A stretch of DNA of 64,000 nucleotides from Bacilli bacterium. Lineage in GTDB: Bacteria > Bacillota_I > Bacilli_A > RF39 > UBA660. The notes below the pieces were generated by a model. The model saw nothing but the letters and a program-made list of their open reading frames with translations. It was not told the DNA's origin and searched no databases. The number at the start of each line of letters is the position of its first letter. Position 1 is the stretch's first letter. Below are positions 1 to 64,000 of this stretch, one piece after another. Where the stretch lies: assembly GCA_017450205.1 (NCBI GenBank), contig JAFSVF010000005.1, positions 1-64,000 of the forward strand, given 5' to 3'. The position numbers and the translations under genes are program-made.

Positions 1-72
1 CAAGAATACATACAATTTGTAGAAGACTGGATATTATTCTATAACACATCTAGATTAAAATCAAAAAAATAA
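1..72 (+). CDS. IS3-family transposase, C-terminal end (partial)
   Basis: Only the last 23 codons and a TAA stop are inside the window; the gene begins upstream. The visible peptide includes EDWILFYNTSRLKSKK. A final helix of the kind 'W/YI.FYN..R' followed by basic residues is what the integrase (DDE) domain of IS3-group OrfB transposases ends with. The match to an IS-like end at 115-139 directly downstream supports the call. The catalytic DDE residues lie outside the window, so activity cannot be judged. Confidence 0.65.
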   Translation, partial: QEYIQFVEDWILFYNTSRLKSKK

Positions 73-97
73 GAAGCAAAATTAATTTGCTTCTTTT
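73..97 (+). terminator. Hairpin after transposase
   Basis: The arms GAAGCAAA (73-80) and TTTGCTTC (86-93) form a perfect 8-bp stem with a five-base loop and a short T tract, two bases after the transposase stop. Confidence 0.6.
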
Positions 98-156
98 AAT
101 GTGTTTTTTATTAGTGTCTACCAAATGGGGTGCACTACATTTAAAGAGATGATTTT

Positions 157-1464
157 TTATCGTAATTTAAATTGAACTTCATTAGTTTGAACTTCGCCAT
201 TTTCCATATATTGAACTGAATAAACATCATTAACCTTAGAATCAACTTGATCTTCATCAATATGTTTAACAACGTTCTTAAAGTAATTCTTATCACCATT
301 ACTAATTACATCTGTATTAGAAAGCCAAATTGGATTATTATTACTTAATATATCTTCTTCTGATAAACCAAGTTCATTAGCAGTAGTAGAAACAATATTT
401 CTAACGCCAGTTACACCATTATTATAAGCTTGAATACCAAGTGGAATATTATAATCAAATTCAGTAAGAGAGTATTGTAAGATTATACAACCAACTGCGA
501 TATTAGTTTTACTGTTTTTTAAATCTTCATCAGTAATAATAATATCTACATCTTTATGTTTTCTAGGATCCTTAGTAATAACCATTGTTTCTAACATATT
601 TTTATCAAAGTTAAATGTAGTAATTACAAAATCATACCAAGATGAAGGTACAACATGCATTATATTTGAACCTTCACCACCATATTCTTGAGATGCAACA
701 TCATATACAAGTTCAGGAGATAATCCTCTTCTATGAGCATAAGTGTTAATACTATCAATATATTTATCAACTCGCTCATTAATACCTTTATCATATACTG
801 CATCCATTTCAACAGATACAAGATTACTTTCACTTGATTCGAGTCTAGGTTCTTGAGCTTCTGTATTGTTTATTTCAGATTTAACTTCAACACTTTCAGT
901 ATATTCATTTCTTGGTGCAATAGTTAATTCTTCATGATCTATATCTTCTTGATTTGAAGTTCTATTTTGGGAATAAGTTTCATTACTTTCGATTGTTAAT
1001 TCACCACCATTAATACTTACTGGTTTATTTATATTATATTCTTCAAAAATAGTAGGTGAGGAACCTATTACTTCACTAGGTCTTGCTATATGATCAAGTG
1101 CATCATTAAATTGTTGTAATAAAGTGACTGTAACTAAACCAGAAGTAATAACAACAGCAGCAGCCTTAGTCTTAATACTTTGAATTTTTTGTTCTTTAAC
1201 TTCTTGTTTCATAAACTTGTTGTAAAGTCTAACAAGTGGAATATATAATTCATCATAATCTTTGAATAAAACAGATATATTCATTTTAGTATGTTTTAAA
1301 AAAAGATTCTTAGTATTACTTGAATGATCTCTATAATTTCTATCTGTTTCAATTTCTCTCATAAGTTGAAATAATTCATAGTCTTCTAGTATGAAGAATT
1401 TTCTATCTAAAGTAGCTACTTTACATTGAGGACGGTTATTTACAAGTTCAATTGTATACTTCAT
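157..1464 (-). CDS. Membrane-anchored lysozyme/transglycosylase-fold protein
   Basis: 435 aa. The first ~100 residues are soluble and charged. One hydrophobic segment follows (about residues 101-118), then an acidic, Ser/Thr/Glu-rich linker (about 130-225). The C-terminal domain (about 235-400) looks like the lysozyme-like fold of lytic transglycosylases: VASQEYGGEG places a candidate catalytic Glu at residue 260, and further on come a 'NIAVGCIILQYSL' helix and an 'IQAYNNGVTGV' motif, matching the usual 'N..lG..yL' and 'AYNaG...V' landmarks. The order suggests a cytoplasmic N-terminus, one membrane pass and an external peptidoglycan-acting domain. Its ATG overlaps the stop of the upstream small gene (ATGA), so the two are co-translated. 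Substrate and true activity are inferred from fold motifs only. Confidence 0.65.
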   Translation of the reverse strand: MKYTIELVNNRPQCKVATLDRKFFILEDYELFQLMREIETDRNYRDHSSNTKNLFLKHTKMNISVLFKDYDELYIPLVRLYNKFMKQEVKEQKIQSIKTKAAAVVITSGLVTVTLLQQFNDALDHIARPSEVIGSSPTIFEEYNINKPVSINGGELTIESNETYSQNRTSNQEDIDHEELTIAPRNEYTESVEVKSEINNTEAQEPRLESSESNLVSVEMDAVYDKGINERVDKYIDSINTYAHRRGLSPELVYDVASQEYGGEGSNIMHVVPSSWYDFVITTFNFDKNMLETMVITKDPRKHKDVDIIITDEDLKNSKTNIAVGCIILQYSLTEFDYNIPLGIQAYNNGVTGVRNIVSTTANELGLSEEDILSNNNPIWLSNTDVISNGDKNYFKNVVKHIDEDQVDSKVNDVYSVQYMENGEVQTNEVQFKLR

Positions 1465-1664
1465 ATTTGCATCGCCATCCTTACTTTATTTATAGTTTCT
1501 TCATCAATTTCTAGGAAGCTAATTGAATTATTTTTATTTATAAATTCACTTATATAAATATTATTTTGTGAATCTTTATAAGCTACATAATTCTTATCAT
1601 TTAACTTAATTGTATCAATAAAATCATAAGATTTATCATCAATTTTTATTTCGAATAATTTCAT
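1461..1664 (-). CDS. Small DUF1292-like protein
   Basis: 67 aa, acidic, no signal peptide or membrane segment. The pattern KLFEIKIDDKSYDF...KNYVAYKD...NIYISEF resembles the DUF1292 (YrzB-type) family, in which short strands surround a 'Y.v..d....iy...y' core; no biochemical role is known for that family. The gene overlaps the following lysozyme-fold gene by four bases and shares its promoter at 1684-1711. The ribosome binding site is a weak AAGTGAT. Confidence 0.5.
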   Translation of the reverse strand: MKLFEIKIDDKSYDFIDTIKLNDKNYVAYKDSQNNIYISEFINKNNSISFLEIDEETINKVRMAMQI

Positions 1665-1683
1665 AATATCACTTTCTGTAAAT

Positions 1684-1711
1684 ATTATATCAAACGAGTG
1701 TTTATTTACAA
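1684..1711 (-). promoter_or_regulatory. Promoter for the leftward DUF1292/lysozyme-fold operon
   Basis: On the minus strand TTGTAA (1711-1706), 16 bases, then TATAAT (1689-1684), about 20 bases before the 1664 start. Confidence 0.5.
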
Positions 1712-1741
1712 AACATTCAGTGTCAATAAATGTATATTAAA

Positions 1742-1770
1742 TTGACAATGTAATGTAAAATAATTATATT
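1742..1770 (+). promoter_or_regulatory. Sigma-A-type promoter for 1787 gene
   Basis: TTGACA (1742-1747), 17-base spacer, TATATT (1765-1770), then an AGGAG ribosome binding site and ATG at 1787. It is back to back with the leftward promoter. Confidence 0.7.
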
Positions 1771-1786
1771 TATACTAGGAGATTAT

Positions 1787-2686
1787 ATGAGAAGAGTAAC
1801 TATTATAGGATTATTAATATTATTTACTTTGGTTGTTTTAATTAATACTGTAGATTTAAGTTTTTCTATAAGTACGTATGAAATTAAAACAGAAGGCGAC
1901 TATTACATGAGTGGTGGAACAAATGTAAGATTAACGGGCATTTATTGTAAGTCCCTTGTAGGTAGTGATGGTACTACTAAAGTTTATAGGGATAACTCTG
2001 AGTTAATAAAGATACCAAATAATGTATCAAATTACTTATTTAAAATAAAATATACTGGCTCTTCTAATAATAATTTAAAAGAATCTAATTGTAATATTAT
2101 AGAGTACAACGCACCTTTAATGAGTACAACTTGTACATCTAACTCAATCGGATCAGATGAATCAGCTTATTGTGATATTTACTTAACTACATCAAGCTAT
2201 GGATTAGAAAAAATTGATTTTGTTAAATTAGGAGATAATTTATCTATAACTGATTTTCAATCAAATTATTTTAATATTCAAGAAAACAATAATAGTTATT
2301 CATTTATTCCAAAAGATGAATTATTAATTAATAAAAAGTATTTAGTAGGTACAATTAGAGTTACTAATATAAGTGTAGCTGATGGAGTAACTAATGATCT
2401 TATTTTAAGTAATATTAAAGTTAAAGATACAATTACAAGTTTTAGTATTGCAGATATTAAATATTCATTCATGGAAGGTATAATTGATGATAACTCAAAA
2501 CTAACTACAACAACTACAACTACAGCAAAGGCACCATCACCAAAAACAAATATTGAATATAAAAACAATAATAAAAATGAATCCAATAAAGTTAAAGTGA
2601 GAAATATTATATTACTATTCTTATTTGTAATATTTATATCCATAAGTTTAGGTTTTATAGCTGTTTTCTTGCTTAGAGAAAAATAA
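1787..2686 (+). CDS. Secreted membrane-anchored protein with Thr-rich hinge, unknown function
   Basis: 299 aa. An N-terminal hydrophobic signal (RRVTIIGLLILFTLVVLINT) is followed by an extracellular beta-rich domain with several Cys residues (about 45-235), a threonine hinge (seven Thr in a row, then AKAPSPK) and a C-terminal membrane helix (about 273-296) ending in a short basic tail. The mature domain has a cohesin-like or adhesin-like feel (strands, a 'GTIRVTNIS' segment), but no family is recognised. The same plan of signal, Cys-containing beta domain, poly-Thr hinge and membrane helix recurs in the 50001 gene. It is probably displayed on the cell surface. The 59-aa gene 20 bases downstream looks co-transcribed. 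Confidence 0.7.
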   Translation: MRRVTIIGLLILFTLVVLINTVDLSFSISTYEIKTEGDYYMSGGTNVRLTGIYCKSLVGSDGTTKVYRDNSELIKIPNNVSNYLFKIKYTGSSNNNLKESNCNIIEYNAPLMSTTCTSNSIGSDESAYCDIYLTTSSYGLEKIDFVKLGDNLSITDFQSNYFNIQENNNSYSFIPKDELLINKKYLVGTIRVTNISVADGVTNDLILSNIKVKDTITSFSIADIKYSFMEGIIDDNSKLTTTTTTTAKAPSPKTNIEYKNNNKNESNKVKVRNIILLFLFVIFISISLGFIAVFLLREK

Positions 2687-2706
2687 AATTTAATTAAGGA
2701 GATAAA

Positions 2707-2886
2707 ATGGCAAAAGAAGATTTCGATGAAGCTATAAATAATAATCCCCATATACTTGATACAGTATTTGTTAACGTAGATATAGAGCTAGAACCATCTC
2801 TAGAAGATATATTAAATAGTAATGATAATGTCCTAGAATTTGCTATAGATTATATTAATAATAAAAAGGAATATAAACACATTTAA
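2707..2886 (+). CDS. 59-aa acidic hypothetical protein
   Basis: ATG at 2707 is preceded by AAGGAG at a good distance; stop TAA at 2884-2886 lies inside the terminator hairpin. The product starts MAKEDFDEAINNNPHIL and is acidic and probably alpha-helical, with no signal, Cys or membrane segment. Tight spacing to the 1787 gene suggests one transcript. Function unknown. Confidence 0.6.
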   Translation: MAKEDFDEAINNNPHILDTVFVNVDIELEPSLEDILNSNDNVLEFAIDYINNKKEYKHI

Positions 2887-2905
2887 TATGTGTTTTATTT
2901 TTTTA
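2875..2905 (+). terminator. Rho-independent terminator
   Basis: AAACACAT (2875-2882) pairs with ATGTGTTT (2888-2895), followed by a T-rich tract. Confidence 0.75.
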
Positions 2906-2993
2906 ATTTTTTTGAAAAAATAATTGATTTAATATACAAAATATAATATAAATAAAATAGTAGAGTGTTTATAGAAAGTATAGGAGAGTTTAT

Positions 2994-4085
2994 ATGATTA
3001 AAAGAAAAAAATTATTAGTTATTTTATTATTTGTAATGTTTATGCCATTTGTACAAGTTAAAGCAGTAACAATAGATGAAATAGTTGATTATTTAAATAG
3101 TGCAGGTAGTGATGAAGTAAAAATTGATGCAGTAAAAACAGATGATGCAATTAATGTAACATTCGAACACGTATATTCAGGTACAACAAAAACAAAAGAA
3201 AGAGAATACACATATACTACCGATGGTGATGATATTATCTTTGAATATACACCAGGGGAAACAAATACTGACGAAGAAAAAGAAATTGAGTCAGGTAATG
3301 ATACATTTTATTATCTTCTTTTAATAGCAACATTAAAAGCAAAAGGTTATACACAAGAAGAAATAGATGCATTCTTAGGTGGAAATACACCTCCAACATA
3401 TGAAAATTATGGATTTGTTATAGAAGATGGAGATTCTTATGAATATAATGCTGAAACATATTATAAACGTCATTTCAAAATAAGTATTAAAAAAGCAAAT
3501 CTTGAAGGTACAATTCCAACTGATGATGAAACTTCACTATCAAGTGTATTATTTGAACTTAGTGAACTACTACCTAGTACAGATGATGAATATTTCGAAA
3601 TCGAAGAAGATGAAGATAATCTAAAAATAATTATTAATAGAATCGTTAATGAATATATTGATCAAGAATATTCTTTAAAATATGAAGGCAATGTTATTAG
3701 TTATATCAAAGAAGAAGTAAATAACTATGAAGAAGCTAATTCAACATTAGGTCACTATATGCTATTTGATATGGTATTAACATATGTTTTAAAAAGTAAT
3801 GGATATACTATTGATGAAATAAGAGAATATATTGAAAGTAATGAGTTTGATTATGAAAGAAATGGTATCGAAATGAAGGAACTTGGTGATTCAGTTACAT
3901 TTACTAAAGAAGCTGAAACAGTAACTGGTTTTCCAATGTCTTTAAAGATTGATATAGGAAGAGCTAACTTAAAAAAGGAAGTTAAAGAAACAACTAATCC
4001 AAAAACTAACGATAATATATTTATCTATTTCATAGTTTCCTTAATAAGTGTTTATTCACTAATAAAAGTAAAGAAATTAAACTAG
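2994..4085 (+). CDS. Secreted two-repeat protein with sortase-like C-terminal tail
   Basis: 363 aa. Signal peptide (KRKKLLVILLFVMFMPFVQVKA) with probable cleavage after VKA. The mature part contains two related ~150-residue units: unit 1 (about 25-172) and unit 2 (about 178-330). Each starts acidic, contains a 'LLLIATLKAKGYTQEEI' or 'DMVLTYVLKSNGYTIDEI' helix pair, and ends in 'KISIKKANLEGT' or 'KIDIGRANLKKE'. The C-terminus is NPKTND, a hydrophobic stretch (FIYFIVSLISVYSLI) and KVKK, which is the layout of a cell-wall sorting signal; the motif differs from LPxTG, with Asn for Leu and Asn for Gly. The protein is very acidic and rich in Glu/Asp/Tyr. Whether a sortase attaches it, or it simply stays membrane-bound, cannot be told here. 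Confidence 0.7.
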   Translation: MIKRKKLLVILLFVMFMPFVQVKAVTIDEIVDYLNSAGSDEVKIDAVKTDDAINVTFEHVYSGTTKTKEREYTYTTDGDDIIFEYTPGETNTDEEKEIESGNDTFYYLLLIATLKAKGYTQEEIDAFLGGNTPPTYENYGFVIEDGDSYEYNAETYYKRHFKISIKKANLEGTIPTDDETSLSSVLFELSELLPSTDDEYFEIEEDEDNLKIIINRIVNEYIDQEYSLKYEGNVISYIKEEVNNYEEANSTLGHYMLFDMVLTYVLKSNGYTIDEIREYIESNEFDYERNGIEMKELGDSVTFTKEAETVTGFPMSLKIDIGRANLKKEVKETTNPKTNDNIFIYFIVSLISVYSLIKVKKLN

Positions 4086-4102
4086 GTTATCCTAGTTTTT
4101 TT
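4079..4102 (+). terminator. Rho-independent terminator
   Basis: AAACTAGG (4079-4086), loop TTAT, CCTAGTTT (4091-4098), then Ts. The stop codon sits in the 5' arm. Confidence 0.85.
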
Positions 4103-4123
4103 GTTTCCATTAATACATAATTT

Positions 4124-4132
4124 TGCTATAAT
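4124..4132 (+). promoter_or_regulatory. Extended -10 promoter
   Basis: TGCTATAAT about 20 bases after a terminator and 15 bases before the gene start, with no clear -35 box. Likely drives the 4148 gene. Confidence 0.55.
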
Positions 4133-4147
4133 TTAATTGTGATAATT

Positions 4148-4828
4148 ATGAAAATAGAAGATTTAAAAAATAAGATTATTGCTCATAGAGGAATATATGA
4201 TAATACAAGAATTTATGAGAATACAGTTGGTGCTATTGAAAGATGTATTAAACTTAATATTCCAGTATTTCTTGATGTATCACTACTTAAAGATAATAAT
4301 CTTATTTGTTTTGCAGATAAAACATTAACAAGACTTATACATGTTGAAGAAGAATTAAAAGATTCAACTTTAAATGATATAAATTATTATTCAAAAATAA
4401 AAATATCTACTCTTGAAGAAGCATTAGTTTTAATAAGAGGTAAAATACCAGTAATTCTTAATATAAAAAGTACTTCTAAAAAACACTTTATAGAAAATAA
4501 AATACTTTCTATGTTAAAGAATTATCCTGATAATGTCTTCGTACAAAGTAATGATTTAAGCGTATTAAAGTACATTCATAAGAATAACAAAAATATTAAA
4601 ATTGGTTATTCAGTAGATAAAAAGAATTATTATAAATTCTTTATATTTCATGCTTTTGATTATGTAGCAATTGATTCACTACTTGTTTCAGATAGACAAG
4701 CAAGAAAATTAAGAGAATCTTACTTTTTAATTGGATATGGAATAAAAGATAGAAATCAATATTTAAAGAAAAAAGGGTGCTATGACGCATACATATGCGA
4801 TAATATTCTTGATATAATTCAAATCTAA
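4148..4828 (+). CDS. GDPD-like protein, probably catalytically degenerate
   Basis: 226 aa from the ATG at 4148; the GTG at 4139 belongs to the GTGAT ribosome binding site. The family is recognised by the opening IIAHRG (H13-R14), 'YENT' (E24) and the alternating strand-helix TIM-barrel pattern, ending in 'YDAYICDNI'. Active glycerophosphodiester phosphodiesterases also carry an E-x-D metal site, a 'HD' general acid and a later Glu. Here these positions read F41-L-D43, A56-D57 and N105, so three of the expected catalytic or metal residues are missing. It may bind rather than cleave a phosphodiester, or have a changed chemistry. It sits just upstream of rimM-trmD with 33 bases between. Confidence 0.7.
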   Translation: MKIEDLKNKIIAHRGIYDNTRIYENTVGAIERCIKLNIPVFLDVSLLKDNNLICFADKTLTRLIHVEEELKDSTLNDINYYSKIKISTLEEALVLIRGKIPVILNIKSTSKKHFIENKILSMLKNYPDNVFVQSNDLSVLKYIHKNNKNIKIGYSVDKKNYYKFFIFHAFDYVAIDSLLVSDRQARKLRESYFLIGYGIKDRNQYLKKKGCYDAYICDNILDIIQI

Positions 4829-4861
4829 GTTTATAATAAATAGCAATTTAAAGGTGATTAT

Positions 4862-5353
4862 ATGGATGAAGTTTTTGTTGGAAAACTAGTAAACACAAGA
4901 GGTCTTAAAGGAGAAGTAAAAGTTATTTCTAATTTTGAAAGACCAGATGATGTATTTAAAGTAGGTAATTATGTTTACATTAACAATAGAGGATACGTAA
5001 TTAATCATGTATCTAAAGTTAAGAATTTTATTCTATTACAATTTAATGGAATAAATGATATTAATGAAATTGAATTCTTAAAAGGTTCAGATATCTATGC
5101 ATTAAGAAAAAATATCATAGATGATTCTGAAGATTATTTATATTCTGATTTAATTGGTTTTAAAATTAAATGTAAAAACCAAGATGCTGGTGAAATTATT
5201 GATTTTATAAATAATGAAGTTAATCCTTTACTAGAAGCTACACGTAATGGAAAAACATACTTTATTCCAGTTAATTCCAATATGATTGATAAAGTATCTT
5301 TAGAAGAAGAAACTGTTACTTTAATTGATATCGGAGAAGGATTATACCTATGA
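4862..5353 (+). CDS. rimM: Ribosome maturation factor RimM
   Basis: 163 aa, normal length. RimM binds ribosomal protein S19 and assists assembly of the 30S head. The N-terminal beta-barrel opens with VGKLVNTRGLKGEVKV, the family's 'G.i...hGlkGevkV' signature, and the C-terminal PRC-barrel contains DLIGFKIK...GEIIDFINN and 'YFIPVNSNMIDKV'. A good AAGGTGATT site precedes the ATG. It overlaps trmD by four bases; the rimM-trmD pair is a classical operon, though rpsP and rplS, often flanking, are absent here. Confidence 0.95.
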   Translation: MDEVFVGKLVNTRGLKGEVKVISNFERPDDVFKVGNYVYINNRGYVINHVSKVKNFILLQFNGINDINEIEFLKGSDIYALRKNIIDDSEDYLYSDLIGFKIKCKNQDAGEIIDFINNEVNPLLEATRNGKTYFIPVNSNMIDKVSLEEETVTLIDIGEGLYL

Positions 5354-6024
5354 AAATAAGTATATTAACACTTTTTCCAGAAATGTTTGAAGGGTTTATT
5401 AACTCATCAATTATTAAAAGAGCAATTGATAAAAATATTTTAGATGTTGAACTTGTTAATATTAGAGACTTTTCTACATTAAATAATAAACAAGTAGATG
5501 ATACTCCATATGGTGGAGGAGCAGGTATGGTTATGAGAGTAGATATTGTTTATGATGCTATCGAATCAGTAAGAACACCTGAATCAAAAGTTTATTTAAT
5601 GAGCCCAAGTGGTAAAGTATTTAATCAAGGAATGGCCCAAGATTTAAGTAAGTGTAAACATTTAATTTTAGTATGTGGTCATTATGAAGGAATAGATGAT
5701 AGAATTACTAATTTCATAGATGGAGAAATTAGTATTGGAGATTATATTTTAACAGGTGGAGAAACAGCATCAATGGTAATAACTGATGCAGTAACAAGAC
5801 TTATTGGAGGAGTTATTACTAAAGAGAGTCTAGATGATGAATCATTTAATGATAACTTACTTGATTATCCAACATATACAAGACCATATGAATTTAAAGG
5901 GTTAAAGGTTCCTGATGTATTAATCTCAGGACATCATGAGAATATAAATAAGTGGAGATTCGAAGAAAGAGTAAGAAGGACTGAAGAAAGACGTCCTGAT
6001 ATAATAAATAAAGATAATAAGTAA
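5350..6024 (+). CDS. trmD: tRNA (guanine-37-N1)-methyltransferase TrmD
   Basis: 224 aa, slightly short for the family. It methylates G37 next to the anticodon and so prevents +1 frameshifting. Visible landmarks: ISILTLFPEMFEGF at the start, DDTPYGGGAGMVM, the SAM-binding trefoil knot 'LMSPSGKVF...LVCGHYEGID' and 'ISIGDYILTGGE', then 'LLDYPTYTRP' and a basic C-terminus. Translationally coupled to rimM by an ATGA overlap. Confidence 0.97.
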   Translation: MKISILTLFPEMFEGFINSSIIKRAIDKNILDVELVNIRDFSTLNNKQVDDTPYGGGAGMVMRVDIVYDAIESVRTPESKVYLMSPSGKVFNQGMAQDLSKCKHLILVCGHYEGIDDRITNFIDGEISIGDYILTGGETASMVITDAVTRLIGGVITKESLDDESFNDNLLDYPTYTRPYEFKGLKVPDVLISGHHENINKWRFEERVRRTEERRPDIINKDNK

Positions 6025-6043
6025 ACATTGGGGAGTGTTTGGT

Positions 6044-6484
6044 ATGAATTATGTAGTTAAAAAAATAAGACGTAAATATTTAATTAATTATATGGAATAT
6101 GATCTTGAAGGTCTTGTTATTCATCCTAAATTAAAAGGAGATAATTATATTAAAGTTAAATCTGCTAAATTTTATGATGAAGAAATAATAAATAGAATTG
6201 TTAGAACTAAGTTCAAAAGACAATTTAATAATTTAACTAATGTAGTTTTTACTTATCTTTCTAGTGATGATGAAACTGATTCTGGAGATTATATGATTCT
6301 TCTAGATGAAGTAGCTAAATTACAAGCAACACTACAAATTAGATATCAAAGATTTATGGATAATGAAGCTTATAGCGAATATATGGATAAATTATATTTT
6401 CTAGGAGTTAATCTTAAGAATAAACTTGCAAGAATTAACTTAATGGACCAAATCCAAAATCAAATGGGTGGAATGACTAGATAA
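6044..6484 (+). CDS. Conserved-looking protein of unknown function
   Basis: 146 aa from ATG 6044, with the strong GGGGAG site at 6030-6035; an earlier in-frame GTG lies within that region and is not preferred. No signal or membrane segment. The first half is basic and strand-rich (YVVKKIRRKYLINYMEYD), the second half looks helical (LQATLQIRYQRFMDN..YSEYMDKLYFL), ending in a Gln/Gly/Met tail. It follows trmD by 19 bases and is closed by a terminator, so it is likely the last gene of the rimM-trmD unit. I do not recognise the family. Confidence 0.7.
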   Translation: MNYVVKKIRRKYLINYMEYDLEGLVIHPKLKGDNYIKVKSAKFYDEEIINRIVRTKFKRQFNNLTNVVFTYLSSDDETDSGDYMILLDEVAKLQATLQIRYQRFMDNEAYSEYMDKLYFLGVNLKNKLARINLMDQIQNQMGGMTR

Positions 6485-6507
6485 TACACTTTTAAGTGTA
6501 TTTTTTT
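6485..6507 (+). terminator. Rho-independent terminator
   Basis: TACACTT (6485-6491) pairs with AAGTGTA (6494-6500), followed by seven Ts. Confidence 0.75.
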
Positions 6508-6508
6508 C

Positions 6509-6536
6509 TTTACAAAAAATTTTTTTAATATATAAT
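6509..6536 (+). promoter_or_regulatory. lon promoter
   Basis: TTTACA (6509-6514), 16 bases, TATAAT (6531-6536), then a strong AGAGGGGGA ribosome binding site before ATG 6563. No CIRCE or CtsR-type operator was seen. Confidence 0.6.
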
Positions 6537-6562
6537 AGTTTTCAATCAGAGGGGGAAATGAT

Positions 6563-8854
6563 ATGACTGAAAATTTACCAGTATTAATCCTTAACAAGCA
6601 TGTTCTTCTTCCTTATCAAGAATTAAAACTTGATTTCCATGAAGATACAGCGAAAAGTATTCTTAATCTTGCATATGAAGAATTTAATAAAAAAGTATTG
6701 GTGATTTATTCTTCCTTAGAATCTAATAATAGTGATACACTTCCTAAGGTTGGTGTTATTGCTAAAATATCAAAGAAATTACTTCTTTCAAATGGTAATT
6801 TAAGAGTTATTATCAATGGTTTAAATAGGGTACAAGTTAAATCATTTGAAGAAACAGAAAATGGATTAATGAGTTCTGTTAAAAAGTTATACATTTCAAA
6901 TCCAATTACTCTTGAAGAAGAAGCAAATATTAAAAAACTAAAAGATTTAACTAAAAAGTATATGGATGAAACTCCAGGTGCTTCTAATTCAATTTATAAT
7001 TTAATTGAAGAAAGTAATGATCTTGATTATATAACAGATTTAATTGTTGATTTAGTAGATTTTGAATTAGATATAAAATCTAAATATATGTTAGAATTCG
7101 ATTATTTAAAAAGAAGTAATATGTTAATTAAAGACGTATATAATGAAACTAAAGCTACTGAAATTCTAAATAAAATTGATGATGATTTAAGAGATTCTTT
7201 TGAAAAAGAACAAAGAGAATATATCATCAAACAAAAGATATCTAAATTATCAAAAGAAATTGGTGGTACTTTAGATAAAAATGAAGAAGTGCTTATTTAT
7301 ACTGAAAAAATAAATGCATTAGATATAAGTGAAAAAACAAGAACTAAACTATTAAATGAAGTAAAGAAATACTCTTATACTAGTGAAGCTAATCCAGATG
7401 CATCAGTTATTAGAAATTATTTAGATACAGTTATAAATCTACCTTGGAAAACTTATTCAAAAGATACAACAGATTTAAGAAAGATTAAGAAAACACTAGA
7501 TGATAGTCACTATGGACTTGAAGAAGTAAAACAAAGAATATTAGAGTTTATTGCTGTTAAAAAACAAAGTAGTAACTTAAGCTCACCAATTATTTGTTTA
7601 ATAGGACCTCCTGGTGTAGGTAAAACTACTTTAGGAGCATCTATTGCAAATGCTTTAAATAGAGAGTTCTTTAAAATATCAGTTGGTGGTTTAAATGATT
7701 CAACTGAATTAACAGGACACAGAAGAACTTACCTTGGATCATCTCCTGGTGTATTAATGCAAGGAATTAAAAAATGTGGAACAGCAAACCCAGTTGTATT
7801 AATCGATGAAGTAGATAAAATGGTTAAAGATTATCAAGGAGATCCAGCATCGGTATTACTAGATATATGTGATCCAAAACAAAACCAAAACTTCGTTGAT
7901 TTCTATATTGAAGAACCATTCGATTTATCAAAAGTATTATTTATACTAACTGCTAATGATGTTAATGATATTCCTCCGATGTTAAGAGATAGATTAGAAA
8001 TTATTGATGTATCTTCTTATACTGAAGAAGAAAAAATAGATATAGCTAAAAAATATTTACTTCCAAATATATTCGAAGAATATAATATGAAGAAAATCAA
8101 ACTTACAGATGATGCTTTGAGACTAGTAATTGATGGGTATACTCATGAATCAGGTGTAAGAAATCTTGATAGAACTCTAAGAAAAATAGTTAGAAATATG
8201 CTTATTAGTGAAAAACAAAATAAGACACTAACTGAAGAATTAGTAAAAGAGATTTTGGGACCAGTTAAATATGAAATAGTTACATCAATTAGAAAAGCTC
8301 ATGCTGGTATGGCATCAACTTTAGGAGTAACTCCATTTGGTGGTGTAATTATAAATTTTGAAGTAATTGATTTACCTGGAACAGGAAAACTAATCACAAC
8401 AGGAAATATTGCTACATCAGTAAAAGAATCAGCAGAAGTAGCACTTAACTACTTGATTCGTAATGCTAGTGATTTTGGTTTAGATCAAAAGAAGATTATT
8501 AATAAAAATTATCATATAAATGCCCTTTGTTATGCAGTTAAGAAAAGTGGTTCATCTGGTGGACTTGCACTTACATCAGCTATGGCGTCCCTTCTTGTTA
8601 ATAAAGAAATACCTGTAGATGTAGGATTCACTGGAGAAATAGATCTTTATGGAGATATTTTAAAAGTAGGTGGAGTTAAAGAAAAAATAATTGGTGCATA
8701 CAATAATAACTTCAAAAAAGTATTTATTCCTATGGAAAATAAAAATGATTTAGATACTGTACCCGAAGTAGTTAAAAACCATATTGAAATAATATGTGTT
8801 GAAAACTTTATAGATGTTTACAAAGAATTATTTAAAAAGAGTAAAAAGAACTAA
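6563..8854 (+). CDS. lon: ATP-dependent protease Lon
   Basis: 763 aa, close to typical LonA size. Order: N-terminal substrate-binding LON domain (about 1-190), a helical region with 'KEQREYIIKQKI', the AAA+ module with Walker A GPPGVGKTT (about 348-356) and Walker B VVLIDEVDKM, then the serine-lysine protease domain. The protease active site is recognisable but divergent: the usual PKDGPSAG reads KKSGSSGG with Ser665 as nucleophile, and GGVKEK supplies Lys706. The 'HIHxPxGA' segment before it is also altered (YHINALCYAV). The protein should degrade misfolded and regulatory proteins in the cytoplasm. It is a single-gene unit between a promoter and a terminator, just before the pilin operon. 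Confidence 0.95.
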   Translation: MTENLPVLILNKHVLLPYQELKLDFHEDTAKSILNLAYEEFNKKVLVIYSSLESNNSDTLPKVGVIAKISKKLLLSNGNLRVIINGLNRVQVKSFEETENGLMSSVKKLYISNPITLEEEANIKKLKDLTKKYMDETPGASNSIYNLIEESNDLDYITDLIVDLVDFELDIKSKYMLEFDYLKRSNMLIKDVYNETKATEILNKIDDDLRDSFEKEQREYIIKQKISKLSKEIGGTLDKNEEVLIYTEKINALDISEKTRTKLLNEVKKYSYTSEANPDASVIRNYLDTVINLPWKTYSKDTTDLRKIKKTLDDSHYGLEEVKQRILEFIAVKKQSSNLSSPIICLIGPPGVGKTTLGASIANALNREFFKISVGGLNDSTELTGHRRTYLGSSPGVLMQGIKKCGTANPVVLIDEVDKMVKDYQGDPASVLLDICDPKQNQNFVDFYIEEPFDLSKVLFILTANDVNDIPPMLRDRLEIIDVSSYTEEEKIDIAKKYLLPNIFEEYNMKKIKLTDDALRLVIDGYTHESGVRNLDRTLRKIVRNMLISEKQNKTLTEELVKEILGPVKYEIVTSIRKAHAGMASTLGVTPFGGVIINFEVIDLPGTGKLITTGNIATSVKESAEVALNYLIRNASDFGLDQKKIINKNYHINALCYAVKKSGSSGGLALTSAMASLLVNKEIPVDVGFTGEIDLYGDILKVGGVKEKIIGAYNNNFKKVFIPMENKNDLDTVPEVVKNHIEIICVENFIDVYKELFKKSKKN

Positions 8855-8870
8855 AATTTAGTTCTTTTTT
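8845..8870 (+). terminator. lon terminator
   Basis: AAAGAACTAA (8845-8854) pairs with TTAGTTCTTT, then Ts. The stop codon is in the 5' arm. Confidence 0.8.
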
Positions 8871-8881
8871 CTTTTGGTTTA

Positions 8882-8910
8882 TTGTAATTAATAATTATAT
8901 AAATTATAAT
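8882..8910 (+). promoter_or_regulatory. Promoter of the minor pilin operon
   Basis: TTGTAA (8882-8887), 17 bases, TATAAT (8905-8910). AGGTGTGG at 8923-8930 is the ribosome binding site for ATG 8936. Confidence 0.6.
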
Positions 8911-8935
8911 TGTGTATAGAATAGGTGTGGTATGC

Positions 8936-10030
8936 ATGAAAAGTAAAAATGGATTTATTGCTACAAGTGTTTTATATGCATTTTTAATTGCTTTTTTAAC
9001 ACTATTTTTAGGTTTTATGTCTGCTTATATTCAAAACAAGCAATTAATAAATAGAATAGAAGAAATGGCAAAAGATGATTTAGAAAAATATGGTAATACT
9101 AGAATCTCTGATATGGAAATCGGAGATTATGTAATATTTGATACAATTGATAACGTAAGTAATGGACTTACTACCGATGTTCAATATACTGCGCCAATTG
9201 ATCCAAACACTAAATGGATTTTATTTAGTATTGATAAAACATCAAGTGAAAGTGATGACTTGTATTATTTTGTTAGTGCAAGTGATGCATTAAAAGGTGG
9301 TTTGCTAATGACTGCGATAAATAATATTGATCCTACTACTGGGCCAGAAAGTCATGAATCATTACCAAAAGATTTTTATACTAGTAATCTATCTACTTTA
9401 TCTAAAGTTTTAAATGGAAATGTTTATTACAATGCAGCATCACAAACTTTTAGAAGTTATGATTTTACAAAAACAGGTATTACTGAAGATGGTAATTATA
9501 AAGTTTTTAGTTATCAATTTATGTATTATTTAAACGGTGGAATTGACGTTAGATTAATGAACAATAAAGATATTAAAGATATCAATAATATTGATAATAT
9601 AAAAATTAAACATGCAATATTTAGACAAAATGATAAATATACATTTTGGAATATTAAAGATGATGATTTAGGTGAATCGGGATTACCAAATGAAGAAGGA
9701 TTTTATACTTTAGAAGTCAAAAATTTAAACATTGATAAACCTGATTATGATTCTGATGAAAGTAGATATTGCAGCTCTTCATTAGGATTTAAACATATTG
9801 CAAAAATAGTATCTAGTAAAGAATATTATGATTATTGTTATTATCCGGGTTCATATATAGGTACATGCTACGATTCTAATCCTAAGTGTGGAGGAACTAC
9901 AACACAAAATCCAAGATTTGTAGCAACAATAAAAGTATCTAAAAATGATGTGTCTACAAATGGATATATAGATTCAGGTAATGGCACAAGTATGTTACCT
10001 TATTTAATTACAAAGGGGGTTAAAAAATGA
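8936..10030 (+). CDS. Minor pilin-like protein without Glu5 (GspK-like position)
   Basis: 364 aa from ATG 8936; the upstream in-frame GTG at 8912 lacks a ribosome binding site. The N-terminus MKSKNGFIATSVLYAFLIAF has the prepilin form: basic leader, Gly-Phe cleavage point, then a ~25-residue hydrophobic helix. Counting Phe as mature residue 1, position 5 is Ser, not the near-universal Glu. Among T2SS-type pseudopilins the tip subunit GspK is the one that lacks Glu5. The external domain (about 45-364) has a Cys cluster near 285-325 and ends with SGNGTSMLPYLI, resembling the 'G.GT..NPY.I' ending of the next gene. It overlaps that gene by ATGA. A pilus-tip role is inference from N-terminus and context. 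Confidence 0.7.
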   Translation: MKSKNGFIATSVLYAFLIAFLTLFLGFMSAYIQNKQLINRIEEMAKDDLEKYGNTRISDMEIGDYVIFDTIDNVSNGLTTDVQYTAPIDPNTKWILFSIDKTSSESDDLYYFVSASDALKGGLLMTAINNIDPTTGPESHESLPKDFYTSNLSTLSKVLNGNVYYNAASQTFRSYDFTKTGITEDGNYKVFSYQFMYYLNGGIDVRLMNNKDIKDINNIDNIKIKHAIFRQNDKYTFWNIKDDDLGESGLPNEEGFYTLEVKNLNIDKPDYDSDESRYCSSSLGFKHIAKIVSSKEYYDYCYYPGSYIGTCYDSNPKCGGTTTQNPRFVATIKVSKNDVSTNGYIDSGNGTSMLPYLITKGVKK

Positions 10031-12594
10031 GAAGAAAAAACGCTTTTGTTTTAGCTGAAACGTTAATAGTAGTTTTACTTCTTACAATAACATTAATGAG
10101 CCTATATACAACTTTTTCAGCGATTGTTTTAAAAACAAAAAACAGAACTAACAATGATACAATAGATACTATTTATAAAACTACTTTTGTAAAAGATTTA
10201 TTAGATAATTATTATTTAAATGCAAAAACTGGAACTTCATATACTGATTCATTTAGCTATTATGCTAGCGTGAATACCAAAATATGTGATGTATATGATT
10301 ATAATGGAAGTAAAAGTAGATTCCTAAATAATGGTGAACAGATAATAATATGTAATTTTGAATCATATCATAATACGAGTGAAAAAGTAGATAATGATCC
10401 TTTATATGATATTGTAAAATCATATAGTATTGATAAAATTTATTTAGTTAATTTTGGAAATTTGAATACGAATGCAGCATATAATTTGCTTGATGCTTCA
10501 ACAATAGATTATTCACTTGGAAAAGCTAAGAAATTAGTCGGAGATTATATGGTTGTAAAGTATAAAAAAACATATGTGTATCCAGTTGATTATGATAGAG
10601 TTGTAGATTTTGATCCGGATTTTGAAGTATATCATTCTTCAATTCGTCTAAACACAATTCAAAGAAATGAAAGTGCAGCTCCAATTTTGCTTTATGAAGA
10701 TGCTACTTCGAATGAAACTCCTGCAGAAACTCAATTACTTGAAGATAATGATCAATATCAATTATTATCTCAAAATAATTTTACACATCATCCAGGGCAA
10801 GTTATTATTGGATGGGTAAATGATGAAGCCAAAGATCTTTATGGAACATATGATGGTTTTCAATCATGTTTGAACAATAAAGCTAGCCTTGACGAAAACA
10901 TAATGTGTGAAAAAGTAGGAACAGTAATTAGGGTAAAAAGTTACACTAGAAAATTATATGCTATATGGTGTGGTGATGGTAAATTATCAACTGCAATTGA
11001 ATGTCAAATACAGTCAAACGATCCGTCTTCCAAAAATGGAGCTTTTAACGATAGACATGAAGGATATAATGAAACAAATATAGTATACCGTGGTACAGGT
11101 GGAGACAACTTTGTTAGAATTGGTGATTATTGTTATTCCTTAGTTTCAACATTTGGTTCAACTGATAGCATAAAAACTTTGTTTTATGGAGCATATGATA
11201 AAACAAAAAATGAATGTAATAGTAAAACAAATATGGCTCCAGAAGCAGCAAGTAGCTTTAACAGTGGATTTAATTATTTGAGTTATGCATGGATGTTTAA
11301 TAAACAAGGAACTTCTTCCGGTTTAGGAAATGATGAGGAATTAAAAGCTAAAACTGGACTAATTGAAATTGTTTCAGAACCAGCAAAAAGCTCAACACCA
11401 TGTCCATATAATTCATACTGTTACTTTGGAAGTAAAGTTGTATATGATCAAGATACACATAAATATACAATTCTAAACGAAGATAATTCACCAGTAACGG
11501 AAAAAATCAATTTTGCAAGTTTTGAAGCGTCAAATTACGCAGGATTAAAAGATGAAAAATTTGTTCATAAGTATGTATGTCCAGGTGGACAAACAACAAC
11601 TTGTGATAATGAAATTTATTATTATGTTGGTGTCACAAGCGACAATTATACAAAATTTTATAAAATCAAGAATGGATTAAATTATAATGATATTTCAAAT
11701 AAACAATTAATTGCATCTAAGAGTGTAAGCTATTCTAATGGAATATACACATTAAAAACTGATAGTCCAGATGATTATATTACATTTACAATTAGTGAAT
11801 ATAATAATGCATCTGCTGATTTGAATAGAAAATTAAGAACATATAAATATATGTGTGATGGTGATTTATTAAAACGAGAAGATAATAGTAAATACACATG
11901 CTCAACACTTTTATTTGTTCTTAATAGATATAACTCAGGAACAGTTCTAAAATTAACAGGTGGAATGACCACGCAAGATGAATATGATAAAGATTTAATT
12001 GGTACATTATCAAATAGAAATACTTCTAGTAATATAAAAAATAAAATTGATACTTTTTATAATGAAAATTTAAAACCGTATGAAAAGTATTTGGATTCGA
12101 ACGCAACATTCTGTAATGATTTAACTGAAACAGTGAATATGAATCTAAATAATTTACCAACTAATAGTTTTTATATGACAAATCAATTTAGTACTTACTC
12201 AAATGGAAATAGTGCTAATGGGCAATACAAAAACTGCGATGATGAAGGACAATTTTTATATTCAAAGCATGGCTCATTGTTAGGTAATCAATTGATGGAC
12301 AACCCAATAGGACTATTAACATATGAAGAGTTTACTTACGTTGCAGGTGGTAACAATGTTTCAAGTACAAGTTATTTAGCTGGAATATACTATTTGATGA
12401 ATCCTTCATACATGAAGACATCAACTGATTCACTATTTAGTTATGGATATTATGTTTATTCAACGACAACTAGGGAAGATGCTAATGGAAATTCAACAAG
12501 TAATAGAATCATAAGACCAGTAATATCTATAAAATTAGATAGTATTATTTCAAAAGGAACTGGATCATATAATAATCCATTTGTATTAGGGTAG
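10027..12594 (+). CDS. Large minor pilin-like surface protein
   Basis: 855 aa. The N-terminus MRRKNAFVLAETLIVVLLL is prepilin-like: cleavage would fall between Ala and Phe, leaving Glu at mature position 5, followed by a hydrophobic helix. The rest is a large extracellular region with many Cys residues (for example YAIWCGDGKLSTAIEC), a segment 'GQVIIGWVNDEAKDLYGTYDGF...KLYAIW' reminiscent of InlB-type B repeats, and a C-terminal part ending RPVISIKLDSIISKGTGS then YNNPFVLG. At 855 aa it is far larger than a normal pilin, so it probably adds an adhesive or structural domain to a pilus or pseudopilus. Coupled to the upstream gene by a four-base overlap; its TAG stop abuts the ribosome binding site of the next gene. 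Confidence 0.7.
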   Translation: MRRKNAFVLAETLIVVLLLTITLMSLYTTFSAIVLKTKNRTNNDTIDTIYKTTFVKDLLDNYYLNAKTGTSYTDSFSYYASVNTKICDVYDYNGSKSRFLNNGEQIIICNFESYHNTSEKVDNDPLYDIVKSYSIDKIYLVNFGNLNTNAAYNLLDASTIDYSLGKAKKLVGDYMVVKYKKTYVYPVDYDRVVDFDPDFEVYHSSIRLNTIQRNESAAPILLYEDATSNETPAETQLLEDNDQYQLLSQNNFTHHPGQVIIGWVNDEAKDLYGTYDGFQSCLNNKASLDENIMCEKVGTVIRVKSYTRKLYAIWCGDGKLSTAIECQIQSNDPSSKNGAFNDRHEGYNETNIVYRGTGGDNFVRIGDYCYSLVSTFGSTDSIKTLFYGAYDKTKNECNSKTNMAPEAASSFNSGFNYLSYAWMFNKQGTSSGLGNDEELKAKTGLIEIVSEPAKSSTPCPYNSYCYFGSKVVYDQDTHKYTILNEDNSPVTEKINFASFEASNYAGLKDEKFVHKYVCPGGQTTTCDNEIYYYVGVTSDNYTKFYKIKNGLNYNDISNKQLIASKSVSYSNGIYTLKTDSPDDYITFTISEYNNASADLNRKLRTYKYMCDGDLLKREDNSKYTCSTLLFVLNRYNSGTVLKLTGGMTTQDEYDKDLIGTLSNRNTSSNIKNKIDTFYNENLKPYEKYLDSNATFCNDLTETVNMNLNNLPTNSFYMTNQFSTYSNGNSANGQYKNCDDEGQFLYSKHGSLLGNQLMDNPIGLLTYEEFTYVAGGNNVSSTSYLAGIYYLMNPSYMKTSTDSLFSYGYYVYSTTTREDANGNSTSNRIIRPVISIKLDSIISKGTGSYNNPFVLG

Positions 12595-12603
12595 GTGATA
12601 ATT

Positions 12604-15600
12604 ATGAACAAAAGACAAGTAAATTCTAAAGGTATGACAATTGTTGAAATCTTAGTAAGTGTTGTAATTATTTCCTTAGTAATGGGAGTATTGTTTACTT
12701 TACTATTGCAATTGCAAAAAATTAATAGTGAAAGTTCAAAAAAATCTACAATATTGATTTCTCGTAACGTAATAACCAAAGCTATTGAAAAGGACATGAT
12801 TGAAATAGGTGTAAAAGCTATTTCTTCATGTACCTATTCAGAATTTAATTTAAATCATTTAATTGATGAAGACGAACCATATTATGATTGTGTAAAAATT
12901 GAATATAATCAATCATATGATATATCAGATTTAGGCTATATTTTAATATATAAACAATCTTCAGATATTTCTAATCCATCATGGGTAATGAAATATGGAA
13001 GAGGTTATTATGATAACTGTGTAAGTGGAAATGTTCCAGTCTATGAAAATTGGAAGGAAACATATTCAGTTGTACAAAAATTAGATGAAAATATAGCATT
13101 AAAATTGAATCCGATGGGTAATAAATTAACTTACACATCTAGTTTTGAAAGTGGCAAAAAATATAGTGAACAAAAATTAAATAGCGGTAACCTTTATATT
13201 CCAATAATGGATGAAGCTGGATATAAATATGACATTGATTTATCTTTTTCATTTAAGTTAAATTATCCGTCTGTACCAAGTATTAGTAACGAAGAAAGAA
13301 ACTTTACATGCGCTGAAGATGATAATTCATTATCATGTTTTTGTGAAAACGGAGTGTGTGACAAAACAGAATCTAATTCCTATATTTATAAATGTTCAGA
13401 AACAAAAGCAAAATTAGGATCAGTTGTTGGTATGAATAAAAACTTTATAAATGTTTCTAATGTTAATAAAGTTGGCATATATTCAAGTAACGTAAGAACT
13501 GTTACTTTTTATAACGAAGACGACAATACATTAAATAAAGATTTATTTCCACCACCAATAGATATTTCATATTCCCAAAATGGAACAGTCAAACTATATT
13601 ATGCAAAAGATAGTAAAGAAAATATATATGATTTAAATATAGTACAAAGCGGTGGAGTAACGGTATATGGTTCTTCACTTGCAAGTATGTTTTCAGATTT
13701 TACAATGTTAAAAAGTGTTAATTTTGGAGGATTTAATTCAAGTGGAATAACTAACATGAACTCAATGTTTTATAATTGTCCAGAATTAACAACACTTATA
13801 AATTTTGAAAAACTAGATTTTTCTAACGTTGAAGATGTTTCATTAATGTTCTATAGAACAACGATGATAAAAAGGTCACCATTTAAAGGTATAAATTTAG
13901 AAAGCGTGTTATACGCAAATTCGGTATTTAATATGTCTGGAATTAGTAATGACTTTAATTACGCAACAGATTTTAATGCAAAAAATGTAAAGACTATGAG
14001 AAATTTTCTAAAGAGTTCAAAAATATTTACTTTCACATTAGACTACGGTGGAGAGACAATGCCAAATCTAGTTAATACTTCAAATATTTTAACTAATTGT
14101 AGTTACTTAACTGATGTAACGTTATCTAATACAGTTCTTCCATCATTTACTTCTATGGATTATACTTTTGATAATTCTAAAAAATTGGTAAGAGTAATAA
14201 TAAAAGACTTTATAACGCCAAATTTAAATTCTATGATGAATGTATTTTATAATTGTACATCATTGGAAAAAGTTACTTTTGAAAACTTTAATACAACAAA
14301 TGTTACATCATGGGTATATGCATTTTATTACACCGCATTAGGAAATTTTGATATGAGTATGCTTTCATTTGAAAATGCTACAACTTTCCAATATATGTTT
14401 GGATATAGTAGTATTAAAACATTAAAATTAAACGCTGATGATGAAACAAATGATGAACGATTTGATAGTTTAAAGAATTTAAGTGATATGTTCTATCACT
14501 CACCAAACTTTGAAGGGTTTACTGGTAAAAAACCGAAATTCAGAGGTGCTACAACTGTAGAAGGTATGTTCTCTTATGCAGGAAATAATCTTGAAAAACT
14601 TGTAGATTTTTCAAACTTAGAATTAAATAATTGTACTAATTTCCAACAAATGTTTTATTATTCATATTATCCAGCGATTGACTTATCTGGTATTCATAGT
14701 AAGGTTAAAGATGAAATTATAAATATGAATAAATTTATGTGTAATAGCACTAAATTACATTATTTCTTCTTATGTGACGCAGAATTCCAAACTGGTGTTA
14801 ATTTACTTGCAGCATTTCAAAAATGTTACACTTTAACGTTTGTCGCAGGACTAAACTATAGTAGTGATGAATCATTAGCTAACTATTTTGCAGGAATAAC
14901 ACCATACGCTCAAAAAGATGGAAGATATCCATTTGATAGATTTATGATTGATACTGGTTATGCAACAAGTTTAAATTATGCATTTGAGAGTGATGGATAT
15001 TTAAGAGGAATGCCTGATGGTTTTCTAGATGGAATATTATGTAACGAAAATACAACATTTATATCTTTATTTAATTATGCATTTACAGAAGTTATACCAA
15101 ATAGTATAAATATTTCAGAAGAAGACTATTTTAAAACATATGAAGTAGTTATTCCTTTTAGATTAAGTAGCACAACAATAATGCATGGAGCTATATTCTA
15201 TCATACTTATAATTTGGCATCTATAAGATTCAAAAATCCTGGAGAAATTAGGTCAACAAGACCATACTATCCTGAACAATCTTCTTTGGTTAAAAATTTT
15301 GGTAATAATGCTTATGGAAATCATAGAGTAAATTCTTTAAGATTATATTTAGATGATATGACTATATGCCATAGTCATTCATCTTCGGGTCTTAATAAAT
15401 GCTCATTTACTAATGGAATTGAATATGCTTTTTCAGAATTTGGTGCCAATGATAAAAGTTATAATGAATATACAAGATTTGTAAGAGATGGTATAGAAGG
15501 AGTTCCGTTAGAAATACATTTATCAGATGATTGTGATATTGCAAAATATCAATATAAAAATGGTAACAGTAGATTTCAATCAGTTTCTATGAATAAAGTT

Positions 15601-15639
15601 ACATACTATGGACCTGATGGTTGTGACTATACATCTTAA
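12604..15639 (+). CDS. Type IV pilin-like N-terminus fused to BspA/DUF285-type repeat adhesin
   Basis: 1011 aa from ATG 12604 (the GTG at 12595 is part of the AGGTGAT site). N-terminus: SKGMTIVEILVSVVIISLVM, a textbook class III prepilin signal with Gly-Met cleavage and Glu at mature position 5. After a pilin-like alpha1 helix and a Cys-containing region (about 230-290), residues ~340-800 carry repeated units such as 'SMFYNCPELTTLINFEKLDFSNV', 'NVFYNCTSLEKVTFENFNTTNV' and 'DMFYHSPNFEGF'. These match the BspA-like / DUF285 surface repeat (M-F-x-x-C/S-x-x-L-x-x-L/V). A solenoid adhesin carried by a pilin stem is the simplest reading. Closed by a strong terminator, it is the last gene of the operon. 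Confidence 0.8.
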   Translation: MNKRQVNSKGMTIVEILVSVVIISLVMGVLFTLLLQLQKINSESSKKSTILISRNVITKAIEKDMIEIGVKAISSCTYSEFNLNHLIDEDEPYYDCVKIEYNQSYDISDLGYILIYKQSSDISNPSWVMKYGRGYYDNCVSGNVPVYENWKETYSVVQKLDENIALKLNPMGNKLTYTSSFESGKKYSEQKLNSGNLYIPIMDEAGYKYDIDLSFSFKLNYPSVPSISNEERNFTCAEDDNSLSCFCENGVCDKTESNSYIYKCSETKAKLGSVVGMNKNFINVSNVNKVGIYSSNVRTVTFYNEDDNTLNKDLFPPPIDISYSQNGTVKLYYAKDSKENIYDLNIVQSGGVTVYGSSLASMFSDFTMLKSVNFGGFNSSGITNMNSMFYNCPELTTLINFEKLDFSNVEDVSLMFYRTTMIKRSPFKGINLESVLYANSVFNMSGISNDFNYATDFNAKNVKTMRNFLKSSKIFTFTLDYGGETMPNLVNTSNILTNCSYLTDVTLSNTVLPSFTSMDYTFDNSKKLVRVIIKDFITPNLNSMMNVFYNCTSLEKVTFENFNTTNVTSWVYAFYYTALGNFDMSMLSFENATTFQYMFGYSSIKTLKLNADDETNDERFDSLKNLSDMFYHSPNFEGFTGKKPKFRGATTVEGMFSYAGNNLEKLVDFSNLELNNCTNFQQMFYYSYYPAIDLSGIHSKVKDEIINMNKFMCNSTKLHYFFLCDAEFQTGVNLLAAFQKCYTLTFVAGLNYSSDESLANYFAGITPYAQKDGRYPFDRFMIDTGYATSLNYAFESDGYLRGMPDGFLDGILCNENTTFISLFNYAFTEVIPNSINISEEDYFKTYEVVIPFRLSSTTIMHGAIFYHTYNLASIRFKNPGEIRSTRPYYPEQSSLVKNFGNNAYGNHRVNSLRLYLDDMTICHSHSSSGLNKCSFTNGIEYAFSEFGANDKSYNEYTRFVRDGIEGVPLEIHLSDDCDIAKYQYKNGNSRFQSVSMNKVTYYGPDGCDYTS

Positions 15640-15642
15640 TTA

Positions 15643-15669
15643 AAACTGCTATTTCGATAGCGGTTTTTT
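15643..15669 (+). terminator. Terminator of the minor pilin operon
   Basis: AAACTGCTAT (15643-15652), loop TTCG, ATAGCGGTTT, then Ts. A stable UUCG-capped hairpin. Confidence 0.9.
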
Positions 15670-15671
15670 AG

Positions 15672-15680
15672 TGTTATAAT
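15672..15680 (+). promoter_or_regulatory. Extended -10 promoter
   Basis: TGTTATAAT begins two bases after the terminator T tract; AGGTGA and ATG 15697 follow. Confidence 0.6.
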
Positions 15681-15696
15681 TACTAAGGTGAAAAAA

Positions 15697-16704
15697 ATGA
15701 CAAAAATAAAAACATTTTTGAATTATTGTATTAATTTTCTAAAAAGGAATGTTATAAATTTAATAACTTTAACTTTTCTTTTATTATGTATTTTTTATAA
15801 ACCAAATGTTAGTATTGAAGCTCCAGGTGGACTTGTTAATATTGATGAGCGTTTATCAAATGTCGTTTATAAAAGTGAAGGTTCTCTTAACTTAACATAT
15901 GTAACTAATTATAGAGGTAACTTAATAACTGTTCTTTTAGCTAAAATATTGCCTGATTGGAATATTGTAAAAGATGAAGATGTAAGTAATCTTGATTATG
16001 AAACGTTATTAAAAGCACAAACTATAAATCTTTATAGTTCAATTAGTAATGCAACATATAATGCTTATAAAGAAGCAGGTGTAGATATAAATATAAAAGA
16101 TACAAGTGAATATATTTATTATATTTATCCTGATTTTGCAGAAACATCACTTGAAATAGGAGATAAACTTCTAAAATATGATGATCATGACTTTGTTGAT
16201 TCAGTTGAATTTAGAAAGTATATTTTAACTAAGAGTGATGGAGATATAATTAACTTTAAAGTTTTAAGAAACAAAGAAGAAAGTGATGCTTATGCTAAAG
16301 TAAAAACTTTAGAAGATACTAAAGCAATCGGAGTAGTAGTCTATACAATATTTGATTATGAAAATGACCCTGATATTCATTATGCTTATAAACCATCTGA
16401 GGTAGGTTCATCAGGTGGACTTATGTTAACTTTAAGTATTTATAATGCACTTGTTAGTGAAGATATAACTAAAGGGTATACTATAAGTGGAACAGGCACA
16501 ATAGATTTAGAAGGTAATGTAGGAGAAATTGCCGGTATTAAATATAAAATATTAGGTGCTGCTAAATCAAAAGCTGATGTCTTTATTGTTCCAAGTAGTA
16601 ATTATGAAGAAGCAGAAAAAGTTGTTAAAGAAAGAAAATTAAAAATTAAACTAATAAAAGCAGATAATTTTAAACAAGTGTTAGAAGAACTTTCCAAATT
16701 GTGA
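15697..16704 (+). CDS. Membrane-anchored PDZ / Lon-like serine protease (YlbL/SepM type)
   Basis: 335 aa from ATG 15697. One N-terminal membrane helix (about 18-36) is followed by 'SIEAPGGLVNIDERL', typical of the YlbL/SepM family, then a PDZ-like segment (about 145-205: 'FAETSLEIGDKLLKYDDHDF') and a C-terminal Lon-type protease domain (about 205-335). Catalytic Ser239 lies in VGSSGGLML and Lys282 in IAGIKYK, in place of the common GPSAG and GG.xxK motifs. YlbL/SepM proteases cleave extracellular or membrane substrates such as peptide pheromones. It directly follows the minor pilin operon with its own promoter, so processing of a surface protein is possible but unproven. Confidence 0.85.
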   Translation: MTKIKTFLNYCINFLKRNVINLITLTFLLLCIFYKPNVSIEAPGGLVNIDERLSNVVYKSEGSLNLTYVTNYRGNLITVLLAKILPDWNIVKDEDVSNLDYETLLKAQTINLYSSISNATYNAYKEAGVDINIKDTSEYIYYIYPDFAETSLEIGDKLLKYDDHDFVDSVEFRKYILTKSDGDIINFKVLRNKEESDAYAKVKTLEDTKAIGVVVYTIFDYENDPDIHYAYKPSEVGSSGGLMLTLSIYNALVSEDITKGYTISGTGTIDLEGNVGEIAGIKYKILGAAKSKADVFIVPSSNYEEAEKVVKERKLKIKLIKADNFKQVLEELSKL

Positions 16705-16720
16705 AAGTTTTTCTTTTTTT
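16688..16720 (+). terminator. Rho-independent terminator
   Basis: AACTTTC (16688-16694) pairs with GAAAGTT (16703-16709), then a T-rich tract. It begins inside the coding end. Confidence 0.65.
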
Positions 16721-16762
16721 TAAAAATTAAATTTTATATAATAGTAAATAAAGGTGATAAAA

Positions 16763-19303
16763 GTGAATAGAAGAGACGTAAATAGACAAGAACTTTCTCC
16801 AATGATGCAACAACTACTTGAAATACATGATAGATATCCTGATTGTATTTTATTTTCTAGAATAGGTGACTTCTATGAAATATTCTTTGAAGAAGCAGAA
16901 CTTGTATCACGTGAGTGTGAACTTACTTTAACTGGTAAAAATGCAGGATTAAAAGAAAGAATACCTATGTGTGGTGTACCACATCATTCAGTAAAAACTT
17001 ATATAGAAAAACTAATCTCAAAAGGATATAAAGTTGCAATATGTGAACAACTTGAAGACCCTAAAACTGCAAAAGGAATGGTTAAAAGAGATGTTATTGA
17101 AGTAATTACTAAAGGTACTATGGTAGATTTAGAATACTTAAATGAAAGAGACTTTAATTATATTGGTGGTCTTATTGATTTTGGGTTTATATATTTACTT
17201 ACATATATTGATTTATCTACTGGATCAGTAAACTCTGAATATATTAAATATAACGATGAAGAATTAAAGAAAGTATTAATTAACTTAAATATTAAAGAAC
17301 TAGTAGTTCAAAGCGAATATCCATTAGAAAAACTTAATATGTTAATTAATAACTATGGATTAAATGTATCTATCTCTAGTGATGTTTTAGAAGATGAATA
17401 TAAATCAATTTATGAAGACATTACTGATGATAGAATAACTTATGGAATAAAGCATTTAATATATTATTTAAGAGTAAAAGAACTTAAAGACCTATCTCAT
17501 TTAGGTAAAGCAAGTATTATTAATAAAGATGACTATATTGATATGGATGTACATACAATTAGAAATCTAGAATTAATTGAAACTTTAAGAATGAAAGATA
17601 GAAAATATTCATTAATTTGGTTACTAGATAAAACAAAGACAGCAATGGGTGCAAGAAAATTAAAATCTTGGTTAATGAATCCGCTTAAAGATATTAATGA
17701 AATTAATAAAAGATATGATATCGTAGAAAAACTTAACAATGAATTCCTTTTAAGAGAAGAATTATCTCGTGATCTTTATGAAATATATGATTTAGAAAGA
17801 CTTTGTGGTAAAGTTTCTTGTGGTCAATTTAATGCAAGAGATGCTCTTCAAATAAAGAAAAGTTTAGGAATCTTACCTGATATCAATCGAATTATAAAAG
17901 AACTTAAATTTGATATTAATTTAGATGAACATCAAGATTTATATAATTTACTTGAAGAATCTATCTATGAAGAACCACCAATAAGCATTAAAGAAGGATA
18001 TATTATTAAGAGTGGATTTAATAAAGAACTAGATGAATTAAAAGTAATAAGAAAAGGTGGGAAAGACTTTATTTCATCTATCGAAGAAGAGGAAAAGAAA
18101 AGAACTGGTATTAATAATTTAAAGGTTGGATTTAATAAAGTATTTGGTTATTATATTGAAGTAACTAAAGGACAACTTGAAAATGTTAAAGAAGAATTCC
18201 ATTGGGAGAGAAGACAAACTTTAACAGGTGCTGAAAGATTTATTACACCAGAGCTTAAAGAAAAAGAAGCACTTATCTTAAATGCTGAAGAACGTATTAA
18301 TGAAATTGAATATAACTTATTCTGTGAAATAAGAGAAACTCTAAAGAAAAATATTGCTAAACTAAAAAATACAGCTGACTTAATTGCAAGCATTGATGTT
18401 TATGTATCTCTTTCAAGAGTAAGTGAAGAATATCATTTAATAAGACCAACACTTAATGAAGAACGTAACTTAAGAATAATTCAAGGAAGACATCCAGTTG
18501 TTGAAGTAGTATCCGGAAACTCATATGTAAAAAATGATTGTATTATGGATGAAAATACTAATACACTTCTTATTACTGGACCTAATATGTCAGGTAAATC
18601 AACATTTATGAGACAACTTGCAATTATAGTTATCATGGCTCAAATGGGTTCGTTTGTACCTTGCGAATCAGCAGACTTACCAATATTTGATAAGATATTT
18701 ACTCGAATTGGTGCAAGTGATGACTTAGTAAGTGGAGAATCAACATTCATGGTAGAAATGCTTGAAGCTAATAATGCAATTCAAAATGCAACTGAAAAAT
18801 CTTTAATTCTATTTGATGAATTAGGAAGAGGAACAAGCACTTATGATGGTATGAGTTTAGCAAGAGCAATCCTAGAATACGTCTCAACTAAGATAAAATG
18901 TAAAACATTATTTAGTACTCACTATCATGAATTAACTGATCTAGATTTAAAAATAAAATCTATTAAAAACGTTCATGTTGAAGCATCTGAATCAGATGGT
19001 AATGTAGTATTTTTACATAAAGTAAGTGATGGTGCAACAGATAAATCTTATGGTATTCATGTTGCAAGACTTGCCGGTCTTCCAGAAGACTTACTAAAAA
19101 ACAGTGAATCTATTCTTAAAAGATATGAAAGTACTAATTCTAAAAAGAAAGATGCTTTCGTAGAACAAATAAGTATGGACTTTACAAATAATAATACTAA
19201 TAATGAACTTGAAGAATTTATTAAAACAATTGATCCATTACATACAACTCCAATGGAAGCAATGAATATATTATTTAAGTTAAAAGATATGTCTAAAAAA
19301 TAG
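16763..19303 (+). CDS. mutS: DNA mismatch repair protein MutS
   Basis: About 846 aa, starting at GTG 16763 after AAAGGTGAT; the in-frame GTG at 16754 is within that site. MutS dimers find mismatches and, with MutL, start repair. N-terminal mismatch-binding domain: 'LSPMMQQLLEIHDRYPD..LFSRIGDFYEIFFEEA' contains the FYE-type motif that wedges into mismatches. The ATPase domain shows Walker A GPNMSGKSTFMRQ, 'FTRIGASDDLVSGESTFMVEM' and Walker B LFDELGRGTSTYDG, plus 'THYHELTDL'. The C-terminal dimerisation tail is present. No mutL is found nearby; its location is outside the window. Confidence 0.97.
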   Translation: MNRRDVNRQELSPMMQQLLEIHDRYPDCILFSRIGDFYEIFFEEAELVSRECELTLTGKNAGLKERIPMCGVPHHSVKTYIEKLISKGYKVAICEQLEDPKTAKGMVKRDVIEVITKGTMVDLEYLNERDFNYIGGLIDFGFIYLLTYIDLSTGSVNSEYIKYNDEELKKVLINLNIKELVVQSEYPLEKLNMLINNYGLNVSISSDVLEDEYKSIYEDITDDRITYGIKHLIYYLRVKELKDLSHLGKASIINKDDYIDMDVHTIRNLELIETLRMKDRKYSLIWLLDKTKTAMGARKLKSWLMNPLKDINEINKRYDIVEKLNNEFLLREELSRDLYEIYDLERLCGKVSCGQFNARDALQIKKSLGILPDINRIIKELKFDINLDEHQDLYNLLEESIYEEPPISIKEGYIIKSGFNKELDELKVIRKGGKDFISSIEEEEKKRTGINNLKVGFNKVFGYYIEVTKGQLENVKEEFHWERRQTLTGAERFITPELKEKEALILNAEERINEIEYNLFCEIRETLKKNIAKLKNTADLIASIDVYVSLSRVSEEYHLIRPTLNEERNLRIIQGRHPVVEVVSGNSYVKNDCIMDENTNTLLITGPNMSGKSTFMRQLAIIVIMAQMGSFVPCESADLPIFDKIFTRIGASDDLVSGESTFMVEMLEANNAIQNATEKSLILFDELGRGTSTYDGMSLARAILEYVSTKIKCKTLFSTHYHELTDLDLKIKSIKNVHVEASESDGNVVFLHKVSDGATDKSYGIHVARLAGLPEDLLKNSESILKRYESTNSKKKDAFVEQISMDFTNNNTNNELEEFIKTIDPLHTTPMEAMNILFKLKDMSKK

Positions 19304-19317
19304 ATATATCTTTTTTT
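19283..19317 (+). terminator. mutS terminator
   Basis: AAAGATAT (19283-19290) and ATATCTTT form the stem around the stop codon, followed by Ts. Confidence 0.65.
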
Positions 19318-19360
19318 ATTTATTATAAAATAATATAATTAAATTGATAGTGATGGTTAT

Positions 19361-21550
19361 ATGGAAAAAAGATATTTTAAATATATAGATATATTAAGAA
19401 TAATAGCTTGTATTTCTATTTTTCTATTCCATTTAGGAATGCTTAAAGGTGGATATCTAGCAGTTTGTTTATTCTTTACTTTATCCAGTTATTTAGGATG
19501 TATTAAAAATTATAAGAAAGAATACTTTAATATCTTAATATATTATAAAGATAAAATAATTAATATTTATATACCAGTAGTATTAGTCTTATTATGTACT
19601 GTTTTTGTATCTAAATATTTTGATAGTATTGCCTGGTTAAATTTAAAACTAGAAGTTAAATCAGTGTTACTTAATTATAATAATTATTGGCAAATATCTG
19701 CTAATGTGGATTATTTTACAAAGTCAATTAATTCACCACTTACACATCTTTGGTATATATCAATGTTTATTCAATATGAACTTATATTTCCATTTATTTT
19801 CTTGTTCTTTAAAAGTGTAGGTAAGAAAGTATCTAAAGGACTATCTATATTTGTATTAAGTACTATGTCTATATTACTTACTTTATATTTTATTTATATA
19901 ACTTTAAATAAAGGCTTAATGATTTCTTATTATGATTCAATTGCAAGAAGTTATTCTTATATTTATGGTCTTACTTTAGGATTCGTTCATGTCTTCTTTG
20001 GAGTACCTATAATAAAACCATTTAGAAATAAAATAGTTAGTCATATTATTTATTATTTAATGATTATATGTTTACTTGTAATGTTTATATTTATTGATTC
20101 TGGAAGTATATTATTTATTCCTGGAATGATTCTTACAAGTTTACTTACACTAAGAATAATAGATTATTCTGTTATATTAAGTGATTCATGTTTTTCTAAA
20201 ATAATTAAGTATATTGCATCAATTTCATATGAAGTATATTTAATTCAATATCCAGTTATTTATTATGTTTTTGCATTAGACTTAAAGAATAAATATTTAA
20301 TTATTATTAGTATTACTTTAGTTTTATCAATCATACTTTCATTTATATTTGATAAGAACTTTAAACATATAATATTTAAAATATTTCGATTTCTTTTCTT
20401 TTTAGGACTTGTAGTAATTAGTTTCTTTGGAGCAAGAATATTTGCATTTGAAAGTGATAACAAAGAAGAAATGAAAATGCTAGAAGAACTTTTAAAACAA
20501 AATGAAGAATTAGTTTTAAATATGAGTGATGAACAAATGGAAAAGTTTGAAGAAAGAGACTTCGAATGGGAAGAAAAACTAAAATCATTAGATGAAGAAG
20601 AAAAAGAATTATCTAGTAAAGTATCTAAGTTAAAGGTAACAGGAATAGGGGATTCAGTTCTTTTAGGAGCAGTAAGTGGACTTTATAAGAGATTCCCTAA
20701 TGGATACTTTGATGGTAAAGTATCACGTACTGATTGTGATCTAATGAGTCTTTTAAATGAAATAGATTCAAAAGGAAAACTTTATGATACTGTAGTAATT
20801 AACTTGGGTACTAATGGATCATGTACTAAAAAGACTCCAGAAATAATGAATAGATTAAAAGATAAAAAGATTTATTGGTTAACTGTAGTTAATGACTATC
20901 AAGTACCAAATGTAGCTAAAAAAATATATGAGTATCCTAGTATTTATTCAAATGTTTCTTTAATTGATTGGAAAAATATAAGTAAAGATCATAAAGAATA
21001 CTTTTATAAAGATGGAATACATTTAACTTCCAAAGGAATAACAGGTTATAGTGATGCTATTTATAATGCAATATATGAAGACTATAAAAAAGAATATGAT
21101 TTAAAAAAGGAAAATCTTCTTAAAGAACAAGAATTAGAAAAGAATAAACGTATTACATTTATAGGTAATACAACTCTAATACATTTATATCCAAAACTAA
21201 CTGAAATAGAAAATACTAATATAATAAGTAATAAAGATTATGATTTTGATACATTAAAGAGCGATATAGAAAAGTATAAAGAGATTGGTACTTTAAATAA
21301 AAGATTAGTATTTATTCTTGATAATTCATTTAAAACATCTAGATCTAAATTAGAAGAGTTATTCAATACTTTAAAAGATTATGATATTACATTCATATCA
21401 TTTAATAGTTCTTTTGATTCATTTGATAATATAAATACAATTAAGTTCTATGAGGATTTAAAAGATGAATATTTTTATAAAGATAAAACAAATCTAAATG
21501 AAATAGGATTAGAAAGTTTAAAAAATATAGTGATAAATTCATTAGAATAG
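19361..21550 (+). CDS. OatA-like O-acyltransferase with two SGNH-type domains
   Basis: 729 aa. Residues 1-360 form an acyltransferase-3 membrane domain (about ten helices; 'YIDILRIIACISIFLFHLG' with the essential-type His). An acidic coiled-coil linker (about 365-425) follows. The first external SGNH domain is complete: G430-D431-S432, the N block GTN (483-485), and D551-G-I-H554. This matches OatA-type enzymes that O-acetylate MurNAc in peptidoglycan and confer lysozyme resistance. A further ~130-residue segment (597-729) repeats the SGNH layout in degenerate form: GNT at 602-604 in place of GDS and D708-K-T-N711 in place of DGIH. The second domain is therefore probably non-catalytic. Monocistronic. 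Confidence 0.85.
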   Translation: MEKRYFKYIDILRIIACISIFLFHLGMLKGGYLAVCLFFTLSSYLGCIKNYKKEYFNILIYYKDKIINIYIPVVLVLLCTVFVSKYFDSIAWLNLKLEVKSVLLNYNNYWQISANVDYFTKSINSPLTHLWYISMFIQYELIFPFIFLFFKSVGKKVSKGLSIFVLSTMSILLTLYFIYITLNKGLMISYYDSIARSYSYIYGLTLGFVHVFFGVPIIKPFRNKIVSHIIYYLMIICLLVMFIFIDSGSILFIPGMILTSLLTLRIIDYSVILSDSCFSKIIKYIASISYEVYLIQYPVIYYVFALDLKNKYLIIISITLVLSIILSFIFDKNFKHIIFKIFRFLFFLGLVVISFFGARIFAFESDNKEEMKMLEELLKQNEELVLNMSDEQMEKFEERDFEWEEKLKSLDEEEKELSSKVSKLKVTGIGDSVLLGAVSGLYKRFPNGYFDGKVSRTDCDLMSLLNEIDSKGKLYDTVVINLGTNGSCTKKTPEIMNRLKDKKIYWLTVVNDYQVPNVAKKIYEYPSIYSNVSLIDWKNISKDHKEYFYKDGIHLTSKGITGYSDAIYNAIYEDYKKEYDLKKENLLKEQELEKNKRITFIGNTTLIHLYPKLTEIENTNIISNKDYDFDTLKSDIEKYKEIGTLNKRLVFILDNSFKTSRSKLEELFNTLKDYDITFISFNSSFDSFDNINTIKFYEDLKDEYFYKDKTNLNEIGLESLKNIVINSLE

Positions 21551-21559
21551 TGTTATAAT
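21551..21559 (+). promoter_or_regulatory. Extended -10 promoter for the Fic gene
   Basis: TGTTATAAT immediately after the preceding stop codon; AAGGGGG and ATG 21583 follow. Confidence 0.45.
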
Positions 21560-21582
21560 TTTTTTACAAATAAGGGGGATTT

Positions 21583-22314
21583 ATGAAAGTAAAAAAATTA
21601 AAAAATGAATTAATTAAACAAAAGGAAAATAAAACAAAAGGAAATATATATCACTTTTCTCAAATTAATTTTGCTTTTAACTCAAATAAAATCGAAGGAT
21701 CTAAAATTAGTGAAGATGAAACTATAAAGATATTTGAAACAAATAGTTATAAAGAAAATAGTGACGATGAAATCGAAATTCAAAATCATTTTAAATTATT
21801 TGATTATATGTTAGATAATTTAGATAAAAGTCTAACTAAAGAAATGATTATTGAAATGAATGTAATTTTAAAAAAGAATACTAGCGATGAAAATAAAGGT
21901 GGATTTAAAAAACATAATAATACAATAGGTGTAATTAATGAAATAAAGACTACTGATCGAAATCAAGTAGAAGAATCAATTGATTCTTTATTAAATAAAT
22001 ATAATTCACTAGATAAAATAACTTTAGAAGACATAATTGAATTTCACTATAACTTTGAAATTATTCATCCGTTTGAAGATGGTAATGGAAGAGTTGGAAG
22101 AATGATTATGTTTAAAGAATGCTTAAGAAATAATATTATGCCAATGATCATATTAGATTCTGATAAACATTTCTATCTAAGAGGATTAAATCAATATAAA
22201 AATGATAAGTTATTTTTAATAGATACTATTAAGAATGAACAAGATATTTATGAAAAAATAATAAATGATTTATATGGAATAGATAATAATAGTATTAAAA
22301 AAAGAATTTCATAG
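21583..22314 (+). CDS. Fic/Doc-family protein with N-terminal inhibitory helix
   Basis: 243 aa. The Fic core motif HPFEDGNGRVGR (His162 to Arg173) is intact, with the catalytic His and the phosphate-binding GNGR loop, so it should be able to transfer AMP (or another NMP) to protein hydroxyls. An inhibitory helix motif (S/T)xxxE(G/N) is present at SNKIEG (residues 34-39), the class II arrangement in which Glu38 would block productive ATP binding until released. It has no neighbouring antitoxin-like gene, consistent with self-inhibition. AAGGGGG precedes the ATG. After the TAG stop the same frame stays open for 27 more codons; see the separate entry. Confidence 0.9.
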   Translation: MKVKKLKNELIKQKENKTKGNIYHFSQINFAFNSNKIEGSKISEDETIKIFETNSYKENSDDEIEIQNHFKLFDYMLDNLDKSLTKEMIIEMNVILKKNTSDENKGGFKKHNNTIGVINEIKTTDRNQVEESIDSLLNKYNSLDKITLEDIIEFHYNFEIIHPFEDGNGRVGRMIMFKECLRNNIMPMIILDSDKHFYLRGLNQYKNDKLFLIDTIKNEQDIYEKIINDLYGIDNNSIKKRIS

Positions 22315-22398
22315 TGTGAAGAATTCGAAAATTATAATGGTGAGAATCGTGCTAAAGAGTTTGAGTGGGATGATCCTGTAGGTAAAGAAATTTTATAA
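22315..22398 (+). pseudogene. In-frame remnant after the Fic stop codon
   Basis: Directly after the Fic TAG, the same frame reads 27 codons to TAA, containing EFENYNGENRAKEFEWDDPV. This segment looks like real protein (charged, with Trp and a Pro turn) rather than random AT-rich DNA. It is either the old C-terminus of a longer protein cut by an amber mutation, or the tail of a deleted gene. No family is recognised. Confidence 0.35.
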
Positions 22399-22438
22399 AA
22401 ATATATTTATTATAATTAATGAAATAAACGTAAAAACG

Positions 22439-22467
22439 TTGACAAATAGATAATATTTTGGTATTAT
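22439..22467 (+). promoter_or_regulatory. rplU operon promoter
   Basis: TTGACA (22439-22444), 17 bases, TATTAT (22462-22467): a near-consensus sigma-A promoter, as expected for ribosomal protein genes. Confidence 0.85.
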
Positions 22468-22560
22468 CTTTTTGTTTGTAAGTCTTTCTTACGAACCGCA
22501 CAGAGAAGGTTTAAGTACTTATTTGTCACCTTAATGGCGAGTCTTCAAAAAAATTAAAAG
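22468..22560 (+). ncRNA. L21 leader (ribosomal protein leader)
   Basis: This untranslated stretch between the promoter and rplU contains GTAAGTCTTTCTTACGAACC with a hairpin (GTAAG/CTTAC), then GCACAGAGAAGG and 'CACCTTAATGGCGAG'. This is the position of, and similar in sequence style to, the Firmicutes L21 leader, an autoregulatory RNA motif upstream of rplU. The match is from memory of the motif, not a covariance search. Confidence 0.65.
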
Positions 22561-22571
22561 GAGGTTAAAGT

Positions 22572-22871
22572 ATGAAAGCTATATTCGTAACTGGTGGAAA
22601 ACAATACTATGTTGAAGAAGGTTCAGAAATCTTCGTTGAAAAATTAGAAGCTGAAGAAGGTTCTAAAGTTAATTTCGATACAGTTGTTAGTGTTGGTGAA
22701 AAAGTTGGAACTCCATATGTAAAAGGAGCTAAAGTTACTTGTGAAGTTGTTAAACATGGAAAACAAAAGAAAATTAGAGTTTTCAAATATGTTTCAAAGA
22801 GTAACTATAGAAGAACTCAAGGTCATAGACAACCATATACTAAATTAAAAGTAGTTAAAATCGAAGGTTAA
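22572..22871 (+). CDS. rplU: 50S ribosomal protein L21
   Basis: 99 aa. L21 binds 23S rRNA domain I and contacts L20. The start '[20 protein letters not shown]' and the basic C-terminal '[20 protein letters not shown]' are the family signatures. A near-perfect AAAGGAGG site lies before ATG. First gene of rplU-prp-rpmA; the gap to the next gene is two bases. Confidence 0.98.
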
Positions 22872-22873
22872 TT

Positions 22874-23170
22874 ATGATTAAAATTGATTATAAGGAAAAT
22901 CTAATTACTATCTCAGGACATGCTAATTATTCAAATGGTAATGATATAGTATGTGCTAGTGTTTCATCTATTATGTATACAACTGTGAATGCACTATTAA
23001 GATTAGATGAATCATCAATTAAATATACTGATAATAAAGACAAAGTTACAATTGAAATATTAAAACATAATGAAACTATTGATACATTAATTATCAATAT
23101 GATGTCTTTATTTAATGAACTTGAGTTAGATTATCCTAAAAACGTAAAAATATATAAGGAGGAAATATAA
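22874..23170 (+). CDS. prp: Ribosomal-processing cysteine protease Prp
   Basis: 98 aa, the YsxB/Prp family. Prp removes the N-terminal extension of L27 in Firmicutes. The catalytic pair is visible in [20 protein letters not shown]: His17 in GHA and Cys27 in 'DIVCASVS'. It sits between rplU and rpmA, the conserved position, and its stop overlaps the rpmA ATG by one base. The downstream L27 does carry a matching extension, so the processing pathway appears intact. Confidence 0.93.
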
Positions 23171-23463
23171 TGATGTTATTTAATATTATATCTTTAGATA
23201 TCCAACGTTTTGCCCACGTTAAAGCTCAAGGTTCTACTCAAAACGGTAGAGATTCAGCTGGTAGAAGATTAGGAGCAAAAGCTGCTGATGGACAAACTAT
23301 TAATGCTGGTTCAATTATCTACAGACAAAGAGGAACTAAGATTTATCCAGGTACTAATGTTGGTATGGGTAAAGACCACACATTATTCGCTAAAGTTGCA
23401 GGTGTTGTAAAATACGAAAGATGTGGAAAAGATAAGAAAAAAGTAAGCGTTTACGAAAAGTAA
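23170..23463 (+). CDS. rpmA: 50S ribosomal protein L27 with cleavable N-terminal extension
   Basis: 97 aa. The mature protein ([20 protein letters not shown]...) lies near the peptidyl-transferase centre. The first ~14 residues, [14 protein letters not shown], are an extension ending in a Prp-type site (…DIQRF then AH), slightly different from the common 'LNLQFFAS' form. After cleavage the N-terminus would reach the P-site tRNA. Either ATG 23170 or 23173 follows the AAGGAGG site at 23156-23162; the first has the better spacing. A small hairpin overlaps the stop codon. Confidence 0.95.
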
Positions 23464-23476
23464 TCGCTTTTTTTTA
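23445..23476 (+). terminator. rpmA terminator
   Basis: AAGCG..TTA (23445-23453) pairs imperfectly with TAATCGCTT (23461-23469), followed by eight or more Ts. Confidence 0.6.
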
Positions 23477-23510
23477 TTTCATTTAATGTATAATTATTTT
23501 AGGTGATAAT

Positions 23511-23756
23511 ATGAAGTTAATTAAAAAAGAAATAATTGTATCTTTAATAGTTATAGTAGTAACTGCATGTATTGTGTAAATCAGATTAGTTTTTTCACAA
23601 TGGGAATAATACTAGACATAGAAGAGTATCTTGTAGTCAAGCTCGTAATTGTGATGCGAAAAAAACTCAACAGTATGTAATTGTTCATATTTAGATGAAA
23701 ATGAAAAAGAACAACCAATTGAATGCCCAAATAACAATATAAAAAGATATGAATAG
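23511..23756 (+). pseudogene. Decayed small secreted-protein gene
   Basis: AGGTGATAAT and ATG 23511 open a 22-codon frame, MKLIKKEIIVSLIVIVVTACIV, which is a signal or membrane segment, then TAA (23577). Beyond it, protein-like Cys-containing segments continue in other frames: one with RRVSCSQARNCDAKKTQQYV (about 23621-23679) and one with CSYLDENEKEQPIECPNN (23682 to stop 23756). The pieces would join with at least two frame changes, so this reads as a small Cys-containing secreted protein that has been broken. It fills most of the 350-base gap between rpmA and parC. The 22-residue peptide could still be made. Confidence 0.5.
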
Positions 23757-23778
23757 GTTAATTTTTAACCTATTTTTT
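23754..23778 (+). terminator. Rho-independent terminator
   Basis: TAGGTTA (23754-23760) pairs with TAACCTA (23766-23772), then six Ts. Confidence 0.75.
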
Positions 23779-23787
23779 ATTTTCTTA

Positions 23788-23796
23788 TGTTATAAT
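23788..23796 (+). promoter_or_regulatory. Extended -10 promoter for parC
   Basis: TGTTATAAT ten bases after the terminator T tract; AAGGTGATAAAA and ATG 23814 follow. Confidence 0.6.
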
Positions 23797-23813
23797 ACTT
23801 TAAGGTGATAAAA

Positions 23814-26324
23814 ATGGGAAAAGAAACTGTTGAAGTTATCGAGAAAATCCATAATTATGCATTAGAAGAAATCATGGGAGATAGATTTGGAAGATATTCT
23901 AAATATATTATCCAAGATAGAGCAATTCCTGATGTAAGAGATGGATTAAAACCTGTTCAAAGAAGAATCATATATGCAATGTATACAGATAAAAATACTT
24001 ATGATAAACCATTTAAGAAGTGTGCAAATGCAGTTGGTTTAGTTTTAGGTAGATATCATCCACACGGTGATTCATCTGTATATGACGCTTTAATACATTT
24101 ATCTCAAGATTGGAAAAATAATTTACCACTTGTTCAAGTAGATGGTAATAATGGATCAATTGATGGAGATCCACCAGCAGCAATGCGTTATACTGAAACA
24201 AGACTTAATAAAGCAGCTGAAGAAATGCTTAAAGATATTAATAAAGGTACAGTTGCAATGGCTCTTAACTATTCAGATACTTTACTTGAACCAACTGTAT
24301 TACCAGCTAAATTTCCAAACTTACTAGTAAATGGTACAACAGGTATTAGTGCTGGTTATGCAACAAATATTCCTCCACATAACTTAGGAGAAATAATAGA
24401 TGCAACTATTAAGAGAATTGATAATCCTAATTGTAGATTAGATACTATTCTTGAAATAGTTAAAGGACCTGATTTTCCAACAGGTGGTGTAGTTGAAGGT
24501 AAAGATGAAATAAGAACTGCGCTTGAAACTGGTAAGGGAAGAGTAATAGTAAAAGGTAAATATACTTATGAAAAAGTAAAAGGAAAAGAACAAATTATTA
24601 TCCACGAAATACCTTTTGATGTTAATAAACAACAATTAGTTAAAAAGATAGATGATATAAGAATAAATAATTCTGTATTTGGTATGGCAGAAGTAAGAGA
24701 TGAATCAGATAAAGATGCTTTTGTTAGAATTGCTATTGATTTAAAACCAGGTGCTGATAAAGATTTAATTATTAAGTATTTAATGAAGAATACTGACTTA
24801 CAATCTAATTACTCATATAACATGGTAACTATTGTTAATAGAAGACCAAGACAATTAGGTGTATTAGGTATTATTGATGCTTATATTGAATTTGATAGAG
24901 AAATAGTTAAAAGAAAAAGTGAATATGATTTAGAAGTAGCTAGAAAAGAAGCTCATATCAACGAAGGCTTAATTAAAGCTATATCTATTCTAGATGAAGT
25001 TATTGCAGTTATTAGAGCAAGTAAAAATAAATCTGATGCTGAAAATAATTTAGTTGAAAAATTTGGATTTACTAAAGATCAAGCAGTTGCAATCGTAACA
25101 TTACAATTATATAGACTTACTAATACTGATATAGTAGACTTACAAGAAAAGCTTGATAACTTACATAAAGTAATTGCTGCTCTTGAAGAAATAATTAATA
25201 ATCCAGAAAAACTAGATTCATTTATTAAAGCTGAATTAAGACAAATTAAGAAAACTTATGCAACACCAAGAAAGACTGAAATAGTTGATGAAGTAACTAA
25301 TATTACAATTGATCAAAACGATTTAATTCAAAAAGAAAATGTAATGGTTGTATCAACTAAACAAGGTTATGTTAAACGTGTTCCACTTAAGAGTTACGCT
25401 GCTGCAAATGGCGAAGAAACTGGTCTTAAGAATGGAGATTATGTTATTAATCTTTATGAAACTACAACGCTTACTAAGTTACTAGTAATTACTAAGATGG
25501 GTTATTACCTATATGTTCCAGTTAATACATTACCAAATTCTAAGTGGAAAGATTTAGGAAAACATATTTCAAATTTAGTTACAATGGATCCTAATGATGA
25601 AATTGTAGCTTCATATATAATCGATGAGAATAATGAAAATCCTAATATTTTAATGACTACTGAACTTGGTATGGTTAAACGAACTAACCTTAAAGACTTT
25701 ATAGTATCAAGATACAATAAAGCATATACAGCAATGAAACTTAAAGATGGGGACTCTTTAGTATCTGCTTGTCTAGAAGATGATAAAGTATTGCTTGTTA
25801 CTAAAGATGGATACTACTTAAGTTACTTAAATGAAGAAATTCCATCTTCATCTACTAAATCAAGTGGAGTTAAAGGAATTGCACTTCATGAAGGGGACAA
25901 AGTAGTTAGTGCAATGGGTTATAAAGAAACTGATGATTATTTAGATATCTTTACAAATCAAAAGACTGCAAAACGTATAAAAATTAGTGATTTACAAACT
26001 TTAAGTAGAGCTAAACGTGGTGGTACTTTAATGAAGAAAGTAAAGACTACTAAGTATGAAATAGTAACAGCATTTATAGCTAATCAAAAAGATGAAATAG
26101 GTTTACAACTTTTAGAAGATATTGAGGTTCTAAAAAATACTACAATATCAATTATGGACTTATCTTCAACTGGATCTAATATTTCAAAGAAAAACTTTAT
26201 AAGAGCATTTGTATTTGCAACTCCAGTTAAAATTGAAGAAGTAGTTGAAGAAAAGCCAAAAAAAGAAAAAGAACCTACTAAAAAAGAAATTCAACAATCT
26301 TTTATAGAAGAATTTAAGATATAA
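23814..26324 (+). CDS. parC: DNA topoisomerase IV subunit A (ParC)
   Basis: 836 aa from ATG 23814, after AAGGTGAT. The breakage-reunion domain shows 'IIQDRAIPDVRDGLKPVQRR', 'GRYHPHGDSSVYDAL' (quinolone region with Ser-Ser and Asp), and the catalytic Tyr126 in AMRYTET. 'LSQDWKNN' and 'NNGSIDGDPPAAMRY' are the ParC (not GyrA) form in Gram-positives. C-terminal beta-pinwheel repeats follow, with no GyrA-box seen, and a Lys/Glu tail. With ParE it decatenates daughter chromosomes. parE, normally just upstream, is not here, so the pair is split in this genome. Confidence 0.92.
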   Translation: MGKETVEVIEKIHNYALEEIMGDRFGRYSKYIIQDRAIPDVRDGLKPVQRRIIYAMYTDKNTYDKPFKKCANAVGLVLGRYHPHGDSSVYDALIHLSQDWKNNLPLVQVDGNNGSIDGDPPAAMRYTETRLNKAAEEMLKDINKGTVAMALNYSDTLLEPTVLPAKFPNLLVNGTTGISAGYATNIPPHNLGEIIDATIKRIDNPNCRLDTILEIVKGPDFPTGGVVEGKDEIRTALETGKGRVIVKGKYTYEKVKGKEQIIIHEIPFDVNKQQLVKKIDDIRINNSVFGMAEVRDESDKDAFVRIAIDLKPGADKDLIIKYLMKNTDLQSNYSYNMVTIVNRRPRQLGVLGIIDAYIEFDREIVKRKSEYDLEVARKEAHINEGLIKAISILDEVIAVIRASKNKSDAENNLVEKFGFTKDQAVAIVTLQLYRLTNTDIVDLQEKLDNLHKVIAALEEIINNPEKLDSFIKAELRQIKKTYATPRKTEIVDEVTNITIDQNDLIQKENVMVVSTKQGYVKRVPLKSYAAANGEETGLKNGDYVINLYETTTLTKLLVITKMGYYLYVPVNTLPNSKWKDLGKHISNLVTMDPNDEIVASYIIDENNENPNILMTTELGMVKRTNLKDFIVSRYNKAYTAMKLKDGDSLVSACLEDDKVLLVTKDGYYLSYLNEEIPSSSTKSSGVKGIALHEGDKVVSAMGYKETDDYLDIFTNQKTAKRIKISDLQTLSRAKRGGTLMKKVKTTKYEIVTAFIANQKDEIGLQLLEDIEVLKNTTISIMDLSSTGSNISKKNFIRAFVFATPVKIEEVVEEKPKKEKEPTKKEIQQSFIEEFKI

Positions 26325-26342
26325 TTAAATTCTTCTTTTTTG
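26307..26342 (+). terminator. parC terminator
   Basis: AGAAGAATTTA and TAAATTCTTCT form the stem across the stop codon, followed by Ts. Confidence 0.75.
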
Positions 26343-26395
26343 TTGAAATAAATCTATGTTTTTCTTATAATTTTATATGAAGAATAGGTGATAAA

Positions 26396-26929
26396 ATGAA
26401 AAAAATAAAAAAATTCACTATTATATTTACATTAGTTTTTACTTTTTTTTATAGTATGTTAAATGTAAATGCTGGTGTAAAAAGTATCGGAGAAAATCTA
26501 GAAAAGAATTCAACATCAAGTACTACAATTAGATACCTTTTTGTATATAAATATGATTTAAATCCAAAGTTTAATCCAAATACATATGAATATGATATTA
26601 TTGCACCACCAGGTACAAATAAAATAAAACTAACTTATAGAGCAGCATCTCAATTTTCAAAAGTTGATGTTGATATGCCTGAAAACTTAACTAATGGTTC
26701 AATAATAATAGCAAGATGTACAGCGCAAGATGGAAGTGTAAAAGAATATAAGTTTACATTAAGATATTCGAATTCTAAGTTACTATACACTATTTTGATA
26801 ATATTTATAATCCTAATTTTAATAGTTTCTATTACTTCATTAGTGTTATATATTCTATGGAAGAAAGGAATTATTAAGATAACTAAAAAACATAAAGAAA
26901 AAATTGGCGAAGAAAATTATGTAAATTAA
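26396..26929 (+). CDS. Small membrane protein with one cadherin-like beta-sandwich domain
   Basis: 177 aa. Signal peptide (KKIKKFTIIFTLVFTFFYSMLNVNA), one external domain (about 45-128) and a C-terminal membrane helix (about 132-158) with a basic cytoplasmic tail. The domain shows the PF12733-type landmarks: 'YDLNPKFNPNTYEYDIIAP', a middle strand pair, and 'TAQDGSVKEYKFTLRYS'. In the same window this domain occurs in the 50001 protein and many times in the 52640 protein. Here it stands alone directly before two major pilin genes. It could be a docking or assembly partner on the membrane; that is inference. Confidence 0.75.
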   Translation: MKKIKKFTIIFTLVFTFFYSMLNVNAGVKSIGENLEKNSTSSTTIRYLFVYKYDLNPKFNPNTYEYDIIAPPGTNKIKLTYRAASQFSKVDVDMPENLTNGSIIIARCTAQDGSVKEYKFTLRYSNSKLLYTILIIFIILILIVSITSLVLYILWKKGIIKITKKHKEKIGEENYVN

Positions 26930-26940
26930 AATATTAAATA

Positions 26941-26970
26941 TTGATTTTGGACATATGATAATTATATAAT
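26941..26970 (+). promoter_or_regulatory. Promoter of pilin cassette 1
   Basis: TTGATT (26941-26946), 18 bases, TATAAT (26965-26970). The same boxes and spacing recur before pilin 2. Confidence 0.7.
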
Positions 26971-27000
26971 TAAGTTATGATAAGGAAGGAGAAAGAAAAA

Positions 27001-27549
27001 ATGAAAAAAAATAAAGGTTTTACATTAGTAGAATTACTAGCAGTAATCGTAATTCTAGCAATCATCATGATTATCGCAATTCCAGCAGTATTACAAACAA
27101 TGCAATCTGCAAGACAAAAAACATTCAAGGAGTATGTAACTAAAGTTTATAGCGCAGCACAAAACGCATATCTAGCTAACCAAACGTTAGGTGGAAATAC
27201 ATCTGGTGTTGATGAAAAAACAGGTGTTACAATGGAAGGACAATTCTCTGGTGAAGAAACAGCAAGAACATTTACTGGATGTAAAGCATATGATGTAGCA
27301 ACTGGATTAGGATTATCATCAACTGGTTCATATAAAGGAGCAGTTGTAGTATGTCCTGCAACAACAGTAGGTGCTGAAACAACTATTTGGGTTGGATTAA
27401 AAGACGATAATTATTCTACTAAAACATTTATTCTTTACCAAGGTGAAGATAAGATTGAATTAGGTACAGCTGCTGAATTCACATATGGTGATGATGGCGG
27501 AATAGCTAAAGCAGCTAATGGTGTAACATATAATGGAACAGCTAAGTAA
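27001..27549 (+). CDS. Type IV pilin (major-pilin-like), copy 1
   Basis: 182 aa from ATG 27001; AAGGAAGGAG lies just upstream, and an ATG at 26977 is before that site. N-terminus KKNKGFTLVELLAVIVILAI: short basic leader, Gly-Phe cleavage, Glu at mature position 5, Pro22-type kink (AIPAVL). Then an amphipathic helix (MQSARQKTFKEYVTKVY) and a small globular domain with two Cys ('TGCKAYDV', 'VVVCPATT') that likely form a disulphide, ending GVTYNGTAK. ComGC/pilin-like in build. High similarity in its first 50 residues to copy 2 shows a recent duplication. Own promoter and terminator suggest high, independent expression of a filament subunit. Confidence 0.9.
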   Translation: MKKNKGFTLVELLAVIVILAIIMIIAIPAVLQTMQSARQKTFKEYVTKVYSAAQNAYLANQTLGGNTSGVDEKTGVTMEGQFSGEETARTFTGCKAYDVATGLGLSSTGSYKGAVVVCPATTVGAETTIWVGLKDDNYSTKTFILYQGEDKIELGTAAEFTYGDDGGIAKAANGVTYNGTAK

Positions 27550-27560
27550 TAACAATTAAG

Positions 27561-27587
27561 AGAATGATTTAAATCATTCTTTTTTTA
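27561..27587 (+). terminator. Terminator of pilin 1
   Basis: Perfect inverted repeat AGAATGATTT / AAATCATTCT (27561-27580) followed by seven Ts. Confidence 0.85.
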
Positions 27588-27618
27588 TAAAATGTATTGT
27601 AAATAAAACAAAATTATA

Positions 27619-27648
27619 TTGATTTAAAATATATGATAATTATATAAT
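27619..27648 (+). promoter_or_regulatory. Promoter of pilin cassette 2
   Basis: TTGATT (27619-27624), 18 bases, TATAAT (27643-27648), inside a leader nearly identical to that of pilin 1. Confidence 0.7.
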
Positions 27649-27676
27649 TAAGCTATGATAAGGAAGGAGAAAGAAA

Positions 27677-28174
27677 ATGAAAAAAAATAAAGGTTTCACA
27701 TTAGTAGAATTACTAGCAGTAATCGTAATTCTAGCAATCATCATGATTATCGCAATTCCAGCAGTATTACAAACAATGCAATCTGCAAGACAAAAAACAT
27801 TCAAGGAGTATGTAACTAAAGTTTATACAACTGGACAAAACGCATATCTAAGTAATCAAACTTTAGGTGGCAATGCATCTGGAGTAAAACCAGTAACAGT
27901 TACATTTAAAACACAACCTGGTTGTACAGCATTCGACGTAAAAGAAGGATTAGGATTATCATCAACTGGTTCATATGAAGGAGCAGTAGTTGTTTGTCCT
28001 GGTACAGGTGTAAATGATCCTACTAAAATTTATGTTGGACTAAAAGATGATAACTATTCTACTAAAGGTTTTATTCTTTATGAAGGTGAAGATAAGATTG
28101 AGTTAGTAGGCAAAGATGACACTGAAGCATTAAGTTATACAACAGTAAGTGCTTCAAATAACTCAATTTCGTAA
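27677..28174 (+). CDS. Type IV pilin (major-pilin-like), copy 2
   Basis: 165 aa. The first 50 residues, through KTFKEYVTKVY, are identical to copy 1. The next block is close (TTGQNAYLSNQTLGGNASGV against SAAQNAYLANQTLGGNTSGV), then the globular parts diverge while keeping 'GLGLSSTGSY.GAVVVCP' and 'VGLKDDNYSTK.FILY.GEDKIEL'. Both Cys are kept ('PGCTAFDV', 'VVVCPGT'). The C-terminal tail is shorter and unrelated (SYTTVSASNNSIS). It has its own promoter, ribosome binding site and terminator. Two subunits that share the assembly helix but differ on the surface could co-assemble or alternate. Confidence 0.9.
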   Translation: MKKNKGFTLVELLAVIVILAIIMIIAIPAVLQTMQSARQKTFKEYVTKVYTTGQNAYLSNQTLGGNASGVKPVTVTFKTQPGCTAFDVKEGLGLSSTGSYEGAVVVCPGTGVNDPTKIYVGLKDDNYSTKGFILYEGEDKIELVGKDDTEALSYTTVSASNNSIS

Positions 28175-28196
28175 TAATAGATTATAAAGTCTTAAG

Positions 28197-28224
28197 AAAG
28201 AATGATATAAATCATTCTTTTTTT
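28197..28224 (+). terminator. Terminator of pilin 2
   Basis: AAAGAATGAT (28197-28206), loop ATAA, ATCATTCTTT, then Ts; similar in sequence to the pilin 1 terminator. Confidence 0.85.
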
Positions 28225-28225
28225 A

Positions 28226-28234
28226 TGCTATAAT
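28226..28234 (+). promoter_or_regulatory. Extended -10 promoter for nfo
   Basis: TGCTATAAT two bases after the pilin 2 terminator; AAAGGTGATAATG then ATG 28252. Confidence 0.6.
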
Positions 28235-28251
28235 TTATAAAGGTGATAATG

Positions 28252-29154
28252 ATGTTATATATTGGAAGTCATGTTTCATTTAAAAGTGATTCTGGATTAC
28301 TAGGAAGTGTTAAAGAAACTCTTTCTTATGATGCTAATGCATTTATGTTTTATACAGGCGCTCCTCAAAACACACAAAGAAATCCGATTGATGATATGAA
28401 AACTTATGAAGGCTTAAAATTAATGAAAGAAAATAATATAAAACTAGAAAATGTAATTGTACATGCTCCATATATTATTAATCTTGCTAATAATAAAGAA
28501 ATAACTAAATGGGAGTTTGCTTGTAATTTTTTAAGACAAGAGATTAATAGATGTAATACACTTGGAGTTAAATATATGGTACTTCATCCAGGATCATCAG
28601 TAGGTCTTGATAGGAAGTATGCAATTAATAATATTATAAAGGGACTTAATAATGTATTAATTGATGATGATTCAATTGTTATATGTTTAGAAACAATGGC
28701 TTTAAAAGGAACTGAAATAGGTTCTTTAGAAGATATAAAAACAATTATCGATGGAGTAAATAATAAAAAGAATATCGGAGTATGTCTAGACACATGCCAT
28801 TTAAATGATGCAGGTGTAGATATTTCTAGATTCGATGAATTCTTAGATAAATTTGATAAATTAATTGGTATAGAAAAAATTAAATGTATTCATGTTAATG
28901 ATTCTAAAAACGAGTTAGGATCTCATAAAGATAGACATGAAAATATTGGCTATGGAACAATTGGCTTTGATAATTTGATTAATGTTATATATAACAAAAG
29001 ATTAGATAATATTCCTAAAATTCTAGAAACACCATATATTGATAAAGAATATCCACCATATAAATTTGAAATTGAAATGATAAGAAATAAAGAATTTAAT
29101 AATAATTTATATAGTGATACTTTTAAATATTATAAAGGAGATAATCATGAATAA
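28252..29154 (+). CDS. nfo: Endonuclease IV (AP endonuclease)
   Basis: 300 aa from ATG 28252, four bases after AAAGGTGAT; ATG 28249 and GTG 28243 are too close to that site. The enzyme cuts 5' of abasic sites in base excision repair. Zinc ligands and family motifs are visible: 'IGSHVSF', 'VIVHAPYIINLA', 'MVLHPGS', 'VCLETMALKG', 'VCLDTCHLNDAG', 'CIHVNDSKNELGSHKDRHENIG' in part, and 'ILETPYI'. A normal-length TIM-barrel enzyme. Its stop overlaps the start of the RnfC-like gene by eight bases, so these are co-transcribed. Confidence 0.95.
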   Translation: MLYIGSHVSFKSDSGLLGSVKETLSYDANAFMFYTGAPQNTQRNPIDDMKTYEGLKLMKENNIKLENVIVHAPYIINLANNKEITKWEFACNFLRQEINRCNTLGVKYMVLHPGSSVGLDRKYAINNIIKGLNNVLIDDDSIVICLETMALKGTEIGSLEDIKTIIDGVNNKKNIGVCLDTCHLNDAGVDISRFDEFLDKFDKLIGIEKIKCIHVNDSKNELGSHKDRHENIGYGTIGFDNLINVIYNKRLDNIPKILETPYIDKEYPPYKFEIEMIRNKEFNNNLYSDTFKYYKGDNHE

Positions 29155-30310
29155 TAATTTAGAAGTAGTACAAGCGAATAATATAAAAATAGATAATAAA
29201 ATAAATACATTTTATAATCCTGATAATATTTATATTCCGTTATATAAAGGAATGAAATTAAATAAAGATAAAGATTTAAATGTATTAAAGAACGAGTTAT
29301 TACTTAAAGGTAGTGACTTTAATATTTATTCTCCAATATCAGGCGTAATTAAAAAAATAGATGATGATATTTATATTAATAATAAACCAATAAAAGCAAT
29401 AGTTATAGAAAATGATTTTAAAGAAGAAGTTAAAAAGAAAAAATATGCTACAAAATATATAGATGATTTAGAACCATCTAAAGTACTAGAATTAATGAAT
29501 AAATATAATATTCTTGATATACCTTTAAATCCAATAGCTAAAACTCTAGTTATAAGTGGAATAGAGGTAGATCCATTTGAAAGAAATAATACTTTTATTA
29601 TTAATAATTATTCTGCTAAAATATTAGAAACTATTGATGCTCTTATTAATATATTCCATTTTGAAAAAACATATTTTTGTATAACAAATAATAATAGTGA
29701 AGTAGTATATAATTTAACTTCTAATATAGGTACTTATCCTAATATAAAATTAAAGGTATTAGATAACTCTTATCCACTAGGATTAGAAAGTGTATTAGTT
29801 AGTAAATTACTTACTAAAAAAGAGTTAAAATGGAAATATAATTATTTAACATGTGAAGATTTATTAAATATTTATAGAATTCTTAAAAAAGATAATCCAA
29901 TCAGTGAAAAACTAATAACTGTTGGAGGTAATTGTATTGATGAATCGAAAGTAATCGCAGTTAAATATGGAACAAAGATTAGCGATATTATTAAGAATAA
30001 TATTGAAATAACTAATGATAAATATTTAGTAGTAGAAAATGGATTAATTGCTGGTAAAGTATTATCAGAACTGAATAATATAGTTACTAGAAATACTAGA
30101 AGTATATTTTTAAATACCAAAGATACTAGAAAAGAAAAAAAGTGTATTAATTGTGGACTTTGCATGTTTAAATGTCCAGTTGGATTAAATCCAAAATTAA
30201 TTAAGGATGGTAAAGGTGATAAGAGTAAATGTATTCATTGTGGTGCATGTACTTATGTATGTCCATCTCTAATTAATTTTAAGAAATATTTAGGTGATAA
30301 AGATGAATAA
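29147..30310 (+). CDS. rnfC: RnfC-like electron-transfer subunit
   Basis: 387 aa from ATG 29147, which has AAAGGAG upstream; earlier in-frame ATGs fall inside nfo. Two 4Fe-4S clusters are predicted near the C-terminus: C333-x2-C336-x2-C339-x3-C343 and C362-x2-C365-x2-C368-x3-C372. Before them come an N-terminal barrel-sandwich segment ('SPISGVIKKI') and an SLBB-like region. This is the RnfC/NqrA-like plan of the NADH-oxidising arm of Rnf complexes, but the NADH/FMN glycine-rich motif (GxGGxGFP) is not evident. Partner rnfD overlaps by eight bases; rnfA, B, E and G are absent nearby. Confidence 0.75.
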   Translation: MNNNLEVVQANNIKIDNKINTFYNPDNIYIPLYKGMKLNKDKDLNVLKNELLLKGSDFNIYSPISGVIKKIDDDIYINNKPIKAIVIENDFKEEVKKKKYATKYIDDLEPSKVLELMNKYNILDIPLNPIAKTLVISGIEVDPFERNNTFIINNYSAKILETIDALINIFHFEKTYFCITNNNSEVVYNLTSNIGTYPNIKLKVLDNSYPLGLESVLVSKLLTKKELKWKYNYLTCEDLLNIYRILKKDNPISEKLITVGGNCIDESKVIAVKYGTKISDIIKNNIEITNDKYLVVENGLIAGKVLSELNNIVTRNTRSIFLNTKDTRKEKKCINCGLCMFKCPVGLNPKLIKDGKGDKSKCIHCGACTYVCPSLINFKKYLGDKDE

Positions 30311-31187
30311 TACAGTTTTTATAAGAAGTAAAATATCTATATTTACCATTTCTTTGGTAAGATTATTATCATTATTACCATTCATTCTAGTAGGTATATA
30401 CTTAAATACATTTAAAATAAATAATATTAATCTATTTGCATTCTTAAAACCATTAACATATGCATTCGTTGGATTAATTATCGGAGTTTTAGTTAATTTA
30501 ATATTTACTAAAAAAAATAAAAAAGATAAACTTAGTGATATTCTTTTCTCATCATTTCATATTGAATATGGAGTAATTCTAGGATGTTTAATGAGTCCAT
30601 CAGTTAGCTTAATTACATTTAGTATTACACTTTTAATATTATTTATTATTAGCAAACTTATTGATATAAAAATAAATGTAATGGCACTTAGTTTTATAAT
30701 TATATATTTAATTACTAAGTATACAACTTCGTTTAATTTAGTAGAAAGAATAGCTACAAGTGATAAGGATTATTTAATAGGTAATATTACTGGTAGTTTA
30801 TTAAGTACAGGATTTATCTCATATTTAATAGCATTATTTATATTAAGAGTAAATAGTTCAAGTAAAACAGATATAAGTATATATGCAAGTATTACTTTTG
30901 CAATACTTACTTTAATTGCATCTTTCTTTACTAATGAAAGCTTCTATGAATTAGTATTTATTAATTCATATTTATTTATATTTCTTTATGTTGCAAGTGA
31001 TTCGATATCATCAAGTTATACTCTTAAAGGAGTAAAAGTATATGGAATATTAATTGGTATTATTACTTTTTCTTTAATGCTTATAACACCAATACTTGCA
31101 CCATTTATAGCAATATTAATAACAAGTTTGTTTTCTACTGTAATAGATAAATTATCTAATAAATTCCTAAAGAAAAAATTAACATAA
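30303..31187 (+). CDS. rnfD: RnfD-like integral membrane protein
   Basis: 294 aa from ATG 30303 (after AGGTGAT), with about nine membrane helices. Alignment by eye to RnfD/NqrB: 'LKPLTYAFVGLIIGVLVNLIF', 'EYGVILGCLMSPSVSL', and 'IGNITGSLLSTGFISYLIALF' which matches the family's 'GNIPGSxGETSALAxLxGG' block. In RnfD and NqrB an FMN is attached to Thr in S-G-A-T; I see no such motif in the expected stretch before IGNITGS (TSFNLVERIATSDKDY). So electron flow, if any, may differ. Closed by a terminator. Confidence 0.7.
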   Translation: MNNTVFIRSKISIFTISLVRLLSLLPFILVGIYLNTFKINNINLFAFLKPLTYAFVGLIIGVLVNLIFTKKNKKDKLSDILFSSFHIEYGVILGCLMSPSVSLITFSITLLILFIISKLIDIKINVMALSFIIIYLITKYTTSFNLVERIATSDKDYLIGNITGSLLSTGFISYLIALFILRVNSSSKTDISIYASITFAILTLIASFFTNESFYELVFINSYLFIFLYVASDSISSSYTLKGVKVYGILIGIITFSLMLITPILAPFIAILITSLFSTVIDKLSNKFLKKKLT

Positions 31188-31200
31188 TATTTACAAATTA

Positions 31201-31230
31201 AAGATATATTATTCAGTAATATATCTTTTT
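31201..31230 (+). terminator. Terminator after rnfD-like gene
   Basis: AAGATATATTA (31201-31211) pairs with TAATATATCTT across a TTCAG loop, then Ts. Confidence 0.8.
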
Positions 31231-31258
31231 ATATGTTAAAATTATTATAGGTGAAACT

Positions 31259-32419
31259 ATGAAAAATATACTTAAGAAAATAGATATTCCTTTATTTTTA
31301 ATTAGTATAATTTTAATCGTTATAGGATTAATTATGATTTTTTCTGCTTCATCTATAGCTGCAGTATTACAATACAAAGTTGCAGAATATTATTTTTTTG
31401 AAAGACAACTTATAATAGTAGGAGCAGGATTACTTGCATCCATTGTTATAATGAATATTCCACTAAGTAAATATAAGAGAAGTTCAAGACTATTAATACT
31501 TGGTATAATAGCAGTATTATTCGTATTAAAATCATATGGAACAATAACTAATAGTGCCAAAAGTTGGCTTAATATATTTGGTATATTTACTCTTCAACCA
31601 AGTGAGTTTGCAAAGACTGCAATAATACTTTATTTAGCGGCATCATATGGAACAAATAAAACATATAAAGGTAAATATGATCCATTTATGCCTTTAGTAC
31701 CATGTTTCATGATAGCAGCTCTAGTAGCATCAGAGCCTGACCTTGGTACTGCATTAATTATTGGAGGTATCACAGTACTTATATTCTTTAGTATTCCATT
31801 TTCGAAAAATAGTACAATTACATATTCTAAAATGTTATTTGTACTAGTAATGGTTTTAGGAGTAATAGTTTTAATTAATAGCAAATCATTTTTAACTGAA
31901 ATGCAAGCAAAAAGACTTAACTTCTTAAATCCATGTGATAGATATCAAGAAGATACAGGCTATCAAGTATGTAATGGTTATATAGCTATTAATAATGGAG
32001 GAATATTTGGAAAGGGATTAGGTAAAAGTACTCAAAAGTATTTATACTTACCAGAAGCCCATACAGACTTCATATTCCCAGTAATAGTAGAAGAAACGGG
32101 ATTAGTTGGAGGAATATTTATTTTATTTTTATACATATGTTTATTATTTAAATTATTAAGTATAGCAAGAAGTACTAAAGACTTAACTGGTTCAATAATA
32201 GCATTTGGTACATTCTCATATTTACTATTACATATGGTAGTAAATTTAGGAGGAGTACTTGCACTTATTCCTTTAACAGGAGTACCACTTCCATTTATGA
32301 GTTATGGTGGTTCTTATATGTTAAATGTAATTATTTTACTTTCTCTTTGCCAAAGGGTAGTAATAGAAAATAAACAAAAAAAATATCGAACTGAATTTAG
32401 AAAGATTATGGGTGGTTAA
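31259..32419 (+). CDS. ftsW: SEDS-family peptidoglycan polymerase FtsW
   Basis: 386 aa, about ten membrane helices. SEDS proteins polymerise lipid II into glycan strands together with a class B PBP. Motifs: 'IGLIMIFSASS', 'SAKSWLNIFGIFTLQPSEFAK', 'KRLNFLNPCDRYQEDTGYQ', 'GGIFGKGLGKSTQKYLYLPE', 'AHTDFIFPVIVEETG' with the catalytic-type Asp, and 'PLTGVPLPFMSYGGS'. The FtsW rather than RodA call rests on the 'LPEAHTDFIF' and 'PLPFMSYGGS' forms. The next gene begins three bases after the stop. Confidence 0.88.
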   Translation: MKNILKKIDIPLFLISIILIVIGLIMIFSASSIAAVLQYKVAEYYFFERQLIIVGAGLLASIVIMNIPLSKYKRSSRLLILGIIAVLFVLKSYGTITNSAKSWLNIFGIFTLQPSEFAKTAIILYLAASYGTNKTYKGKYDPFMPLVPCFMIAALVASEPDLGTALIIGGITVLIFFSIPFSKNSTITYSKMLFVLVMVLGVIVLINSKSFLTEMQAKRLNFLNPCDRYQEDTGYQVCNGYIAINNGGIFGKGLGKSTQKYLYLPEAHTDFIFPVIVEETGLVGGIFILFLYICLLFKLLSIARSTKDLTGSIIAFGTFSYLLLHMVVNLGGVLALIPLTGVPLPFMSYGGSYMLNVIILLSLCQRVVIENKQKKYRTEFRKIMGG

Positions 32420-32421
32420 TA

Positions 32422-33945
32422 ATGGACACGAAGAAAATAATGGCAATTCTTAAAAATATAGTTTCAAATAAAAGAGAAGTTGAAAGAGGAGATAAATTAG
32501 AATTATCTTTTAACGTAGAACCAACAGACGCTAATAGACAAATATTTGCATCATCAGAAATGAAAAACTATACAGTTGAAGAAGTGGCTAATTTAATTTC
32601 ACAAATAGATGTAGAAAACATTGATGAAAATGATATTAATTATATAAAGTCTTTATATCGCAAATTTGAAAGTGATGATGTTAATAATGATATATATGCT
32701 AATGAACAAGTATTAGTAGCTCCACTTTTTAAAAAGATTAATGAATATGATCATGTAGTTAAAGAAGCAGAATTTAGTTCAAATCAAATCGCACTTGATG
32801 AACTTAAAACTCATAACAATAACTTAAGTTCAGTAAAACTAATTTCTCTAAAAGAATATGAAACTGATTCTAAAAATCATTTAGAATATCTTTCTATTAC
32901 AAATGAATTAGGAGAAGCAGAAATAGTTTCTTTAACTGATCCAGATTACTTAGAAAGATTTGTTCAAGAGTTTGCAAAAGATATATCTAGTATGTCTACA
33001 ACTGAGTTTGCAAATAAATTGAAAGCATCAACTGAAGCAACACTTGATTTTGTTAAACTAGAAACTTATCTTACTGATGATTCAGTTAAAAACAGAATGC
33101 ATTCACCAGAAATAAAAGATAATAATGTATTAGGTTATGAATATGAAGAAGTAAGAAGACTAGTAGATCAATTTATGCCGGGTGAAGATATATATATTTC
33201 TATTGATAAATATGGTGAAATATTCTATAGAGTAGCAGATGGTATTATTAAAGGAAATACAAATAATAATGGTGTAAGAGAAGTTAAATTTATTCAAGTG
33301 CCATCAAGATATAGATCTAATGAAAAAACAGAAGAAGCAACTGAAAAGAAAACAGATGTAGATAATGTTAAGGATTCAGAAAAAAATGTTGCTGATCCAA
33401 TCGAAAGAGAAACTGGTAATATGGAAGTTCAAGTTAAATTTGATCAAAATAGATTTAAAGACCTTTTTGATGTAAGAGATGCAATCATGCATGGTGATGA
33501 TCCTGATTTACAAAATGAGCTTTTAAGTCAAATGTCAGCACTATTTGATCTATGCTATGTTCAAGAAGTTTCTCCAAATTTAATTAAATGCATTCAAATC
33601 TTCTATAACGAAAATAAAGAAGAATTTGAAAACGTAAGAAGAAGTGGAACTATGATTAATGGAAAGGAAATGAATCTACAAGAATTTAATTTAATGTCTA
33701 AATTAGATGAAGCCTACCAAAATAGTTTATCTGAAGTTGAAGAAGAAGTTAAAGAAGAAATTGACGAATTTGGTATTGAAGGAAGAACAGTTGACGAAAG
33801 AACGCAAACACAAGAAAGAGGGAAAGTAAGAACTCTTGGTAAAAAACCACCTAGAAAGATCGCAGCATTATCAAGTGTAGCTATTATCATAGAAATACTA
33901 ACTATCGCATTTGTTATCTTAATGTTTTTATCACTTGATATCTAA
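32422..33945 (+). CDS. Tail-anchored protein of unknown function next to ftsW
   Basis: 507 aa, very acidic, no signal peptide. A long soluble region (about 1-465) is followed by a basic patch (RGKVRTLGKKPPRKIA) and a C-terminal membrane helix (about 480-502). The N-terminal 290 residues look like a mixed alpha/beta domain; a linker rich in Glu/Lys (about 298-325) leads into a helical part (about 335-450). Topology suggests a cytoplasmic protein held by its tail. Its start (ATG 32422) lies three bases after ftsW and uses the GGGTGG inside ftsW for ribosome binding, so the two are co-translated. A role in division or envelope growth is inferred only from that link. Confidence 0.7.
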   Translation: MDTKKIMAILKNIVSNKREVERGDKLELSFNVEPTDANRQIFASSEMKNYTVEEVANLISQIDVENIDENDINYIKSLYRKFESDDVNNDIYANEQVLVAPLFKKINEYDHVVKEAEFSSNQIALDELKTHNNNLSSVKLISLKEYETDSKNHLEYLSITNELGEAEIVSLTDPDYLERFVQEFAKDISSMSTTEFANKLKASTEATLDFVKLETYLTDDSVKNRMHSPEIKDNNVLGYEYEEVRRLVDQFMPGEDIYISIDKYGEIFYRVADGIIKGNTNNNGVREVKFIQVPSRYRSNEKTEEATEKKTDVDNVKDSEKNVADPIERETGNMEVQVKFDQNRFKDLFDVRDAIMHGDDPDLQNELLSQMSALFDLCYVQEVSPNLIKCIQIFYNENKEEFENVRRSGTMINGKEMNLQEFNLMSKLDEAYQNSLSEVEEEVKEEIDEFGIEGRTVDERTQTQERGKVRTLGKKPPRKIAALSSVAIIIEILTIAFVILMFLSLDI

Positions 33946-33985
33946 AATACAATAATATATAATATTTAAACGAAGAGGTGTAATA

Positions 33986-34528
33986 ATGAATTACTTAGAA
34001 GAAACTGAAATGAGAATGCTAGAAGCAATCGAAAACTTAGAAAAAAGACTTGTTACTATTAGAGCAGGTAGAGCTAACCCATCAATGCTTAGTGGAGTAA
34101 AAGTTGAATACTATGGTGTTCCAACTCCATTAAATCAAGTAGCTAATATTACTGTTCCAGAAGCAAGACAATTAATGGTTAAACCATTTGATAAAACTAT
34201 TATCAAAGATATTGAGCATGCTATTAACGAAGCTAATTTAGGAATTGCTCCATCTAATAATGGGGAAGTTATTATTATGACTATTCCTCAAATGACTGAA
34301 GATACAAGAAAAGCATATGTTAAACAAGCTTCAGGCATGGGAGAAGATGCTAAAGTTCAATTAAGAAACATTAGACAAGATGTATTAAATTCTATTAAGA
34401 AAGATGATGCATTAACTGAAGACCAAGAAAAAGGACTTCAAGAAGATGTTCAAGAACTTATTAATAAGTTTAATAAAAAAGTTGAGGAAACAGTTAAAGC
34501 TAAGAATGATGAATTAATGAGTGTTTAA
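33986..34528 (+). CDS. frr: Ribosome recycling factor
   Basis: 180 aa, normal size. RRF with EF-G splits post-termination ribosomes. Landmarks: 'LVTIRAGRANPSML', 'VEYYGVPTPLNQVANITVPEARQL', 'IPQMTEDTRKAYVKQA' and 'QLRNIRQDVL'. GAGGTG precedes the ATG. Unlike many Firmicutes, pyrH and tsf do not precede it. Confidence 0.97.
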   Translation: MNYLEETEMRMLEAIENLEKRLVTIRAGRANPSMLSGVKVEYYGVPTPLNQVANITVPEARQLMVKPFDKTIIKDIEHAINEANLGIAPSNNGEVIIMTIPQMTEDTRKAYVKQASGMGEDAKVQLRNIRQDVLNSIKKDDALTEDQEKGLQEDVQELINKFNKKVEETVKAKNDELMSV

Positions 34529-34544
34529 TCACTCATTTTTTTTT
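34516..34544 (+). terminator. frr terminator
   Basis: AATGAGTG (34516-34523), loop TTTAAT, CACTCATT (34530-34537), then Ts. Confidence 0.85.
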
Positions 34545-34570
34545 GCAATTGTTATTATAAATTATTGCAT

Positions 34571-34595
34571 AAAAAAATACTTCTTTCGAAGTATT
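34571..34595 (-). terminator. Terminator of the leftward small gene
   Basis: AATACTTC (34576-34583) and GAAGTATT (34588-34595) form a stem; the run of As at 34571-34575 gives the U tract on the minus strand. Confidence 0.8.
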
Positions 34596-34797
34596 ATTCA
34601 CCACTAATAGTATTTATAAAATAAAGAATTAATGGAACGATGAAAGCTGCTGCCATTGCAATTAACATTCCCCATGTTAATACAATTTCCCACCAAGCTT
34701 TACCTGATTTATTTTTCTTGTTTTTCTTTTTCTTTTTATCTTTTATTCTTATATGTCCTACTTGTTCATATACGCTTTCGTCTACTTCTTTTCTCAT
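34594..34797 (-). CDS. Small single-pass membrane protein
   Basis: 67 aa from the ATG at 34797 (minus strand), preceded by GGTGAT; an earlier in-frame start at 34809 lies on that site. The N-terminal half is charged with a lysine cluster (KDKKKKKNKKNKSGK), then 'AWWEIVLTWGMLIAMAAAFIVPLILYF' in part forms one membrane helix. It has its own terminator and is divergent from mnmA. Unknown function; resembles small positively charged membrane proteins of Firmicutes, without a confident family. Confidence 0.65.
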   Translation of the reverse strand: MRKEVDESVYEQVGHIRIKDKKKKKNKKNKSGKAWWEIVLTWGMLIAMAAAFIVPLILYFINTISGE

Positions 34798-34864
34798 TTT
34801 TATCACCACAAAATAATTATATAATATTTATAATCTTAAGAAAAGTGTAAATTTTTTCAATGTA

Positions 34865-34873
34865 TGTTATAAT
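34865..34873 (+). promoter_or_regulatory. Extended -10 promoter for mnmA
   Basis: TGTTATAAT (34865-34873), then AGAGGG and ATG 34896. Confidence 0.6.
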
Positions 34874-34895
34874 ACTCCCGAAAAGAGGGATTATT

Positions 34896-36005
34896 ATGGC
34901 TAAAAAAGTGGTTATAGGAATGTCTGGTGGAGTAGATTCATCAGTTGCAGCTTATCTTTTAAAACAAGAAGGATATGAAGTTATAGGTTTATTTATGCGT
35001 AATTGGGATGCTATGATAAATAATGATATAGAAGGAAACCCTACACTAGGAGAAAATATTTGTCCACAAGAGCAAGACTATAATGATGCACTAGCAGTAT
35101 GTGAACATATAGGTATTCCACTTCATAGAGTAGACTTTATTAAAGAGTATTGGGATAATGTATTTTCTTACTTCTTAAAAGAATTAGAAAAAGGAAGAAC
35201 TCCAAATCCTGATCTTATGTGTAATAAGTATATTAAGTTTGATTCATTTATTAAAAAAGCAAGAGAGTTGGGTGCTGATTATATAGCAACTGGTCATTAT
35301 GCTAATACTAAAAATAATAGACTTTATAGAGCAAAAGACTTAAATAAAGATCAATCATACTTTTTAGCACAATTAAGTCCTAATCAATTAAAAGATGTAT
35401 TATTTCCACTAGGAGATTTAACTAAACCTGAAGTAAGAGAAATAGCAGAAAAAGCTGGTATTCCAACAGCTAAGAAGAAAGATTCTACTGGTATTTGTTT
35501 TATTGGTGAAAGAAATTATCAAAAGTTTGTATCTAATTATTTAAAACCAAATCCTGGTGATATTATTAATGTAGATACAGGTGAAGTAATTGGTACTCAT
35601 CAAGGTTTAATGAATTATACAATTGGACAAAGAAAACAAGTAGGACTTGGTGGATTCAAAGATAAACACTTTGTTGTTGGTAAAAATGTAGAAAAAAATA
35701 TTCTATATGTAGCTTTTGGAGAAGATCCAGAAACTTTATATAGTGATGAATGTATATTAGAAGACGTTAACTTTATTAGTCCAAGAATACCTACATTCTG
35801 TACTGCTAAATTTAGATATAGAGGACAAGACTTCGAAGTTTCAATTGAAGAAATTGAAGATGGATTACTAAGAGTTAAATATCCTGAAAAAGTTGCATCA
35901 GTAACTCCAGGACAAGCTTGTGTATTATATCTAGGAGAAGAATGTATTGGTTCGGGTATAATTAAAGAAGTTAGAAAAAATGGCGAAAAATTATGGTATT
36001 TATAA
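34896..36005 (+). CDS. mnmA: tRNA-specific 2-thiouridylase MnmA
   Basis: 369 aa from ATG 34896, chosen because AAAGAGGG lies just upstream; an in-frame start at 34860 would sit in the promoter. The enzyme thiolates U34 of tRNA-Lys, -Glu and -Gln. PP-loop motif GMSGGVDSSVAAYLL, catalytic Cys109 in NPDLMCNKYIKF and Cys201 in STGICFIGERNYQKF, then the C-terminal beta-barrel with 'FRYRGQDFEV' and 'VTPGQACVLY'. No cysteine desulfurase gene is adjacent. Confidence 0.97.
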   Translation: MAKKVVIGMSGGVDSSVAAYLLKQEGYEVIGLFMRNWDAMINNDIEGNPTLGENICPQEQDYNDALAVCEHIGIPLHRVDFIKEYWDNVFSYFLKELEKGRTPNPDLMCNKYIKFDSFIKKARELGADYIATGHYANTKNNRLYRAKDLNKDQSYFLAQLSPNQLKDVLFPLGDLTKPEVREIAEKAGIPTAKKKDSTGICFIGERNYQKFVSNYLKPNPGDIINVDTGEVIGTHQGLMNYTIGQRKQVGLGGFKDKHFVVGKNVEKNILYVAFGEDPETLYSDECILEDVNFISPRIPTFCTAKFRYRGQDFEVSIEEIEDGLLRVKYPEKVASVTPGQACVLYLGEECIGSGIIKEVRKNGEKLWYL

Positions 36006-36023
36006 AAAAATACCATTTTTTTT
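35993..36023 (+). terminator. mnmA terminator
   Basis: ATGGTATTT (35993-36001) pairs with AAATACCAT (36008-36016), then Ts. Confidence 0.85.
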
Positions 36024-36094
36024 ATAAAATTTTATTAAATTTTGAGAAAAATAAAGGGTAACCGTTAATAATATAATAGTAGAGGGTATTTTAT

Positions 36095-37831
36095 ATGGCA
36101 CAATTAACAAATGAGGAAATAAACAAAATTCAAAAGAGTGCTGATATAGTAGAAATTATAGGTTCTTATATAGATCTCGTCAAAAAAGGAAAGAACTATT
36201 TTGCTGTTTGTCCTTTCCATGATGATCATACGCCATCAATGAGTGTATCTAAAGAAAGAGGAATTTATAGCTGCTTTACTTGTCATGCAACTGGTAATGT
36301 ATTTAAGTTTATTCAAGATTATGAAAATGTTAGTTTTTTAGAAGCAGTTAAAATTGTAGCTGAAAAATCAGGAATCGAACTTGATTTAGATTTTAAAGAA
36401 TCAAGTAAATATGATTCTATGTATGATGCTTATGAACTGGCTATTAAGTATTATCAAAATAACCTAAAATCAAGTTTAGGTCATAATGCTCATAAGTATT
36501 TAAATGATAGATCTCTTAGTGATGAAATAATTGATGAATTTGAAATTGGTTATGCATCAAAAGAAATGGATACTTTAACTAAATTATTAATTGCTAAAGG
36601 TTACGATGAAGAAACTTTAATTAATTCAGGTTTAATTAATAGAGGTAAATCATTATATGACTTATTTAGAGATAGAATTACATTCCCAATTCATAATGCT
36701 AATGGTAAACCAGTAGCTTTCTCTGCACGTATATATGAGAAAAAAGATGATGAAGCAAAATATATAAATACTAAAGAGACTCATATATTTAAAAAAGGAG
36801 AAATATTATTTAATTTCCATAGAGCAAGAAATGAAGCAAAAAAATTAAAAAAAATAATTCTAGTCGAAGGACAAATGGATGCAATTAGAGTTTATGCAAG
36901 TGGTATTAAAAATGTAGTAGCTACAATGGGTACAGCATTAACTGATTATCATGTTAATTTACTTAAAAGACTAAATGTAGATATTGTATTGTGTTTTGAT
37001 GCTGATAGTGCTGGAGAAAAAGCAACAATTGCGGCAGGAGAGTTATTACAAAAATATGGAGTAACTCCTCATGTGTGTCGATTATCAATGGAAAAAGACC
37101 CTGATGAATATATTATTAAACATGGTGTAGATAGTTTTAGAAATTTAATAGAACATTCTATGACATTCTTTGAATTTAAAAAGAAGACGTTTAGTAATGG
37201 TAAAAACTTAACTAAAGCTGAAGATATTAGTAAGTATATTAATTCAATTTTAGAAGAACTTAAAAAGAGTAATGATGATATATTAATTGAAGCAACAATT
37301 AATGATTTAAGTAAAGAATATAATATAAGTAAAGATACTCTAATAAAGAAGTTTAAATCACTAGATATAAAACCATATGTTAGTGTTAAAAATAAAGAAG
37401 AATATAAGTTAAAAGAAAAAAGAAAAAATTTAAATAATGAATTATGTGAAAAACTTATATTCTATATGATAAGTGATACAAAATATATTAGATTGTATCA
37501 ACAAGAATTATCATACTTACCAATAGATAAATATGCAGAAATAGCATCATCGGTGCTTGCATTTTATTTAAAATACAATTATATTAATATGGCAGATTTT
37601 ATTACTGAAGAAAGAGATTCTAAATATATAAATGATATATTAGAAATATTAGATAGTAATATTAATTTAGAGTTAATTGATAATGATTTTGTAGGCTTTA
37701 TTGAAAAGATTAAAGAGATTCAAAAAAAGAATAAAATCGATGAAGAAATAAGTACAATAAAGAAAACTACAGATATAAATGAACAATTAAATCTATTAGA
37801 TAAATTAATTAAAACAAAGAAGGATGTGTAA
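36095..37831 (+). CDS. dnaG: DNA primase DnaG
   Basis: 578 aa. Synthesises RNA primers at the replication fork. Zinc-binding domain: C39-P-F-H42 ... C60-F-T-C63. RNA polymerase/TOPRIM domain: '[23 protein letters not shown]', '[16 protein letters not shown]', 'GTALTDYH', and the metal-binding '[14 protein letters not shown]' and 'DPDEYI'. The C-terminal helicase-interaction region is divergent and Lys/Asp-rich. It begins the dnaG-rpoD-trmK cluster; rpoD starts three bases after its stop. Confidence 0.96.
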
Positions 37832-37833
37832 TC

Positions 37834-38937
37834 ATGGCAAAACAAGTAAAAGAAATTAAAACATTTGATGAAAGAAAAGCAGAATTAATTGAATTAGGAC
37901 AAAAGAAAGGTTTTATTACATTTGAAGAATTAGCAGATGCCTTAAAAGGCCTTGAAATGGACTCTGATTCTTTAGATTCTTTATATAACTCTTTAGTAGA
38001 TGCAGGAATTAATGTTGTAACTAAAGAAGAAGCAGAAAGTTCTGATGGAGAAGCAAAAGAAGAAGAAGTAGTTATTTTAAATGACGAAGATTTAGTAAAA
38101 GACGTTAATATTAATGATCCAGTTCGTATGTATTTAAAAGAAATAGGACGTAAATCATTATTAACTGCAGCTGAAGAAGCAGATCTTTCAATTAGAGCAG
38201 CTGAAGGAGATGAAGACGCTAAGAATCAACTTGCTGAAGCTAACTTACGTCTAGTTGTATCAATTGCAAAAAGATATGTTGGTAGAGGACTTTTATTCTT
38301 AGACTTAATCCAAGAAGGTAATATTGGTTTATTAAAAGCAGTTGAAAAATTCGACTTTGGTAAAGGATTCAAATTCTCTACATATGCAACTTGGTGGATT
38401 AGACAAGCTATTACTCGTGCTTTAGCAGATCAAGCTAGAACAATTCGTGTACCAGTTCATATGGTTGAAACAATTAATAAAATGTCTCGTATTCAAAGAC
38501 AATTAACACTTGAATTAAATAGAGAACCAAGTGATGAAGAAATTGCTAAGAAAATGGGTATTGGTGTAGATAAAGTAAGAGAAGTTATGAAGATTTCTCA
38601 AGATCCAGTTTCTCTAGAAACTCCAATCGGAGAAGAAGATGATTCACATTTAGGTGATTTCGTTGAAGATAAAAACACATTATCTCCAGAAGAATATGCA
38701 ACTAATGAAATCTTAAAAGAAGAAATTAGAAATGTTTTAAAGACATTACAACCAAGAGAACAACAAGTTCTTGAATTACGTTTTGGACTTATTGATGGAA
38801 CTTGCTATACACTTGAAGAAGTTGGTAAGAAATTTAACGTTACTCGTGAACGTATTAGACAAATTGAAGCTAAAGCTTTAAGAAAACTTAGACATCCTTC
38901 AAGAGCTAAAAAGTTAAAAGACTTTATGGTGGAATAA
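37834..38937 (+). CDS. rpoD: Primary sigma factor RpoD (SigA)
   Basis: 367 aa. Housekeeping sigma factor. Short acidic N-terminal region 1.1 (about 1-85), then region 1.2 '[12 protein letters not shown]', region 2 '[30 protein letters not shown]' (in part), which melts the -10, region 3 '[11 protein letters not shown]', and region 4 with the -35-binding helix '[24 protein letters not shown]'. The promoters seen in this window fit its TTGACA/TATAAT specificity. Its TAA overlaps the trmK ATG by one base. Confidence 0.98.
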
Positions 38938-39593
38938 TGATTAGTAATAGACTTAAGTCTTTAGCGAAGTATTTTTCTAAAGATGATAAAGTAATTGATA
39001 TAGGATGTGATCATGCTTTACTTGATATCTATCTAATTGAAGAAGGTATCTTAAAAAGCATGATTGTATCTGATATACATGAAAAAGCTTTACAACAAGG
39101 AATTGATAACATTAAGTTACATAAACTTGAAAAAAGAATAGAAACAAGATTAGGTAATGGTTTAGAAGTTTTAAAGAATTCAGATGATATAGATACAATT
39201 CTAATTTCTGGAATGGGGACTTCTACAATTTTAAGTATTATTGAAAATCCATATTTTAAAAAAATAAATAAGTTAGTTATTCAATCTAATAATGATCATG
39301 AAATATTAAGAGCTGAATTAATAAAAAAGAGTTTTAATATAATTCACGAGGAAATGGTTAAAGATGCTAATAAAACTTATATTAATATTGTATTTATTAG
39401 AGGTAGAAAAACTTATACAGAATTAGAAATTAAATATGGTCCTATACTTGTTAGAAATTTGGATTATTTAAAATATAGAGAGGATTATGTAAAAAATATT
39501 TTAGATAAGATTCCAATGAACAAAATTTTAATTAGACATAAATTAAAAAAAGAACTAAATGAAATTAAAAGAATGAAAAAGAATATAAAATAG
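38937..39593 (+). CDS. trmK: tRNA (adenine-22-N1)-methyltransferase TrmK
   Basis: 218 aa. SAM-dependent enzyme that makes m1A22 in tRNA; a conserved partner downstream of rpoD in Bacilli. Rossmann motif I VIDIGCDHALLDIYL, then 'SDIHEKALQQGIDNIK', 'RLGNGLEVL', and the 'ILISGMGTSTILSII' and 'LVIQSNNDHEILR' segments typical of the YqfN family. The C-terminal coiled-coil (RKLKKELNEIKRMKKN-like) is present. Co-translated with rpoD. Confidence 0.93.
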   Translation: MISNRLKSLAKYFSKDDKVIDIGCDHALLDIYLIEEGILKSMIVSDIHEKALQQGIDNIKLHKLEKRIETRLGNGLEVLKNSDDIDTILISGMGTSTILSIIENPYFKKINKLVIQSNNDHEILRAELIKKSFNIIHEEMVKDANKTYINIVFIRGRKTYTELEIKYGPILVRNLDYLKYREDYVKNILDKIPMNKILIRHKLKKELNEIKRMKKNIK

Positions 39594-39606
39594 TATTCTT
39601 TTCTTT
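39577..39606 (+). terminator. Terminator after trmK
   Basis: AAAGAATA and TATTCTTT arms across the stop codon, followed by T/C-rich sequence. Confidence 0.6.
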
Positions 39607-39623
39607 TTAGAAAGAGTGATTAT

Positions 39624-41423
39624 ATGGACACTAAGCATATTAGAAATTTTAGTATTATTGCTCATATAGATCATGGAAAAAGTACACTTGCTGATAGAAT
39701 TCTTGAAATTACTGGAGCAGTTTCAGAACATGATATGAAAGCACAAATATTAGATTCTATGGATCTTGAAAGAGAACGTGGAATTACTATTAAATTAAAT
39801 GCTGTAGAACTTAATTATAAATATAATGGTGAAGATTATTTATTACATTTAATAGATACACCAGGACACGTAGACTTTTCTTATGAAGTATCACGTAGTT
39901 TAGCAGCCTGTGAAGGTGCAATTCTAATTGTAGATGCAGCTCAAGGAATTGAGGCACAAACTTTAGCTAACCTTTATTTAGCATTAGGAAATGATTTAAC
40001 TATAATTCCTGTAATTAATAAAATTGATTTACCAAATGCTGATATTCCAAAACGTATGGAAGAGTTAACTACCGTTTTAGGTTTTAGAGAAGATGAAGTA
40101 TTAAAATGTTCTGCTAAAACAGGTGAGGGAGTTAAAGAAATTCTTGATGCAATAATAGAAAGAATTAATCCTCCAAGAGAGTCAAATGATGATAAAACAA
40201 GAGCAATGATTTTTGACTCATACTTTGATCCATATAGAGGAGTTATCGCATCGGTTAGAGTATTTGATGGAAGTATAAAATTACATGATAAAATCAAAAT
40301 GATGGAAACTGGTAAAGTTTATGAAGTAATTGATTTAGGTGTTAATACTCCAGCAAGAAAAAGTTTAAAAGAATTAACAGTTGGTGATGTAGGCTGGATT
40401 GATGCCTCAATTAAAACAATAGATGCCGTAAAAGTTGGTGATACAATTACTTCTATGTCTCATGAAGCAAAAACACCACTTCCTGGATATAAACCAATGA
40501 AACCAATGGTTTATTCTGGACTTTTCCCAATTGAACCTAATAAATTTGATGCACTAAAAGAAGCGCTTGAAAAGCTTAAACTTAATGACGCATCTTTATC
40601 ATTTGAACCAGAAACAAGTGAAGCTTTAGGATTTGGATTTAGATGTGGTTTCTTAGGACTTTTACACATGGATGTAATCGAAGAAAGATTAAGAAGAGAA
40701 TTCGACCTAGATATTATTACTACAAGTCCATCAGTTATTTATGAAGTAACTCAAAATGATGGAAGTGAGATTATAATAGATTCTCCATCTAAACTTCCTG
40801 ACAGAACATTTATAAAAGAAATAAGAGAACCTTATATTAGAACAAATATATTTGTACCTTCCGAGTATATTGGTGCAATTATGGAATTATGCCAAGATAA
40901 ACGTGGTATTTATAAAGATATGGAATATATTAATGCTGAAAGAGTTACTATTCACTATGAAATTCCACTATCAGAAATCGTATATGATTTCTTTGATAGA
41001 TTAAAGTCATCGACTAAAGGATATGCATCATTTGACTATGAATTAATTGGTTATAAACCAAGTCCTTTAGTTAAAATGGATATACTTATTAATGGTGAAC
41101 CAGTAGATGCACTTTCTATGATAGTTCATAAAGATTTTGCATACCAAAGAGGTAAAAAGATTGTTGAAGATTTAAAAAAGATTATTCCTAGACAATTATT
41201 CCAGGTTCCACTTCAAGCATCAGTTGGATCCAAAGTTATAGCTCGTGAAACAATTAGTCAAATGAGAAAGAACGTACTTGCTAAATGTTACGGTGGAGAT
41301 ATCTCAAGAAAGAGAAAACTTCTAGAAAAACAAAAAGAAGGTAAAAAGAAGATGAAAGTTATTGGTAGAGTAGAAATACCACCTGAAGCTTTCCTTGCAG
41401 TATTAAAGACTGATAAAAATTAA
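39624..41423 (+). CDS. lepA: Elongation factor 4 (LepA)
   Basis: 599 aa, normal. Ribosome-associated GTPase that helps initiation and recovery of stalled ribosomes. G1 HIDHGKST, G2 'RERGITIK', G3 DTPGHVDF, G4 NKID, then domain II, '[20 protein letters not shown]', and the LepA-specific C-terminal domain ('[15 protein letters not shown]', '[20 protein letters not shown]') with its basic tail. Ends in a strong hairpin. Confidence 0.98.
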
Positions 41424-41451
41424 TGAAGTATAGTTATACTTCATTTTTTTT
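41422..41451 (+). terminator. lepA terminator
   Basis: AATGAAGTAT and ATACTTCATT flank a short loop, followed by eight Ts; the stop TAA is at the start. Confidence 0.85.
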
Positions 41452-41459
41452 GTTATAAT
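41451..41459 (+). promoter_or_regulatory. Extended -10 promoter for the lipoprotein gene
   Basis: TGTTATAAT abuts the T tract of the lepA terminator; GGTGATT and ATG 41476 follow. Confidence 0.6.
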
Positions 41460-41475
41460 ATTTTTGGTGATTAAG

Positions 41476-42030
41476 ATGAGCAAAAAAATAATTATGATAG
41501 CATTAATTTTAATTTCTAGTATTACTTTAAGTGGATGCTCTTTATTTAAAAAGAAAAGTCTTGAAGAAGAATATTTAAAAATATTTGATAATAGAAAATT
41601 CATAATTGATGGTAAAAAGAAAAATCTTAAGGATATACTTGGAAAAGAAAAAGAAGTTGATACTTACTCATTTGTTGATTATAGTAATGACTCACATATA
41701 GAAATGTATGTTAAAACTAAGGGTGATAGTATAGAAGACTATGTCTTTAGTTTAGATGGTAACAAAATGTATGGGTATCATTTAGATGAATATGTTGTGT
41801 CAAATACAAATGATGGATATACATCAGTTACAGGAGACAATTCTGGATGGGTAAAATATACATTTAAAAAAGGAAAAGTAAACAAAGAAAAAATCATATA
41901 TATGAATAGCAAAGAAAATATATGTGAGTATAAAGGTGAAGATATAAATTGTAATGATTATATTGATAAAAAAATTGAATTTCTACAAACTATTGGTGAA
42001 GTAGTTGCACCTATCGAACTTACTAAATAG
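41476..42030 (+). CDS. Small lipoprotein of unknown function
   Basis: 184 aa from ATG 41476; a TTG and a GTG just upstream overlap the GGTGAT site. A hydrophobic signal ends in the lipobox LSGC with Cys21, so the mature protein should be lipid-anchored on the outer face of the membrane. After a Lys-rich tether (SLFKKKS) comes an ~150-residue domain with 'DGKKKNLKDILG', 'VDYSNDSHIEMYVKTKGDSIEDYVFSL' and two late Cys. No family is recognised. A promoter for hisS begins three bases after its stop. Confidence 0.75.
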   Translation: MSKKIIMIALILISSITLSGCSLFKKKSLEEEYLKIFDNRKFIIDGKKKNLKDILGKEKEVDTYSFVDYSNDSHIEMYVKTKGDSIEDYVFSLDGNKMYGYHLDEYVVSNTNDGYTSVTGDNSGWVKYTFKKGKVNKEKIIYMNSKENICEYKGEDINCNDYIDKKIEFLQTIGEVVAPIELTK

Positions 42031-42032
42031 TG

Positions 42033-42061
42033 TTGACTTTTCAACGTAGAATCGGTATAAT
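42033..42061 (+). promoter_or_regulatory. hisS operon promoter
   Basis: TTGACT (42033-42038), 17 bases, TATAAT (42056-42061): a near-consensus promoter in front of the T-box leader. Confidence 0.85.
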
Positions 42062-42067
42062 GACTAT

Positions 42068-42275
42068 ATATTTTGTGAGAAAGACACAGCGTTATGTGAA
42101 ACTTTATAATAAGAGAGCGGTACATGGTGAAAAGTCCGTATAAAGAGCATAAGGTTAACACTTTCTGGAATCAAACGCAAGTAAAGCGATAATTACGAAT
42201 TGAGAGTACCAATGTAAAGTAAGGTGGCACCGCGAAATATTGTTTCGTCCTTACGCTTTTTGGTACTTTTTTTTA
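42068..42275 (+). promoter_or_regulatory. T-box riboswitch, His-specific
   Basis: The T-box core AAGGTGGCACCGCG (42221-42234) differs from the common form only by C for T. Stem I has GAGAG and GGTGA elements (42113-42130), and a likely specifier codon CAT followed by A at 42148-42150, which fits His. The terminator pairs AGTACCAA (42205-42212) with TTGGTACT (42260-42267) before a T run; the core would form the competing antiterminator. Uncharged tRNA-His should raise transcription of hisS and the genes after it. Confidence 0.9.
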
Positions 42276-42293
42276 TTAGAAAGAAGGATTAAT

Positions 42294-43544
42294 ATGATAA
42301 CTAAACAAAAAGGTACTTATGATGTTTTTGGTGATTTAGCAAAAAAGAGAATGTATGTTAATGACATACTAAATGCATTATGTGAGAAATATAATTATGG
42401 ATATGTAGAAACTCCAGTATTTGAAAGTTCTGAATTATTCCATAGAGGAGTTGGAGATACTTCTGATATTGTAACTAAAGAAACATATGACTTTAAAGAT
42501 AGAGGAGACCGTATGCTTACTTTAAGACCAGAAGGAACTGCTGGAATTGTAAGATGGTTTATTGAAAATAAACTATATGGTAATATGACTGATCCAGTTA
42601 AAGTTTACTACAATCAAAAGATGTATAGATATGAACGTCCTCAATCAGGAAGAAATAGAGAATTCACTCAATGGGGATTTGAAATGTTTGGTAGTGATTC
42701 AGTTGAAGCAGATGCAGAAGTTATTTCACTTGCTTATAATGCATATAGATTATTAGGACTTGATGATGTTTCTATTAAACTAAATTCTCTAGGAGATACT
42801 GAATCAAGAAATAATTATAGAGAAGTATTAATAAATTACTTTAAACCACATATTAGTGAATTATGTGAAGATTGCCAAAACAGATTAGAAAAGAATCCTT
42901 TAAGAATATTAGATTGTAAAGTAGATGCTGAATCAGAAATAATTAAGAATGCACCAAAAACAGTTGATTATTTAAATGAAGATAGTAAGAAGAGATTTGA
43001 ACGTCTTCAAGAATTACTTGATTTAATGGATATTCCATATGAAGTAGATACTAATTTAGTTAGAGGACTTGATTATTATAATCATACTGTATTTGAAGTT
43101 GTACTTGGAGATTCCTATGCGCTTGGTGGTGGAGGAAGATATAATGGTTTAGTTGAAACATTAGGTGGTCCATCAGTTCCAGGTGTAGGATTTGCTATGG
43201 GATATGATAGAACTATCTTAGCTATGGAAGAAAATAATGTTCATATTCCAATTAAGAATGATATAGATCTTTATATCTTAGCAGTTTCTGATTCTGAAAG
43301 AGAAACAGCAACCTATCTTACTCAAGACTTAAGATTAAATGGTTTTGTAGTAGAAACTGATCTTATGGGTAAGGGATTAAAATCACAATTTAAATCAGTT
43401 GATAGATTTAATGCTAAATATTTAATTGTATTAAATGATGAAGATTTGGCTAAGAATGAAGTTGTATTAAAAGATAATAAAACAAAAGAAGAAGAAAGAA
43501 TGTCGTTAACTGACATCATAGATTATTTAGATACACATATGTAA
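42294..43544 (+). CDS. hisS: Histidyl-tRNA synthetase
   Basis: 416 aa from ATG 42294 after AGAAGGATT; an in-frame start at 42240 lies in the T-box terminator. Class II motifs: motif 1 'YVETPVFESSELF', motif 2 'TLRPEGTAGIVRWF' and 'FTQWGFEMFG', the His-specific 'LVRGLDYYNHTVFEV' and motif 3 'GVGFAMGYDRT', then the anticodon-binding domain. Expression is set by the T-box. aspS follows after 18 bases. Confidence 0.97.
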   Translation: MITKQKGTYDVFGDLAKKRMYVNDILNALCEKYNYGYVETPVFESSELFHRGVGDTSDIVTKETYDFKDRGDRMLTLRPEGTAGIVRWFIENKLYGNMTDPVKVYYNQKMYRYERPQSGRNREFTQWGFEMFGSDSVEADAEVISLAYNAYRLLGLDDVSIKLNSLGDTESRNNYREVLINYFKPHISELCEDCQNRLEKNPLRILDCKVDAESEIIKNAPKTVDYLNEDSKKRFERLQELLDLMDIPYEVDTNLVRGLDYYNHTVFEVVLGDSYALGGGGRYNGLVETLGGPSVPGVGFAMGYDRTILAMEENNVHIPIKNDIDLYILAVSDSERETATYLTQDLRLNGFVVETDLMGKGLKSQFKSVDRFNAKYLIVLNDEDLAKNEVVLKDNKTKEEERMSLTDIIDYLDTHM

Positions 43545-43562
43545 TTAGAAAGAAGAATATAT

Positions 43563-45305
43563 ATGGAAAAATATAAATTTTTGAATATTAATAATGTTGG
43601 TGAAACTGTAACACTAAATGGTTGGGTTTCAAAAGTTCGTAACTTAGGTGGATTAGTATTTATTGATTTAAGAAATAGAACAGGTATTACTCAAGTAGTA
43701 GTAAGACCAGAAAGTAAATTTTACGAGGTAGCAAATTCACTTAAAAATGAATATGTTATTAAAGTAACTGGTAAAGTAGTTGAAAGAGAAAGAAAGAATG
43801 AAAAACTAGCTTCTGGTGAAATTGAAATTGAAACTGAAGAATTAGTTTTAGTTAATAAATCAAAAGAAATACCTTTCCAAATTACTAATGATACAAATGC
43901 ACTTGAAGATACAAGACTTAAATATAGATATTTAGACTTAAGAAGAGAAAACTTAAAGAGTAATTTTATTGTTAGAAATAATATTACTTTCGCGGTTAGA
44001 AAATTCTTGAATGATTTAGATTTTGTTGAAGTTGAAACTCCAGTATTATGTAAATCAACTCCAGAAGGAGCCAGAGACTATTTAGTTCCATCAAGAGTTA
44101 ATAAAGGAAAGTTCTATGCACTTCCTCAATCTCCACAAATCTTTAAGCAATTATTAATGGTTGGTGGTTTTGAAAGATATTTCCAAATCGCTAAATGTTT
44201 TAGAGATGAAGACTTAAGAGCAGATAGACAACCTGAGTTTACTCAAGTGGACGTTGAAATGTCATTTGTTGATGAAGATGATGTTATGGAAGTTGGAGAA
44301 AAATTAGTTGCTTCAATCTTTAAAGATGTTAAAGGTATTGATGTTAAACTCCCATTAATGAGAATGAAATATGATGATGCGATTGCAACTTATGGGTCAG
44401 ATAAACCAGACTTAAGATTTGGTATGGAAATTCAAGATATTAGCGAAATTTTCTCTAATACTGAATTTGGTGTATTTAAAACTGTTCTTGAAAATAAAGG
44501 TGTAATTAATGCAATTGTTGCAAAGAATGTAGCTGATAAATATTCAAGAAAAGATTTAGATAAATTAACTGACTTTGTTAAAACTTATAAAGCATCAGGA
44601 CTTGCTTACATTAAATATAATGAAGAAGTAACTGGTAGTGTTGTTAAAGTTTTAAGTGAAGAAGAAATCAATGGAGTTAAAACTAAACTTAATGTAGAAG
44701 ATAACGATTTAGTATTAATTGTTAGTGGTGACTATGGCGTTGTTAAAACTTCCTTAGGAGCGCTAAGATGTAAACTTGCTCGTGATTTAGATTTAATCAA
44801 AGCAGGTGACTATAAATTCTTATGGGTTACTGATTTCCCATCATTTGAATGGAGTGAAGAAGAAGGAAGATTTATGGCGTGTCATCATCCATTTACTATG
44901 CCTAAGGATGAAGATGTTGATAAACTTCTTACTGATAAAGCTCATTGTTACTCAAAAGCTTACGATATAGTTATTAATGGTTATGAAGCTGGTGGTGGAT
45001 CAATTCGTATCCATGATGAAGATGTTCAAGAAACTATGTTTAAAGCACTTGAATTAACTGAAGAAGATATTGAAAATAAATTTGGATTCTTTGTAGAAGC
45101 ACTTAAATATGGATGCCCTCCACATGGTGGTTTTGCATTAGGATTAGATAGATTAACTATGTTACTATGTGAAACAGATAACATTAGAGATGTAATTGCA
45201 TTCCCTAAGACTGCAAGTGCAACTGACTTAATGTGTGAATGTCCAAGCAGCGTAGATGATAAACAATTAAGTGAATTAGGAATTAAATTGAGAGGAGAAG
45301 AATAA
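43563..45305 (+). CDS. aspS: Aspartyl-tRNA synthetase
   Basis: 580 aa, the long bacterial type with an inserted GAD domain. N-terminal OB-fold anticodon domain 'VTLNGWVSKVRNLGGLVFIDLRNRTGITQVV', class II core with 'FVEVETPVLCKSTPEGARDYLVPSR', motif 2 'FRDEDLRADRQPEFTQVDVEMSF' (in part) and motif 3 'HGGFALGLDRLTML'. The next gene, asnS, starts one base after the stop, so Asp and Asn charging genes are co-translated. With a separate AsnRS present, it is likely discriminating for tRNA-Asp. Confidence 0.97.
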   Translation: MEKYKFLNINNVGETVTLNGWVSKVRNLGGLVFIDLRNRTGITQVVVRPESKFYEVANSLKNEYVIKVTGKVVERERKNEKLASGEIEIETEELVLVNKSKEIPFQITNDTNALEDTRLKYRYLDLRRENLKSNFIVRNNITFAVRKFLNDLDFVEVETPVLCKSTPEGARDYLVPSRVNKGKFYALPQSPQIFKQLLMVGGFERYFQIAKCFRDEDLRADRQPEFTQVDVEMSFVDEDDVMEVGEKLVASIFKDVKGIDVKLPLMRMKYDDAIATYGSDKPDLRFGMEIQDISEIFSNTEFGVFKTVLENKGVINAIVAKNVADKYSRKDLDKLTDFVKTYKASGLAYIKYNEEVTGSVVKVLSEEEINGVKTKLNVEDNDLVLIVSGDYGVVKTSLGALRCKLARDLDLIKAGDYKFLWVTDFPSFEWSEEEGRFMACHHPFTMPKDEDVDKLLTDKAHCYSKAYDIVINGYEAGGGSIRIHDEDVQETMFKALELTEEDIENKFGFFVEALKYGCPPHGGFALGLDRLTMLLCETDNIRDVIAFPKTASATDLMCECPSSVDDKQLSELGIKLRGEE

Positions 45306-45306
45306 T

Positions 45307-46674
45307 ATGGATTTAATAGATGTTTTTAAAACTAAAAAAATTGGCGATAAAGTAACACTTGAAGGTTGGGTTAGAAACAATCGTGACCAAAAAGAATTTG
45401 GTTTCATTGATTTCTACGATGGAACATCAATTAATACTCTTCAAATCGTTTATACAAAAGAATTAAAGAACTTTGATGAAGTATGTCATATTTTAGCTGG
45501 TACTTCATTAAAAGTTGAAGGTACTTTAGTTGAATCAAATGGTAAACAAGCTTATGAAGTAAAACCTGATTCAATAGAAATTATTGGAGACTGCCCAGCT
45601 GATTATCCAATCCAACCAAAAAGACATACAATGGAATTCTTAAGAAGCCAAGCTTACTTAAGACCAAGAACTAAAACATTCCAAGCAGTATTTAAAATTA
45701 GAAGTGTTGCAGCTCAAGCAATACATAGTTACTTCCAAGAAAATAACTATGTATATGTTCATACACCACTTTTAACAACTGCAGACTGTGAAGGATCAGA
45801 CCAAATGTTTAAAGTAACTACTTTAAATATGAATGATGTTCCTAAAGTAGATGGAAAAGCAGATTTTTCACAAGACTTATTTGGAAAACAAACATATATT
45901 ACTGGTTCAGGACAATTACACGGCGAAACATTTGCTATGGCATTTAAGAAAATTTATACTTTTGGTCCTACATTTAGAACTGAAAACTCAAATACTAAAA
46001 CTCATGCAAATGAATTCTGGATGATTGAACCAGAAATGGCATTTATGCATTTAGATGATTTAATGAATGTTGAAGAAGCAATGCTTAAATATGTTGTTAA
46101 AGATGTAATGGATAAATGTAACGATGAATTAAAATTCTTAGATCAATTTGTATCTAAAGGATTAATTGAAAGACTTGAAAAAGTAGTTAATAACGACTTT
46201 GTTAAGATTACACATAAAGAAGCAATCGATCTATTATTAAATTCTGGAGAAAAATGGGAATTTACTCCTGATTATGAATCTGATATTGCTAAAGAACATG
46301 AAAGATGGATTACTGAACATTTTGGAGCACCTGTATTTATTTATAACTGGCCAAAAGATATTAAGGCTTGGTATATGAAACTTAATGATGATGGTAAGAC
46401 AGTTGCTGCTGTTGACCTAGAAGTACCTGGTTCTGGAGAACTTATGGGTGGTTCTGAAAGAGAAGTAGATTTAGAAAAACTAGAAGAATTAGTTAAGATT
46501 CATGGTGTTGATAGAAGTCAAATCGAATGGTATCTAAACTTAAGAAAATTTGGTTCTTGTTATCATTCAGGATTTGGTATGGGATTTGAAAGACTTATTA
46601 TGTACTTAACAGGTATTGAGAATATTAGAGATGTAATACCATATCCAAGAACACCAGGTTCTTGTGAATACTAG
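45307..46674 (+). CDS. asnS: Asparaginyl-tRNA synthetase
   Basis: 455 aa. OB-fold 'VTLEGWVRNNRDQKEFGFIDFYDG', linker 'KRHTMEFLRSQAYLRPRTKTFQAVF', catalytic motifs 'YVHTPLLTTADCEGSDQMFKVTTL' in part, 'FTFGPTFRTENSNTKTHANEF', and motif 3 'GFGMGFERLIMYLTGIENIRDVIPYPR'. The long insertion around 'DVPKVDGKADFSQDLFGKQTYITGSGQLHGE' is AsnRS-typical. Direct charging of tRNA-Asn means the GatCAB genes just downstream are mainly needed for Gln-tRNA-Gln. Confidence 0.97.
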   Translation: MDLIDVFKTKKIGDKVTLEGWVRNNRDQKEFGFIDFYDGTSINTLQIVYTKELKNFDEVCHILAGTSLKVEGTLVESNGKQAYEVKPDSIEIIGDCPADYPIQPKRHTMEFLRSQAYLRPRTKTFQAVFKIRSVAAQAIHSYFQENNYVYVHTPLLTTADCEGSDQMFKVTTLNMNDVPKVDGKADFSQDLFGKQTYITGSGQLHGETFAMAFKKIYTFGPTFRTENSNTKTHANEFWMIEPEMAFMHLDDLMNVEEAMLKYVVKDVMDKCNDELKFLDQFVSKGLIERLEKVVNNDFVKITHKEAIDLLLNSGEKWEFTPDYESDIAKEHERWITEHFGAPVFIYNWPKDIKAWYMKLNDDGKTVAAVDLEVPGSGELMGGSEREVDLEKLEELVKIHGVDRSQIEWYLNLRKFGSCYHSGFGMGFERLIMYLTGIENIRDVIPYPRTPGSCEY

Positions 46675-46688
46675 AAAGGGGTAGTTTA

Positions 46689-46982
46689 ATGGAATTTAAT
46701 AGTGAAACTATAGACAAATTAGCTAATTTACTTATGATTGGGCTTACTCCTGAAGAAAATAAAATGGTATTAGATGAATTTGAAATTATTGATAGAAATA
46801 TTGATAAGATTAATAAAATTGATGGCGTAAGTGCTGCACAACCAATGTGTTATGCATTAGATTCTTATATTACAGATTTAAGGAGTGATGTAGTAGAAGA
46901 ATCTCCATCAATTGATGAATTACTTTCTAACTGTGACCAAAAAGATGGTAGAGAAGTAGAAGTACCAAAGGTGGTGGAGTAA
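46689..46982 (+). CDS. gatC: Asp/Glu-tRNA amidotransferase subunit C
   Basis: 97 aa, the small belt subunit that wraps GatA and GatB. Recognisable by 'IDKLANLLMIGLTPEENKMVLDEFEIID' and the late 'PMCYALDSYITDLRSDVVEESPSIDELLSNC' region, with the R-x-D-V-V element. GAAAGGGGTAG precedes the ATG. Its TAA overlaps the gatA ATG by one base. Confidence 0.93.
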   Translation: MEFNSETIDKLANLLMIGLTPEENKMVLDEFEIIDRNIDKINKIDGVSAAQPMCYALDSYITDLRSDVVEESPSIDELLSNCDQKDGREVEVPKVVE

Positions 46983-48436
46983 TGATAAATAAGACAATCA
47001 AAGAATTACATGAAGAATTAATTAAAGGTAATATTACTTCAGATGAATTAGTAAAAGAATCTCTTGAGAAATCTCATGAAGTTCAAGAAAAGTGCAATGC
47101 TTTTGTAACTATTATTGATGATGCTAAAGGATCAGAAGTAACTGATGATTTACTTTCTGGTATACCATTTGGTATTAAAGATAATTATTCAACAAAAGGA
47201 ATTCTTTCTACAGGTTCATCAAATACACTTAAAGACTATGTACCATTTTTTACAGCTACAGCTATAGAAAATTTACTTAAACATGGATGTGTTCCAGTAA
47301 ATAAAACAGCTATGGATGAATTTGGTATGGGTGGAACTGGTACAACTGGACATACTGGTATTCAAAGAAATCCTTGGGATACAACTCGCATGTGTGCTGG
47401 TTCTTCATCAGGTTCAGCTGCTGCTGTAGCTAGTGGTGTTTATCCATTTGCAACAGGATCAGATACTGGAGACTCAATAAGAAAACCGGCAGCTTTCTGT
47501 GGTATTGTAGGATATAAACCAACATATGGAATGATTTCAAGATACGGTTTATTCCCATTTGCGTCTTCATTAGATACATGCGGTGTATTAACAAGAAGTG
47601 TTGAAGATGCTGCTATTGTTGTAGATGCAATGAAGGGTAAAGATGAGAAAGATATGACTTCTTGGGATTCAAGTAATATTTATTTATATGATAATCTTAA
47701 GAATGATTTATCAGGTAAAAAACTATTTTATATAAAAGAATTCTTAGATAAAAATAGATATTCATCAATGGATGATGAAATGAGTAAACATTTTGATAAC
47801 TTTATGGATAAAGTAGAACTTTTAAGAAAACTAGGTGCTACTGTAGATGAAGTATCAATTGATGAAAATTTACTTAATGCCATTCCTTCAATTTATCAAG
47901 TTATTTCTTGTGCTGAAGCTACATCTAATATGTCTAATTTAACTGGATTTAGTTTTGGACCAAGAGGAGAAGGTAATAACTATATTGAACAAATGACAGA
48001 TCATAGAACTAAAGGATTTTCGTCACTTATTAAAAGAAGATTTATAATTGGTTCTTATGTATTACAAGCTGTTAATCAAGATAGATACTTTAAGAATGCT
48101 CAAAGAGCAAGAAGATTATTAGTAGATAAATTCTTAGATTTATTTAAAGACTATGATGCACTTGTTATGCCAGTATCAAGTGGTGTTGCTAAAAAATTTG
48201 ATCAAGAAAAAGATATAATATCTGAAGATGATAGAAGCGCACTTGAAGATCATTTACAAATTGGTAACTTTGGTGGATTTCCATCAATTACTATTCCAGA
48301 TGGTTTTATAAATGGACTTCCAGTAGGTATTAACTTTACTGCAAATAGATATGAAGATCAAAAGGTACTTAATATTGCTTATTCCTTAGAATCAAATATG
48401 GAATATAAAAACCAAATTGCTAAGGAGGTTAAGTAA
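46982..48436 (+). CDS. gatA: Asp/Glu-tRNA amidotransferase subunit A
   Basis: 484 aa, amidase-signature glutaminase that releases ammonia for transamidation. The catalytic Lys lies in GIPFGIKDNYSTKG, the cis-Ser in MCAGSSSGSAAAV and the nucleophile Ser165 in GSDTGDSIRKPAAF. The last motif is GSDTGGSIR in most family members; Asp164 replaces the second Gly here. 'GIVGYKPTYGMISRYGLFPFASSLD' confirms the family. Co-translated with gatC and gatB. Confidence 0.96.
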   Translation: MINKTIKELHEELIKGNITSDELVKESLEKSHEVQEKCNAFVTIIDDAKGSEVTDDLLSGIPFGIKDNYSTKGILSTGSSNTLKDYVPFFTATAIENLLKHGCVPVNKTAMDEFGMGGTGTTGHTGIQRNPWDTTRMCAGSSSGSAAAVASGVYPFATGSDTGDSIRKPAAFCGIVGYKPTYGMISRYGLFPFASSLDTCGVLTRSVEDAAIVVDAMKGKDEKDMTSWDSSNIYLYDNLKNDLSGKKLFYIKEFLDKNRYSSMDDEMSKHFDNFMDKVELLRKLGATVDEVSIDENLLNAIPSIYQVISCAEATSNMSNLTGFSFGPRGEGNNYIEQMTDHRTKGFSSLIKRRFIIGSYVLQAVNQDRYFKNAQRARRLLVDKFLDLFKDYDALVMPVSSGVAKKFDQEKDIISEDDRSALEDHLQIGNFGGFPSITIPDGFINGLPVGINFTANRYEDQKVLNIAYSLESNMEYKNQIAKEVK

Positions 48437-49881
48437 TGAATAAATATTATGTAACAATCGGACTTGAAATGCATTGTGAAGTAAGTAGAACAAATACTAA
48501 AGCATTCTCAAGTGGTAGAAATGAATATACTGAAGAACCTAACTGTAATGTTAGTCCGGTAGATATGGCTTTTCCTGGTATATTACCAGTAGTTAATAAA
48601 GAAGCTGTAAGAATGTCTATAATGATGTCTCAAATTCTTCATGCAAGAATTCCTGAATTCATGTATTTTGAAAGAAAGAATTATTATTATCCAGACCTTC
48701 CAAAAGGATATCAAATAACTCAAAATCCACCAGAAGAATGTGTTGGTAATGGAGGATACATTGATATTGAAAGAGAAGATGGATCAACATTCAGAGTAGA
48801 AATAGATAATCTTCACTTAGAAGAAGATGCAGCTCAAAGTACACACCTATATGATACAACTACTATTAACTATAATCGTGCAGGTGTACCTCTTCTAGAA
48901 TTAGTTACAACTCCATGTTTACATTCAGCCGATGATGCTATTACTTATCTTGAATATATTAGATCAATTTATCAATATGCAGGTATCAGTGATGCTGATT
49001 CTAAAAAAGGTCAAATAAGATGTGACGTCAATATTTCTATTAGTGAAGATCCTAATACTTTAGGAACCAAAGTAGAAATTAAAAATGTTAACTCTTTCTC
49101 ATCAGTTAGAGACGCTATCAATTATGAAATTGAAAGACAATCTACTTTAAAAGATGAAGGAAGATATGACGAAGTTGAACAAGAAACAAGAAGATGGGAT
49201 GAAGCTTCTATGTCTACAGTTAGAATGCGTTCTAAAGTAGATGCTATAGATTATAAGTATTTTGTAGAGCCTAATATTCCAAGATTTAAAATCGAAGAAT
49301 CATGGGTTGAAGAAATAAAAAAATCTATCCCAGAACTTCCTTATGAAAGAAAAGAAAAATATGTTTCTTCATTTGGTATAACTGAATATGATGCAAGAAT
49401 TATCATTAAAGATATTGATTATGCTAATTACTTTGAAAAATGTGTTGAATTAGGAGCTGATGCTAAGAGTGCAGCTAACTGGTTCTGTACACAAGTATTA
49501 GGTTATATTTATAAGAAAGATATTTCAATTAATGAAACATTTATGACACCTAGTAGACTTGCTTTTATTATTAAAAATATTAATGATGGTACAATCTCAT
49601 CTAAACAAGGAAAAGAATTATTTGCCTTAACTCTTGAAAGAGAGGAAGAACCTTCAAAAATAATGGAAACTGAAGGAATGAAACAAATGAGTGATGATTC
49701 AGTATTACTTGATATCATTACCAAAATTTTAGATAATAGTCCTTCACAAATCGAAGCATATAAAAATGGTAAAACTAACCTAATTGGTTTCTTTGTTGGA
49801 CAAGTAATGAAAGAAACTAAAGGTACAGCAAATCCAGGTTTAGTAAATAAATTATTAGTTGAAGAAATTAATAAAAGATAA
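48436..49881 (+). CDS. gatB: Asp/Glu-tRNA amidotransferase subunit B
   Basis: 481 aa, the kinase/transamidase subunit that activates the Glu (or Asp) on tRNA. Motifs: 'YYVTIGLEMHCEVSRTNTKAF', 'NVSPVDMAFPGILPVVN', 'KNYYYPDLPKGYQITQ', 'LHLEEDAAQSTH', 'NYNRAGVPLLELVT', 'KKGQIRCDVNISI' and 'VEIKNVNSFSSV'. The C-terminal tRNA-binding tail ends 'TKGTANPGLVNKLLVEEI'. Last gene of the T-box-led cluster; a strong hairpin follows. Confidence 0.98.
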   Translation: MNKYYVTIGLEMHCEVSRTNTKAFSSGRNEYTEEPNCNVSPVDMAFPGILPVVNKEAVRMSIMMSQILHARIPEFMYFERKNYYYPDLPKGYQITQNPPEECVGNGGYIDIEREDGSTFRVEIDNLHLEEDAAQSTHLYDTTTINYNRAGVPLLELVTTPCLHSADDAITYLEYIRSIYQYAGISDADSKKGQIRCDVNISISEDPNTLGTKVEIKNVNSFSSVRDAINYEIERQSTLKDEGRYDEVEQETRRWDEASMSTVRMRSKVDAIDYKYFVEPNIPRFKIEESWVEEIKKSIPELPYERKEKYVSSFGITEYDARIIIKDIDYANYFEKCVELGADAKSAANWFCTQVLGYIYKKDISINETFMTPSRLAFIIKNINDGTISSKQGKELFALTLEREEEPSKIMETEGMKQMSDDSVLLDIITKILDNSPSQIEAYKNGKTNLIGFFVGQVMKETKGTANPGLVNKLLVEEINKR

Positions 49882-49885
49882 ATGT

Positions 49886-49925
49886 AAAACACTTACTAAT
49901 CAGTAAGTGTTTTTGTATTTTTTTA
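49886..49925 (+). terminator. Terminator of the aminoacyl-tRNA gene cluster
   Basis: Twelve-base arms AAAACACTTACT (49886-49897) and AGTAAGTGTTTT (49902-49913) with a four-base loop, then T-rich sequence. Confidence 0.85.
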
Positions 49926-50000
49926 TTTGATTATTTAATATCCAATTCTTTTAAATAAATATATTTTATGATATTATTTTTATAAGAATAGAGGGTTATT

Positions 50001-51296
50001 ATGAAAATTAAGAAATTTTTTATTTTTCTATTTTTAATAGTTATATTCCCAAGCACAGTACTTGCATATGATATTTCATGTGATAATGGTAAATATAAGT
50101 ATAATGATTCATTTAAGTGTTATATAAATGGTATCGAAGAAAATAAAAATTATGAAAGTCTAAGTGGTAATTTTACTATCCCAGATACACTAGATTGTTC
50201 CATTGAAAAAGCTAAATGTGGTTTTGAAGGTAATTTATCAGGTACATCATTTAATTTTAGTGGTACAACTTGTGGTAAAGAAGATTTTGTTTTAGCTTGT
50301 AAAGTAAAAAATGAAATAAGTGAAGATACAACTGCACAAATTACAATTGATGATTTTAAATATAAACTAGATGGCAATGAATCAAGTGAAAAACTAAGAA
50401 GTAATTTAATAAATTTAATAAAAACACCTGAAACAACAACTACAACTACTTCAAAGAATAGAAATATTTTAAATGGTAATTCGCTTTTAAAAAATGTTGA
50501 AGCAGATACTGAATTTACTTTTTCTAAATATATTACTGAATATGATATTCAAGTATTATATTCTGTTAAAGAAGTAAACTTTACTTATGAAAAGAATCTA
50601 GAAAGTGCAAGAGTAACACTTGCAGCATCAGATTCAGTTACAATGGAAGGTAATAAAGTAAATGTATTATTAGAAGAAGTTGGAACTAAATCATTTGATT
50701 TAATTGTTAGATCAGATGATGGAGGAGAAACAGTATATACTTTCAATGTACAAAGATTAGATAAAGGTGAAGGACTATATGATAAAAATACTGATGCTTC
50801 TTTATCTAGCTTACAAGTAGGAAATTATAATATTAATTTTAATCCAAAAAATCTTAATTATAGTATTACAGTAGATAGTTCAGTTGAAACTTTAGCAGTT
50901 AGTGCAACTTCAACTGTAGATGGTGCAACGGTTTCAGTAGAAAATAATACAAATATTCAAAATGGAACAAAAATACTTATAAAAGTAACTGCATTAGATA
51001 AACATACTACACAAACTTATGTAGTATCAGTTAAGAAAAATGTTGATCAAACGCTTATAATTAATAGTATTATTATAGGAGGAGGAGCATTATTAATTCT
51101 TATATTAGTACTTAGATTAATTAAAGTAATGAATCATAAGAGTAAAGATGATCCAATCTATAAATATAAAATGCAACAAAAGTCCAAAAAAGGTAAAAGT
51201 GGAAGTATTGAATCAGCAGTTCCACAACAAGCAGCTCCACAACCAGTAGAGAATAGTGTAAATAATACTACCAATAATCAAAGTAACTTACAATAA
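50001..51296 (+). CDS. Membrane-anchored surface protein with cadherin-like domains
   Basis: 431 aa. Signal peptide to about residue 23 (…PSTVLAYDISC); a Cys-bearing beta domain (about 24-140) similar in plan to that of the 1787 protein; a hinge ETTTTTT (about 148-156); then two beta-sandwich domains. The second (about 260-347, 'DASLSSLQVGNYNINFNPKNL...YVVSVKK') is a clear PF12733-type cadherin-like unit; the first (about 165-252, ending 'GGETVYTFNVQR') is similar. A membrane helix (about 349-373) and a Gln/Asn/Pro-rich cytoplasmic tail end the protein. Probably a surface adhesin or binding partner for proteins with the same domain. Terminated by a hairpin. Confidence 0.78.
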   Translation: MKIKKFFIFLFLIVIFPSTVLAYDISCDNGKYKYNDSFKCYINGIEENKNYESLSGNFTIPDTLDCSIEKAKCGFEGNLSGTSFNFSGTTCGKEDFVLACKVKNEISEDTTAQITIDDFKYKLDGNESSEKLRSNLINLIKTPETTTTTTSKNRNILNGNSLLKNVEADTEFTFSKYITEYDIQVLYSVKEVNFTYEKNLESARVTLAASDSVTMEGNKVNVLLEEVGTKSFDLIVRSDDGGETVYTFNVQRLDKGEGLYDKNTDASLSSLQVGNYNINFNPKNLNYSITVDSSVETLAVSATSTVDGATVSVENNTNIQNGTKILIKVTALDKHTTQTYVVSVKKNVDQTLIINSIIIGGGALLILILVLRLIKVMNHKSKDDPIYKYKMQQKSKKGKSGSIESAVPQQAAPQPVENSVNNTTNNQSNLQ

Positions 51297-51309
51297 GTTA
51301 CTTTTTTTA
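51281..51309 (+). terminator. Rho-independent terminator
   Basis: AAGTAACTTA (51281-51290) pairs with TAAGTTACTT across CAA, then Ts. Confidence 0.85.
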
Positions 51310-51341
51310 TGTTATTATATAGTTATAAAATGGAGTTTAAT

Positions 51342-51746
51342 ATGAAGAAAGAAATATCATGTGGAACAATTACTTTTTATAATAATAAAGTGCTTTTAAT
51401 TAAGCAAAATAGAGGATATGTAGGTTTTCCAAAAGGACATATGGAAGAAGGGGAAACTGAAGAAGAAACAGCAATAAGAGAAACAAAAGAAGAAACTAAT
51501 ATCGATGTTAAAGTTTATAAAGAACATAAATATTATATTAATTACGTAATTAATAATCATATAAACAAAGATGTTATTTTCTTTTTAGCAGAACCATTAA
51601 GTTTTGATATTCAAAAACAAGATTCTGAAATTGAAAAGAGTATGTGGGTAGATAAAGACTTAGTATGTGAATATTTATCATATGATGATACAAAAGAAGT
51701 CTTTTTAGAAGCTCTAAATGATATAGAAAGTTTGACTAGTAAATAA
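51342..51746 (+). CDS. NUDIX hydrolase (Ap4A-hydrolase-like)
   Basis: 134 aa from ATG 51342, with TGGAG upstream; an earlier in-frame start at 51309 lies in the terminator. The Nudix box G-x5-E-x7-RE-x2-EE-x is intact: GHMEEGETEEETAIRETKEE. The N-terminal 'CGTITFYNNKVLLIKQNRGYVGFPKG' and the W/FPKG form fit the diadenosine-tetraphosphate hydrolase subgroup, so it may clear Ap4A or related nucleotides made by aminoacyl-tRNA synthetases. A purely sequence-based assignment; substrate unproven. Confidence 0.88.
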   Translation: MKKEISCGTITFYNNKVLLIKQNRGYVGFPKGHMEEGETEEETAIRETKEETNIDVKVYKEHKYYINYVINNHINKDVIFFLAEPLSFDIQKQDSEIEKSMWVDKDLVCEYLSYDDTKEVFLEALNDIESLTSK

Positions 51747-51785
51747 AACTTTTATATAATACCTTTAGGTTATGGGGAGATGAAT

Positions 51786-52559
51786 ATGAAATACTACTTA
51801 GGAAAATTAAAAAATGCTATATATGAACCGATTAAATGTATTGAAGAAGATGATATTTTATCAGTAATTAACTATACTTCGAAGTTTTATGACGAAGAAG
51901 AATTAAGAACTGAATTAATAAATAGAAAACTAATTGATGGAAATGAACCACTAGTATACGTATATAGACAAAAAGATAAATATCTTAAGTTAAATAATGG
52001 CGAAAACTTAACTTTTAATTTTGCAAAGGATTATAATACTGGTAGTGGTTTATATAATACATTAGTACATGAAAAATATAATCAAGAGTTATTCACTTTT
52101 CTTTCTAAAATGATTTTAAGTAAATATAATGGCGTTAAAAATTATATTGCTGAAAGAGAAAATATTTTACAAGTTTATAGAGAAGTTTTATATGCCAATG
52201 ATTTAGGTATAGCTAAGTATGAAGAAACTATTGATAAAGGAAAATTAAATGAATTAATTAGAAACTTTGTAAGATCTTCGATTGGTATTTATGATAAAAA
52301 GACAAAATCTTATAAAGCTACTGATGGAAGATATGATGTAGACAAGAGAAAACTTGCTGATTTAATACTTATGTTGAATAATTATTATAACGAAAAAATA
52401 AGAGAATCTCTTTATGCATATTTAACTGAAAAGAAACTTGAAAAAAGAGATACTTATGAAGAAATCGAAGGTTATGAAAAAGAAGAATTTTTAACTGATG
52501 AAGACTTTGAAATTCAAGGTATGAATCCTGATGATTATAAAAAATTAATTAGAAATTAA
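51786..52559 (+). CDS. Cytoplasmic protein of unknown function
   Basis: 257 aa from ATG 51786; ATG 51780 is too close to the GGGGAG site. No signal or membrane segment. A short strand-rich N-terminus (MKYYLGKLKNAIYEPIKCI) leads into a mostly helical, Lys/Glu/Tyr-rich protein, with an acidic end ('YEEIEGYEKEEFLTDEDFEIQGM'). I do not recognise the family. It follows the NUDIX gene by 39 bases and may share its transcript, and ends at a terminator before the giant gene. Confidence 0.65.
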   Translation: MKYYLGKLKNAIYEPIKCIEEDDILSVINYTSKFYDEEELRTELINRKLIDGNEPLVYVYRQKDKYLKLNNGENLTFNFAKDYNTGSGLYNTLVHEKYNQELFTFLSKMILSKYNGVKNYIAERENILQVYREVLYANDLGIAKYEETIDKGKLNELIRNFVRSSIGIYDKKTKSYKATDGRYDVDKRKLADLILMLNNYYNEKIRESLYAYLTEKKLEKRDTYEEIEGYEKEEFLTDEDFEIQGMNPDDYKKLIRN

Positions 52560-52583
52560 AGTTCAAGAAATTGAACTTTTTTT
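52558..52583 (+). terminator. Rho-independent terminator
   Basis: AAAGTTCAA (52558-52566), GAAA loop, TTGAACTTT (52571-52579), then Ts. Confidence 0.9.
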
Positions 52584-52604
52584 ATTTATTTAAATACTTA
52601 TTTT

Positions 52605-52613
52605 TGCTATAAT
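52605..52613 (+). promoter_or_regulatory. Extended -10 promoter for the giant surface-protein gene
   Basis: TGCTATAAT (52605-52613), then AGGAG (52625-52629) and ATG 52640. Confidence 0.6.
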
Positions 52614-52639
52614 TTTTATAGAATAGGAGTTAGGATTTA

Positions 52640-55600
52640 ATGAAGAAAGTTTATAAATATATAGTAATTTTTGTTTTTGTATTTATGTTAATTTTTGGAT
52701 TAGCTTTTTTTGGCTTAAATAAATATAATACTATTGTTAGTTCTAATAAAAACTTGCTTGTAGATACTGATGGAATTGAATCAACTCAATTAAAATCTTT
52801 AGTTGTTGAAGATTTTGAAGATGATTTAACTTTTTATAAAGATATTTATTCTTATAATATTTCTATTTATGATTCTTATTATTATTTAAATATTAATGCA
52901 GTTCCTGAAGATCAAGATGCAACTGTTAAAATAAGTGGAAGAGAATATTTAATTAATAATACTGGTTCTATTATTGTTAAGGTTTCTTTAAATGGTAATA
53001 GTAGTACTTATACTATTAACTATACTAAAGGACGAAGTACAAGTGATTTAAGTTATAGTAAAACTTATAGTTATACTGGAGGACAACAAATATTTACTGT
53101 TCCTTATTCTGGTTACTACAAGATAAGAGCTTGGGGTGCTGGTGGAGGGAAAGATGGTAAATATGGTGGACCTGGTGGTTACTCTATTGGTGTTGCAAGA
53201 TTAGTTAAAGATGAAGTTTTATACGTTTATGTTGGTGGTGTTGGTGCTTCAGCTGCTCAAAACTCTGGTGGTGGTTACAATGGTGGTGGTAACGCTGGTA
53301 ACTCTGGTTCTTCCGGAGGTGGAGGCGGAGCTTCACACGTTGCTTCAGTAGCTGGAGTTATGAGTTCGTTATCAAGTTATATTGGAACATATTCATCAAC
53401 TACTGGTACTTATAATTCTGATAAGATTATAATCGTTGCCGGTGGTGGTGGCGGTGGAGGAAACTCTAATGACTACTACGGAGGTGGTGGAGGAGCTGTT
53501 GGACATAGTGGTAACGCTTCTTCAGGTGGTTCTCAAACTGCAGCTGGTACTGGTAATCGTAATGGATCATTTGGACAAGGTGGTCATAGAAACGGTGACG
53601 GCGGTGGCGGCGGAGGCGGCTTCTGGGGTGGAGCTGCTGGTAATGGAGATAATAATGGATCTGGTGGATCTGGATTTATCGGATCTTCAAGATTAATTTC
53701 TTATGGTGATATTACTAAACACATGACTTGTTATTGGTGTAGTACTAATAATAATCCTGAAACAAAAACTATTAGTAACTCTAATATGTCTAGTTCTTTC
53801 TTAGATGATTATGCAAGTAATACACATGGAAGAATTATTTTTGATAGATTAGCTGTTCCTTCTAATAACTATTATTTAAGTAATATTACTAGTGATACTG
53901 GTACTTGGAATAAAGTATTTAATCCGATTGAAGAAGATTATATGTTATCTGTTAGTATGTATACTCATAAAGTTAATCTATATGCTAATATGACTGATTC
54001 TTCTACTCAATCTGTAACAGGTACTGGAGAATACATTTTAAATATTGGTTATAATTATGCAACTATTAGTGTTACTGCTGATAATGGAGAAGTTAAGAAT
54101 TATAACATTACTATTTTAAGAGAAAGTTTAAAAGGTAAACATTCTTCTGAATTAAGGCTTATTAATTATGATGATGTTGGTGATGTTAGAAAAACAATAT
54201 ATGTTGATAAAGGTGTACTTGTATATGATTTAACATTACCATCATATAAGATTGCTAATAACATTGAAGCTATCCCTTATGACTCTGAAGCAACAGTAGA
54301 AATTACTGGTAGTGATTTCATTATTGATGATGGAACTATTAGAATTAAGGTTTCCGCTCCAGGAGTAGACGACACTTTATATATTATTAATTATACTTTA
54401 AAGAATTATTATCAAAGTATTACTAAAAACTATTCTGCTACTAGTTCCCAATATACATATACAATTCCAACGACAGGATACTATAAACTTGAAGCCTGGG
54501 GTGCTAGTGGAGGTAATGATGGTAAAGTTGGTGGTGATGGAGGATACTCTATTGGTGTTGCTTTCTTAACTGAAGGTGAAACACTTTACATGAATGTTGG
54601 AACTCGTGGTTCTAACTCTGCTAGTGGTAACGGTGGAGGTTACAACGGTGGTGGTAATGCAGGTGGCTCTGGTTCTTCCGGTGGTGGAGGAGGAGCAACA
54701 AGTGTTGCTACTGTTTCGGGTACTCTTCCTAACTTAGGAGCTTATATTGGTACTTATTCTTCTACTAGAAAAACTTATGATTCAGATAAAATTTTAATCG
54801 TTGCCGGTGGTGGTGGCGGTGGAGGAAACTCTAATGACTACTACGGATGTGGTGGAGGAGCTGCTGGTCATGTAGGTAATGCATCTACAGCTGGTTCTCA
54901 AACTGCTGCAGGTACTGGTAATCTTAATGGATCATTTGGACAAGGTGGTCATAGAAATGGCGACGGTGGAGGCGGCGGAGGCGGCTTCTGGGGTGGTGCT
55001 GCTGGTAATGGAGATAATAATGGATCTGGTGGATCTGGATTTATTGGTTCTTCAAGATTAATTTCATATGGTGATATTACTAAGCACATGAGTTGTTATA
55101 ATTGTCCTGCTCAAAGTGATCCTGAAATATTAACTTATGCTAAAGGTACTCATGGAAGTTCATTTGTAGCTGATGTAGCATCTACTTCTGGTGGATATTT
55201 AAAGGTTGAAATGCTTGAATTCATTAGTGAAAATAATTTCTTAACAAGTTTAACTGTTGTAGATGATGAACTTGAAGATACAGGTACTTGGGATAAAGAA
55301 TTTGATCCATCTGTATATGATTATAAAGTTACTGTAGATACTTATTTAAATTATGTTACTGTAACAGGTGAAGCTGCTAATGCTAAATCAGTTGATGGTA
55401 GCGAAAGAAGATTTATTAATCTTGGAGATAACTATTTTACTTTAACAGTTACTGCTCAAAATGGTAGTGTAAGAACTTATACAGTTAATGTATATCGTGC
55501 TTATTCTTCAGTTCCTACAACTGAACTTATGTTAATAGATTTCAATTTAACTGATGGTAATGTTTATGAAAGAATCTTCTGTGAACACGATGTATATGAT

Positions 55601-58600
55601 TATGATTTAACAATACTTTCTGGTATTTATTCATTAGATGTTATTGCTGTTCCTTATGATCAAAATGCTACAGTTAAATATTCTGGTTTTGGTTATATTA
55701 AAACTTCTAAAGTTGCTTATATTATTGTAAGTAATCCTAATGCATCACCTAGTCAAACTATATATGCTATTAATATTATTAAAGGTGAGGCTGCAAGTGA
55801 TGTTGAATTTAACTATACAGGTACTTACCAAACATTTACTGCTGAATATGCTGGGTACTATCAAGTTGAAGCTTGGGGAGCACAAGGTGGTAACGATGGT
55901 GAACTTGGTGGACTTGGTGGTTATGCTACTGGTGTTGTAAGACTTTCTGCTGGTGAAACACTTTACATTTATGTAGGTGGAGCTGGTAATGGTTGTGTTG
56001 CTGGTACAGGTGGTGGATACAACGGTGGAGGTAATGCTGGTAACTCTGGATGTTCTGGTGGTGGCGGTGGAGCTACTCACATAGCATTTGTTCCTGGTTT
56101 ACTTAATACACTTGAAAGCTATAAAGGCTTCTATAATAATGCAAAGAAAACTTATGTATCTGATGATATCTTGATTGTTGCCGGTGGAGGTTCTGGTGCT
56201 GGTCATAGTGCTAGTCTTTCAGGTTCTGGTGGTGGTTATACTGGAGCTACTTCATCTGGTACTGGAGGTACTCAACAAACTTATGGTACAGGTACTAATA
56301 ATGCATCATTTGGACAAGGTGGACACCGCTCTGGTGACGGAGGTGGTGGAGGTGGTGGCTTCTATGGTGGAGGAGCTGCTTATGGAGATACTCATGGTGG
56401 CGGTGGATCTGGTTATATAGGTTCATCTAGACTACAATCTCTAACTACTAGAACTAAACACATGACATGTTATAACTGTCCAACTTCTGAAGATAGTGAA
56501 ATATATACTGAAACTACTACAAGATATAGTAGTAGTCCTACACCCGATTATGCTAAGAGTGGAAATGGTTATGCTAAACTTACTTTATTAAATTTAAGTA
56601 CTAATAATTTCTTAAGTAATATTACTATTAAAGATATTGTAGATTTAGATGATATCAAAGATTTAACCTTAAATGAAACATTTGATATGAATAAAACTAC
56701 TTATACAATTACAGTAGATCCTGATATTACTTCAATTAGATTAAGTGCTAAACCTGAAGATTCTAAAGCTACAATTGATGGTTTAGGAGATTTTGATGTT
56801 CCTGTTGGCACTACTGATTTTGATATTGTAGTAACTGCAGAAAATGGAGATAAAAAAACTTATACAGTAAAAGTAACTAGACAGGCTTCAACTAATACTA
56901 AACCTACAGCCATTTATGTATCTGGTTTAATCAAATCATTATGTAATTCTAATGATACTTATTGTAAGTTATATGATACAAGTAATAATGTGGTAGATAC
57001 TTATGATTCTGATGTTGAAGAGTATAGAATTACTGTTCCATCTCGTATTAAACAATTAAAATGGATTGTAGATAAATCTAATGTTAATCAAGTTGTTACA
57101 GGTGATGGTATTTCTGAATTACCTTCAGGATTAACTACAGTAACAGTAGAAGTAGAATCAGAATATTGTGCTTACTATTATCCTGAATTAAATGCTCTAC
57201 CTCCTGAAGATCCTGAAGAAGAATATACTCCTCCTGATAAGTCTGATCCTAAATATGCTAATTGCTTTAGAACCTATACATATAATGTAACTAGAATAGT
57301 AAGTGATGATGCAGATTTAAAAACATTAAAGATTGATAATGTAGAAACTAATCCTCAATTAGATCCAGCAAGTGATGCAGAAATTGAATTTGATTTAAAC
57401 TATGTTGATCCAGATGTATTTGATTATTTCTTCTCAGTTCCTAAGAGTTGGGATCATGTTAAATATTTAGTTGCTGAAGCTGATGCTCATGATGATGGAG
57501 CAGAAGTAGATATAAATGGAAATGAAAACTTTGTTGTTGGTGAATCTAACTTAGTTGAAATAGTAGTTACTGCACCAGATGGAGTAACTCAAAGAACTTA
57601 TAGACTACATGTATTTAGAGAATTTGAAAAGAATGTATATGTTAATAATTTAGCTATTAAAGATCATATTTTTGATCAAGAGTTCTCTAAATACAACTTT
57701 GGTCCTTATAAAGTTACTATTCCTAATGATGAAACTAGTGCTCAAATAACATTTAGAGTAGAATCTGATACTACTACTGCAGCATTTACTAGAACTAGAA
57801 CTACATCTATTAGTGAATCTCATAGTGGTCAAGATTATACAGTTGATATTACAGGTATTCCTGTTAATACAACATATTATGAACTTAATACTACAGCTGA
57901 AGATAATAACTATACTGGTACTTATACAATTGAAATTACTAGACTTAAGAATAGTGATTCAACTTTAAAGAGCATTATAGCTAAGACTGATGATACTAAT
58001 TGGACACTTGATCCTGTATTTGATCCTAGTGTTCATGATTATACTATTAATGTAGATGCCGGTGTTACAAGTGTTACATTAGTACCTGAAGTAAATGTAA
58101 ATACTTCAAGTATATCAATGCCTGATGGTGAATCTATTCATGTAGGTAATACAGTTAAAAGAGTAATAGTTACAGCAGAAGATAAAACATATACTATTTA
58201 TAACTTTACTATTGTAAGACCACCATTTAGTGATGCTACATTAAAAGAACTTACTATTAAAGATTCATCTGATAATAGTTATACTGTTAAAGATATAAAT
58301 GATAATGAATTTGATCCATCCGTTAATGTTTATTATGTAACAGTTCCTAATGATGTATATGTAGTTAATATTAATGGTGTTAAAAATAATGTATTTGCTA
58401 CTGTAACTGGTAATGGTAAATACTATTTATCAGTAGGAGAAAATAATATAGTTTTAAGTGTTACAGCAGAAAATGGAGTAGTTAATTATTATAATATTTA
58501 TATAACTCGTGAACCTAACTCAAACCCTGAGTTAACTAGTATTACTTCTTCAAAATCTATTTTAAATGAAACATTTACTGATAATACTGTTACTTATACA

Positions 58601-61600
58601 ATGGATGTTACTTATGATGTAGATTATATTGATTTAACATATCATTTTGCTGCTAGTACTACTAGTGCTAAGACTTATAGTTTAAGTGATACAGAATATG
58701 ATCAAAGTAAAGTTCCTTTAGTAACTGGCGATAATGAATTAAAGATTATTACTAAAGCTGAAGATAATTCAGAATTAACTTATTATTTAACTATTACTAA
58801 AGATGCTAGTACTATTAATACTTTAGAAAATGTAGTTATTAATGAAACTAGATATACTCCAGTATTTGATCCAAATGAAAATAATTATTATGCATATCTT
58901 CCTTATGATGTAAGAACAGTTCACTTTAAAGTAACAAAGGGTGATGATGCAGAAAATTATACAATTGCAGTTACTGATAGTGATTTAATTGTAGATGGTG
59001 ATGAAGTATCTGGATTAAAAGTTGATGAAAATGTAATTTCTATCATAGTTACACCTGAGGATGGTACTATTAATACTTATGTATTTGATTTAACAGTTAT
59101 TCCTGAGGGTGCATCTAATACTAAGTTAAAGAAATTAACCGTAAGTAATGGAACACTTAGCCCAACATTTGATCCAAATGTTTTGCATTATGATATAGAA
59201 GTTCCATATGAAGTTACTACTGATACTATTGATGCTACAGTAGAAGCTCCACTTGAGGTTGATGATACAACTCCAATTTCTGGTTTGGGTACTTATACAT
59301 TACCAGTTGGTATTACTAATGCTTATGTAATTGTACATGGTATTGATGGATATGATAGAGTATACTCAATAACATTTAATAGACTTCCAAATGATGACTC
59401 TATGTTAAAGACTTTAACTGTTAAAGATTTAATTCTTACACCAGGATTTAGTCCTAACACAGTAGAGTATGATATGGATGTTGATTCTAACTCTATTAAC
59501 TTTACTTCAATAGTTCCTAATGATCCAAATGCTTCTTATGAAGTAGTAGGTAATAGTAACTTATCTGAGATTGGTACTACTTATGTAGTTAAGATTATAG
59601 TTACTGCAGAAAATGGAACAGATAAGACAGAGTATAAAATTAATGCTAAGAGAATAGCTAGTTCAAATGCTAATCTTGCTGATTTAGGAGTTAAAGACTT
59701 TACTATAAATCCAACATTTACTCCAACTAATACTATTTATTATTTAACAGTTCCAAATGATGTTTCTAATGTTTTAATTTATGCAGAACCTGAGGCTGGT
59801 AATCCAACTATTACAGGTGATGGAATTCAACCTGTATATACAGGAATGAATTATAAGACAATTGAAGTTGTATCTGAAGATGGAAGCGTTTCTAAATCAT
59901 ATACAATTGCTATTACTCGTGAAGAATCTGATAATACTAATGTTACTTATTTAGAAATACTTAATGGAACTATGAATAAAGAGTTTAATAACGATGGTGA
60001 TGATACATATAATGTTGAAGTTTATTCATCTGAAGAGTCTCTAGACTTTAAAGTAGTTCTTGAAGATCCAAATGCAACATATAGAGTATCTAATAATAGC
60101 TTTAGTTCTAATACTACTGTTACACTTACTGTAGTAGCAGAAGATAATTCAACAAGAACTATAACATTTAATGTAACTGTTAAACCTATGGTTAGTGCTT
60201 TACTTAAGAATTTATATGTAGATAACTATGAACTTGAAAGTAAATTTAATTCTAATATCTTCTATTACAATTTAACTATTAATTATGAAGATGAAGAAAT
60301 TGTTCCTCATTATGAGAAAGTAGATCCAGATGCTACAGTAGTAGTTTCTAAATGTGATGATTTAGTTGTAGGGTCTACTGAAGTTACATTTACTGTAACT
60401 GATAGTGAGAATAATAATACTGAAACCTATACTATTAATGTTACTAGAAATCCTTATGTAAATAACTTCTTAGAATACTTATATAATGATTATAAAACAG
60501 GTGAATTTAAAGAAGATTTCTCAAAGACTAAATATATTTATACTTTAGATGTAGATAAAGACTTTGATGAAATTACATTATTTGGTTCACCAACTACTAG
60601 CCAATCTACAATTACTATTACAACTACTAATGAAGCAGGTAATAGTGATTCTATTAAATATAAATTAGGTGCTTACAAACTTAATAAGGGTGAAAATAAA
60701 TTTACTGTTAATGTTTCCTTAAATGGTTATACAAGAAAATATCATGTTTATGTTAATAGAGCATTTGATAGTCAAAAAGATTTATTTACTTTAACTGTTA
60801 GAAGTGGAACAGAGTTCTATAAATTAACTCCTGAGTTTACTTCTGATCATACTACTTATGATTTAACAGTTGAAAATGATATAAATAATATTATATTTGC
60901 AGGTACTATACCTAGTACTGCATCTGTATATGGTTTAGGTAAACATGAACTTAATCCATTACATAATATATTTAATATTGTAGTTACTGCTGAAGATGGA
61001 ACTACTAAAACTTATACTATTGATGTTTATAAGAATGCATCAAATAATGCTTACTTAACTGATTTAGTTCCAAGTGTCGGTTCTCTAGATCCTGCATTTG
61101 CATATGAAACTAATGTTTACGATTTAGTATTAGATAATTCAGTTTCATTACTTTCATTTACTGTAATGACTGAAGATCCAAATGCTACTTATACTGGTAC
61201 TGATGCTGAGATTGTTCCAGATGGAATTTCTGTAAGAACTATTACAGTAACAGCAGAAGATAATACTCCTAGAACTTATACAATTAATGTTGTTAAGTTT
61301 GTATCTGATGATGCAGACTTACTTAACTTAAAGGTAAAAGGTTATAGTTATGTAGATCAAGAAAACTTAACTAGTACAATTACTTTTAATAAAGATACTT
61401 ATGAATATTATTGTATTTTAAATAATAGTAAAAAGACTATTTCTAAATCTGATTTTGAATATTCATTAAGTTATAATAAAGCTACGATTAGTTTTCAAGA
61501 AGAAACTAATATATCTACTAAAGGGTTTACTGAATATAATGTTATAGTTACAGCAGAGGATAGTGTAACTAAGAATATTTATAAAGTTTTCTTTAAGAGA

Positions 61601-64000
61601 CAAGTAGGTACTTCTTCCAGAATAATTAAAGTTAATCCATCAGTTGGATATCTTGAAACTGATTTTGATAATACTACTAATGATTATTATTGGGTAATAC
61701 CTAGAAAGTATATAGTATCTGTTGATTCTTTAGGTTATGTTTTAGAAGATGAAAATGCTACAGTAAGATGGACATTAAATGATAAAACTTATACTTTCGT
61801 AGTTACAAGTGAAGATTTAGAAAATACTTCAACTTATACATTTACTACAAAGAATGAAGGAATGAATTATTATTTAGATAATATTACTGTTAAAGATAAT
61901 AAGAATATTAATTATAATTTAACTCCTGAGTTTGAAAGCGATACTAATGCATATGATGTTCATGTTTATAAGAATGCTACTAAAGTAACTATTACAAGTG
62001 AAATTAGTATTGAAGATATAGATGTAATGATTTATAAAGATAGTGATTCTTCTAATAAATCTAAAGAGAGTGGTACATTTGTTATTGATGATGATATTGA
62101 GAGTTATTCACTTGATTTAATGGATGGTGAAATAGAAGTAGGTAACTATACTTTAAATGTTATTAGAGATATTGAAGTAGATACTAACTTAGCAAATTTA
62201 TTTATTGTAGATAATGATTCTGTTTGTAATGGTTCTTTATGTAAAATTAAACCTAACTTTAAAGGTACTACTTCAGCTTATAAAGTTAATGTTCCATATC
62301 AATATGATACATTAACAGTAGGTTATACTACTTCAAATGAACAACAAACAGTTAAGATTAAAGATGTAGAAAATTATATTACAAATGGTGAATATGAACT
62401 TTCTACTGGTGCTAACTTAATATATGTTGAAGTATATGATGGTTTAAATAAACTTACTAAGACATATAATTTAACTATTACTAGAAATAAATCTAATAAT
62501 GCTTATTTAGAGTCATTAAAGATTTCTTCAACTGGAGTAAGCGAATATGAATTAAGTCCAGAGTTTGATAAAGAAACTCTTGAATATGAAATAGTAGTAG
62601 ATCCTACAGTTACTGAAGTAACAGTTGAAGCTGTTCCTGAAGCATTAAGTGATGGAGCTTCTACAATAATAAATGGTTATAATTATTTAGAACCTGGATA
62701 TAATGATTTAACTATCGCAGTATTAGCACCTGATAGAAAAACAGAAAAAACATATATAGTTCATATATTTGTAGGAGATCCTACGAAGTCATCATTCTTA
62801 ACAAGTATTACGGTATCTAGTGGTAAGATTTGGAAATTAGTTCCAGACTTTAAAAAGAATACTACTGGATATGTAGTTAATGTTGAATCTTCTACAGAGT
62901 TTGTTATGATTGAAGCATTCTTTGAAGAAGGTAAGAATATTATTACAGATGGAACTGGCCAATTTAATGTTTCAACTGGAGTTAATGTATTTAATATTAC
63001 ATCTACTTTATATGAAGATGATGATACTACTGTTATTAGTGAAACAGTTTATACAATAACAGTTATTAGACCAATTTCATCTAACGTATATCTTACTGAT
63101 TTAAAAGTAACAGCTACTAATGAAGAAGTATTCTTAAATGCAAATGGATATTATGCTTTATCTAAACCATTTGATAAAGGTACTACTGAATATGGTTTAA
63201 CAGTTTCTCCAAATGTTAGAGAACTTGTTATTGAAGCTTCAGTTCAAGATGATTCTTCTAGATATGTAGTTTATGGTAACCATTTAGTTACAGGACTTAA
63301 TTATGTAGATGTTGTAGTATTTAATGAAGATAATACTTTAACTAAGACATATCAAATTACTGTTACAGTTCTTCCTAGTGATGATGCTTCATTAAGTGGT
63401 ATCAAAGTATTTAATACATATAAAGATGAATTTGATAATGATCAAGAAACTGTATATGGTATTGATGAAGAAGTATTTGATAAAGATACACTTACTTATA
63501 ATTTAAATCTTGCATATGATGTAGATAGAGTTAATATTTTAGCTACACCTTCATTTGATAATGCTTCAGTTGAAGGCAATGGTTTATTCTATTTAGATTA
63601 TGGTGCTAATGTAGTAGTTATTAATGTAACTGCTGAAAATGGTGAAGATGATTTAACTTATACTTTAAATCTTTATAGAGCATATGATATTTACTTATCT
63701 AATATACTTGAAGATAATGAAGACTATAATTTAAATGAAGAATTTGATAAGACTAATGATACTTATACAATGACTGTTGATAATTCAGTTAAGTCTATTT
63801 CATTTGAAGGTATTCCTGAAGAAAATAATGTAACAGTTACTTATTCACTTGGTGATGGTTCTTCAGCTTTATCTACTGTTACTGCTGATGGAATTCTTTA
63901 TACAGGAGTAGGACTTAACAAATTAGTAATTACAGTAACTGCACCTGATAATACATTTAAATATTATTATGTAAATGTTACTCGTGAACAAAGTGATAAT
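52640..64000 (+). CDS. Giant surface protein: glycine-rich modules plus cadherin-like repeats (3' end outside window)
   Basis: The frame opens at ATG 52640 (AGGAG upstream) and on reading through has no stop to base 64000: 3787 codons and still open. Residues ~6-26 are a membrane signal or anchor. A first cadherin-like unit (about 45-130) is followed by three glycine-rich modules (about 137-412, 591-862, 1052-1322), each opening with a 'YxTGxxQxFTxPxxGYYxxxAWGA' pattern, rich in 'GGGYNGGGNAG' and 'GGGGGGGF', and ending 'SSRL...TKHM.CY.C'. This is the PF12810 (ALK/LTK-like glycine-rich) form. Pairs of cadherin-like units separate the modules, and about two dozen more (PF12733 type, ~95 aa each; 'FDP.V..Y.V.VP', 'VTAEDG....Y.I...R') fill the rest. 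Almost certainly an extracellular stalk or adhesin; the C-terminal anchor is not visible. Confidence 0.88.
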   Translation, partial: MKKVYKYIVIFVFVFMLIFGLAFFGLNKYNTIVSSNKNLLVDTDGIESTQLKSLVVEDFEDDLTFYKDIYSYNISIYDSYYYLNINAVPEDQDATVKISGREYLINNTGSIIVKVSLNGNSSTYTINYTKGRSTSDLSYSKTYSYTGGQQIFTVPYSGYYKIRAWGAGGGKDGKYGGPGGYSIGVARLVKDEVLYVYVGGVGASAAQNSGGGYNGGGNAGNSGSSGGGGGASHVASVAGVMSSLSSYIGTYSSTTGTYNSDKIIIVAGGGGGGGNSNDYYGGGGGAVGHSGNASSGGSQTAAGTGNRNGSFGQGGHRNGDGGGGGGGFWGGAAGNGDNNGSGGSGFIGSSRLISYGDITKHMTCYWCSTNNNPETKTISNSNMSSSFLDDYASNTHGRIIFDRLAVPSNNYYLSNITSDTGTWNKVFNPIEEDYMLSVSMYTHKVNLYANMTDSSTQSVTGTGEYILNIGYNYATISVTADNGEVKNYNITILRESLKGKHSSELRLINYDDVGDVRKTIYVDKGVLVYDLTLPSYKIANNIEAIPYDSEATVEITGSDFIIDDGTIRIKVSAPGVDDTLYIINYTLKNYYQSITKNYSATSSQYTYTIPTTGYYKLEAWGASGGNDGKVGGDGGYSIGVAFLTEGETLYMNVGTRGSNSASGNGGGYNGGGNAGGSGSSGGGGGATSVATVSGTLPNLGAYIGTYSSTRKTYDSDKILIVAGGGGGGGNSNDYYGCGGGAAGHVGNASTAGSQTAAGTGNLNGSFGQGGHRNGDGGGGGGGFWGGAAGNGDNNGSGGSGFIGSSRLISYGDITKHMSCYNCPAQSDPEILTYAKGTHGSSFVADVASTSGGYLKVEMLEFISENNFLTSLTVVDDELEDTGTWDKEFDPSVYDYKVTVDTYLNYVTVTGEAANAKSVDGSERRFINLGDNYFTLTVTAQNGSVRTYTVNVYRAYSSVPTTELMLIDFNLTDGNVYERIFCEHDVYDYDLTILSGIYSLDVIAVPYDQNATVKYSGFGYIKTSKVAYIIVSNPNASPSQTIYAINIIKGEAASDVEFNYTGTYQTFTAEYAGYYQVEAWGAQGGNDGELGGLGGYATGVVRLSAGETLYIYVGGAGNGCVAGTGGGYNGGGNAGNSGCSGGGGGATHIAFVPGLLNTLESYKGFYNNAKKTYVSDDILIVAGGGSGAGHSASLSGSGGGYTGATSSGTGGTQQTYGTGTNNASFGQGGHRSGDGGGGGGGFYGGGAAYGDTHGGGGSGYIGSSRLQSLTTRTKHMTCYNCPTSEDSEIYTETTTRYSSSPTPDYAKSGNGYAKLTLLNLSTNNFLSNITIKDIVDLDDIKDLTLNETFDMNKTTYTITVDPDITSIRLSAKPEDSKATIDGLGDFDVPVGTTDFDIVVTAENGDKKTYTVKVTRQASTNTKPTAIYVSGLIKSLCNSNDTYCKLYDTSNNVVDTYDSDVEEYRITVPSRIKQLKWIVDKSNVNQVVTGDGISELPSGLTTVTVEVESEYCAYYYPELNALPPEDPEEEYTPPDKSDPKYANCFRTYTYNVTRIVSDDADLKTLKIDNVETNPQLDPASDAEIEFDLNYVDPDVFDYFFSVPKSWDHVKYLVAEADAHDDGAEVDINGNENFVVGESNLVEIVVTAPDGVTQRTYRLHVFREFEKNVYVNNLAIKDHIFDQEFSKYNFGPYKVTIPNDETSAQITFRVESDTTTAAFTRTRTTSISESHSGQDYTVDITGIPVNTTYYELNTTAEDNNYTGTYTIEITRLKNSDSTLKSIIAKTDDTNWTLDPVFDPSVHDYTINVDAGVTSVTLVPEVNVNTSSISMPDGESIHVGNTVKRVIVTAEDKTYTIYNFTIVRPPFSDATLKELTIKDSSDNSYTVKDINDNEFDPSVNVYYVTVPNDVYVVNINGVKNNVFATVTGNGKYYLSVGENNIVLSVTAENGVVNYYNIYITREPNSNPELTSITSSKSILNETFTDNTVTYTMDVTYDVDYIDLTYHFAASTTSAKTYSLSDTEYDQSKVPLVTGDNELKIITKAEDNSELTYYLTITKDASTINTLENVVINETRYTPVFDPNENNYYAYLPYDVRTVHFKVTKGDDAENYTIAVTDSDLIVDGDEVSGLKVDENVISIIVTPEDGTINTYVFDLTVIPEGASNTKLKKLTVSNGTLSPTFDPNVLHYDIEVPYEVTTDTIDATVEAPLEVDDTTPISGLGTYTLPVGITNAYVIVHGIDGYDRVYSITFNRLPNDDSMLKTLTVKDLILTPGFSPNTVEYDMDVDSNSINFTSIVPNDPNASYEVVGNSNLSEIGTTYVVKIIVTAENGTDKTEYKINAKRIASSNANLADLGVKDFTINPTFTPTNTIYYLTVPNDVSNVLIYAEPEAGNPTITGDGIQPVYTGMNYKTIEVVSEDGSVSKSYTIAITREESDNTNVTYLEILNGTMNKEFNNDGDDTYNVEVYSSEESLDFKVVLEDPNATYRVSNNSFSSNTTVTLTVVAEDNSTRTITFNVTVKPMVSALLKNLYVDNYELESKFNSNIFYYNLTINYEDEEIVPHYEKVDPDATVVVSKCDDLVVGSTEVTFTVTDSENNNTETYTINVTRNPYVNNFLEYLYNDYKTGEFKEDFSKTKYIYTLDVDKDFDEITLFGSPTTSQSTITITTTNEAGNSDSIKYKLGAYKLNKGENKFTVNVSLNGYTRKYHVYVNRAFDSQKDLFTLTVRSGTEFYKLTPEFTSDHTTYDLTVENDINNIIFAGTIPSTASVYGLGKHELNPLHNIFNIVVTAEDGTTKTYTIDVYKNASNNAYLTDLVPSVGSLDPAFAYETNVYDLVLDNSVSLLSFTVMTEDPNATYTGTDAEIVPDGISVRTITVTAEDNTPRTYTINVVKFVSDDADLLNLKVKGYSYVDQENLTSTITFNKDTYEYYCILNNSKKTISKSDFEYSLSYNKATISFQEETNISTKGFTEYNVIVTAEDSVTKNIYKVFFKRQVGTSSRIIKVNPSVGYLETDFDNTTNDYYWVIPRKYIVSVDSLGYVLEDENATVRWTLNDKTYTFVVTSEDLENTSTYTFTTKNEGMNYYLDNITVKDNKNINYNLTPEFESDTNAYDVHVYKNATKVTITSEISIEDIDVMIYKDSDSSNKSKESGTFVIDDDIESYSLDLMDGEIEVGNYTLNVIRDIEVDTNLANLFIVDNDSVCNGSLCKIKPNFKGTTSAYKVNVPYQYDTLTVGYTTSNEQQTVKIKDVENYITNGEYELSTGANLIYVEVYDGLNKLTKTYNLTITRNKSNNAYLESLKISSTGVSEYELSPEFDKETLEYEIVVDPTVTEVTVEAVPEALSDGASTIINGYNYLEPGYNDLTIAVLAPDRKTEKTYIVHIFVGDPTKSSFLTSITVSSGKIWKLVPDFKKNTTGYVVNVESSTEFVMIEAFFEEGKNIITDGTGQFNVSTGVNVFNITSTLYEDDDTTVISETVYTITVIRPISSNVYLTDLKVTATNEEVFLNANGYYALSKPFDKGTTEYGLTVSPNVRELVIEASVQDDSSRYVVYGNHLVTGLNYVDVVVFNEDNTLTKTYQITVTVLPSDDASLSGIKVFNTYKDEFDNDQETVYGIDEEVFDKDTLTYNLNLAYDVDRVNILATPSFDNASVEGNGLFYLDYGANVVVINVTAENGEDDLTYTLNLYRAYDIYLSNILEDNEDYNLNEEFDKTNDTYTMTVDNSVKSISFEGIPEENNVTVTYSLGDGSSALSTVTADGILYTGVGLNKLVITVTAPDNTFKYYYVNVTREQSDN
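53050..53875 (+). repeat. Glycine-rich module 1
   Basis: Encodes 'YSYTGGQQIFTVPYSGYY' through 'TKHMTCYWC' and a closing strand. Notably richer in G/C than its surroundings because of GGT/GGC glycine runs. A 52-base stretch (53431-53482) is identical to module 2. Confidence 0.85.
54410..55225 (+). repeat. Glycine-rich module 2
   Basis: Encodes 'YSATSSQYTYTIPTTGYY' through 'TKHMSCYNC'. Bases 54796-54847 equal 53431-53482 in module 1, and the tract 'NGSFGQGGHRNGDGGGGG' is shared, indicating recent duplication or gene conversion. Confidence 0.85.
55795..56605 (+). repeat. Glycine-rich module 3
   Basis: Encodes 'FNYTGTYQTFTAEYAGYY' through 'TKHMTCYNC' and 'KSGNGYAKLTLL'. Same plan as modules 1 and 2 but more diverged at DNA level; has extra Cys residues (GNGCVAG, GNSGCSG). 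Confidence 0.85.
56605..64000 (+). repeat. Tract of cadherin-like beta-sandwich repeats
   Basis: Protein-level repeats of ~90-100 residues with the pattern 'L..L.V..g.L.P.FdP....Y.v.Vp.....v.i.a.......a.v.G.g...l..G.N.i.i.vtaEdG....Y.i...R'. Diverged at DNA level. Continues beyond the window. Confidence 0.85.

Follow-up and report, generated by a model that had tools for sequence, protein, structure and literature searches.

Three adjacent genes, MP1, MP2, and MP3, were found in a 64,000-nucleotide stretch of DNA (the window) from an uncultured gut-type member of the Bacilli and are best read as encoding the minor pilin complex that would initiate a type IV pilus, sit at its tip, and present exchangeable adhesins (probability about 0.6). 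The host genome is an AT-rich draft of 1.41 Mb, and its closest named relatives are metagenome-assembled (isolates RUI228, hRUG910, and SRR12081297_bin.31, among others). In the window, the trio is flanked by lon on one side and by a gene for a sepM-like protease on the other, and it comprises the following features, in which L194 and L195 are the loci of two related species with the same giant form.

8882 to 8910, forward strand: promoter-like site, TTGTAA-17-TATAAT; hexamers and 17-base spacing kept in L194 and L195, spacer diverged
8936 to 10030, forward strand: MP1, 364 aa, from the ATG at 8936 to the stop at 10030; GF-IATS N-terminus, no Glu5; alpha/beta head
10027 to 12594, forward strand: MP2, 855 aa; stop codon TAG at 12592-12594
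10027 to 10653, forward strand: MP2 pilin stem, residues 1-209 (AF-VLAE); end-to-end alignment with stand-alone homologues of about 173-188 aa
10654 to 12591, forward strand: MP2 grafted region, residues 210-855; missing in short homologues
12604 to 15639, forward strand: MP3, 1011 aa, from the ATG at 12604 to the stop at 15639
12604 to 13413, forward strand: MP3 pilin stem, residues 1 to about 270 (GM-TIVE); aligns with stand-alone homologues of 244-267 aa
13675 to 14514, forward strand: MP3 DUF285/BspA-type module, in two scoring stretches (13675-14031 and 14149-14514)
14515 to 15636, forward strand: MP3 C-terminal part, diverged and repeat-like, in all three giant-MP3 species
15642 to 15667, forward strand: terminator hairpin and T-run; equivalent hairpins in L194 and L195, with different stem sequences

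An earlier note on this DNA had described a three-gene operon with these coordinates and lengths, and the open reading frames and junctions agreed with it, including the ATGA overlap between MP1 and MP2 at 10027-10030. The ends of these two genes overlap or abut in all three giant-form species (window, L194, and L195). Judged as single-sequence matches, the promoter-like site and the terminator hairpin do not stand out from chance; both the TTGTA[AT]-17-TATAAT arrangement and the hairpin are conserved in L194 and L195 despite diverged surroundings, which upholds the shared promoter and terminator that the note had proposed. By sequence comparison, MP1-MP2-MP3 is confirmed as a single tight transcription unit. 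The draft is split into 28 contigs, which might suggest that the giant proteins arose by assembly fusion, frameshift, or gene decay. This is extremely improbable, given that open frames of matching length, 37-49% identical from end to end, occur in two independent assemblies, together with the promoter-like site, gene junctions, and terminator; chance or an assembly artefact is refuted by this three-species comparison.

The pilin assignment is strong for MP2 and MP3, the N-termini of which (A-FVLAETLIV and G-MTIVEILV, respectively) each combine the short hydrophilic leader with a final Gly or Ala, the stretch of about 20 hydrophobic residues, and the Glu5 of a type IV pilin. The earlier note had named PF07963 and PF03382 as models to search with. 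For PF07963, MP3 scored 20.7 bits in hmmscan, against a cut-off of 21.2, and 25.6 bits in the genome search, and MP1 and MP2 gave no match; at E 0.01, the model was matched by 38 of 45 members of the MP3 family and by 6 of 45 members of the MP2 family. No other pilin model matched MP2 at its cut-off. The MP3-family profile matched solved pilins (geopilin, E 1e-7; Streptococcus sanguinis PilE1, E 0.001), a sequence search of the PDB with MP3 alone returned nothing, and the MP2-family profile reached E 0.01 against solved pilins. PF03382 (DUF285) was matched by MP3 at 56.3 bits (E 3.4e-15, cut-off 25), so that the BspA-like repeats on a pilin stem claimed for this protein are present, although its score of 21.5 bits for TIGR02167 (cut-off 30) indicates that the repeats have diverged. 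An AlphaFold2 model of MP2 contains, at moderate confidence, a helix at residues 6-64 and an alpha/beta head predicted with a pLDDT of about 80 up to residue 183, with the graft mostly unreliable, and a fold search with this model found no match in the PDB. Pfam and NCBIfam matches of MP1 and MP2 to DfrA, Epiplasmin, HAD_SAK_1, and TraL fell far under the cut-offs and were taken as chance.

Prepilin-type N-termini had been claimed for all three proteins; the claim holds for MP2 and MP3, which carry the Glu5 motif, and is circumstantial for MP1. The N-terminus of the latter (G-FIATSVLYAF) is without Glu5 and is unconvincing taken by itself because its motif score, 3.7, barely exceeds the non-pilin background of 3.0-3.6. 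No pilin model matched MP1 at the cut-offs in the profile search, and none convincingly matched its 22 homologues. The assignment draws on the operon context, on the conservation of the GFIATS-LYSFFLVF N-terminus in more than 20 genera, and on an AlphaFold2 model of moderate confidence (pLDDT 69, pTM 0.67), in which a helix at residues 4-53 is followed by a mixed alpha/beta head. The fold search with this model found no match in the PDB, and sequence and profile searches with the MP1 family matched no solved pilin there. The missing profile and PDB matches of MP1 and the moderate models were counted against the tip-complex reading. Some K-type minor pilins are without Glu5.

For a survey of the family, 117 genomes were searched for MP1-, MP2-, and MP3-like genes. 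Because the N-terminal profiles of MP2 and MP3 merged into one general pilin profile, the census was made by N-terminal motifs and adjacency; the contigs were searched for MP1 with a 9-row alignment, as a 23-row version was too diverse. In about 40 genera the trio or an MP2-MP3 pair stands side by side, as expected of a co-encoded set; the genes often lie between lon and sepM/mutS and occasionally follow the order MP2-MP1-MP3. PilC was present in 111 of the 117 genomes. The roughly 44 relatives of MP2 are mostly 150-290 aa (largest 624 aa) and those of MP3, also about 44, mostly 150-260 aa (largest 554 aa), all exceeded by the window proteins of 855 and 1011 aa. Stems are conserved along their whole 180-270 aa, head cysteines included, and not just in the hydrophobic helix. 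Full-length homologues of MP1 in relatives are about 330-390 aa, and it is therefore neither oversized by acquisition nor the product of a graft. Thus the trio is a widespread family-level minor pilin set, and the description "oversized minor pilins" fits MP2 and MP3 of this clade but neither MP1 nor the trio members elsewhere, which are mostly short.

Several observations concern the surroundings of the trio. The window gene at 15688-16704 encodes a SepM-type protease with PDZ and Lon-type parts (123.7 bits, against a cut-off of 200), and in many genera such a gene follows the trio, either immediately or at a short distance. At L109, L110, L197, L198, and other loci, two uncharacterised genes often separate lon from MP1, and a third, encoded on the other strand, separates MP3 from sepM; these may resemble sporulation genes of the SpoVID/YsxE and YlbJ types. 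At L121 (G083:C11:3000-22900), two MP1-MP2-MP3 copies are each followed by a pilin of more than 1,400 aa, and no PilC (PF00482) was found in the genome carrying this locus.

The extensions of MP2 (about 645 aa) and MP3 (about 740 aa) start exactly where the short homologues stop, at residue 209 and at about residue 270, respectively. The L194 and L195 trios have the same gene order and full size (363, 901, and 1040 aa in L194; 392, 892, and 1026 aa as longest ORFs in L195) and share 37-52% protein identity with that of the window. Of 11 genomes of the genus surveyed at one threshold, 3 contained a giant MP3, 4 a short MP3, and 4 no match, the last including G043, for which a short form is nevertheless known. 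Both giant extensions occur only in this small clade: in a Lon tree, the window species, L194, and L195 group together as a single clade (100/100) within relatives that have the short version, for which a single gain of the grafts is the simplest account, and the MP2 and MP3 grafts were likely gained once. When the three proteins are compared with their counterparts at L194 and L195, identity is 68-82% over the N-terminal 50 residues and mostly 20-60% in the outer parts, whereas Lon is 82-92% identical; such fast-changing heads on conserved stems would fit changing surface ligands.

No Pfam family was matched by the grafted region of MP2, the last 190 or so residues of which form a module common to other surface proteins and pilins. 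This module recurs on a pilin of the same genome (C28:145350) and, in other genera, on MP1s, MP2s, and surface proteins that are not pilins; the MP2 of L225 that carries it is 485 aa, against 155-161 aa in its Lon-tree relatives. Other modules found on MP stems in other genera are ALK_LTK_GRD (glycine-rich), Ig-like, Fib_succ_major, Laminin_G_3, CBM_4_9, and DUF6273. One reading frame, about 4,875 aa long, runs from window position 52640 through 64000 to about position 7267 of L045 (C24:67267); it opens like a signal anchor and contains three or more glycine-rich blocks, the first of which matches ALK_LTK_GRD (E 1e-23), and many cadherin-like beta-sandwich repeats, and parts of it are similar to the module on some MP1 proteins (L117 and L118).

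The earlier note had staked its reading on a prepilin peptidase and a pilus ATPase in the genome and on the DUF285 match, and all of these were found. A PilB homologue (E 1e-124) is encoded on contig C26, and homologues of PilC and PilD are encoded next to one another on contig C20, PilD with both its A24_N and Peptidase_A24 domains. The window genome further contains 26 matches to PF07963, in ORFs of about 150-830 aa that are mostly single and scattered, and most of these proteins share the near-constant N-terminus GFTLVELLAVIVILAIIM. Two tandem major-pilin-like genes at 26977-28174 (190 and 165 aa) have the same N-terminal helix and adjoin a cadherin-like-domain gene at 26396. A cluster at L029 12454-17415 (C1:72453-77414) encodes a second, CpaF-like T2SSE ATPase and a protein that weakly matches RcpC/CpaB; no T2SSF platform protein was detectable in it, and it is a possible reduced Tad-like system.

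ComGC was matched by 25 of the 29 pilins examined in the window genome, and MP2 and MP3 gave weak ComGD- and ComGE-type matches, as might be seen if the trio primed a DNA-uptake (competence, ComG-type) or secretion pseudopilus and the grafts bound DNA or exoproteins. We consider this improbable, as the matches do not extend beyond the N-terminal helix, which all type IV filaments share, and the BspA-, lectin-, CBM-, and Ig-like grafts are binding domains of surface adhesins.

DUF285 was found on 11 of the same 29 pilins, MP3 counted, and all 11 complete DUF285 ORFs of the window genome are pilins (one more stretch is severed by a contig end). Because these modules occur only on pilin-type N-termini, the pilin stem may be the general surface anchor of this genome; MP1-MP3 would then show their adhesins at the monoderm cell surface and never enter a filament, the prepilin-type N-termini being mainly membrane anchors. 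The very large heads would suit such an arrangement, as would an MP1 that lacks Glu5 and is missed by all pilin models. It is nonetheless unlikely in our judgment, because PilB, PilC, and PilD are retained, the conservation of the stems extends over 180-270 aa with the head cysteines, and large modular pilins presented at pilus tips are known (PMC8179133). The three giant-MP3 genomes contain 20-27 pilins and 36-54 DUF285 stretches each, compared with 0-8 and 0-2, respectively, in the other eight congeners. As the three form one clade, this expansion counts as a single correlated change rather than as three separate events; the joint increase suggests that the clade uses the pilus as a main organ of adhesion.

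Under the preferred reading, that of a tip complex, PilD would presumably cleave the short leaders of MP1, MP2, and MP3, and the N-terminal helices would assemble into a small priming complex. Type IV filaments grow from the base, so that a priming complex would end at the filament tip, a location that is plausible for the trio; heads of this size could clash within the filament unless at the tip, which was also counted against this reading. MP1, without Glu5, may correspond to the capping K-like subunit and MP2 and MP3 to I/J-type subunits. In the giant clade, the tip would then present the C-terminal adhesin modules, the uncharacterised surface module of MP2 and the DUF285/BspA-type repeat domain of MP3, to host or microbial surfaces. 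A more tentative proposal, which we regard as possible but doubtful, is that one pilus machine draws on the approximately 26 scattered pilins, about ten with DUF285, and on a tip trio with modules of the same kinds, such that filament composition and binding range could be recombined and minor pilin stems would serve as a docking platform for module exchange over evolution. The series, which runs from the short stems of most genera to the giant grafts of one clade and the other modules seen elsewhere, allows one to test how type IV pili acquire new binding functions, here in uncultured Bacilli with small genomes, in which attachment has been little studied.

The earlier note knew of no standard named system of this composition, a view that does not hold, as there are counterparts in the modular pilins (PMC8179133) and in PilA-PilB-PilC of S. 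sanguinis, a three-subunit, two-adhesin minor pilin complex modelled at the pilus tip (PMC9934059, PMC8179133). The latter is the closest described system: each set would provide the type IV pilus of a monoderm with three minor pilins, of which two are modular and have adhesin domains at their C-termini (vWA and lectin in PilABC), and in both one subunit departs from the usual Glu5 motif (PilA there, MP1 here). The trio differs in its larger grafts (645 and 740 aa), one DUF285/BspA-type and one an uncharacterised module, and in the location of its genes apart from pilB/pilC/pilD; no sequence similarity linking it to PilA, PilB, or PilC was detected. The GspH/I/J/K (HIJK) tip-initiation pilins are likewise co-encoded small pilins with one bulky subunit lacking Glu5, to which MP1 would correspond; no match of the trio to GspI/J/K exceeded the cut-off, and the K/I/J correspondence is one that we infer. 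PARCEL/DUF285 (TIGR02167) surface repeat proteins of the Mollicutes, patchily distributed and expanded in some small genomes (PMC2996958), belong to the same repeat family as MP3, but the window genome carries these repeats on pilin stems, and those of MP3 have diverged. The literature search found no description of DUF285 on type IV pilins or of type IV pili in RF39-type Bacilli. Modular type IV pilins number more than 1,200 proteins in 264 architectures, with IPR026906 among the 15 commonest (PMC8179133), this being the LRR_5 domain of BspA proteins (PMC5998147). MP2 and MP3 share their architecture, a pilin module with an extra functional domain, and differ in that their syntenic minor pilin operon can be traced across genera in which its stems carry varied modules, and in that the graft can be assigned to one clade. 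Modular pilins are thus already known as a kind, of which the trio with its grafts is a large variant; what is new is that the operon is syntenic across the family, that the graft points are exactly placed, and that pilins and DUF285 expanded together.
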